Shown: positions 1-29,550 of the stretch, piece by piece
How the letters are laid out: each line of letters opens with the position of its first letter
Position numbering within the stretch: the stretch's first letter is position 1
IMG/VR virus record: IMGVR_UViG_3300020195_000126
Location: 1-29,550 of that record
Direction: 5' to 3' (one strand)
DNA: 29,550 bases
Source of the DNA: a virus
Position numbers and translations under genes: made by a program
Notes under the pieces: generated by a model
Databases searched by the model: none
The model's input: only the letters and a program-made list of their open reading frames with translations
What the model was told of the DNA's origin: nothing

Positions 1-183
1 GACGAATAAACCGAAGCGCGACGCAGAGTAACGCAAGTCTTCGAGTTTCCCTGGGTTAGGCAGTACTTGTAAATGCAAGGACCGGGTCAGCATCTTCCCT
101 CCGTTCGCCGTCGTGGCGCACTCAAACACGTCTCGCTCTGCTGCGCAACCGCTCCGACTGCGGTTCGGCTTATCTGTAGCCAT
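1..183 (-). CDS. Partial leftward ORF that starts inside the direct repeat
   Basis: An open frame on the minus strand begins with ATG at 183 and stays open to the window edge (61 codons, no stop). Its first 18 residues, MATDKPNRSRSGCAAERD, are encoded by the 73-bp repeat and recur on the minus strand of the second repeat copy near 29303. After that the two sequences diverge. I recognise no domain. The one internal mismatch inside the shared coding part (CGA versus CGT) is synonymous in this frame, which hints weakly at coding, but a single difference proves nothing. No clear Shine-Dalgarno sequence precedes the ATG. It could equally be a non-coding repeat that happens to be open. Confidence 0.22.
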   Translation of the reverse strand, partial: MATDKPNRSRSGCAAERDVFECATTANGGKMLTRSLHLQVLPNPGKLEDLRYSASRFGLFV

Positions 184-201
184 TACACAAGCTTTTGTGG
201 T
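129..201. repeat. 73-bp direct repeat, copy A
   Basis: This stretch is nearly identical to 29251-29323 in the same orientation, with about three mismatches, all near the ends. The core contains the inverted repeat AACCGC-7 nt-GCGGTT at 147-165. Copy A ends exactly where recognisable DNA methyltransferase sequence begins, and it carries an in-frame TAG at 177-179 just before that fragment. The repeat is therefore at a recombination or insertion junction. What it is (recombination site, regulatory leader, remnant of a mobile unit) cannot be decided here. Confidence 0.8.
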
Positions 202-494
202 ATAGCGACCGAAAACAGACCAGCGTGCTTGAGTTCGCGCGGCCGAAGCGTTCAGATGAACACCCAACTATGAAGCCGGTTGAGCTCGTTGGGTACCTAA
301 TGGGGAACAGCACTAAACCTGGCATGCTTATTTTAGACACGTTTGGCGGCAGCGGAACTACTATGATTGCGGCGGAGAAGTCGGGGCGGCGCGCAAACCT
401 AATAGAGCTGTCGCCTACTTATTGTGACGTGACAGTCGCTCGCTGGGAGAAGTTTACAGGCAAGACCGCTGAGCTACTTCCCGCGCTCGAGTAA
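195..494 (+). pseudogene. C-terminal fragment of a DNA N4-cytosine/N6-adenine methyltransferase
   Basis: The 99 residues match the C-terminal half of phage DNA methyltransferases of the N6/N4 MTase family (S-adenosylmethionine-dependent base methylation). Residues 2-8 (WYSDRKQ) and 26-30 (HPTMK) are followed by the AdoMet-binding motif I, DTFGGSGTT, at about 48-56. In this permuted class the catalytic (D/N/S)PP(Y/F) motif lies N-terminal to motif I, and it is absent here. The frame is closed upstream by TAG at 177-179 inside direct-repeat copy A, and the only nearby start is TTG at 195. The N-terminal half has been lost or moved elsewhere. As it stands the product would have the cofactor loop but no catalytic motif, so it is probably inactive. 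It converges with and overlaps the leftward gene ending at 474. Confidence 0.72.
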
Positions 495-668
495 AAACCG
501 CTTGATAGAAGCACGCACGAAGTCGGTCAGCGACATGTCGATGATACCGAGTTCGACGCGCAGCCTGCCATGGAGTGACCGCTCTATCTTGACTGCGACA
601 GGGACGAGATCCTCTCGAGTGTCGAGGAAGGCTTTAAGCCCCGGTTTTAATTTGCGACGCGATAGCAT
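474..668 (-). CDS. Small ribbon-helix-helix-like protein
   Basis: A 64-residue basic protein starting at ATG 668 (a TTG at 686 would add six residues). The middle, VPVAVKIERSLHGRLRVELG followed by two helical segments ending FVRASIKRFLLERGK, has the beta-strand/helix/helix pattern of ribbon-helix-helix DNA-binding proteins (Arc/MetJ type). If so it would dimerise and bind operator DNA. This is a fold guess from pattern only. It is the last gene of a leftward run. Its start overlaps the end of the preceding gene (634-816), and its stop overlaps the convergent methyltransferase fragment by 21 nt. Confidence 0.5.
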   Translation of the reverse strand: MLSRRKLKPGLKAFLDTREDLVPVAVKIERSLHGRLRVELGIIDMSLTDFVRASIKRFLLERGK

Positions 669-816
669 AATTCTGCTCTGCCTCAATCTCCACGAAAGTC
701 GTGCGGTAGTCGTTTAGTGCCGCTAGAAACATTTCCTCGGCCTCTTTGGTTGGATGGCCGATTAGGATCTCGGCCATGATCTGTAGGTTCTTCTGGGTCT
801 CGGCGCGGTTTCTCAT
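634..816 (-). CDS. Small hypothetical protein
   Basis: Sixty residues, acidic and predicted largely helical (for example KEAEEMFLAALNDYRTTFVEIEAEQNYAIA), with no motif that I recognise. The ATG at 816 overlaps the TGA of the upstream 44-codon gene in an ATGA arrangement, a common sign of translational coupling. That overlap, and the overlap of its own end with the next gene, are the main reasons to treat it as real. It belongs to the leftward cluster of short genes that starts at about 1017. Confidence 0.5.
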   Translation of the reverse strand: MRNRAETQKNLQIMAEILIGHPTKEAEEMFLAALNDYRTTFVEIEAEQNYAIASQIKTGA

Positions 817-947
817 AAACTATCCTCCGGCGGCTTGCTGCACTCGTTGTGTCGTTCAATCTTAGATGCGCCGACGAAGAACACGAGCGAGCACAGGCTG
901 AGAAAAGCCCACGCGCCGGCGATCATCAACAGCGTGCGGTTATCCAT
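813..947 (-). CDS. 44-residue single-span membrane protein
   Basis: The ATG at 947 opens a 44-codon frame: a short polar start (MDNRT), a hydrophobic stretch over residues 6-27 (LLMIAGAWAFLSLCSLVFFVGA) and a charged tail with one cysteine (KIERHNECSKPPEDSL). This predicts one transmembrane helix, with the short N-terminus and charged C-terminus on opposite sides. Its stop overlaps the next gene's start (ATGA). Phages often carry such tiny inner-membrane proteins for host takeover, exclusion or lysis control, but nothing here says which. No homologue is recognised. Confidence 0.5.
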   Translation of the reverse strand: MDNRTLLMIAGAWAFLSLCSLVFFVGASKIERHNECSKPPEDSL

Positions 948-1017
948 TGGTCACTCGAATCGGCGCGTTAAGCGCTGCAGCGGATGGGCTCACGAAGACG
1001 TTTTTTGCTTGTTTCAT
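940..1017 (-). CDS. Possible 25-residue leader peptide
   Basis: ATG at 1017 (alternative ATG at 1023) opens MKQAKNVFVSPSAAALNAPI and ends at TAA 940-942, overlapping the next start at 947. An AGGAGC sequence (1026-1031, minus strand) sits about 9 nt before the 1017 ATG and is the best ribosome-binding site in this leftward run. It is either a true micropeptide or a leader translated to couple the genes behind it. Length alone makes it uncertain. Confidence 0.3.
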   Translation of the reverse strand: MKQAKNVFVSPSAAALNAPIRVTNG

Positions 1018-1023
1018 AATCAT

Positions 1024-1138
1024 TTGCTCCTGGGCTAAGTATGCGCTCGCTATGCAATTAATGCAAGCACATTATGCATGCACAATTACACAGACAAACG
1101 CGGTCATTCGACGCTTGATATATCGCCCGAGATGCGCA
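1024..1138. promoter_or_regulatory. Divergent control region with TGCA repeats
   Basis: This is the gap between the leftward small-gene run and the long rightward unit, so promoters for both directions are expected here. At 1051-1087 there is an AT-rich segment with repeated TGCA: TGCAATTAATGCA at 1053-1065, and a palindromic TGCATGCA core at 1075-1082. These look like operator half-sites. I could not identify convincing -35/-10 pairs. Assignment as a control region is from gene orientation and repeat content. Confidence 0.35.
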
Positions 1139-1381
1139 ATGGTCGCGCCTATGGAGTTTCACCCGAAATGTCACAAACCAGAATGCAACATCACAACGCT
1201 ACACGTCACTGGGCTATGCTATGAGCACAGATCATTCGAGTGCATCATCTGCGGCAAGGCCGTTAGCACCGGCTCTCGTAACTACAGCTCCAAGTTCTGC
1301 GGGCCCTGCAAACGCTACATGCCTGAAACCCGTGAGAGGCTCATCAAAGAGCGCAAGCAACAATCTGTTCATCGACCGTAA
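1139..1381 (+). CDS. Small cysteine-rich zinc-binding protein
   Basis: From ATG 1139 the product is 80 residues (ATG 1151 is an alternative). Cysteines and histidines come in pairs: C-x4-C near the start (KCHKPEC), then C-x2-H (CYEH), C-x2-C (CIIC) and a late C-x2-C (CGPC). This is the layout of a double treble-clef or zinc-ribbon protein, structurally like the zinc-binding half of an HNH protein, but I see no HNH catalytic residues. It ends in a basic tail (RERLIKERKQQ). It is the first gene of the rightward unit, and its end overlaps the next reading frame. A nucleic-acid-binding role is plausible but inferred. Confidence 0.55.
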   Translation: MVAPMEFHPKCHKPECNITTLHVTGLCYEHRSFECIICGKAVSTGSRNYSSKFCGPCKRYMPETRERLIKERKQQSVHRP

Positions 1382-1547
1382 GCGCGGCGAGCACATCATC
1401 GTGCACGTCGAGGGCGTCCCAGGGATGCGCGCGGAGCTCTGGATCGAAGAGATCCACCGCAGTCATGTCAGGCTGCGCGTCACGGGGAGTCACACCATCC
1501 GATTCGACCGCTCCGAGTGGCACGAGCGGAGCAAGAAACCCAGGTAA
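1332..1547 (+). CDS. CsrA/RsmA-like RNA-binding protein
   Basis: The C-terminal half aligns by eye with the carbon storage regulator CsrA: LFIDRKRGEHIIV resembles the CsrA start (LxLTRKxGExIxI), and VRLRVTGSHTIRFDRSEW resembles its VRLGIxAPxxVxVHREEI end, with HVEGVPGMRAELWIEEI as the intervening strands. CsrA dimers bind GGA loops in mRNA leaders and repress or stabilise translation. The start is unclear. The frame is open back to an ATG at 1221, but that part overlaps the zinc-protein gene and looks like its shadow. GTG 1332 is used here and leaves about 11 residues before the CsrA match. Host mRNA control by the phage is an inference. Confidence 0.55.
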   Translation: MRGSSKSASNNLFIDRKRGEHIIVHVEGVPGMRAELWIEEIHRSHVRLRVTGSHTIRFDRSEWHERSKKPR

Positions 1548-1574
1548 CTTGCATTAGTCCAGATTCGTGCTGCA

Positions 1575-2576
1575 ATGGTTGTGTTGCAACACGAGATCAT
1601 GGTCGACCTGAAAGCGTTTGCCCTTGCAATGCGTGACTCCGGCAAGACGTGCTCGCGAGAGGCTTACCGCCTATGGCCTCTTGCAAAATTCACAGAGAGA
1701 AAAGTCCGCGAAGTCTTCGGCGGCTGGTCAACGGCGCTGCAAGCGTGCGGCATGGACCCTCACCATCCCGTCAGGAAGAAGAAGCTCACGGGGGCGGAGC
1801 TTAATGTAAAGCTATTTGGGCGAGACATAATCGAAGTTATAAAAGAACAACACGCAATACAGAAAAACCCGACGCGGCCAACGATGCCTAACGACGTCGT
1901 TGTTATAGCTGGCGACATCCACTTTCCATTCTCAAGTCCCGTGGCACTTACCGCATTCTATGCCCTGGTTGAAGACCTTAAGCCGACTATAGTAGCGCAG
2001 TGTGGCGACCTCTACGATATGTATTCCCAATCTAAGTTCCCAGCGTCGATGAATATCTACACACCAGCAGCAGAGATGTCCCTCGCTCGATCAATGGCGG
2101 AAAGCTTCTGGGCCACCGTCAAGCGCATTGTCCCAAAGGCTAGCTGCATACAAATTTTAGGCAACCACAGCGCCAGGCCATTCAAGCGGCTTATGGAGTC
2201 TTGGCCGCAAGGTGAACACCTAGTTGATCTGCGGAAATGGTTTGAGTTTGATGGCGTAAAAACGTACCACGACCAAAGGGAAGAGGTGCCAATCGGTGAC
2301 GCTCTTCTCATTCACGGTTACAAATCAAAGCTAGGCGAACACAGGGACCATCTTTTACGGAGCGTGATATGCGGCCACTCGCATTTAGGCGGTGTCAGTT
2401 ATCGCAGCATAAGGCTACCCGGAGACAACAGGGAGACTGTTCTGTGGGAACTGAACTGCGGTTATATGGCAGACCCGCAGAGCAAGGCTCTAAGCTATAC
2501 GCCAGGAAAAATAACGCGCTGGACTCACGGCGTAGGAGTAGTTGATAAATGGGGGCCGCGCTTCGTAGCATTTTAG
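1575..2576 (+). CDS. Calcineurin-like metallophosphoesterase with N-terminal DNA-binding-type repeat
   Basis: The 333-residue product carries the metallophosphoesterase signature in order: GDIH (113-116), GDLYD (144-148), GNH (196-198), LLIHGY (H248) and GHSH (267-270). These residues bind two metal ions and hydrolyse phosphomono- or diesters. Residues about 10-60 (DSGKTCSREAYRLWP to FGGWSTALQACG) resemble the short helical repeat found next to HNH homing endonucleases, which suggests DNA contact. A fused DNA-binding repeat with a phosphoesterase could make a nuclease or DNA-end phosphatase. The substrate is not evident. Start at ATG 1575; ATG 1599 would lose eight residues. Confidence 0.82.
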   Translation: MVVLQHEIMVDLKAFALAMRDSGKTCSREAYRLWPLAKFTERKVREVFGGWSTALQACGMDPHHPVRKKKLTGAELNVKLFGRDIIEVIKEQHAIQKNPTRPTMPNDVVVIAGDIHFPFSSPVALTAFYALVEDLKPTIVAQCGDLYDMYSQSKFPASMNIYTPAAEMSLARSMAESFWATVKRIVPKASCIQILGNHSARPFKRLMESWPQGEHLVDLRKWFEFDGVKTYHDQREEVPIGDALLIHGYKSKLGEHRDHLLRSVICGHSHLGGVSYRSIRLPGDNRETVLWELNCGYMADPQSKALSYTPGKITRWTHGVGVVDKWGPRFVAF

Positions 2577-2614
2577 TTTGCGCGTTGTTTAAAAAAATGA
2601 GTCTCTAGGTCTAC

Positions 2615-2920
2615 TTGCTCGATTTAAAGAAAACGCATCGCCAGAAACGAATTGATAAGTACAATGAATCTGAGTGGCTGTATACTCCCGGCCGCTTAGT
2701 GGGGGGCGGCAGGAGGCATCAAGGAACGATTAACCCTGCCGTCGTTAAGAAGAAGAAACGAAACACTACGCCGCATCCGCCGCGGATAGCTAAGTGGCTG
2801 AGGGGTCAGGAGTATAAAAGGCAATGCTTAAACTGTGAAGAAAAGTTCAAAGCCACTTCAAGATTCTTTCGCCTCTGCGCTGCCTGCCGAAGACGAGCTG
2901 ACTATTATGGAGACGAATGA
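2615..2920 (+). CDS. Basic zinc-finger-like protein
   Basis: The frame starts with TTG at 2615 and gives 101 residues, strongly basic (KKKKR, RRR). One four-cysteine zinc site lies near the end: CLNC followed by CAAC about 17 residues later. The C-terminus is DYYGDE. There is no ATG early in the frame, so the start is uncertain. The pattern suggests a small nucleic-acid-binding protein, possibly a transcription-related factor of the early region. No family is recognised. The last codons overlap the next gene. Confidence 0.5.
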   Translation: MLDLKKTHRQKRIDKYNESEWLYTPGRLVGGGRRHQGTINPAVVKKKKRNTTPHPPRIAKWLRGQEYKRQCLNCEEKFKATSRFFRLCAACRRRADYYGDE

Positions 2921-3128
2921 CTACCTCGTGGTCTCCAATATCTCCGCAAGCCAATGGGCGCAGATACGCGCGTTATCAATTCAGATCAATGACTCCGGCA
3001 GACATAACGGCGATCAAATGAAGAGCGCTATAGATGGGTTTCTTCTGTGGCTCGGCGATCAGGATAAAGAATTCGCCTACGCATCTGGAGATAACGAGAT
3101 TAAAAAGGGTAACACGTTCACTCACTAG
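2907..3128 (+). CDS. Hypothetical small acidic protein
   Basis: ATG 2907 gives 73 residues (METNDYLVVSNISASQWAQI and onward); the frame is open further upstream but only as a shadow of the zinc-finger gene. The start overlaps the previous gene's end by 14 nt. The sequence looks like a normal globular protein with a helical centre (QIRALSIQINDSGRHNGDQMKSAIDGFLLWL). I recognise no motif. Confidence 0.45.
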   Translation: METNDYLVVSNISASQWAQIRALSIQINDSGRHNGDQMKSAIDGFLLWLGDQDKEFAYASGDNEIKKGNTFTH

Positions 3129-3130
3129 TA

Positions 3131-3159
3131 TTGACAGTATCAAAAGGGATGACAATATC
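3131..3159 (+). promoter_or_regulatory. Candidate sigma-70-type promoter
   Basis: A perfect TTGACA (3131-3136) is followed after 17 nt by AATATC (3154-3159), which matches the -10 consensus only at three positions. It sits in the largest gap between the early-type small genes and the packaging genes, a sensible place for a late promoter. TATTG and CAATA at the two ends form a short inverted repeat that could be an operator. Weak evidence. Confidence 0.3.
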
Positions 3160-3206
3160 CCCATAAAGTACGGATGACTAAACGGCTCATGGGGGTGAGC
3201 TATCCG

Positions 3207-3734
3207 ATGGCAAAACAAACGCACCAATCAAAACAAATTTCAGATAAGCCAGCGCTCGCAGACGGCGTTCAGGTTCTCGAGACAGAGCGCGTATACAAAG
3301 GCACTCAAGAGATTGATCACGACCTATTCAAACTCAATGTCGCGAAGATGCAGCGAAACGCATCGTACACTGATGACCCGATCTACATCGCTCAGGATCA
3401 CAGTCACATTTATCACACTGTTGATTCGTCAGGCACGCCGCAGGAGAATTCAGCAGAGGTCGGCGGGCATTATCACAAGGTCACGGCAGAGTTTAGGGAT
3501 GGTAAGTTCTACACGGCGTGCTCTCCTCCACTTAAATCGGTCGTGAGTAAGCGCAACGGGGCAGCGTCTAGGCGGTCTATCGCAGTGACCGGCGATGACC
3601 ACACGCACGTTGTCGAATACAAAGGCTCGCAGAAGATCAGACCACGCGCGCTCAACACCGAGTACGTTAAGTTTCAGTCGAGTCAGGCTGCCGCGCAGTC
3701 GCCGGCAGCACCTGCTGACGTTCTCGAGCGCTAA
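3207..3734 (+). CDS. Histidine-rich hypothetical protein upstream of the terminase
   Basis: Starting at ATG 3207 (preceded by GGGGGTGAG seven nt away; ATGs at 3174 and 3189 are alternatives) the product is 175 residues. It has three histidine clusters: DHSHIYHT, GGHYHK and DDHTHVVEY. They are spaced through a predicted beta-rich middle, so one metal site or a repeated hairpin is possible. The tail is rich in Ala, Gln and Ser. I cannot name the family. Its place just before the terminase genes suggests packaging or virion assembly, but this is positional inference only. Confidence 0.6.
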   Translation: MAKQTHQSKQISDKPALADGVQVLETERVYKGTQEIDHDLFKLNVAKMQRNASYTDDPIYIAQDHSHIYHTVDSSGTPQENSAEVGGHYHKVTAEFRDGKFYTACSPPLKSVVSKRNGAASRRSIAVTGDDHTHVVEYKGSQKIRPRALNTEYVKFQSSQAAAQSPAAPADVLER

Positions 3735-3737
3735 TCA

Positions 3738-4136
3738 GTGTCTGACATGAAGCAGATGTGCCGGGCTGACTTCCTGGAATATATTGCAATGCGCGATATG
3801 GACTCGGAACTAAAAAGGGCACTCAAAGCGCATGAGCGAGTACCTGTATTTATAGATAACCTCGCGCGTGAATTCTACAAATGCCCGATCAAGATTAGTC
3901 GTGAGACGATTAAGTCAGCCGTCTATGACATGACGGAGGTCTTCATTGGCGCTCTTATACTGAAGGCGAATGAAGCGTTACTGTCCGATGTAGCGAGGGG
4001 CCAGATCAAAGCTCAACAACAGCAAGACAAAGAGCTGAAAGAGGTTTTAAGTGCCATCATTGACGGACAGGAAGAAACGGTCGAGACGAGCGCCAAAGGC
4101 GAAGTCACTCAATCCTCATCAGAAGTACGTCTATAA
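3738..4136 (+). CDS. Hypothetical helical protein next to the small terminase
   Basis: GTG at 3738 opens a 132-residue frame, closely after the previous stop. The sequence is mostly helical, with a long basic/acidic helix near residues 90-110 (KAQQQQDKELKEVLSAII) and a low-complexity Glu/Ser/Thr tail. No motif is recognised. The last 86 nt overlap the small terminase gene in another frame, consistent with tight co-translation. It may be a packaging accessory factor, by position only. Confidence 0.5.
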   Translation: MSDMKQMCRADFLEYIAMRDMDSELKRALKAHERVPVFIDNLAREFYKCPIKISRETIKSAVYDMTEVFIGALILKANEALLSDVARGQIKAQQQQDKELKEVLSAIIDGQEETVETSAKGEVTQSSSEVRL

Positions 4137-4452
4137 GCCGGCGTATTGTGCGGAGCTCGTAGAGGCTGCCAAACGCGGCGAGAGCATTCTCGGGTTCGCA
4201 TGTTCGATCAACGTCGCTCGTCCGATCCTCTACTACTGGGCCGGGCACCATCCAGAGTTTAAGGATGCGATGGCTATGGCCCGGCAACATAATGAGCACC
4301 ACTTCCAGAGGATTGGACGCGGCATCATGACCGGGAACCTCAAGGGCGCGAACGTAGCGGCCTGGATCTTCTGGATGAAAGCGCAGTTCAATTGGGACGA
4401 AGCCGGCACGAATGAGTTCCAGGAAGACGTCGGACTCGAGTTTGAATCGTGA
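4051..4452 (+). CDS. terS: Terminase small subunit
   Basis: GTG at 4051, with GAGG six nt upstream, gives 133 residues. After a basic N-terminus there is a helix-turn-helix-like stretch (AAKRGESILGFACSINVARPILYYWAGHHPEFKDAMAMA), and then a helical region ending in AWIFWMKAQFNWDE. This is the usual architecture of small terminases (DNA recognition, then oligomerisation). The protein would bind the packaging site and hand DNA to the large subunit encoded downstream at 5231. The call rests on architecture and position rather than a unique motif. Confidence 0.65.
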   Translation: MPSLTDRKKRSRRAPKAKSLNPHQKYVYKPAYCAELVEAAKRGESILGFACSINVARPILYYWAGHHPEFKDAMAMARQHNEHHFQRIGRGIMTGNLKGANVAAWIFWMKAQFNWDEAGTNEFQEDVGLEFES

Positions 4453-5234
4453 TGGATACCAAACTGATCGCGGAGAGGCTGAGACGCGACATCAAAGCTA
4501 GCTACGTCGACTCAGATGGTCTGATCACTTATCAGCAACACCCAGGGGATTCACCGAACGGCTCCGGCAACGGGCTCCTGCTGTGCTCGCTTTACATACT
4601 GACGCTCCGTGATATCGGCGAACTAACAGACGTGGATAAGGTTTGGTTCCATAACGTCGTGATGGATTCCTCGGTTGAGCGCGGGCTACTCAATAGAGGT
4701 CCGCATCATCACGATCAAGAGGCGATGGACGACTACACGGCGGTGACCGCGGCATCATCCCTCTACGGCTGGCGCGATATATGCGAAGGCATTCTTAGCT
4801 ATGGCCAAATGCGCACGGTTCGCACGCCATATGGCGCGAGGCTCAACTACTACTACAACAACGTAAAGCCAGGTACGTTCTACCATCACGATGGGCGAAA
4901 GAACTGGAGCGCGTGGCTTGGCAGGATGCCGCAGTTCGTCGCGCATCTCCACTTCGCAGCATGGAAAGATCCGGGGATATTCTACCGGCTCGCGTGGCGT
5001 CTAGCCATGTGGGCGTCGAAGTCCGCTGACGCTAAGGATACCGACGCTTGGCTGTTCAGCTATCTTCTCTGCCGCGCGGCAAGGGCCGGTTCTGGCCGCT
5101 CAGAAATCCACAACGCTGCCGAGAAGTGGACCGTCGCGTTCGCAGCCAAGCACGGCAATTTTAAAAACCTACTCGTCCAGCTTCTAGGTGACGATCACCC
5201 GATATCGGCAGCATATCCAGCAATGCTGCCGTGA
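4452..5234 (+). CDS. Conserved-looking protein of unknown function between terminase genes
   Basis: ATG 4452 overlaps the small terminase stop by one base and gives 260 residues. The sequence is rich in aromatic and histidine residues (RGPHHHDQEAMDDY, FYHHDGRKNW, WLGRMPQFVAHLHFAAW) and largely helical, like an enzyme or alpha-barrel rather than a packaging subunit. HHHD and HHD could hold a metal. The stop overlaps the large terminase start. I do not recognise the family. Tight coupling on both sides argues for a function tied to packaging or virion production. Confidence 0.75.
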   Translation: MDTKLIAERLRRDIKASYVDSDGLITYQQHPGDSPNGSGNGLLLCSLYILTLRDIGELTDVDKVWFHNVVMDSSVERGLLNRGPHHHDQEAMDDYTAVTAASSLYGWRDICEGILSYGQMRTVRTPYGARLNYYYNNVKPGTFYHHDGRKNWSAWLGRMPQFVAHLHFAAWKDPGIFYRLAWRLAMWASKSADAKDTDAWLFSYLLCRAARAGSGRSEIHNAAEKWTVAFAAKHGNFKNLLVQLLGDDHPISAAYPAMLP

Positions 5235-6535
5235 ACATCAAGATCGCGTATAAGAAGAACGCGCACCAAGCAGTGTTCCATTCTGATGTGACCGCGAAGT
5301 ACTTGCATCTATCGTCGGGCTTTGCGGGCGGAAAAACTTTTGGCCTAGCAATGAAGGGCTTTCAGCTTAGTTATATCAATCAGCACTTCGCAGGCGGCTG
5401 CGTTGTTCCATCAATCGCAGACTACAAGAAGGACATGCTCCCAGTCTTCCACGACATCCTTGCTGCCAATAACATCAAGTACAAATATCACCACACCGAT
5501 AAGTGGTACCGGTTCCCGTGGTCACGCGGCACGCTTCAGATCGCATCGGCGGAGAAGTCGTTACGCGGTCCCAACTGGGGCTATGCGTTATTCAATGAAG
5601 TGACGCTCATGGATCACGTCAGATATAAAGAGGGCATCGGTCGCGTGAGGGTGAAGGGCGCTCCGTGTCCGCAGATCGCATCGTCTGGTACACCAGAAGG
5701 CACAGATCACTGGCTACATGAGCAGTTCATTGAGAAGCCGCTCCCTAACTCACGCATCATCTACGGCGACACAAGAGACAACGCAGAGAACCTAGCGCCG
5801 GATTATATCCAATCACTCGAGGACTCATACGACTCAGTGATGATCGACGCATACCTGCGCGGCATGTTCGTCAACATGAATGGGAACCGATTCTATTACG
5901 CATATGACCCGAAGCGGAACACTGACAAGACGCTCGAGCGCATCTCAGGCTTAGAGGTTCTTATATCGCTCGACTTCAACGTTGACCCGATGTGCGCGAC
6001 CATGTGGCACGTCTTGCCGGTTAGGAACATGCAGGGCGAGCGCGCGGCCGATGTCCACGGCGTTGGCTCAAAGCGTCTCATAGCATTTGATCAGATCGAG
6101 CTCGGCGGGCCGATGGGCGCAAACACGAAGAATATGTGCGACGCCATCAAAGCCCGCGGCTATCACCCCGATGATTGCACCATCTACCCTGACCCAGCCG
6201 GCAAGGCGCGCTCTACCACTGGCGAGCCGAACATCACCATCCTGCGTCAAGAGGGTTTCGATAAGATTAAGTATCGCAACGTTGCACCACAATTCAGGCG
6301 TCGCCAGCTTGCCACTAATAATCTTCTCGAGAAGGGCCTGGTAGTTTGCCACCCAGACAACTGCAATGGCATACGGAAGGACTGGGAGTCTTGTGAACGT
6401 GACGAGGTTACGGGCGGCAAGATCAAGACGAACCCAAAGCTAACGCACCACTCAGACGGTTTCGATTACATGATCGACCTCGAATTCCCGCTATCAGGTC
6501 AGAAGCCGGACTCGCGCATCGTGAAATTCCGATAG
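5231..6535 (+). CDS. terL: Terminase large subunit (ATPase/nuclease)
   Basis: The 434-residue protein is the DNA packaging motor. A Walker A-type loop SSGFAGGKT is at 28-36, the Walker B segment YALFNEV is near 118-124, and SSGTPEGTDHW (151-161) fits the coupling motif. The RNase H-like nuclease domain begins with SLDFNVDP (D248 probably metal-binding) and includes the late HHSDGFDY at 406-413. It pumps genomic DNA into the prohead through the portal and cuts it. The GTG start at 5231 overlaps the preceding stop (GTGA). Length is normal for the family. Confidence 0.92.
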   Translation: MNIKIAYKKNAHQAVFHSDVTAKYLHLSSGFAGGKTFGLAMKGFQLSYINQHFAGGCVVPSIADYKKDMLPVFHDILAANNIKYKYHHTDKWYRFPWSRGTLQIASAEKSLRGPNWGYALFNEVTLMDHVRYKEGIGRVRVKGAPCPQIASSGTPEGTDHWLHEQFIEKPLPNSRIIYGDTRDNAENLAPDYIQSLEDSYDSVMIDAYLRGMFVNMNGNRFYYAYDPKRNTDKTLERISGLEVLISLDFNVDPMCATMWHVLPVRNMQGERAADVHGVGSKRLIAFDQIELGGPMGANTKNMCDAIKARGYHPDDCTIYPDPAGKARSTTGEPNITILRQEGFDKIKYRNVAPQFRRRQLATNNLLEKGLVVCHPDNCNGIRKDWESCERDEVTGGKIKTNPKLTHHSDGFDYMIDLEFPLSGQKPDSRIVKFR

Positions 6536-6613
6536 ATGAACGAAGCAATTTCCATGCTTATACTGAGGAAGATGAACCAAAGCACTAAGAGCAATGCGTC
6601 AATCCATACTTAA
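6536..6613 (+). CDS. Possible 25-residue peptide between terminase and portal
   Basis: ATG 6536 follows the terminase stop directly and reads MNEAISMLILRKMNQSTKSN plus five residues before TAA. It fills most of the 90-nt gap. There is no separate ribosome-binding site, so it would depend on re-initiation. It may be chance. Confidence 0.18.
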   Translation: MNEAISMLILRKMNQSTKSNASIHT

Positions 6614-6625
6614 CCAGGGGAACCT

Positions 6626-8209
6626 GTGAAATTATCCATCCAGGAACAGATTCTAAACCAAGACCTCCGCCAGAAGCTCATCGAAGAGATCAACGCGTCC
6701 AGCAATGGGCAGCGTAAGGCCGAAGCATTCAAGCGCTACCAGTGCATGAAAGACCACTCGGACGTCTACGTTATGGAACTGCTCATGGCGCAGTTCGATG
6801 CAGGCACGGTCCGCGAGATGCAGTATGCACTGAGCAACATCTCCATCATGCGAAAGATCGTAGACAAGATCGCACGCGTCTATGCAAACGGTGTGAAGCG
6901 TTCCGCGAAGAAGAAGACCGAGACCAAGGCCATCGAAGAGATGGCAGAGCAGATGAAGCTGAACGAGCAGATGCGGAAGGTGAACAAGTACCTCGTCGCA
7001 TTCAGAAACGCACTCATGTACATCAGGCCAACGAAGGAGTCCGGCGCGATGGCCGGCAAGTATTCTATCGTCGCGCGCCCAGTGCCGCCATTCCTCTATG
7101 ACGTATTCTCAGACCCGAACGATCCAGAGAAGCCAATGGTCGTCGTGCTGTCTGATTATAAGAACGCGAACGACATCAAGTATGTGATCGGTGACGCTGC
7201 TGTCGCTGCTCGAGGCGCAGCGCCTAGCGGTAACATCGGCGTGGTCCGCGGCGTGGATGCAACGATGGTCTCGCAGCCTAGAAAGACAGCAATCCCGCAG
7301 GCTAACGTCGGAGTTGATACAGGCCAATACATCTGGTGGTCTGCCGCGTACCATTTCACGACCGATGCAAAGGGCGTCATCATCTCCGGCACGGATGAGT
7401 TCATCAATCCTATCGGCGCGCTACCGTTCGTGAACTACGCCAGAGATCAAGACGGATCTTACTGGGCTGAAGGCGGGTCAGACCTTGCTGATGGTTCGAT
7501 CCGGGTTAACGCTCTGCTGACCAACATCAACCACGTCTCGATTCAGCAGGGTTACGGCCAGCTATTCATGACGGGCAAGAATCTACCGAAGTCTTTCAAG
7601 GTCGGCCCGAACCACGCACTACAACTTGAGTACAACGAAGGCGATCCAACACCGACTGTTGGGTTCTTGTCGGCAAACCCACCCGTTGGTGATCTGCAGA
7701 AGATGGCTGAGATGTATGTCGCGCTCTTGCTCACGACTAATAACCTCTCAGTCTCCGGCTTCTCCACGTCACTCAGCGACTCGCGCCAGTTCGCGTCAGG
7801 CGTTGCCATGATGATCGACAAGTCGGAGCTCATCGAGGACATCACTGAGCAGTCTGAATTATTCTCGAACCGCGAGCGGGAGGTCTGGAAGCTCATCGGT
7901 AACTGGCATAGCTACTACAAGCAGCGCGAGCTACTCGCAGAGCCGCAGTCTCATATCGCGGTGCCAGCTGACGCGGACGTCAACGTTGCGTTCCCATCTC
8001 CTATGACAGTGCTGTCAGAGAATGAGTTACTGGACATCATCCAGAAACGGCGCGATCTCGGGTTGTCGACAGATGTCGAGCTCATTCAGCGGGATAATCC
8101 ATCTCTGACTGAAGATGAAGCGCTTGCTAAGATAGAAGCGATTACAGCTGAGAGCAAAGCACGAATGAATGCGGCGCAGGATGCCATGGGGAACCAACCA
8201 ACCAACTGA
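6626..8209 (+). CDS. Portal protein (SPP1 gp6-like)
   Basis: A 527-residue protein directly after the large terminase. The N-terminus (about 1-110) is helical and charged, followed by a region reading ISIMRKIVDKIARVYANGVKR that is typical of SPP1-type portals, a beta-rich wing, and a long C-terminal helical part (EREVWKLIGNWHSYYK onward). Twelve copies would form the ring at one capsid vertex through which DNA enters and the tail attaches. GTG start at 6626 after AGGGGAACCT. Length and position fit the family well; no single catalytic motif is expected. Confidence 0.85.
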   Translation: MKLSIQEQILNQDLRQKLIEEINASSNGQRKAEAFKRYQCMKDHSDVYVMELLMAQFDAGTVREMQYALSNISIMRKIVDKIARVYANGVKRSAKKKTETKAIEEMAEQMKLNEQMRKVNKYLVAFRNALMYIRPTKESGAMAGKYSIVARPVPPFLYDVFSDPNDPEKPMVVVLSDYKNANDIKYVIGDAAVAARGAAPSGNIGVVRGVDATMVSQPRKTAIPQANVGVDTGQYIWWSAAYHFTTDAKGVIISGTDEFINPIGALPFVNYARDQDGSYWAEGGSDLADGSIRVNALLTNINHVSIQQGYGQLFMTGKNLPKSFKVGPNHALQLEYNEGDPTPTVGFLSANPPVGDLQKMAEMYVALLLTTNNLSVSGFSTSLSDSRQFASGVAMMIDKSELIEDITEQSELFSNREREVWKLIGNWHSYYKQRELLAEPQSHIAVPADADVNVAFPSPMTVLSENELLDIIQKRRDLGLSTDVELIQRDNPSLTEDEALAKIEAITAESKARMNAAQDAMGNQPTN

Positions 8210-8244
8210 CGACGACACAGACCCAAACGAACTAGGGGAATTGA

Positions 8245-8898
8245 ATGGCGCTAAAGGTAACAAGCAATCAGGGAACGCCAAGCAAAACAGTTTCGGAGAT
8301 TGATCTCGTCTCGGACCTTCTCGTCAGCGCCGAAACGAAGCGGAACATCAAGCGTGACGTCGGGGACTACCTCGTCGAGAAGACGCTTCAATATGTGGCA
8401 GACCAACAGAGCCCGGTGACTGGCGAGAAGTGGCCGAAGCTAAGCAAGGAATACTCAGCGCTCAAGAATGCAGAGGGTGCCACTGTAGCGGCCAATATGG
8501 AATTGTCTGGCGACATGCTGAACGCACTCACTTACCGCAACACCGCGGATGGCGTTGAGCTAGGGTTCTTCGACTCTGAGGCGTGGAAGGCAGACGGCCA
8601 CCTGAAGTTCTCCGGCGAGGAAAACCACCTACCACAACGCAGGTTTCTCCCCGCTGAGGGTCAGACGTTCAAGCGCGAGATCGCAAGTGAGATCGAGTCC
8701 ATCATAGCTGACTACATCGGGAAGGACGCGGACCTTTCCAAGAGCGACTTCGACGGAGTAGAAACAGCAGCGGACTTGTGGCGCGTTCTCAGTGAGTCGT
8801 TCGAGGACATGAGCCGCGCGGATATCAGGGCTATCATCGCAGGGTCAGTGGATCTGTCAGAGCTACTCGATGACCTCGACTTACTGGGATTCCTCTAG
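8245..8898 (+). CDS. Virion morphogenesis / tail completion protein (gpG/gpS-like)
   Basis: 217 residues from ATG 8245. The middle fits the phage virion morphogenesis family: SPVTGEKWPKLSKEY (56-70), LSGDMLNALTYR with VELGFF (about 87-109), and then NHLPQRRFLP (about 127-136). The last 70 residues form an acidic helical extension (SFEDMSRADIRAIIAGSVD). Such proteins act at the head-tail interface or in tail completion. The next gene carries the same motif series, so the pair look like diverged paralogues. The stop and the next GTG overlap by one base. Confidence 0.65.
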   Translation: MALKVTSNQGTPSKTVSEIDLVSDLLVSAETKRNIKRDVGDYLVEKTLQYVADQQSPVTGEKWPKLSKEYSALKNAEGATVAANMELSGDMLNALTYRNTADGVELGFFDSEAWKADGHLKFSGEENHLPQRRFLPAEGQTFKREIASEIESIIADYIGKDADLSKSDFDGVETAADLWRVLSESFEDMSRADIRAIIAGSVDLSELLDDLDLLGFL

Positions 8899-9404
8899 TG
8901 GCTAAAGTGACAACGGCTGTTCACTTTGCAATAAACAGCCTCATCAATCGGTTCATGGGTGAGACAGAGAAGCGCGAGCTAGGCGAAACGTTCACGAGTC
9001 TAGCAAAGGATATGATCTCGAAAGGCATCAGCCCAGTCAGGGGTCACCGGAAGTTCGAGAGCTACAATGCGCAGAACACAGGGAAGAAGGGCTACCCGTA
9101 CAACATCATGAGGCAGTACGCATCCAAACGCGCGCGTCCTGTGAACCTCTACCTCTCCGGCAGCATGCTGAACGGCTACAGTTGGAGAAGTAAGCCAGGG
9201 CAACTGATCGAAGTCGGATATGTAAACGTCAGCGGAGTGGACGCCATTAAGGCGCAAGTGCATAACGACGGCACAAGGAACATACCAGCCAGGCCAACAG
9301 TCGCTAACAAACCTGGGCAACAGTTCGCTGTTGCGATTATGCGAGAATTGATTAGCGTGTACCGAAAACGTCTTGAAGACATCATCAAGAAATCGAACAA
9401 ATAA
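8898..9404 (+). CDS. Second virion morphogenesis / HK97 gp10-like protein
   Basis: GTG 8898 gives 168 residues. LYLSGSMLNGYSWR with IEVGYVNV and HNDGTRNIPARPTVANKPG repeats the motif order seen in the preceding gene (L-S-G-x-M-L-N, then hydrophobic-G-aromatic, then x-P-x-R). A basic N-terminal segment (GHRKFESYNAQNTGKKGYPYN) and a C-terminal helix (REL to KRLEDIIKKSNK) flank it. Likely a head-tail joining or tail terminator-type protein. The exact role of each paralogue cannot be assigned from sequence. Confidence 0.6.
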   Translation: MAKVTTAVHFAINSLINRFMGETEKRELGETFTSLAKDMISKGISPVRGHRKFESYNAQNTGKKGYPYNIMRQYASKRARPVNLYLSGSMLNGYSWRSKPGQLIEVGYVNVSGVDAIKAQVHNDGTRNIPARPTVANKPGQQFAVAIMRELISVYRKRLEDIIKKSNK

Positions 9405-9416
9405 GGAGGGCTGACT

Positions 9417-10055
9417 ATGCCTGAACAAGTGAAGACCGCAGAAGTAACGACCGCAGAGACAGTTGTTGCCGCAGTGCAGGAGACCGTTGGAGCTGCTGAA
9501 TATCAGCGGGTGCTAGCCGATGCGACTAAGCACAAGGCAGAAGCGAAGAAGTTTCAAGTCGAGCTAGAGACTAAGCGCGTCGACGAGATGAAGAAGGCCA
9601 ACGAATGGGAAAGCCTCGCGAAATTACGCGAAGAGAAGCTGACCGCGCTCGAGGCAGACAATACCCGCATGAAAGAGTCTTTCGTGAACGAGAAGAAGTT
9701 TAGCGCAGTCAAGGTGCTGGCCGTTGCTGCCGGGCTCCGTAAGGAAGCGCTTTCAGACCTCGACTTGCTGGAATTAAATTCTGTTATGCTCGAGACAACT
9801 TCTACAGGTAAGATGAACGTATTGGGCGCAGAGAGGTTCGTTGAATCACTCAAGACAAGCAAACCCCATTGGTTCGCGGCTCCTACAGCTCCAAACGTTA
9901 ACACGGATGGAGTTACAGTAGTCGACAGCATGGTGGGACCAGTCACCGTGGAAATGATTATGGCTGCCGAGAAAGAATCGCTCAAGACAGGCGACAAATC
10001 GAAGTACCATGATTTACACAACAAGTACCGGAAACAGCCTGGCCGCATGGCCTAA
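9417..10055 (+). CDS. Capsid scaffolding protein
   Basis: 212 residues beginning at ATG 9417 after a strong AAGGAGGG. Residues about 25-90 are a long, highly charged coiled coil (ADATKHKAEAKKFQVELETK onward). The C-terminus is basic (KYHDLHNKYRKQPGRMA), as in scaffolds that bind the coat protein with a positively charged end. Its position immediately before the major capsid gene is the usual one. It would direct prohead assembly and then leave or be degraded; no protease is encoded beside it. Confidence 0.75.
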   Translation: MPEQVKTAEVTTAETVVAAVQETVGAAEYQRVLADATKHKAEAKKFQVELETKRVDEMKKANEWESLAKLREEKLTALEADNTRMKESFVNEKKFSAVKVLAVAAGLRKEALSDLDLLELNSVMLETTSTGKMNVLGAERFVESLKTSKPHWFAAPTAPNVNTDGVTVVDSMVGPVTVEMIMAAEKESLKTGDKSKYHDLHNKYRKQPGRMA

Positions 10056-10084
10056 GTCTTCGGTAAATTCACGGAGGATTTACA

Positions 10085-10927
10085 ATGGCCGATCAAGTCA
10101 TCAACGCCGCTACTAATCTCTCGGCCATCGTGCCAGAGGTTTGGTCCCGCAGAAGTTACGACGTTCTCTTGGCCGAGCTCGCTTTCAATTCGCTGATCTC
10201 AGCGGATTACGAAGGCGATATTCGGGATCTTGGCGATATCGTCAACATCAGCAGCTTCCCAGAGTTTGACTCCGGAGAAGAACTTGCCGAGGAAGGCCGG
10301 TCTGACGCAAAAGCAATTACCGTCACGTCGCAGCAACTCACCGTCAACAAGCGCGTCGTGAAAGACTTCATCGTCACCCGCCTTGCAACGCTTCAGAGTT
10401 TGCCGCACATGGACAAGCTTCGTGAACTCGCAGTGTACGCGATCATGAAGAAGGTCCATTCGACAATCATCGCAACGATTGTTCCGAGCGCGTCAGCTCC
10501 CGATCACTCGGTAGCGTACGACTCAGCCACGACTCTCGCTCTCGCAGACATCCTTGAAGTTAAGGAACTGCTTGATGCGCAAGACGTGCCAGCGGCCAAT
10601 CGTCACATGGTTCTCGGCGCGGCTCAATCCAATGATATTTTTAATATCACGGGATTCACTTCGTCCGACTTCATGCAGACGGGATCGCCTCTTTCGACGG
10701 GCCAGCTCCCGTCGGGGCTGCTCGGCTTCATGCCGCACCTCACGACTGAGGTTGGCAATACGTCGTACTTCTTCCATCCAACGTTCATGACCATGGCGAT
10801 GCAAGAAGGCATGCGAGTCAATGAATACGACCTTGGCGTTGATGGCAAGCGCGGGGTCCGCGTTAACTGCGATCTTCTCTGGGGCCTGAAACAGCTTGAT
10901 AGCCTCCGCGTCTGTACGCTGGCCTAA
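10085..10927 (+). CDS. Major capsid protein
   Basis: 280 residues from ATG 10085, with a near-ideal GGAGGATTTACA leader. The sequence is typical of HK97-fold coat proteins of the P22-like type: an N-terminal arm (INAATNLSAIVPEVWSRRSY), an acidic E-loop-like region (SSFPEFDSGEELAEEGRSDA), a spine helix with MKKVHSTIIATIVP, and a C-terminal strand reading VNCDLLWGLKQLDSLRVCTL. It forms the icosahedral shell. It lies between scaffold and a putative decoration protein and has one of the strongest ribosome-binding sites in the window. Confidence 0.85.
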   Translation: MADQVINAATNLSAIVPEVWSRRSYDVLLAELAFNSLISADYEGDIRDLGDIVNISSFPEFDSGEELAEEGRSDAKAITVTSQQLTVNKRVVKDFIVTRLATLQSLPHMDKLRELAVYAIMKKVHSTIIATIVPSASAPDHSVAYDSATTLALADILEVKELLDAQDVPAANRHMVLGAAQSNDIFNITGFTSSDFMQTGSPLSTGQLPSGLLGFMPHLTTEVGNTSYFFHPTFMTMAMQEGMRVNEYDLGVDGKRGVRVNCDLLWGLKQLDSLRVCTLA

Positions 10928-10946
10928 TTAGGAAAGGGACATAGAA

Positions 10947-11417
10947 ATGAGTTATTTTTCACCTGAGAAATTCCAACAAGTTATCTATTTCAGCGGAGTC
11001 GCTGGAACGGGTAACTTGAGTGGTTCGGACGCGAGCAATGCTAAGGGCATTGCTGCTGACACTAACGTATGGCCGATTCCAGCTAAGTGCCTGATCGAGC
11101 GATGTTACATCGTGATCGACACGGCCATTACTGGGACGACCAATCTTGACTTCGGCGACGACGATGACGCTGATGGATTCGTCGATGGTTCCCTCTCTGT
11201 CACGCTTGGTACGGCGGGCATGTATGGATGGGACGCGAAGAAGGCTGGGGCCTACCTTCGTGTTGAGACTGCTGGAGCCACTGACCCAGCGGACATCTAC
11301 GTCGTTCCTGCTGCGAAGTACTACGCTTCGTCTGGAAAAAAGATCAAGTGCGCTATCTCCACGACCAACACTGCCGGCGCATTCAAGCTCGTTGTTGAAG
11401 GGTCGATGTTGGGTTAA
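10947..11417 (+). CDS. Putative capsid decoration or head protein
   Basis: 156 residues, beta-rich, rich in Gly, Ala, Thr and Asp, with an acidic loop DFGDDDDADGFVDGS that could bind calcium. It follows the major capsid gene by 19 nt with its own GGAAAGGGAC leader. The position and composition fit a decoration or cement protein on the capsid surface, but I see no diagnostic motif. It might also be a head fibre or connector subunit. Confidence 0.5.
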   Translation: MSYFSPEKFQQVIYFSGVAGTGNLSGSDASNAKGIAADTNVWPIPAKCLIERCYIVIDTAITGTTNLDFGDDDDADGFVDGSLSVTLGTAGMYGWDAKKAGAYLRVETAGATDPADIYVVPAAKYYASSGKKIKCAISTTNTAGAFKLVVEGSMLG

Positions 11418-11603
11418 TTGGCCACTCTAATTACTCGCCTTAGATTTGTATCTTCACGGAAGCCAGAGCAGCTCGGTCAATATCTGACTGCTCTTGGCTT
11501 CCGTGTTCAAATTTACGGCGCGCCTGTGTTTGATGGTAAGCGTTTGTTTTTATGGTTCGTCCCGCCTGATAACGGCCGGGATGTTCCAAGCACAAATATT
11601 TGA
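11418..11603 (+). CDS. Small hypothetical protein overlapping a strong hairpin
   Basis: The TTG at 11418 follows the preceding TAA with no gap and encodes 61 residues (MATLITRLRFVSSRKPEQLG onward, then RLFLWFVPPDNGRD). It reads like a genuine small alpha/beta protein, and the next gene follows nine nt later. Much of its first half is also a 51-nt stem-loop (11455-11505), so the DNA carries both a coding and a structural constraint. Function unknown. Confidence 0.45.
   Translation: MATLITRLRFVSSRKPEQLGQYLTALGFRVQIYGAPVFDGKRLFLWFVPPDNGRDVPSTNI
11455..11505 (+). other. Strong RNA stem-loop behind the capsid genes
   Basis: CACGGAAGCCAGAGCAG (11455-11471) pairs with CTGCTCTTGGCTTCCGTG (11488-11505): 10 bp, one bulged base, then 7 bp, around a 16-nt loop. 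No T-run follows, so it is not a classic intrinsic terminator. It lies 38 nt after the putative decoration gene and would protect or process the 3' end of the capsid mRNA, or modulate translation of the small gene it overlaps. Confidence 0.6.
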
Positions 11604-11611
11604 GGTGACCT

Positions 11612-12496
11612 ATGGGCGTTCCAATCCATCCAGCTGGCGCAGTAGAGAACCTGAAAGTGGATTCTGTCGCTATCGCTGAAGTGTCGCTGTTTACTCCGAC
11701 GCTGGACGATAGCGTGTTTGAGGTGCAGCTGGTTACATTGGCAACTGTTGCTGGTACGACCACGGGCGACTTCTTCATTGTCGAGAACGCGGCCGGATTA
11801 AAGATGGCTGTATGGCTGGATAAGGCCGGAACCAATAGCCCGCCAATTGGGGCGATTTATTCTGCCGCAGACGTGAAGGTAAGAGCTAACATCAGCTCAG
11901 ACACTACTGCTACCACTGTGAGTGCTCGAGTAGCTGCCGCTATGACTGCCGGAGGTCCCATTGCCAACCTCACCAGGCTAGACAACCTCGATGGCACGAT
12001 CACATTTACTGCAACGAAGGTTGGCAACGTAACAGCTCCATCTCAATTCCGAGCTGACGAGGGCGGCGCTGGCTCTGTCGTCACCGCAACAGTTACTGGC
12101 GGCGTTGCATCGAGTTTGCAGAATGACTATGTGATCATCCGTAATGATGCCACCACGTACCATGCATGGCTCAATGTGAACAGCGAAGGCACTGATCCTG
12201 CTCCTGCCAGTTCCACTGCGATCGCAGTAACTGCAGCATCAGGGGCGACCCAGGCTACGATAGCGGCAGCATTCGCAGCAGCCATTGACGCCAATGCGAA
12301 TTTCTATGCAAACGTTTTTGGAGCCGATCAGGTGCAAGTCAGAAACGTAACGGGCGGAACGGTAACAGACATCTCGGTCACTAACGCTACTGGGTTTACG
12401 GCATCAGTTCTTAGCCAGGGCGCAGCGGCTAACGCAACTGGGATTAACCCGGCATCGAGCCCTGAGTCTATTTCAAATAATCCAAGCGCAGTTTAA
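11612..12496 (+). CDS. Virion structural protein with two related beta-rich modules
   Basis: 294 residues from ATG 11612, almost entirely small and beta-forming residues. Two related modules of about 95 residues can be seen. One starts at GDFFIVENAAGLKMAVWLDK, the second at NDYVIIRNDATTYHAWLNVN. Each has the order (Y/F)xx, an aromatic (A/V)W(L/F) strand, a Pro/Ala-rich loop, an Ala-rich helix (TIAAAFAAAIDAN) and further strands. The second is clearly related to the insert in the tail tube gene at 14450 (DPAPAxSTA shared). Probably an exposed head or head-tail protein; exact place unknown. Confidence 0.6.
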   Translation: MGVPIHPAGAVENLKVDSVAIAEVSLFTPTLDDSVFEVQLVTLATVAGTTTGDFFIVENAAGLKMAVWLDKAGTNSPPIGAIYSAADVKVRANISSDTTATTVSARVAAAMTAGGPIANLTRLDNLDGTITFTATKVGNVTAPSQFRADEGGAGSVVTATVTGGVASSLQNDYVIIRNDATTYHAWLNVNSEGTDPAPASSTAIAVTAASGATQATIAAAFAAAIDANANFYANVFGADQVQVRNVTGGTVTDISVTNATGFTASVLSQGAAANATGINPASSPESISNNPSAV

Positions 12497-12510
12497 CCAG
12501 AGGAAACCAA

Positions 12511-12645
12511 ATGAACGCAGAACAAGAAGCCCCAAAAGTAGAAGAAGCCCCTGCCGCAGTTCCAGAAGCACCGAAGCCAGCAGAGCCAGAAGCTGCTCCA
12601 GAAGCTGCACCAGAAGCGCCAGGAAAAGAACTGGCGACCGCTTAA
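12511..12645 (+). CDS. Pro/Ala/Glu-rich small protein, possibly the front part of a frameshifted gene
   Basis: ATG 12511 with AGAGGA seven nt upstream gives 44 residues made almost only of Ala, Pro, Glu and Lys (EAPKVEEAPAAVPEAPKPAE). Such stretches are flexible linkers rather than folded domains, so a free 44-residue protein is odd. The +1 frame becomes protein-like near 12620 and continues to 12859. The pair probably form, or once formed, one gene with a linker-like N-terminus. Confidence 0.5.
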   Translation: MNAEQEAPKVEEAPAAVPEAPKPAEPEAAPEAAPEAPGKELATA

Positions 12646-12859
12646 CGACCCGCGATCAGCATGCGGGACTGGCGACTTGCTGCTTACCGCTGCCGGCGGC
12701 ACGGTTACGCTGACTGGAACGAGTACGACGAACCTCCCGACTGGATCGGGTAGGACGCTTGGGTGTGGCACCGGAACGGCTAAGACAATTGGAGCCGGCT
12801 CTGTATCCATGGATATCGACGCATTCGCTTACGATTTCTCGCCGAGTACATTGAGGTAG
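12620..12859 (+). pseudogene. +1-frame continuation of the 12511 gene (no start of its own)
   Basis: This frame is open from 12542 to TAG at 12857-12859. From 12629 it reads like a real beta-rich phage structural protein (NWRPLNDPRSACGTGDLLLT, then repeated GT and TG, ending SMDIDAFAYDF). It has no ATG or GTG near its beginning. A single-base change around the A-run at 12624-12627 would fuse it to the Pro/Ala-rich N-terminus. It is therefore a frameshifted gene, a programmed frameshift product or a sequencing error. A shorter frame at 12661-12753 overlaps it. Confidence 0.4.
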
Positions 12860-12865
12860 TGTGGC

Positions 12866-12940
12866 ATGGCTTACATCATAAGGAAGTTTAAATGGATGTT
12901 TTGGTGCAGCTTTGCTCTGAACTTAGGGCTTATTACATAG
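12866..12940 (+). CDS. 24-residue membrane micropeptide
   Basis: ATG 12866, with GAGG nine nt before it, reads MAYIIRKFKWMFWCSFALNL and four more residues. A basic N-terminus followed by about 16 hydrophobic residues predicts one short membrane helix with its N-terminus inside. It fills most of the otherwise empty 118-nt gap before the connector gene. Small size keeps confidence low. Confidence 0.3.
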   Translation: MAYIIRKFKWMFWCSFALNLGLIT

Positions 12941-12978
12941 TAGTTCCTGACCCGCTACCATGAGAGGCATAATAGACT

Positions 12979-13983
12979 ATGGCAATCTTTCCAGTTCTCG
13001 AAACAGAAGATAGAGTCCAGATCAGCGACAAGACGCGCATCAGCTGCGCTGGCTCTTTCGTTGCTGGAACCTCAAACGCGATCACGAACAGAGAGATCAA
13101 GCCAGGAGCGGCAGAGACTTACATCTCAGTTACATCGGCGCAGTTTCTCGATTGGCAGTTTGCGTTTACCGTCGACATCGGAACGACCAATAACAAAATC
13201 AACTTCAAAGAGAGCGGCGCTGAGCTAACGGCAACGCTGACGAGCGGGAACTATACGCTCGCGACCCTTGCCACAGAGATCCAGACACAGATGACATCGG
13301 CTGGCGGAACGTATACTGTGACCGTGCTCAACTCTGTTTACACCATTGCCGGCGCTGCCACGTTCTCGCTCTTGATTAAGAGCGGAACCAATGCCGCGAC
13401 TTCCGCATTACCGCACATCGGCTTTACAGGAACAGTCGACAAGGCGAATGCAGCTACCTACGACAGCGCCATGGTCAAGTCAGCCACCAGGACCATCAGC
13501 CTGCGCGTTACGAATGCAGACGGTAACGAAGTCATCACCAAAAACATCAGCGTGTTTTCTGTTGCCGGTGATCGACTCTACTCGACGGACGATCTTCTGA
13601 AGCTCAGTGAGCCGAAGATTATGAACCTAGTCCAGACAGGGAGGACCACGTTCAAAGACATCCATCGTCGGTGCCAAGACTTGATTCTAGCCTTCCTCGA
13701 TAAAGAGGGTCACGTCGACGCGTATGGTGACAAGTTCACGAAGGACACCTTGCTAGACACCGAGGAACTGCAAGAGTGGTCGACATTCATGGCTCTTCGG
13801 CTCATCCACGAGGGACGATCTAATGCGACAAACGACATATTCCACGAAAAAGCGGGGCGCTATCGCGAGCTCGAGAAGTTTCACCGAGAGCGCGCGGTCC
13901 TTCGTGTGGATCTGGACGCTTCTGGTTCTGTTGATGATTTTGAGCAGACCGATATTCGCTCCACTGTTGTGGTAAGGCGTTAG
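12979..13983 (+). CDS. Head-tail connector protein with N-terminal beta-rich module
   Basis: 334 residues, apparently a fusion. Residues about 45-165 form a module starting FAFTVDIGTTNNKINFKESG, then AELTATL, and FSLLIKSGTNAATSALPHIGF. The same module opens the distal tail gene at 17622. From about 190 on the sequence is helical (LLKLSEPKIMNLVQTGRTTF onward), as in head-tail adaptors. Near the C-terminus DLDASGSVDDFE looks like a dockerin/EF-hand-type calcium loop. Its place after the capsid block and before the tail tube supports a connector role. Confidence 0.6.
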   Translation: MAIFPVLETEDRVQISDKTRISCAGSFVAGTSNAITNREIKPGAAETYISVTSAQFLDWQFAFTVDIGTTNNKINFKESGAELTATLTSGNYTLATLATEIQTQMTSAGGTYTVTVLNSVYTIAGAATFSLLIKSGTNAATSALPHIGFTGTVDKANAATYDSAMVKSATRTISLRVTNADGNEVITKNISVFSVAGDRLYSTDDLLKLSEPKIMNLVQTGRTTFKDIHRRCQDLILAFLDKEGHVDAYGDKFTKDTLLDTEELQEWSTFMALRLIHEGRSNATNDIFHEKAGRYRELEKFHRERAVLRVDLDASGSVDDFEQTDIRSTVVVRR

Positions 13984-13985
13984 AG

Positions 13986-14414
13986 GTGGCAATCGCAGAC
14001 GTCCGAACTTACGCCAGGGCTCGCATGGACGCTCTCAGCTACGTTGAGCACTATGACGGTTTCAATTTTGAGAACATCCCAGGGACTAAGTTTGACACGG
14101 CATACCACATAGAGATGGGCGTGGCCCGCGGCTTGTCGAACAACCAGAACTGTCAGGTGACTGAGGTGCCTTATACGGTGCGCGCGTTCTTCGCAGGCGG
14201 TGCAGATCCTAAGGCCGTTCTCGAGACGAGCATAGCGTCCGGCGATGCCATCGTTGCAGAGATGATTGATCCATCGAATAGATTAGTGCAGTCTGGATTA
14301 AAGAACGTTCGCTTTGACTCGATGTCAGTTGAGCCTGTGGCAGATTCAAACGACAATAGTATTGTGGTCAAGGTTGACTTTACAGCTATGGTGATAACGG
14401 ACACGTCGTCGTGA
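13986..14414 (+). CDS. Probable tail terminator / tail completion protein
   Basis: The GTG at 13986 lies three nt after the previous stop and gives 142 residues of mixed alpha/beta sequence, with an early helix and several strands (CQVTEVPYTVRAFFAGG, VVKVDFTAMVITDT). Genes at this place, between connectors and the tail tube, usually encode the ring that ends tail-tube growth. No diagnostic motif was seen, so the assignment is positional. Confidence 0.45.
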   Translation: MAIADVRTYARARMDALSYVEHYDGFNFENIPGTKFDTAYHIEMGVARGLSNNQNCQVTEVPYTVRAFFAGGADPKAVLETSIASGDAIVAEMIDPSNRLVQSGLKNVRFDSMSVEPVADSNDNSIVVKVDFTAMVITDTSS

Positions 14415-14449
14415 CGCGCCGAAACTGGTTCAATCGGGGGATTAAATAA

Positions 14450-15322
14450 ATGGGCACTCTTTCCAACATCAAGGTTGAACCTTGCAACGTAAGCTGGAAT
14501 GGAACAGACATCGGATTCATTGAAGGCGACCTCGAGATTGCATTCGAGGAACAGAGCGTTGATATCACCGCTCATCAAGAGGGCTCAAACGTTCTTGATA
14601 GCGTCAGGACGGGCAAGAGCGTTTCGCTGAGTACTGCCCTCAAAGAGAGTGCGCTGACTCAGTTGACGACTCTGCTCGAGGCTGGCGGCGCGACGTCTAC
14701 CGCAGTTGCAGAGGTTTACACCATCACATGCGTTGCTGACGTGACCAACTCGCTCGATGGTAAATATTTCGTAGCGCGAACTCAAGGTGATGCCATCCTC
14801 CATCACGTTTGGTTTAACACCTCTGGCGGATCTGCTGTTGACCCAGCACCTGCCGGTTCTACTGCTGTCGAGGTTGCGGTTACGACCAATGCAACAGCAA
14901 CGACTAACGCCGCTTCTGTTGCATCAGCCATGGACGCGCTCCCCGGTTACATCGCAACGTCAAGCGGCGCAGTCGTTACGGTTACGCTGGCAACTGCTGG
15001 CTTTGCAACGGACGCATCTACCGGCACGTCTACCTTTACGTTTGCCGTGACGACCAAAGGAACCGGCGCGCTCCCGGGTTGGGGTAATAGCAAGGACTTT
15101 ACTGGGATGGTCAATCAAGCGAAGGCCCTGATTCTTCACCCTGTCGTGTTGGCTGCCTCAGACAAATCTCGAGATCTGAACTTCTGGCTAGCATACCCGA
15201 TGCTTGAGTCGGTTTCATTCTCTGGAGAGAGCCCGGAGATGATCAACATTAGCTGGAAGATTTTCCCAGACACGACTCGTCCGGCAGCCATCCGCTTGCT
15301 CGGATACGGTAACGGCACCTAA
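14450..15322 (+). CDS. Major tail tube protein with inserted beta-rich domain
   Basis: 290 residues from ATG 14450. The first 80 and last 80 residues fit a siphovirus tail tube subunit (WNGTDIGFIEGDLEIAFEEQ, SVRTGKSVSLSTALKESA; then the end reading NLFW-type strands and TRPAAIRLLGYGNGT). Between them, at about 95-205, an Ala/Thr/Ser-rich domain is inserted that is related to the modules of the 11612 gene (VWFNTSGGSAVDPAPAGSTA). Such inserts decorate the tail surface in other phages. Its TAA overlaps the next ATG (TAATG), and the chaperone and tape measure follow. Confidence 0.75.
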   Translation: MGTLSNIKVEPCNVSWNGTDIGFIEGDLEIAFEEQSVDITAHQEGSNVLDSVRTGKSVSLSTALKESALTQLTTLLEAGGATSTAVAEVYTITCVADVTNSLDGKYFVARTQGDAILHHVWFNTSGGSAVDPAPAGSTAVEVAVTTNATATTNAASVASAMDALPGYIATSSGAVVTVTLATAGFATDASTGTSTFTFAVTTKGTGALPGWGNSKDFTGMVNQAKALILHPVVLAASDKSRDLNFWLAYPMLESVSFSGESPEMINISWKIFPDTTRPAAIRLLGYGNGT

Positions 15323-15582
15323 TGGAACTGAAGCTGAGTAGCCCGCAACAGATCAAGGTCGTCTACGGTGAAGCATCTTACATGGTATCTAAGCCGAAGA
15401 TGGGCCAGCTTCTCGAATTCGAGAAGAAGAAGAACGAAATGGAAGCATCAAACGGCGGCATCAGCGAGGCCGTTGTTGCGTTCCTTGAAGTGCTCGGCCT
15501 TCCGCGAGAGGTAACGCTTGACCTTGACTCTGAGAATGTCGGTGCCGTGGTTGAGGCTCTGACTGCTGGAAAAAAAAACTAA
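15322..15582 (+). CDS. Tail assembly chaperone, short form (gpG-like)
   Basis: 86 residues, beginning at ATG 15322. The protein is small and helical with charged stretches (LLEFEKKKNEMEASNGGISE). It stands between the tail tube and tape measure genes, where tailed phages keep the two-form tail chaperone. It ends GKKN at a slippery run (15570-15579). Most ribosomes stop here; a fraction shift back one base and make the longer form listed separately. It would coat the tape measure protein during tail assembly. Confidence 0.82.
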   Translation: MELKLSSPQQIKVVYGEASYMVSKPKMGQLLEFEKKKNEMEASNGGISEAVVAFLEVLGLPREVTLDLDSENVGAVVEALTAGKKN

Positions 15583-15875
15583 CTGAGCTTGAGTATCGTC
15601 AGGCTCGTTTGTGTCAGTTCTATGGATGGTCGCCTGGTGACGTTGCCGGGATGTACGAAGAAGAGGCTTCTGGGTATTGGTTGGCAATATCGACGATTGA
15701 GGCCCAACAAACGCTTTTAAAGCTCAGGCTGATGGATTGGCCAAACATGAAAAAGCAAGACCGACAGTCATGGCACCGCCAGCTTCATAAGGTCGCCTAT
15801 CCAGAAACGCATTCCGGTAAAGAGCTCAGCACTAAAGACCTCGCTGCTCGCATCCAGGCGGCTGTGAATGGCTAA
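15322..15875 (+). CDS. Tail assembly chaperone, long form (gpGT-like) by -1 frameshift
   Basis: A -1 shift at 15573-15579 joins the 86-codon frame to one open to TAA 15873-15875. The 184-residue fusion continues KKKLTELEYRQARLCQFYGW and is rich in Trp, Gln and basic residues (LRLMDWPNMKKQDRQSWHRQ). The second part has no good start of its own near the junction (the first candidate is a TTG at 15609), which supports a fusion. In lambda the T part recruits tail tube subunits. The last bases overlap the tape measure ATG. Confidence 0.82.
15573..15579 (+). promoter_or_regulatory. -1 ribosomal frameshift site A AAA AAC
   Basis: In the frame of the 15322 gene the bases read A AAA AAC directly before the stop TAA (15580-15582), within a run of nine A. 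Slipping both tRNAs back one base continues in the frame that runs to 15875 without a stop. This is the classic X XXY YYZ slippery form. I did not identify a clear downstream pseudoknot by eye. Confidence 0.85.
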
Positions 15876-17625
15876 CGAAATCGTAACAGAGCTCGTACTT
15901 GAGCTAAACAAGTTCAAGGCCGGGCTTGACGACGCGTCGAAACAGGCGAAGATTGCCGGCGATAAGTCGGGCAATAGTCTCGGCCAGGGATTCGAGTCTG
16001 GGTTTAGCAAGGCGGCGAGCTCTCTCTTAAAGACCATTGCAGTTATAGGCGGCGGGCTACTTGCTGCGTTCAGCATTAAGAAGGCAATAGAGCAGGCGAG
16101 TCAGCAGGAGGACGCCATCAATGCGATTAACGCCGCACTTGCTGCTAGCGGTAATTTCACGCGCCAGGCTTCGCTCGACTTCCAAGCTTATGCAGCGCAA
16201 CTACAGAGCGTAACAACTGTCGCAGATGACGTCATCCTAAAGAACGCGGCGTTGCTCGCATCTCTCGGCGGGCTGAGTGGCGAGGGGCTGAAGAAGGCGA
16301 CTAAGGCTGCGCTTGACCTCGCTGCTGGGCTTAACATCGACGTTGCCTCTGCATTTAACCTCGTAGCTAAGGCTGCTGACGGGAATGTCGGAGTGCTCAG
16401 TCGGTACGGCATCCGCGTGGCAGCGACAGGTGATAAGACCATGGACTTCGCTCGTGCTCTTGAGATCATGAACCATAAGTTCGGCGGGCTTGCTGAGTCC
16501 AAGGTCAACACATTCTCGGGCGCTCTTGCTCAGATGGAGAACACGTTTAGCGATCTGCTGAAAGAGTTCGGCAGGTTCGTCACGCAGTCGCCGCTTCTAA
16601 TCGGCGTCTTCAAGATGATCTCGTCCGGGATTGTTGACGCTGTAAACGGCATCAAGTCTGCTGGCACTGCTGACGTCATCGGGAATCTGTCGCGCGAACT
16701 GAACAGCTTCGCGTTGTCTATAGTGCCAAAGGTCTTGCCGCCGCTCGAGCTGCTGATCAACATGCTCACCTCGCTCAGCTTTGTCCTCGTCGGAATGGCA
16801 GTGTCGCGCGCACAATTAGTGCACGGCAAGTTCGCCGAAGCATTCGATACCATTAAGCAGGCCATAACAGATGCTGGGGAAACGGTGTTCGACTTCAGCG
16901 GGACCATGAAGGTAGAAGAGTTTCTACAGAAGACAGACGAGTTCGTGAACTCATTCGCGACTAATTTAAATGAGATGGGTCCGGCCATGGCAAGCGCTAC
17001 ATCAGCGGTGATGTCGCAGCTTGCCGGCATTACCTTCTCGGGTGTTTTGGCATCAATGTCCGACGCAAAGAATAAGATAGTTGTCACATCAAACGAAATC
17101 GCAAAGCATCTCAATGGTGCTTTCGTTGGTGCTATTTCCAGTTCGTTCGCAGCACTTGGCGGGGCGCTGGCAACTGGGAAGAATGGTTTCGCTGAGTTCG
17201 GTAAGTCTGTCCTAAAGTCGCTTGGCGGTCTTCTGATGTACTTCGGCCAGATGTTAATCGCTATCGGCCTCGGGTTATCTACTGTCCCATTTCTTTTCGG
17301 CTTTCAAGGCCCAGCCGCTGTTATCGCAGGAATTGCGGCCACCGTTCTTGGCGGTGCCTTGCAGGCTCTCGGAGGTGGCGGCGGCGCGCCGGCAGGAGCT
17401 GGCTCCAGCTCAGGAGGCGGCATCACGTCATCGAGCGGAGGCAATATTTCTCCCGGTTCTGTTGAGACGGGTGCGCTGCTCGAGACAGAAAAGAAAGAGC
17501 CGACAACTACTGTGCATGTGAACGTGCAGGGCAACATCTTAGACCGGCGAGAGACCGGCCTTGCTATCGCGGACATTATCAACGAGACCTTTGGATCGAA
17601 CGGTATCACGTTCGCAACGACATGA
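15868..17625 (+). CDS. Tape measure protein
   Basis: 585 residues, the largest tail-core protein. The N-terminal third is an Ala-rich, Lys-rich coiled coil (residues about 1-60 and 75-190). Hydrophobic segments lie near 50-70 (TIAVIGGGLLAAF) and about 455-495. A Gly/Ser-rich linker follows, then an orderly C-terminus with VHVNVQGNILDRRETGLAIA. It sets tail length and enters the host envelope during DNA delivery. At roughly 0.15 nm per residue it predicts a tail near 85-90 nm (an estimate from the usual ratio). The start overlaps the chaperone end; the stop overlaps the next ATG (ATGA). Confidence 0.82.
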   Translation: MANEIVTELVLELNKFKAGLDDASKQAKIAGDKSGNSLGQGFESGFSKAASSLLKTIAVIGGGLLAAFSIKKAIEQASQQEDAINAINAALAASGNFTRQASLDFQAYAAQLQSVTTVADDVILKNAALLASLGGLSGEGLKKATKAALDLAAGLNIDVASAFNLVAKAADGNVGVLSRYGIRVAATGDKTMDFARALEIMNHKFGGLAESKVNTFSGALAQMENTFSDLLKEFGRFVTQSPLLIGVFKMISSGIVDAVNGIKSAGTADVIGNLSRELNSFALSIVPKVLPPLELLINMLTSLSFVLVGMAVSRAQLVHGKFAEAFDTIKQAITDAGETVFDFSGTMKVEEFLQKTDEFVNSFATNLNEMGPAMASATSAVMSQLAGITFSGVLASMSDAKNKIVVTSNEIAKHLNGAFVGAISSSFAALGGALATGKNGFAEFGKSVLKSLGGLLMYFGQMLIAIGLGLSTVPFLFGFQGPAAVIAGIAATVLGGALQALGGGGGAPAGAGSSSGGGITSSSGGNISPGSVETGALLETEKKEPTTTVHVNVQGNILDRRETGLAIADIINETFGSNGITFATT

Positions 17626-18395
17626 GCCTAACCACACACTCAGCATTCTATTACGGGTTCGCAGTTACCTCTGCGAATAACAAAATTAACTTCAACGAGG
17701 GCGCGGCAGAGCTGACTGCTGCCATTGCCGTTGGTGAATACTCGATGACAGGCTATGCGACTGCTGCTGCTGCTGCTCTGAACGTCGCAGGCGCGCTGAC
17801 GTTCACCGTGACATTCAGCCGAGTTACTCGGATTATGACGATAGCCGCTGGCAGTAACTTCACGCTGCTGATTTCGTCAGGCGCTAACGCCGGGTCTTCC
17901 GCGTTTGCTACGCTTGGATTCAGCGGTGCCGATGTGACAGGTGCAGCGACCTACGCAGGTGGAACCGCTGTTGGCACATCATATAATACGCAGTTCATTC
18001 TGCAGGACCACATCGCGAGCGCTAATTTCGTCCGTGCAACAGATGCAACAGTGAACACATCCGCATCTGGCCGCGTTGAGGTGTTTAAGTTTGGTGACAG
18101 TCGCTTTGTGCAAGCCAATATTAAGTATGCGACTAACACGACTACTACTGCTGGGCCGGTGAGAAACAGCGCGACTGGCGTTGCAAAGTTGCAATCGTTT
18201 ATGGATTATCTTATTACTAAGGGACCTGTTGAATATATGGCTGACGAGTCTTCGGTTGGTACATTCCAGACGCTCATTCTTGAATCTACGCCAGATGACT
18301 CAAAGGGCACTGGCTATACGCTCAAGGAGCTTTATGGTCAGGGTTTGCCAGGATATTTTGAGACCGGAACAATGAAGTTTCGCGTCCTAAGCTAA
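17622..18395 (+). CDS. Distal tail / baseplate protein with shared beta module
   Basis: 257 residues. Residues about 8-120 hold the module YYGFAVTSANNKINFNEGAA, then AELTAA and FTLLISSGANAGSSAFATLGF, closely related to the one in the connector gene at 12979. The C-terminal half (DSRFVQANIKY, LQSFMDYLITKGPVEYMAD, LESTPDDSKGTGYTLKELYG) looks like a distal tail protein, which ends the tail tube and holds the hub. It follows the tape measure gene with an ATGA overlap, the usual place for this protein. Confidence 0.62.
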   Translation: MSLTTHSAFYYGFAVTSANNKINFNEGAAELTAAIAVGEYSMTGYATAAAAALNVAGALTFTVTFSRVTRIMTIAAGSNFTLLISSGANAGSSAFATLGFSGADVTGAATYAGGTAVGTSYNTQFILQDHIASANFVRATDATVNTSASGRVEVFKFGDSRFVQANIKYATNTTTTAGPVRNSATGVAKLQSFMDYLITKGPVEYMADESSVGTFQTLILESTPDDSKGTGYTLKELYGQGLPGYFETGTMKFRVLS

Positions 18396-18408
18396 GGAAG
18401 GTTACCGA

Positions 18409-19860
18409 GTGTCAATTTCAAATGGCGTAGACGCAAATTCAACAAACTTTAATGCTGCGTTCATGTCACGCACCATCAACACAAACACGACCGGATCCAT
18501 CACTGCTGGAACTAACTTTAAGCGGGCGGTTCAAGACGCGCTGACGGCATTCGCTACTGGCGGTCAATCGAGCGCAACGGCCATTACTAAAGATATTGCA
18601 GTGTTCTCCACTGTCGCAACTGCTGCCGACTCTGGGAAGCTCCCTACGAGCTCCGCTGGTCTTCACATCATCGTCTATAACCGCGGCTCTAACGCGATGG
18701 CGCTTTTCCCTGCGACTGGTGATGCAATCGACGGGCTATCAGCAAACTCTTCCATCTCCATTCCATCGGGTGATTCAATAGCGGCATCGTGTAGAGCCGC
18801 TGGTCAATGGATCACCGAGAGCTTTCAGTTCAACCTCGTCACGGTTCCAAATGGCGGGACAGGCGTGGCAACGCTCGCATCTAACGGCGTGCTGCTTGGG
18901 AGCGGGACATCTGCCGTCGCTGTTACTGCTGCCGGATCTGCGGATCAGGTTCTTCGCGTGCCTGGCGCTGGCGGAGCTCCTGCATTTGGCGCCGTGGATC
19001 TCACGAAGTCTGACGCCGTTACGGGGTCGCTCCCTATTGCAAACGGCGGCACGGGAGCAACGGCAGCAAGCACCGCGTTCAACGCGCTCAGCCCAATGAC
19101 TACGTCGGGCGACATCATATACGGCGGTTCAAGCGGAGCGGGCACTCGACTAGCGAAGGGCACCAACACGCAGGTGTTGACCCTGGCCGCAGGTCTTCCG
19201 ACTTGGGCTACTCCGTCGGCGGCTTCGGCCCTGCCTACGGTTCAGAAGTTTACCTCTGGGTCTGGAAACTATACAACTCCGGCGTCGACTCGTTACATCC
19301 GGGTCCGCATGGTCGGAGCAGGCGGCGGCGGCGGTGGGTGTGGGACCGCATCCTCGGGTAACGGCGCTGCGGGCGGAAACTCGACTTTCGGGACCACTTT
19401 GCTCGTAACAAATGGCGGCGGCGGCGGTCCGAACGGGAACAACGGGCCAGCCGGAGGGACTGCGTCTCTCGGATCTGGGCCGGTAGGAATCGCCTTAACG
19501 GGTGGCGGTGGCGGTGGGGCGGCGGCAACCACAGGGACCAACTTTGTCACGGTTGGCGGCATCGGCGGATCGTCTGCGTTCGGCGGCGGAGGCTCTAGCG
19601 GTTATACCGGCGTGGGTGGCGCTGGCGCGGCTAACTCAGGCGGTGGTGGCGGTGGTGCTGGGAACCAGCACACATCAACTCTAATTTCCGGCGCAGGCGG
19701 CGGTGCGGGGGGGTTTGTAGACGCGATCATCGTGCCGACAGCTTCTCAAGTTTTTGCTTACGTAGTCGGCGCGGGCGGAGCAGGAGGGACTGCGGGCACG
19801 AACGGATTCGCAGGCGGCGCGGGCGCTGCTGGTCAAATTCTAATCGAAGAATACTATTAA
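18409..19860 (+). CDS. Tail fibre with glycine-rich C-terminal domain
   Basis: 483 residues from GTG 18409 (AAGGAAGG just upstream). The front part (SISNGVDANSTNFNAAFMSR) attaches to the tail. The middle has fibre-type repeats with NGGTG (VPNGGTGVATLASNGVLLGS; IANGGTGATAASTAF). From about 280 the sequence FTSGSGNYTTPASTRYIRVR leads into a Gly-rich domain of about 180 residues with runs of up to six Gly. That resembles Gly-rich fibre domains whose polyglycine helices and loops bind receptors. It is the best candidate for host recognition. Runs of GGC/GGT make the DNA locally repetitive. Confidence 0.75.
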   Translation: MSISNGVDANSTNFNAAFMSRTINTNTTGSITAGTNFKRAVQDALTAFATGGQSSATAITKDIAVFSTVATAADSGKLPTSSAGLHIIVYNRGSNAMALFPATGDAIDGLSANSSISIPSGDSIAASCRAAGQWITESFQFNLVTVPNGGTGVATLASNGVLLGSGTSAVAVTAAGSADQVLRVPGAGGAPAFGAVDLTKSDAVTGSLPIANGGTGATAASTAFNALSPMTTSGDIIYGGSSGAGTRLAKGTNTQVLTLAAGLPTWATPSAASALPTVQKFTSGSGNYTTPASTRYIRVRMVGAGGGGGGCGTASSGNGAAGGNSTFGTTLLVTNGGGGGPNGNNGPAGGTASLGSGPVGIALTGGGGGGAAATTGTNFVTVGGIGGSSAFGGGGSSGYTGVGGAGAANSGGGGGGAGNQHTSTLISGAGGGAGGFVDAIIVPTASQVFAYVVGAGGAGGTAGTNGFAGGAGAAGQILIEEYY

Positions 19861-19862
19861 AA

Positions 19863-22364
19863 ATGGCTCTGACTCTTACAGAGAACGCCATCAACGCGAC
19901 GTCAGCGACGAACATTAAGCCATCGCTGGTGTTGCAGATCGAAGGCGTATCGACTCTCTACGGAGCGGTCACCATCCAGAAGTATATTCACGTCGGTGAT
20001 GTCGGCCTGCTCGTCGACGGTAGCTGGTTAGTTGGCGGGCTTGGCTCTGTCATTGATCAGGAGGATCTCATCTCTCTTGATGGAACAGGAACGTCAATCA
20101 CGCAGCAGTTATTACCTGATAAGGGCTCCGTTTCTTCGGCTTCAAGCGTATCGGTCCAACTCATAGATGCAGACAACTTACTCACACAACTAATCAGTCC
20201 GTCTATTGTGGTTGAAGACGTGCTAGGTCGAAACGCAAAGCTCTACATGGGCTTTCAAGGGACAGCTTGGCCTGACGACTTCGTGGAGATATTCCGCGGT
20301 TACATCGACGACATCATCAGCGGTGCCGGGTTCGTTCGACTGAACATCGTCCACCCTGAGAAGAAGAAGATGCAGGACGTCTTCACCAGGAAGGACGACG
20401 TATTATCTGCGGGCATTAACTCTGCCGTCACATCGCTCCCTGTCGTAAATGCGAACACTAAGTTTCTATTCCACTACGTCGGTCCTGATGGGTCGTTCAA
20501 CTTTGTCGACTGCCAGCACTACGTCAGGATTGATGACGAGATCATCGAATATCTTGGGCTTACTGCCACGAACATAACCGGCGCTGTTCGTGGTTCTCTG
20601 GGCACCACTGCTGCGGCTCACAGCTCTGGCGCTAAGGTCACGTCATTCTATGCGTTCGAGGAAGACGTAGTGAACTTGGCGCTGAAGCTCATGCTCTCCG
20701 GGCCTGCTAACAAGACAGAACTAAACTTCAAGACCGGCGTTGTCATCAAGTCGTTTAACGTCATCGATGCATCGCTGACCGTTTCTAATGCGGTCTTCTT
20801 TTTAAACGTCAACATCTCCGAAGAGTACGGACTCACCGAGGGCGACTACATCCAGATTACAGGAGCGACTGACTCTGCGAATAACGACGTGACGCCCGGG
20901 TGGGCTGCGATCTCGTCCATCGTGGTTTCAGATACCGGATCTTATGCGGTCGTCTCTGGCGTGACGTTCACGGATGAGACAACGACGTCTGCAGTTGCAG
21001 GGTTCCGCAGCCGCTACGACACGTTTCCTGATGGGCTTGGAATGACGCCGGCTGAGGTTGACATCACTGAGCATAACCGCTGGCGCGATCTTCAGTTATC
21101 AGCGTTCAGCCTGCGCATCTATGTTCGAGATACCATCAATGGTAAAGAGTTCTTAGACAAGGAAGTCTATTCCCCTTACGGCGCATATTCTATCCCGCGA
21201 AAAGGCAAGTCCTCTATGGGCTTCCACATCGGCCCGCTTCCTACTGTAGATATTAAGATACTCGGGCAAGACGAGATCAAGAATGCGTCTAAGCTTCAGC
21301 TTCGCAGGACGACATCACGGAACTTCTACAACGCCATCGCATACAAGTTTGACGAGTCTGCGATCGAGGAAGGAAAGTTTCTATCCGGCGTGATCACGGT
21401 TGATGCAGACTCGCAGTCTCGCATTCCGGTAGGCAATGCAGTATTTACGATAGAGAGCCGCGGCATTAGGACGAACCTGTCTGGCGTTGCGAATACTGCG
21501 CTAGCTGCCGCACGTCGGCTGAACCGTTACAAGTTCGCGGCTGAGTCGATTGATAATGCCGAAGTGTTCTTTGGCGACGGTTTCAACCTCGAACCAGGTG
21601 ACTTGCTCATCGTCGATTTTGACGGGCTCCAGGTATCTAACAGCTCAGACGGCACGCGTGAGAAGCCTGAAAAGTTCTACGAAGTGACAAATAAGCGTCT
21701 CGACCTAAAGACTGGCAACGTGAGCCTGACGCTGCTTGATACGAACTTCACCGCGGGCGAGCGCTATGGCCTGATCTCTCCGAGCTCCGTCGTCGCGACT
21801 GGCGGGCTTACGACGTCTGTCATCCTGCAGGATTCCTATGGTGCGATCTTCCCCGGCAACGAGAAAAAGAAGTGGGCTGATTATGTCGGGCTTCCTGTAC
21901 TAGTTCACTCTGCTAATTTCACATTCTCGGAAGAGGTTACGTTCACTGGCTTTGACGCAGGTAACCCATACAAGATGAACTTCGATGCAGCAACGCCGCT
22001 CTCTCTCGCAGCAGTAGCGGGTCAGATCGTAGACATTGCTCCGTATTCAACGAACACAGACCCGTCAGTCAATCGCCTATACAAGTTGATCCACGCGCAC
22101 CAGAGCCCGCGTGTGGCCGTAGTGTCTGGATCGTCCAGCACTGTCTTTGTCGTAAGCGCAGGGAACGCGGGCAAGTTCATCGTCGGAGCATATGTCCGCG
22201 TTCACACGACAACGTTCACTGACTTCTCGCCAGAGGTTAAGGTTTCGATTGTGTCTGGTACGACGATCACAGTTGCCGCGACTCTCGGGTTTACGCCATC
22301 GAGCAGCCACTGGGTTTCATTCATCGGCTTCGCAGACAGTGAACAAACTTACAGATTCATCTAG
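19863..22364 (+). CDS. Large tail hub / tail-associated structural protein
   Basis: 833 residues, starting at ATG 19863 two nt after the fibre gene. The first ~180 residues (SLVLQIEGVSTLYGAV, VSVQLIDADNLLTQL, FRGYIDDIISGAGFVRLNI) look like the hub fold of siphovirus tail tips, and the long remainder is beta-rich with many extended strands. There is no peptidase or muramidase motif that I can see. It would form the base of the tail and link the tube to the fibres. It is the longest gene in the window, consistent with a central tail protein. Confidence 0.65.
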   Translation: MALTLTENAINATSATNIKPSLVLQIEGVSTLYGAVTIQKYIHVGDVGLLVDGSWLVGGLGSVIDQEDLISLDGTGTSITQQLLPDKGSVSSASSVSVQLIDADNLLTQLISPSIVVEDVLGRNAKLYMGFQGTAWPDDFVEIFRGYIDDIISGAGFVRLNIVHPEKKKMQDVFTRKDDVLSAGINSAVTSLPVVNANTKFLFHYVGPDGSFNFVDCQHYVRIDDEIIEYLGLTATNITGAVRGSLGTTAAAHSSGAKVTSFYAFEEDVVNLALKLMLSGPANKTELNFKTGVVIKSFNVIDASLTVSNAVFFLNVNISEEYGLTEGDYIQITGATDSANNDVTPGWAAISSIVVSDTGSYAVVSGVTFTDETTTSAVAGFRSRYDTFPDGLGMTPAEVDITEHNRWRDLQLSAFSLRIYVRDTINGKEFLDKEVYSPYGAYSIPRKGKSSMGFHIGPLPTVDIKILGQDEIKNASKLQLRRTTSRNFYNAIAYKFDESAIEEGKFLSGVITVDADSQSRIPVGNAVFTIESRGIRTNLSGVANTALAAARRLNRYKFAAESIDNAEVFFGDGFNLEPGDLLIVDFDGLQVSNSSDGTREKPEKFYEVTNKRLDLKTGNVSLTLLDTNFTAGERYGLISPSSVVATGGLTTSVILQDSYGAIFPGNEKKKWADYVGLPVLVHSANFTFSEEVTFTGFDAGNPYKMNFDAATPLSLAAVAGQIVDIAPYSTNTDPSVNRLYKLIHAHQSPRVAVVSGSSSTVFVVSAGNAGKFIVGAYVRVHTTTFTDFSPEVKVSIVSGTTITVAATLGFTPSSSHWVSFIGFADSEQTYRFI

Positions 22365-22409
22365 TAGACAAATCGGTCTAAGATCGAATAAGAATTAACA
22401 GGGGACACA

Positions 22410-22934
22410 ATGACTGATCTGTCAGACGAGCGGGCGCTAATTCAGACCGAAGAGACTTCCTTTCGTTTCGCCGTCTCAGAGTCGCTCGCGCAGAAGCTTG
22501 GCAAGTCAGCCAACTTCATCTTGAATAGAAACTACCAAGAGAAGGCATTCAGGATCAACGGCGGATACAACACGCTCACCCTCCCATTCAATCAGATCGA
22601 CGGGTACGCATTCTTTCAGTATAACGCACTGATACTGGATGCGTGGTTGTATGTGCAGACGGCCGGCAGCGGCGGGACCACAGAACTTGACATTAAACTA
22701 GCGACATCGTCTGGCGGCGCATTCTCTACCATCTTCAGTACAACGCCTAAGATCACTTCGGCGGCAGGTAATAACAAATTTATTCACGTCGGGTCTGTTA
22801 TCGCTAACACGACAGCGCCAGTGCTCAGTACGACGAACGTCGACGCAGGCAGCGCCATTCGCTGCGACATCATTGCTGCACAAACAGGAACGGTAGACGG
22901 CTGCGGATTAGTCATCCATTATCGGCCACGCTGA
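22410..22934 (+). CDS. Minor virion protein, beta-rich
   Basis: 174 residues after ACAGGGGACACA. After a charged start it becomes a beta-sandwich-like sequence (LDAWLYVQTAGSGGTTELDI, FSTIFSTTPKITSAAGNNKF, IRCDIIAAQTGTVDGCGLVI). This reads like a carbohydrate-binding or fibre-tip type domain, seen in many phage tail genes beside hub and fibre genes. No enzyme motif was seen. Confidence 0.5.
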   Translation: MTDLSDERALIQTEETSFRFAVSESLAQKLGKSANFILNRNYQEKAFRINGGYNTLTLPFNQIDGYAFFQYNALILDAWLYVQTAGSGGTTELDIKLATSSGGAFSTIFSTTPKITSAAGNNKFIHVGSVIANTTAPVLSTTNVDAGSAIRCDIIAAQTGTVDGCGLVIHYRPR

Positions 22935-22964
22935 TGCGTCGCGTCACAATAACAGGGAGATCAC

Positions 22965-23273
22965 ATGGCATCAGTAGGCAAGTCTTTTAACATCACGGCT
23001 GCCGTCGACTTTGGCTCCAACTTGTCCAGCAATGCGAACGCATACACTGCACCCGCCACTGGGTATGCAATCGTTACGCTAGCTGTTGAGGCCGCAGGCG
23101 ATGCTGTTAGGTTTCAGGTGGGCGGTCGTAGTATGTTTATTACCGCTGCCGGCGGTGCTGGCCTGCAAGCTGCTTATGGGGTCTATGTCGGACCCGGTAA
23201 AGCCGTCAGCTTTTCTAACAACACATCTTTGGCATCAGTTTTTGTAGTCGGCGTTGAGTTCACAAACACCTAG
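22965..23273 (+). CDS. Small beta-rich virion protein
   Basis: 102 residues starting MASVGKSFNITAAVDFGSNL. A compact, Ala/Gly/Val-rich beta protein of the size of a fibre-tip or collar domain. The leader AGGGAGATCAC is strong. Like the preceding gene it probably belongs to the tail tip or fibre complex. Function is inferred from position only. Confidence 0.5.
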   Translation: MASVGKSFNITAAVDFGSNLSSNANAYTAPATGYAIVTLAVEAAGDAVRFQVGGRSMFITAAGGAGLQAAYGVYVGPGKAVSFSNNTSLASVFVVGVEFTNT

Positions 23274-23275
23274 CT

Positions 23276-23770
23276 GTGCTGTGGATCGAGCGGCTACCGT
23301 GGGACATCATCAATGCCGCGGCGACATCTCACGGGCTTGACCGTCGCTGGATTGCAGCGATCATCCAGAAGGAATCAGGCGGAGATACGTGGGCAGTTCG
23401 CTATGAGCCTAATTGGAAATATGAGTTCCACACGCTCGAGATGGCCAAGAAGTCACGCACGACCGTAGACACACAGCGCCAGCTGCAGAAATTCAGCTAT
23501 GGACTAATGCAAGTGATGGGTACCGTCGCATACGAGCTCGGCCTTCGCGAAAACCCTATGAAGCTTTGCGCTGACCCAGAACGCGGCGTGCTCTATGGTT
23601 GCCTGATACTCGCGCGCCTCAAGAAACGATACCCGCTTTATGAGGATATATTCTCTGCATATAACGCGGGGAGCGCCATCAAGATCAATAACGGCATCAG
23701 GATCAATCAACTCACCTATGTGAATCCTGTGCTATCGCTTATCAAAGAACTAGGAGAAGCTGGAAAATAA
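23276..23770 (+). CDS. Lytic transglycosylase (SLT-type), probable endolysin
   Basis: 164 residues from GTG 23276. The soluble lytic transglycosylase motifs are present in order: QKESGGD with the catalytic Glu at about 33, SYGLMQVM at 74-81, and the late SAYNAGS near 127-133. It would cleave the glycan strands of peptidoglycan, forming anhydromuramic ends. No signal peptide is seen. It starts two nt after the previous stop and is followed by two membrane genes, which fits an endolysin; a virion-bound muramidase is the alternative. Confidence 0.8.
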   Translation: MLWIERLPWDIINAAATSHGLDRRWIAAIIQKESGGDTWAVRYEPNWKYEFHTLEMAKKSRTTVDTQRQLQKFSYGLMQVMGTVAYELGLRENPMKLCADPERGVLYGCLILARLKKRYPLYEDIFSAYNAGSAIKINNGIRINQLTYVNPVLSLIKELGEAGK

Positions 23771-23792
23771 CAATCTAACTCAGGGGGGTTCT

Positions 23793-24119
23793 ATGCTCGA
23801 TTCTATTCTTAATTTCGTGGCTCCGGCCTTAGCTTTCCTAGCTTCCAAGTACGGGCCTATCGGCGAGGCGTTCGGATACATCGTATTATTTGGCATTCCG
23901 CTTGTGTCGATCCTCATTGAGATCGCAGAGACCGCGGCAGCGCTTACGAAGTCGGCGAGCGATGATGCGGCTGTTGCAGACGCTAAGACTAAGTGGGCTA
24001 AGGTCGTCAAGACTCTCGAGTTCCTGCCACACGTCAACCTACCGCTCGCGCCGATCTTCCTGAAGATCCTCGCCATTGCCGGCAAGGTCTTGTCTGCGCT
24101 GAAGAGCTTGAAAGAGTAA
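23793..24119 (+). CDS. Holin-like membrane protein
   Basis: 108 residues after the strong leader CAGGGGGGTTCT. Hydrophobic segments lie at about 5-18 (ILNFVAPALAFLAS) and 26-52 (AFGYIVLFGIPLVSILIEIAETAA), and a further one near 83-100. A short charged linker stands between. The protein follows the transglycosylase directly, where holins are expected. It would form the hole that releases the endolysin. Sequence alone cannot tell holin from another small membrane protein. Confidence 0.55.
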   Translation: MLDSILNFVAPALAFLASKYGPIGEAFGYIVLFGIPLVSILIEIAETAAALTKSASDDAAVADAKTKWAKVVKTLEFLPHVNLPLAPIFLKILAIAGKVLSALKSLKE

Positions 24120-24131
24120 ACGCCCGGGCAT

Positions 24132-24332
24132 ATGGGAAAGCTAATCGGGGGATGGCTGCGGCTCTTGACCGTCATCCCCTGGTTATTGCCCATAGTGGGA
24201 TATGCGCTAAGTGGGCTGATGTCGATGTTCAGGCGATGGCGCGATGATCGGCTGAGTCGGCAGCTATCTGCGGCTCTCTTGAAAGCCAAGGCCACGAAGG
24301 ACACCTCCGATGTTGAGAATCTCTTTCGTTAG
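24132..24332 (+). CDS. Small membrane protein, possible inner-membrane spanin or second holin
   Basis: 66 residues: one hydrophobic stretch (about 8-32, WLRLLTVIPWLLPIVGYALSG), then a strongly basic helical tail (RRWRDDRLSRQLSAALLKAK). Its last 23 nt overlap the next gene, a lipoprotein, in another frame. That is the arrangement of Rz/Rz1-type spanin pairs, although the periplasmic coiled coil here is short. The leader is weak (CGGGCAT). Confidence 0.45.
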   Translation: MGKLIGGWLRLLTVIPWLLPIVGYALSGLMSMFRRWRDDRLSRQLSAALLKAKATKDTSDVENLFR

Positions 24333-24696
24333 CGTCTGCATTTTCTTAACCGGCTGCGCGGTTATGGCACCGCCGAAGTGGCGCGGAGACATCTATGCTG
24401 GCGACCATGAGACACTATCCATTCGCAGAGCCCAGGCTAACCAGCGGGTTTCGTGCATAGATCCAGAGTTCAACGACTACATCTGCATGACCGGCGAGTC
24501 ATTCAGATCGTTTGTGGACACCTACGTAATCGGCTGTGTAAAATGGAAGAAGGGCGGCGAGACAATGACGCTAGCCGAGGCCGAGACACTCTATAAATTA
24601 TACAGGGTCGTTGAAGATGGGGAGTACATTGTCGAACCAACACAAGATACCCGACTGGATAACAGTGAGCACAGGGATTATTCTGACAAGCGTTAG
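24310..24696 (+). CDS. Lipoprotein of the lysis region, possible outer-membrane spanin
   Basis: 128 residues. The N-terminus MLRISFVSVCIFLTGC is a lipoprotein signal with lipobox LTGC, so Cys 16 would be the lipid-bearing residue. The mature part has several Cys residues (SCIDPEFNDYICM, GCVKW) that may form disulphides in the periplasm. It overlaps the preceding membrane gene. A spanin role (fusing inner and outer membranes at the last step of lysis) fits the layout, but the mature domain is larger than Rz1 and lacks its proline-rich form, so another surface role, such as superinfection exclusion, is possible. Confidence 0.55.
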   Translation: MLRISFVSVCIFLTGCAVMAPPKWRGDIYAGDHETLSIRRAQANQRVSCIDPEFNDYICMTGESFRSFVDTYVIGCVKWKKGGETMTLAEAETLYKLYRVVEDGEYIVEPTQDTRLDNSEHRDYSDKR

Positions 24697-24859
24697 CGGT
24701 GGGACTATCGCGACTGCGTGGGCTTACTCAACGTTCGCTGAAAAGGGATCGGCCGAGGGACACATAGAGCTCATCAAGGGCAGCATCGAGAAGCGACTGG
24801 ACAGGATCGATGATAAGCTTGATGCGCTTCTAGCTGAGAAGCGCAGCACTAGGCGGTAG
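24617..24859 (+). CDS. Membrane-anchored coiled-coil protein (holin/antiholin-like)
   Basis: Starts at 24611 (TTG), 24617 (ATG) and 24629 (TTG, with GGGGAG just before it) are all possible; ATG 24617 is used here (80 residues). One membrane segment (about 14-36, ITVSTGIILTSVSGGTIATAWAY) precedes a charged helix (HIELIKGSIEKRLDRIDDKL), a layout close to XhlA-like lysis proteins but in reverse order. It overlaps the lipoprotein gene and is the last of the rightward unit. Confidence 0.5.
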   Translation: MGSTLSNQHKIPDWITVSTGIILTSVSGGTIATAWAYSTFAEKGSAEGHIELIKGSIEKRLDRIDDKLDALLAEKRSTRR

Positions 24860-24860
24860 G

Positions 24861-25085
24861 TCATTCCATCCCATACCTAACCAGCCCGCGAGAAGCGCGC
24901 CAGAAAATCGTGCTCTCTACTGGCTGCGCTCTGCGTGGCTTGCGTACTGCGTCTGAAATGTACTTGGCTCCCTTGCACGGCTCACACCGGCACCCGTAGT
25001 TGTAGCGAGTGGTTGTACCGCACTCAACGCGTGACTGCTTGATCTTTTCTTCATTTGTTTTCTTCATAAAAAACTCATCGTCCAT
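24861..25085 (-). CDS. Small zinc-binding protein with GCRCEPC motif
   Basis: 74 residues from ATG 25085 (ATG 25067 is an alternative). The centre, ECGTTTRYNYGCRCEPCKGA, holds four cysteines and belongs to the small phage proteins with a (H/C)GT-x-Y-x-GCRCxxC pattern, which probably bind one zinc ion. A basic stretch (RKPRRAQP) follows. The gene is the last of the leftward recombination cluster and overlaps the end of the coiled-coil gene by 11 nt. Its stop is one base from the rightward unit's stop, and no clear terminator hairpin is seen at this meeting point. Confidence 0.55.
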   Translation of the reverse strand: MDDEFFMKKTNEEKIKQSRVECGTTTRYNYGCRCEPCKGAKYISDAVRKPRRAQPVESTIFWRASRGLVRYGME

Positions 25086-25839
25086 TCAGCGCTTCTGCTG
25101 GCACCCGTGTCTTCTGCCCGATGGCAACATCAAACTCTTCGCGGAATAAGAGGCCAGGTATCACGGCGCCTGCTTTGTGCGCTGCGACCGCTGCCTTCTC
25201 ATTGATGGTGATTATCAAGAACTCTTTCGGCACGAGGTTGATGTCGTCGACATCGCAGATCACCTTCCGCCGTGTATTCTTGATCCGCTGCTGATCGATG
25301 TCCCAGCGCGCCTGCTCCTGACTCGCTTTGAGCTGCGCGGCTTCTATGCGCTGGCGCTCTGCGAGCTCGTCCACCGCTGACGGTTGATCGCTTCCGAAAA
25401 GATCCGCGGCCTCCACTGCATCCATGGGTTCCATCGCCTGTTCAGCGGCGAGCTTAGTGCGCTCATCCTCTTGCCGGCGACAGAGTTCCGCGGCCTCAGC
25501 CCGGCGCTGGACGTCAAGCCGCTGCTGTTCCGCGCGACGGATCATCTCCTGTTCAGTCGCGAAGCGATTCAGTTCTCGTTTGATGTGGGCTTCAGCGTCA
25601 TCGAGCGGCGCGACAATAAACTTCACATATTCATTGATGCGCTTAACCTCGTCATTTAGCGGCCCTACTAACTCTTTGCGTTTGGCATCAACCATGTTCC
25701 ATAAAGACTTCAATCGCTTCGCAGTCTCCACTGCGTCGCTGCTTGATTTGAAATCTGTTACGACGAGAGTCTTCACTGGCGAAACAAACTGCGCAATCTC
25801 CGCCTTTAGTGGCTCAAATTTAGATAGCTCTGTGCTCAT
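25075..25839 (-). CDS. Coiled-coil protein partnered with the annealing protein
   Basis: 254 residues. A long charged coiled coil runs from about 40 to 190 ([40 protein letters not shown]). The C-terminal domain [20 protein letters not shown] through [20 protein letters not shown] is of a kind often coded next to RecT/Bet genes in phages. Its ATG overlaps the Bet gene stop (ATGA). A role in recombination or exonuclease handling is inferred from that pairing; no nuclease motif is seen. Confidence 0.65.
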
Positions 25840-26729
25840 GACTTCACTCCTCTTGTTCGCTTCTGATGTTCTATAACTAGCTGGTCCCGAAGTATTTCCA
25901 TCTCATCCATCGTCAGCATCTTTTTGTCTTTTCTGAATTCTTCGTGGCACCACTGACCCAGATCTTCATTCGTGATGTTCATGAGCTTCGCGGTCTTCAT
26001 GATGTCGATGGCCAGCGCGACGCGGGGATCAGACTCTTTTGACGCTGGCTTAATGACCACCGTCGCGGCGAGGCTCGGCTTCTGCGGTATTAGGTTCGGC
26101 GCGGACTTCGCCGCGGGGCCGGGCTCACCGCGTTCCGCCTGATCCATCTCATCGCTCGTGTAGAGTCCTGATAGCTCATGCGGGAAGGCCCGGCGCAGAG
26201 CCAGAGACTCCGCGCACTTTCCGATCATGAGTTCGGGCATGCGCTCCCAGAGGCCCATAAGATTTCCATCCTGGAATCGCTGCGCGTAGCCATCGAATCT
26301 AGCCACTGCCCATAGCGGCTCTTTGAACCCAGCGTGGAGAACGCCGACCTTCGCCGCGCTCGGCGGTTCACGGTCAAGCCAAGCGTCTTTCCATGTGCCA
26401 TCACCGCCGCACCAGAACGGCCCGAGCTGTCCAGCATAATTCCCTGTTCGTTCGGCGATCAGGCGGAATCCGTCGATCGAGGTCTGCGTCTGGTGGACGT
26501 CTCGACCGGCCTTCTTATCGTATCGCGGCACCGAGTAGATCTGGCGATTGAATGGGTCGAGCTTAGTGCGCTGGCACTGCCATAAAAACATTTTCAATTC
26601 GTCGTCGGTAGCGCCCTTGCATATCTGGCGTTTGATAATGTCGACCTGCTCAGTGCTGAATTGAATTTCTGACGTCGATGACGCTATTGTCGGCGCGCTG
26701 GCTACTGCTGTTTCGTTCGGGTTCGACAT
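25836..26729 (-). CDS. bet: RecT/Redbeta-type single-strand annealing protein (Bet)
   Basis: 297 residues. The N-terminal 180 residues match the Bet/RecT family: [55 protein letters not shown] and [20 protein letters not shown]. The family binds single-stranded DNA and anneals complementary strands during recombination and replication. The C-terminal 100 residues are variable, as usual. No lambda-type exonuclease gene lies beside it in this window, so the end-resecting partner may be elsewhere or come from the host. Confidence 0.88.
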
Positions 26730-26804
26730 CGTTACTCTTTCGTTTCTGCGTAGAAAATTAGGGTCAAGAAATGACTTGCGTCGGTATCGAATAGATATAC
26801 ATTC
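26730..26804. promoter_or_regulatory. Divergent promoter region between bet and the 26805 operon
   Basis: This 75-nt gap separates two operons that run in opposite directions, so it must serve both. On the minus strand TTGACC (about 26761-26766) is a possible -35 for bet, but I see no good -10. On the plus strand an AT-rich ATAGATATAC lies just before the 26805 start. Evidence is mostly gene orientation. Confidence 0.35.
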
Positions 26805-26996
26805 ATGGGCATGAAATCAACTAATAAAAAACAGCTTAAAACGTGCGGCGTTTACCTCCGCTTAACGCCAGTAATGAAGAAGATCATGGTATCGGCATGC
26901 AAGGAGCTCGGCTGCTCGTATGGTCAGTTCGTAGCTATTTCGTTGCGCTCATATGCACGCAGAAGGAAGCCTGGGGCGGTGATCTTTGGTGAATGA
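26805..26996 (+). CDS. Ribbon-helix-helix-like regulator
   Basis: 63 residues (ATG 26805 or 26811). [20 protein letters not shown] followed by [19 protein letters not shown] gives one strand and two helices with basic ends, the layout of a ribbon-helix-helix DNA-binding protein. As the first gene beside a divergent promoter it could regulate itself and bet. This is structural pattern only. The TGA overlaps the next micropeptide's GTG region. Confidence 0.55.
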
Positions 26997-27060
26997 AAGA
27001 ATACTTCTCTACTCTCTTTTCCTTGCAACGCTTATCGTGTTTGTATTTGTATTTCGCTAA
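26989..27060 (+). CDS. 23-residue membrane micropeptide
   Basis: GTG 26989 reads [20 protein letters not shown] plus VFR. After four polar residues it is one membrane helix, with a single basic residue at the end. It bridges two genes exactly: its start lies in the end of the ribbon-helix-helix gene, and its TAA is followed at once by the next ATG (TAA-ATG). That tight packing supports translation; function unknown. Confidence 0.4.
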   Translation: MNERILLYSLFLATLIVFVFVFR

Positions 27061-27441
27061 ATGCGGCGAGGACTCATTGACTACAGGAATGTGAAGCGCG
27101 TTGAATTAGATGGCCGCTCTTTTCAGAGCAAGGGCGAGGCGCAGGGATATCTCTGGTTGAAGGCTGACGAGCAGGCCGGCAACATCTCCAACATCAGATG
27201 CCAGACGCAGGTCGCGCTGCTCGACGGGCCGCAGAATATGCGCGTCATTTACAGGCCCGACTTCGTAGTGTTCGACCACAAGCTGCAATGCGACGTGTGG
27301 ATAGAAATCAAAGGCTTCGAGACAGACGTATGGAAGATCAAACTCAAGCTCTGGCGGCACTTCGGCCCAGGGCGGCTCAGGATCTATAAAGTCGGGTGGG
27401 GTAAACTCGTGTTTGACGAGGAAGTCATTCCTAAGATTTAA
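27061..27441 (+). CDS. DUF1064-type nuclease (PD-(D/E)XK)
   Basis: 126 residues from ATG 27061. DGRSFQSKGEAQGYL at the front (E26), YRPDFVV (D67) and WIEIKGFET (E82, K84) form the E...D...ExK active site of PD-(D/E)XK enzymes, and together match the DUF1064 family of phage nucleases, some of which act as Holliday-junction or flap endonucleases. It lies opposite the bet cluster and may process recombination intermediates. The order of catalytic residues is visible; the exact substrate is not. Confidence 0.75.
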   Translation: MRRGLIDYRNVKRVELDGRSFQSKGEAQGYLWLKADEQAGNISNIRCQTQVALLDGPQNMRVIYRPDFVVFDHKLQCDVWIEIKGFETDVWKIKLKLWRHFGPGRLRIYKVGWGKLVFDEEVIPKI

Positions 27442-27934
27442 TCAGAGCATGAATCTTTTCATGCTCTTACTTGTCGTCGTTCCTTCTTTATTCGCCATCT
27501 CCTGCGGTAAGCAGCTACACAGCGGGCCTGACGAGCTGACTGCCTATGTTGAGGAATTCCAGGCTGCCGGCGCGTCGGTTAATCGACCCATTCAGGTTGG
27601 GCAGATCAAACTTAAGCTCGTCAAGTCTCTCGATCAATATGGGGCTGCTGTTGCAGGGTACTGCGACCGCACGAAGACTCCGCCAGAGGTGCTGATATTA
27701 AAAGCTCGCTGGGCTGGCTTCGGCGAAGTCGAGCGCGAAATGCTGATATTCCACGAGCTCGGGCACTGCGTGCTGGGCCGCGAACATCTCGGACTAGTTA
27801 ACCCGGTGAACCGATTGCCAGTAAGCCTGATGTTCCCGGGCATGATTCCGGCCGCGATTTACTCTGCCGCACGCGGTCATTACATCTACGAGCTGTTCTG
27901 GAATAGACCGGCGCTCATGACGCTTGTTCAGTGA
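27413..27934 (+). CDS. Secreted metalloprotease-like lipoprotein
   Basis: TTG 27413 gives 173 residues with a signal sequence (KSFLRF, then MNLFMLLLVVVPSLF) ending in a lipobox-like AISC (Cys 31). ATG 27449 is an alternative without the basic n-region. The mature part has HELGHCVLGREH at 114-125: a HExxH zinc site with a third histidine seven residues after it, and SLMFPG at 138-143 as a possible Met-turn. That resembles metzincin proteases with one extra residue in the motif. It would sit in the envelope or be exported. The gene overlaps the nuclease gene by 29 nt and ends next to the convergent 27936 stop. Confidence 0.6.
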   Translation: MTRKSFLRFNQSMNLFMLLLVVVPSLFAISCGKQLHSGPDELTAYVEEFQAAGASVNRPIQVGQIKLKLVKSLDQYGAAVAGYCDRTKTPPEVLILKARWAGFGEVEREMLIFHELGHCVLGREHLGLVNPVNRLPVSLMFPGMIPAAIYSAARGHYIYELFWNRPALMTLVQ

Positions 27935-27935
27935 T

Positions 27936-28103
27936 CTAGCGCAGCTGCTTCAGCGCCGCTCTCACTGCGCCCTCGGTCACGCCGAGATGGTCGGCTATCT
28001 CTCGGAATGTCATCCCATTCTTACGCAGCTTCGCTGCTTTCGCGTAGTCGAATTTTCTCGGCGCGCCTTGGGTCGGCTGGTAGCCGCATTTGGGGCATTT
28101 CAC
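27936..28103 (-). CDS. Zinc-knuckle plus helix-turn-helix protein
   Basis: Using GTG 28103 the product is 55 residues. CPKCG at the start is one half of a zinc ribbon. KLRKNGMTFREIADHLGVTE with GAVRAALKQLR is a clear helix-turn-helix of the resolvase/sigma-4 type. It would bind DNA, probably as a small regulator. The GTG overlaps the TGA of the Gly-X micro-gene upstream (GTGA), and GGGGGG lies seven nt before it. An ATG at 28118 would add five residues (MGGHT). Confidence 0.6.
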   Translation of the reverse strand: MKCPKCGYQPTQGAPRKFDYAKAAKLRKNGMTFREIADHLGVTEGAVRAALKQLR

Positions 28104-28118
28104 TGTATGACCCCCCAT
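28100..28118 (-). promoter_or_regulatory. Coupling element 3 (RBS plus GTGA)
   Basis: ATGGGGGGTCATACAGTGA on the minus strand: a G-run as Shine-Dalgarno, a 7-nt spacer and GTG overlapping TGA. It is the stop of Gly-X copy 3 and the start of the helix-turn-helix gene. It differs from element 2 at two bases. Confidence 0.5.
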
Positions 28119-28168
28119 CCATAGCCGCCGCCGCTGCCTTCGCCGCTTCCGTCAATTACCCCAGTCAT
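28100..28168 (-). CDS. Gly-X cassette copy 3, 22 residues
   Basis: ATG 28168 reads MTGVIDGSGEGSGGGYGWGV and IQ before TGA 28102-28100. It has only the two ends of the longer Gly-X genes: 26 nt at 28131-28156 are identical to 28855-28880 (start of copy 2), and the final 19 nt match the ends of copies 1 and 2. It begins in an ATGA overlap with the 142-residue gene and ends in a GTGA overlap with the helix-turn-helix gene. Confidence 0.5.
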   Translation of the reverse strand: MTGVIDGSGEGSGGGYGWGVIQ

Positions 28169-28593
28169 GACTCTGCCAGCTCATCCCGGAACCGTTCACC
28201 CCACGAACGACTCGGCGAATCCTTGAGTCTGTCGAGAACTTCAGCGACTGACATCTTAGATGTGAGGGGGATGCGTTGCTGTTTAGCCCACAATGTCGCC
28301 CCTGCACGACAAGCTCCCGTGATGATGCTGAAATCTGACAGCGTCACGTTGCCAGATTCCCTGACGCGCGCCAGAGCCTCAGCCCTTCCAGATCCTGGAT
28401 TCTGTTTTTCCTTGGCCGCCGTGACTGCGTCGCGGAATGATTCGCCGTGAGCGCAATACGGCGTATTTTCAAGTGTGACGAACCACGTTTCGCCGTCTTG
28501 TGTTTTAATTACCTCGCACGCATGACCCTCACGCATAAAAACTCGTGGCGGACCGTCTGCTTCAAGCTCTAAGCCGTCCCTGAATATTATCAC
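28165..28593 (-). CDS. Hypothetical protein between two Gly-X genes
   Basis: GTG 28593 (overlapping the TGA of Gly-X copy 2, with GGGAG eight nt before it) gives 142 residues; ATG 28608 would add five. An N-terminal beta-rich part (GHACEVIKTQDGETWFVTLE, YCAHGESFRDAVTAAKEK) is followed by a helical part (VTLSDFSIITGACRAGATLW, SVAEVLDRLKD). The second half resembles a small domain common in phage proteins of unknown function. No enzyme motif. The stop overlaps the next Gly-X start (ATGA). Confidence 0.6.
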   Translation of the reverse strand: MIIFRDGLELEADGPPRVFMREGHACEVIKTQDGETWFVTLENTPYCAHGESFRDAVTAAKEKQNPGSGRAEALARVRESGNVTLSDFSIITGACRAGATLWAKQQRIPLTSKMSVAEVLDRLKDSPSRSWGERFRDELAES

Positions 28594-28608
28594 TGTATGA
28601 TCTCCCAT
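28590..28608 (-). promoter_or_regulatory. Coupling element 2 (RBS plus GTGA)
   Basis: ATGGGAGATCATACAGTGA on the minus strand. GGGAG is the probable Shine-Dalgarno, eight nt before the GTG that overlaps the TGA of Gly-X copy 2. The same bases encode the peptide end WEIIQ of the Gly-X protein. Confidence 0.55.
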
Positions 28609-28883
28609 CCTTCGCCGCTGCCTTCGCCGCTGCCGCTGAAGCTGCCGCTGCCGTAGCCGTAGCCGCTGCCGATGCCGCTGCCGCTGCCGTTGCCGTAGCC
28701 GTAGCCGCTGCCGCTTCCGCTTCCGCCGCCGCCGCCGCTGCCGAATCCGCCGCCGCTGCCGTTGCCGTAGCCGTAGCCGCTGCCGCTTCCGCTTCCGCTG
28801 CCATAGCCTTCGCCGTTGCCGTCGCCGTAGCCGTTGCCGTCGCCGTAGCCATGGCCGCTGCCTTCGCCGCTTCCGTCAATCAT
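28590..28883 (-). CDS. Gly-X dipeptide-repeat protein, copy 2 (97 residues)
   Basis: ATG 28883 opens 97 codons in which nearly every second residue is Gly, the other being Ser, Tyr, Asn, Asp, Glu, Phe, Ile or His (MIDGSGEGSGHGYGDGNGYG onward), ending GWEIIQ. The DNA is a variable hexamer repeat of GGC-NNN type. Because of this all minus-strand frames are open, including an Ala/Thr frame. The Gly frame is preferred because its ATG overlaps the previous TGA (ATGA) and its TGA overlaps the next GTG. It would be a disordered, flexible or silk-like chain. Function unknown. Confidence 0.6.
   Translation of the reverse strand: MIDGSGEGSGHGYGDGNGYGDGNGEGYGSGSGSGSGYGYGNGSGGGFGSGGGGGSGSGSGYGYGNGSGSGIGSGYGYGSGSFSGSGEGSGEGWEIIQ
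28681..28797. repeat. 45-bp direct duplication inside Gly-X copy 2
   Basis: Bases 28681-28725 and 28753-28797 are identical, with starts 72 nt apart (24 codons). The shared unit is built from CCGCTG, CCGTTG, CCGTAG and CCGCTT hexamers. It shows that the gene has grown by in-frame duplication and should vary in length between relatives. Confidence 0.8.
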
Positions 28884-29197
28884 TTTGACTCGTAAGCGAG
28901 CACGCTCTTAGCAGCAGCAGCAGTCATCTCAGCAATTTCCAATCCTTGGCGATTGACAATAACCACGCGCGCGAGCATAGCGCCGACTTGATGCTCTTTG
29001 CCTGCAATGAGCCCGTTCGCCGCCACGTCGCTGACCGAGCCGGACTTGTCGCGGGTGTATACGCGCCAGAGCCTACGCGCTGACGTTAGCACGACGGTCT
29101 GTGTCGCCGCATCGAATGACTCCACGGTGCCGGCGTGTACTCCTGCAATAGATGCGCGGACAATTACAGACGCTCCAATGATGCTTCTCTTTTTCAT
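28880..29197 (-). CDS. DUF6948-like phage protein
   Basis: ATG 29197, with AAGGA seven nt upstream, gives 105 residues. VIVRASIAGVHAGTVESFDA, then VVLTSARRLWRVYTRD, is a small beta-rich domain with the ARRLW motif that I associate with the DUF6948 family of phage proteins; ARVVIVNRQGLEIAEMTAAA closes it. Function is unknown for the family. The frame stays open upstream to GTG 29386, giving a possible 63-residue extension through repeat copy B. The stop overlaps the Gly-X copy 2 start (ATGA). Confidence 0.6.
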   Translation of the reverse strand: MKKRSIIGASVIVRASIAGVHAGTVESFDAATQTVVLTSARRLWRVYTRDKSGSVSDVAANGLIAGKEHQVGAMLARVVIVNRQGLEIAEMTAAAAKSVLAYESK

Positions 29198-29250
29198 TTC
29201 ATTTTCCTTTTTTTGTTGTTGGACCAGGTACAAAGACGCTGACGAGTTCG

Positions 29251-29323
29251 CGTCACGCTCTGCTGCGCAACCGCTCCGACTGCGGTTCGGCTTATCTGTA
29301 GCCATTACACAAGCCTGTGTGGT
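29251..29323. repeat. 73-bp direct repeat, copy B
   Basis: Second copy of the repeat at 129-201, same orientation, with the same hairpin core. Here it lies between the end of Gly-X copy 1 and the DUF6948-like gene, in a 185-nt stretch (29198-29382) with no certain gene. On the minus strand it again encodes MATDKPNRSRSGCAAERD, in frame with the gene downstream. Confidence 0.8.
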
Positions 29324-29382
29324 TCCTGTCCAGGCGCGAGAAGCGTCCCACCCAGGTCGCGATGAATCGCTCCGCACGCCTG

Positions 29383-29401
29383 TCACTCTATGATCTCCCA
29401 T
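29383..29401 (-). promoter_or_regulatory. Coupling element 1 (RBS plus GTGA)
   Basis: ATGGGAGATCATAGAGTGA on the minus strand: one base different from element 2. GGGAG stands eight nt before GTG 29386, which overlaps the Gly-X copy 1 stop. Unlike elements 2 and 3, the gene that should follow is unclear, because repeat copy B has been placed between it and the DUF6948-like gene. Confidence 0.45.
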
Positions 29402-29550
29402 CCATAGCCGCTGCCATAGCCTTCGCCGCTGAAGCTTCCGCTGCCGTTGCCGTCGCCGAATCCGCTTCCGATGCCGCTGCCGCCGCCGTAGCTGCTTCTG
29501 CTTCCGCTGCCGCTTCCGCTGCCGCTGCCGCCGCCGCTGCCGCATCCGCC
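29383..29550 (-). CDS. Gly-X dipeptide-repeat protein, copy 1 (partial, start outside window)
   Basis: The frame enters from the right edge and gives 55 residues (GGCGSGGGSGSGSGSGSRSS, a short non-Gly patch, then GGGSGIGSGFGDGNGSGSFS and a GYGWEIIE end). Composition, hexamer-based DNA and the C-terminus match copies 2 and 3. The beginning is missing, so length and the upstream overlap cannot be checked. The opposite strand and other frames are also open because of the repeat structure. Confidence 0.5.
   Translation of the reverse strand, partial: GGCGSGGGSGSGSGSGSRSSYGGGSGIGSGFGDGNGSGSFSGEGYGSGYGWEIIE

Follow-up and report, generated by a model that had tools for sequence, protein, structure and literature searches.

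A fast-evolving phage gene family of glycine-X repeats with DUF6948 as its near-constant neighbour

Introduction

The closest published counterpart of the locus described here comes from Iodobacter phage phiPLPE, whose (KMGCCG)35 repeat has been listed as GC-rich repetitive DNA that might be an attachment site, and grouped with different repeats of two vibriophages (PMC3391216). This repeat is the same object as ours, a frame encoding alternating glycine and a second residue (Gly-X) that overlaps a DUF6948 gene, and it was not recognised as a gene in that work. Related to another component of the locus, a 142-aa protein termed C1, are proteins in which a repeat is followed by a C-terminal domain homologous to C1, namely the 'ribonuclease inhibitor' of Riemerella phage CRP5, XCD03121.1 of Dulem virus 31 and the BFVD model A0A8S5SZK3, named 'Lamprin'. 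Those proteins carry leucine-rich, ASSGD or other repeats, whereas here the repeat is Gly-X and is mostly carried by separate, chained genes. The predicted fold of DUF6948 resembles Sm/LSm proteins with low-complexity tails and Rof, and DUF6948 with Gly-X would likewise bring together a small barrel and a low-complexity chain. Unlike the tails of the Sm/LSm proteins, the Gly-X chain has its own gene and is Arg-poor, and DUF6948 lacks an LSM sequence match. The tick GRP (PMC11794139) and the E. coli SSB linker (PMC12143593) are Gly-rich and probably disordered with spaced aromatics, as in Gly-X, but are marked by Arg-aromatic contacts or GGxxGGG, whereas Gly-X alternates strictly and uses mostly S/Y/D/N; RGG-type condensate formers also differ from Gly-X, whose X positions are acidic or polar with little Arg. 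Pfam DUF6948 (PF22253), of which the partner gene studied here is a member, has no assigned function, and we found no paper naming it. Literature searches covering DUF6948, strings of Gly-X and glycine repeats in phages returned nothing except PMC3391216, so that the link between DUF6948 and Gly-X seems to be unrecorded and the module has apparently never been described before.

Results and Discussion

The window is the whole stretch of viral DNA analysed (29,550 nucleotides; IMG/VR record IMGVR_UViG_3300020195_000126). Three Gly-X frames lie on its minus strand where the original prediction had placed them, and the ATGA and GTGA overlaps it described are borne out. Gly-X gene 1 (29383..29550, minus) is partial, with at least 55 codons, is open at the contig end and closes with GYGWEIIE and a stop codon, overlapping the DUF6948 frame through a GTGA at 29386-29383. 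The GTG at 29386 opens that frame in a 168-aa form; the likelier start is the ATG at 29197, behind AAAAAAAGGAAAATGAA, which places the gene at 28883..29197 (minus). Its suspected DUF6948 identity is confirmed by the Pfam profile, at 46 bits against a curated cut-off of 27. Gly-X gene 2 (28590..28883, minus; 97 codons; MIDGSGEGSG...GEGWEIIQ, then stop) begins in an ATGA overlap at 28883-28880 and ends in a GTGA overlap at 28593-28590, its tail GGATGGGAGATCATACAGTGA (28590..28610, minus) combining the last codons, GGGAG as a possible ribosome-binding site, and the start codon of the C1 gene (28165..28593, minus; 142 aa; GTG start). Gly-X gene 3 (28100..28168, minus; 22 codons; MTGVIDGSGEGSGGGYGWGVIQ, then stop) again starts in an ATGA overlap (28168-28165) and ends in a GTGA overlap (28103-28100), here with the GTG start of a 55-aa helix-turn-helix gene (27936..28103, minus; PHROG 7061, E 1.3e-7; HTH_23, 26.1 bits against a cut-off of 24.6) that has relatives in L003 and L004. 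The tails read GWEIIE, GWEIIQ and GWGVIQ in genes 1, 2 and 3, and 27 identical bases, ATTGACGGAAGCGGCGAAGGCAGCGGC, are common to genes 2 and 3. A recombination module adjoins the locus, with a RecT/single-strand annealing protein encoded at 25836..26729 (minus; PHROG 2780, E 1.4e-69; Pfam RecT).

The genes between the Gly-X units, DUF6948 and C1, first taken as unrelated neighbours, recur with Gly-X elsewhere. A Gly-X gene lies beside DUF6948 on the same strand in all 32 viral contigs picked by DUF6948 alone and in 15 of 15 distinct annotated phages. Against about 600 matches to the peptide pattern in 2.9 million contigs, its presence in every DUF6948-picked contig puts the pairing beyond chance. 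In the reverse test, an unbiased Gly-X search found DUF6948 in 11/15 cases and in 0/29 controls, and DUF6948 lay within the fetched flanks of 16 of 31 Gly-X arrays as against 3 of 89 controls (Fisher p 6e-9); in seven of the 15 'misses', Gly-X overlaps or abuts a divergent DUF6948-like gene (hhalign 93.9%, E 1.6e-7). The DUF6948 profile exceeds its cut-off in 19 of 26 records, the window included, and in 10 of 44 further records, while in L136 five Gly-X genes occur with no DUF6948. Same-strand adjacency, mostly with overlapping frames, is seen in very distant phages, the family spanning phages of Proteobacteria, Chlorobi, Clostridia and many uncultured hosts, with the locus also present in Chlorobiaceae and Monoglobus elements. 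DUF6948 is the conserved partner, and Gly-X stays in one locus. The window's DNA, DUF6948 protein and helix-turn-helix protein gave no match in INPHARED, where relatives were reached with divergent DUF6948 queries. Searching viral contigs by tblastn with the Gly-X protein confirmed none of 599 pattern stretches, probably owing to low-complexity filtering, and was replaced by DNA patterns. A pattern specific to the window's tails found two contigs only, one apparently by chance, and a frame scan of genome contigs with the MIDG pattern gave chance matches only, mostly in Micromonospora, and pointed to no host. In essence, easily dismissed low-complexity DNA, which is dropped by BLAST filters and often breaks assemblies, can be recognised as a distinct gene family whose partner is fixed.

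The best explanation of the locus as a whole, to which we assign a probability of roughly 0.6, is a Gly-X gene family with a near-constant DUF6948 neighbour, arranged in chained units and perhaps acting as a scaffold with DUF6948 and C1. Its parts are not equally secure. We hold with high confidence that the Gly-X frames are genuine genes of a rapidly evolving phage family and form a module with DUF6948, whereas the scaffold role is tentative. The peptide could be a disordered, self-associating chain, forming condensates or fibres like glycine/tyrosine-rich low-complexity domains, and would act with the predicted Sm-like DUF6948 protein and C1 in an early recombination/replication gene block, where its assembly might concentrate nucleic acid or sequester a host factor. 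Variability would be tolerated, or even favoured, as long as composition, the range of lengths and the ends are kept. In its fullest form the proposal is of an undescribed, widespread system in which Sm-like DUF6948, a hypervariable, expandable Gly-X peptide and C1 build a nucleic-acid-associated intracellular assembly from units that carry the next start signals and multiply freely, which we put forward as a possibility open to considerable doubt. With the locus defined, phage-made low-complexity peptides become directly testable.

C1 is the second partner of Gly-X, either as a separate gene or fused in frame behind a Gly-X stretch, and its family, recognised by AHG(x)T...EA and (I/L)TGAC..G motifs together with profile similarity, occurs in 12 of 22 mapped regions. 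The window's C1 matches the repeat-linked C1 domains at hhalign probabilities of 98.4-98.8% (repeat+C1 proteins: 98.8%, E 9e-17; Foldseek E 1e-5 for the 'Lamprin'-named model), and the repeat+C1 genes of CRP5 and L208 adjoin ERF/RecT genes. These relationships permit a different reading, in which repeat+C1 proteins have an exchangeable repeat domain and Gly-X is that domain, here split into separate genes. It would serve as a spacer or a surface for binding, extended as silk-like or polyglycine-type strands, and not as a condensate, and would vary rapidly in response to a host or rival target that itself varies. C1 is indeed found behind several repeat types, including leucine-rich repeats (CRP5), ASSGD repeats (Dulem virus 31), LTSIPEGFNPTVGG repeats (L208) and Gly-X itself (L060, L183, L241, L243, L247), and Gly-X is hypervariable between otherwise similar phages. 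However, in most of the distant phages Gly-X is alone behind DUF6948 with no adjacent C1 gene seen, and in L208 a Gly-X gene exists separately from an LTS-repeat C1, which leaves this reading unlikely. A PDB comparison of C1 gave no clear fold, only weak dsRBD-like beta-beta-beta-alpha matches with Z < 5. No profile supported reading the AHGxT..EA motif as HicB-like.

The AF2 model of DUF6948 (pLDDT 93) predicts an Sm-like small beta-barrel, with nearly all top Foldseek and VIA matches being Sm/LSm structures, a family marked by a small, bent five-stranded barrel (Foldseek E 4e-3 to 2e-2; VIA Z 7.1-8.1, values that may reflect a common arrangement) at an rmsd of mostly 2-3 Å over 62-78 residues. 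By sequence, the window's protein gave no Pfam LSM match at E ≤ 1, and profile A5 matched PDB sequences weakly, e.g. CG6311 at E 0.58. The family gains a predicted fold as well as a partner. This prediction is also compatible with DUF6948 being a Rof-like Rho inhibitor, or a different Sm-like protein that regulates host RNA, with Gly-X as an accessory tail in trans, since Rof is an Sm-like inhibitor of Rho (PMC11018626). Rof is, however, restricted to Pseudomonadota (PMC11018626), unlike the Gly-X locus with its Chlorobiaceae and Monoglobus members, and such a role appears quite improbable; Rof was not seen among the listed structural matches, a list that cannot exclude it.

Gly-X units are found ahead of DUF6948 and C1, between them and behind them, and in the window's clade they have multiplied into chains, L054 having as many as nine in tandem. 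At its 3′ end, a unit of the EV-tailed or GVL-tailed type combines the last codons (GW-x-E-V-x-S or G-V-L-K/E/Q), an embedded Shine-Dalgarno site (GAGGTG, GGAG) and the next ATGA/GTGA start, so that coupling of the operon is preserved when a unit is added. Thirty-eight unit ends overlap the next start codon, and a Shine-Dalgarno-like match of at least 5 nt is present at 27 of these as against 24 of 285 random positions; the tails of the window's Gly-X 2 and Gly-X 3 score weakly in an 18-nt anti-Shine-Dalgarno scan. Chains may grow through recombination at identical unit junctions and through slippage within hexamer arrays. The layout of the units shows how an operon can gain gene copies with translational coupling kept. 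The portable cassette of the original prediction therefore survives as a duplicated, translationally coupled coding unit within one locus, and not as an element moving among arbitrary genes. It could be argued from the overlaps and embedded ribosome-binding sites that Gly-X is mainly a coupling spacer, whose RNA or frame passes ribosomes from gene to gene with the peptide as a by-product. A spacer has no need of 50-100 codons of S/Y/D/N-Gly or of a composition kept across codon sets, and the non-overlapping units of L053 and L062 still keep their IDG/ING starts and GVC/GIC ends, making this account very unlikely.

The Gly-X peptide is under protein-level constraint. The original prediction had raised, as one of two options, a coding linker with a peptide role of its own. 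Diversity within the hexamer is.03,.02 and.19 at G1, G2 and G3 and.51,.53 and.21 at X1, X2 and X3, the conservation of G1/G2 being partly built in because arrays were selected by alternating Gly. Gly codons differ among phages (mainly GGC, GGT, GGG or GGA), as do Ser codons (AGY in some, TCN in most), with the X residues remaining mainly S, Y, D and N; eight related Pectobacterium/Dickeya phages carry seven Gly-X alleles of 53-89 codons whose lengths differ by multiples of 6 nt only. Both the persistence of the residue set across codons and the 6-nt steps argue for coding, and length and sequence change rapidly, in frame. Folding of the Gly-X message RNA was unremarkable (z -0.45), and frame-breaking indels occur in two contigs of one metagenome (L054, L068).

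Hexamer arrays, tandem copies and rapid length change would suit a microsatellite or selfish low-complexity DNA, but with perfect runs on the DUF6948 strand outnumbering the opposite strand by 101 to 4, a single locus, a kept frame, conserved starts and ends, a partner conserved in very distant phages, the same residues from different codons, and relatives showing neither missing overlaps nor random places in either orientation, this is scarcely credible. Equally remote is a DNA-level element such as the attachment site guessed for phiPLPE (PMC3391216), for although the published repeat (46,046-46,255) coincides with a Gly-X frame (46,045-46,281), that frame overlaps DUF6948, and even close relatives share only the peptide type, not the DNA sequence.

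Conservation of the Gly-X/DUF6948 gene pair

The Gly-X genes, whose peptides carry glycine at every second residue, and DUF6948 (Pfam PF22253) form a conserved, coupled pair of translated-looking genes, joined in some lineages by the C1 domain as a third part; we put the probability of this module, together with the coding nature of Gly-X, at about 0.9. The window, a 29,550-base virus record, encodes terminase, major head, tape-measure, tail and lysis-type genes as well as RecT and an exonuclease-like gene, and the minus strand at its end carries, in order, Gly-X 1 (open), DUF6948, Gly-X 2, C1 (142 aa), Gly-X 3 and a helix-turn-helix gene. All of the stop/start overlaps named in the original prediction were confirmed in the window sequence, and Gly-X 1 ends in a GTGA that opens a frame running into DUF6948. 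On the plus strand, 27413-27934 encodes a putative lipoprotein with a signal ending SLFAISCG and a HELGH metallopeptidase-like motif; small SCG lipoproteins in the related loci L075, L090 and L091 resemble it and may hint at the host group.

Searches with the window DUF6948 protein (13 loci) and with an alignment (32 loci) gave 32 distinct contigs, picked without reference to Gly-X, mostly metagenomic and with simple gene calling, and a Gly-X frame lies on the DUF6948 strand in all 32; an automatic scan missed it in L075, L086, L087 and L099, where inspection found it. Divergent DUF6948 queries retrieved 15 distinct annotated phages (INPHARED), and a Gly-X gene adjoins DUF6948 in every one: Iodobacter phiPLPE, Vibrio IKEMa6-1, seven Pectobacterium phages, Dickeya phage Setonix, Chlorobiaceae phage CV-1-33, two gut phages and two spring-water phages. 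The two genes are also neighbors in a Neisseria gonorrhoeae chromosomal prophage and a Monoglobus element. A chromosome-sized N. gonorrhoeae record filed as a plasmid (L248, NZ_CP119142.1 531930-535181) has DUF6948 matches at three places, and the one examined has a Gly-X gene. DUF6948 occurs at both ends (L008 and L010) of contig 3300048502_000152 with different last residues (QKWEN, STLR), perhaps as terminal redundancy or as a rearranged array.

Selection by Gly-X leads back to DUF6948. The DNA pattern MIDG(GX)5 matched 17 stretches, and among the contigs with true Gly-X frames DUF6948 is absent only from L006 and L020, both of which are cut off at or within the array, on the flank expected to carry DUF6948. 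The unbiased pattern (GGNNNN)12 matched at least 120 stretches, and the matches listed hold Gly-Val, Gly-Ala and similar repeats alongside S/Y/D/N Gly-X genes; among them, PF22253 accompanies 11/15 of the S/Y/D/N class, chosen by eye before the DUF6948 test, vs 0/29 Gly-Val/Gly-Ala-type repeats. A scripted rule applied to the 120 matches listed, within the fetched flanks only, gave a weaker yet clear contrast (16/31 vs 3/89, Fisher 6e-9). A divergent DUF6948 relative overlaps or abuts Gly-X in seven of 15 apparent misses (hhalign 93.9%, E 1.6e-7), and in L142 DUF6948 is located at the opposite contig end. The clear exception is L136, a 119-kb phage contig with five tandem Gly-X genes (810-1985, MNIKIS(K/R)G...) preceded by a 177-aa gene and lacking DUF6948. 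A further repeat protein, of the NINAxNITAxDI type, lies near a DUF6948-like/Gly-X pair in L186 (3024-3533).

Coding nature of the Gly-X arrays

Perfect runs number 101 on the DUF6948 strand vs 4 on the opposite strand. Variation within arrays falls on the Gly wobble base (.19) and the X codon (.51/.53/.21), with only.03/.02 at G1/G2, a low value due in part to how the arrays were selected. Across phages the same residues are written in different codons, Gly mainly as GGC, GGT, GGG or GGA and Ser as AGY or TCN. Among eight related Pectobacterium/Dickeya phages, whose DUF6948 DNA is 88-100% identical, there are seven Gly-X alleles of 53-89 codons, which keep the start MSKLIKPE(K/R)YG and differ in length only by multiples of 6 nt. 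Strand bias, codon-level variation, differing codon usage and the 6-nt allele steps argue against plain microsatellites, the alternative weighed in the original prediction of a portable cassette. Folding of the Gly-X message showed nothing unusual in RNA structure, which likewise fits a coding array.

Gly-X units with frame-breaking indels occur in two loci from metagenome 3300048502 (L054 1814-2351; L068 9178-10520), and these may be assembly errors or real, through decay or phase variation. The contig stops at or within a Gly-X array in the window (29550), L003/L027/L028, L012, L018, L020, L006, L074 and L101, in the case of 3300014169_000013 at both ends; the arrays break assemblies, and their true length is thus underestimated.

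The literature searched yielded no mention of DUF6948 or of the Gly-X strings used as queries. In phiPLPE, 46,046-46,255 is listed as a (KMGCCG)35 repeat by PMC3391216, which passes on the conjecture that repeats of this type serve as attachment sites; this repeat is the Gly-X frame 46,045-46,281. Several Gly-X genes stand in GenBank as hypothetical proteins (e.g., XDF89605.1, QOE32032.1).

Predicted fold of DUF6948 and possible role

The DUF6948 structure was predicted with high confidence (pLDDT 93), and the best 50 Foldseek and best 50 VIA rows are Sm/LSm barrels (Foldseek E 4e-3 and above; Z 7-8), bar the NatC-complex rows 6yga, 6ygb and 6ygc, which occur in the Foldseek list only. Searches of Pfam profiles and PDB sequences gave no LSM match, so the predicted fold is Sm-like by resemblance rather than by family membership.

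The Gly-X peptide may be disordered and self-associating. With its spaced Tyr and Gly it resembles phase-separating Gly-rich chains, such as tick GRP (PMC11794139) and the E. coli SSB linker (PMC12143593), but the Arg partner is largely absent from Gly-X, which would leave the association to aromatic-aromatic or beta-type contacts. Paired with an Sm-like protein, such a chain could form an assembly bound to nucleic acid within the early recombination/replication block or could instead sequester a host factor; we favor a role of this kind over the alternatives, though at well below even odds.

The C1 domain and unit junctions

C1 has no significant match in Pfam, NCBIfam or PDB, but repeat proteins of annotated phages carry a homologous C-terminal domain (hhalign 98.8%, E 9e-17), and a structural search returned three significant matches, one a viral model named 'Lamprin'. 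The repeats ahead of the C1-type domain are leucine-rich in Riemerella phage CRP5, where an ERF gene lies nearby, of the ASSGD type in Dulem virus 31 and LTSIPEGFNPTVGG in L208, where the neighbors include a DUF6948-like gene and Gly-X together with RecT-like and exonuclease-like genes. Gly-X itself is the repeat in L060, L183, L241, L243 and L247.

Within the window's clade gene order differs, being DUF6948-GX-C1-GX in the window and DUF6948-C1-GX(n) in L054 (up to nine units), L057, L063, L067 and L070, with units upstream of DUF6948 in L053, L069, L083 and the window, and one in-frame GX+C1 fusion (L060). Units mostly start M-x-(I/V)-(D/N)-G and end GW-x-EV-x-S, G-V-L-K/E/Q, G-(V/I)-C-x or G-V-M-K/Q, and the tail of overlapping units often encodes a ribosome-binding site (GAG GTG as Glu-Val, GGA GTT as Gly-Val), with weaker variants in the tails of the window itself. 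SD-like matches of 5 nt or longer occur in 27/38 unit/next-gene overlaps vs 24/285 random positions. In L066, C1 terminates GWSEVIS, as does a Gly-X unit on the same contig, which makes the unit junction common to both. The junction GGATGGAATGAGGTGCTGTCATGATTGATGG recurs at successive unit boundaries in L054 and would be a ready substrate for unequal recombination. Putative HNH-type endonuclease genes, recognized by eye, are inserted between DUF6948 and C1 in L074 (4297-4725) and L086 (4317-4787).
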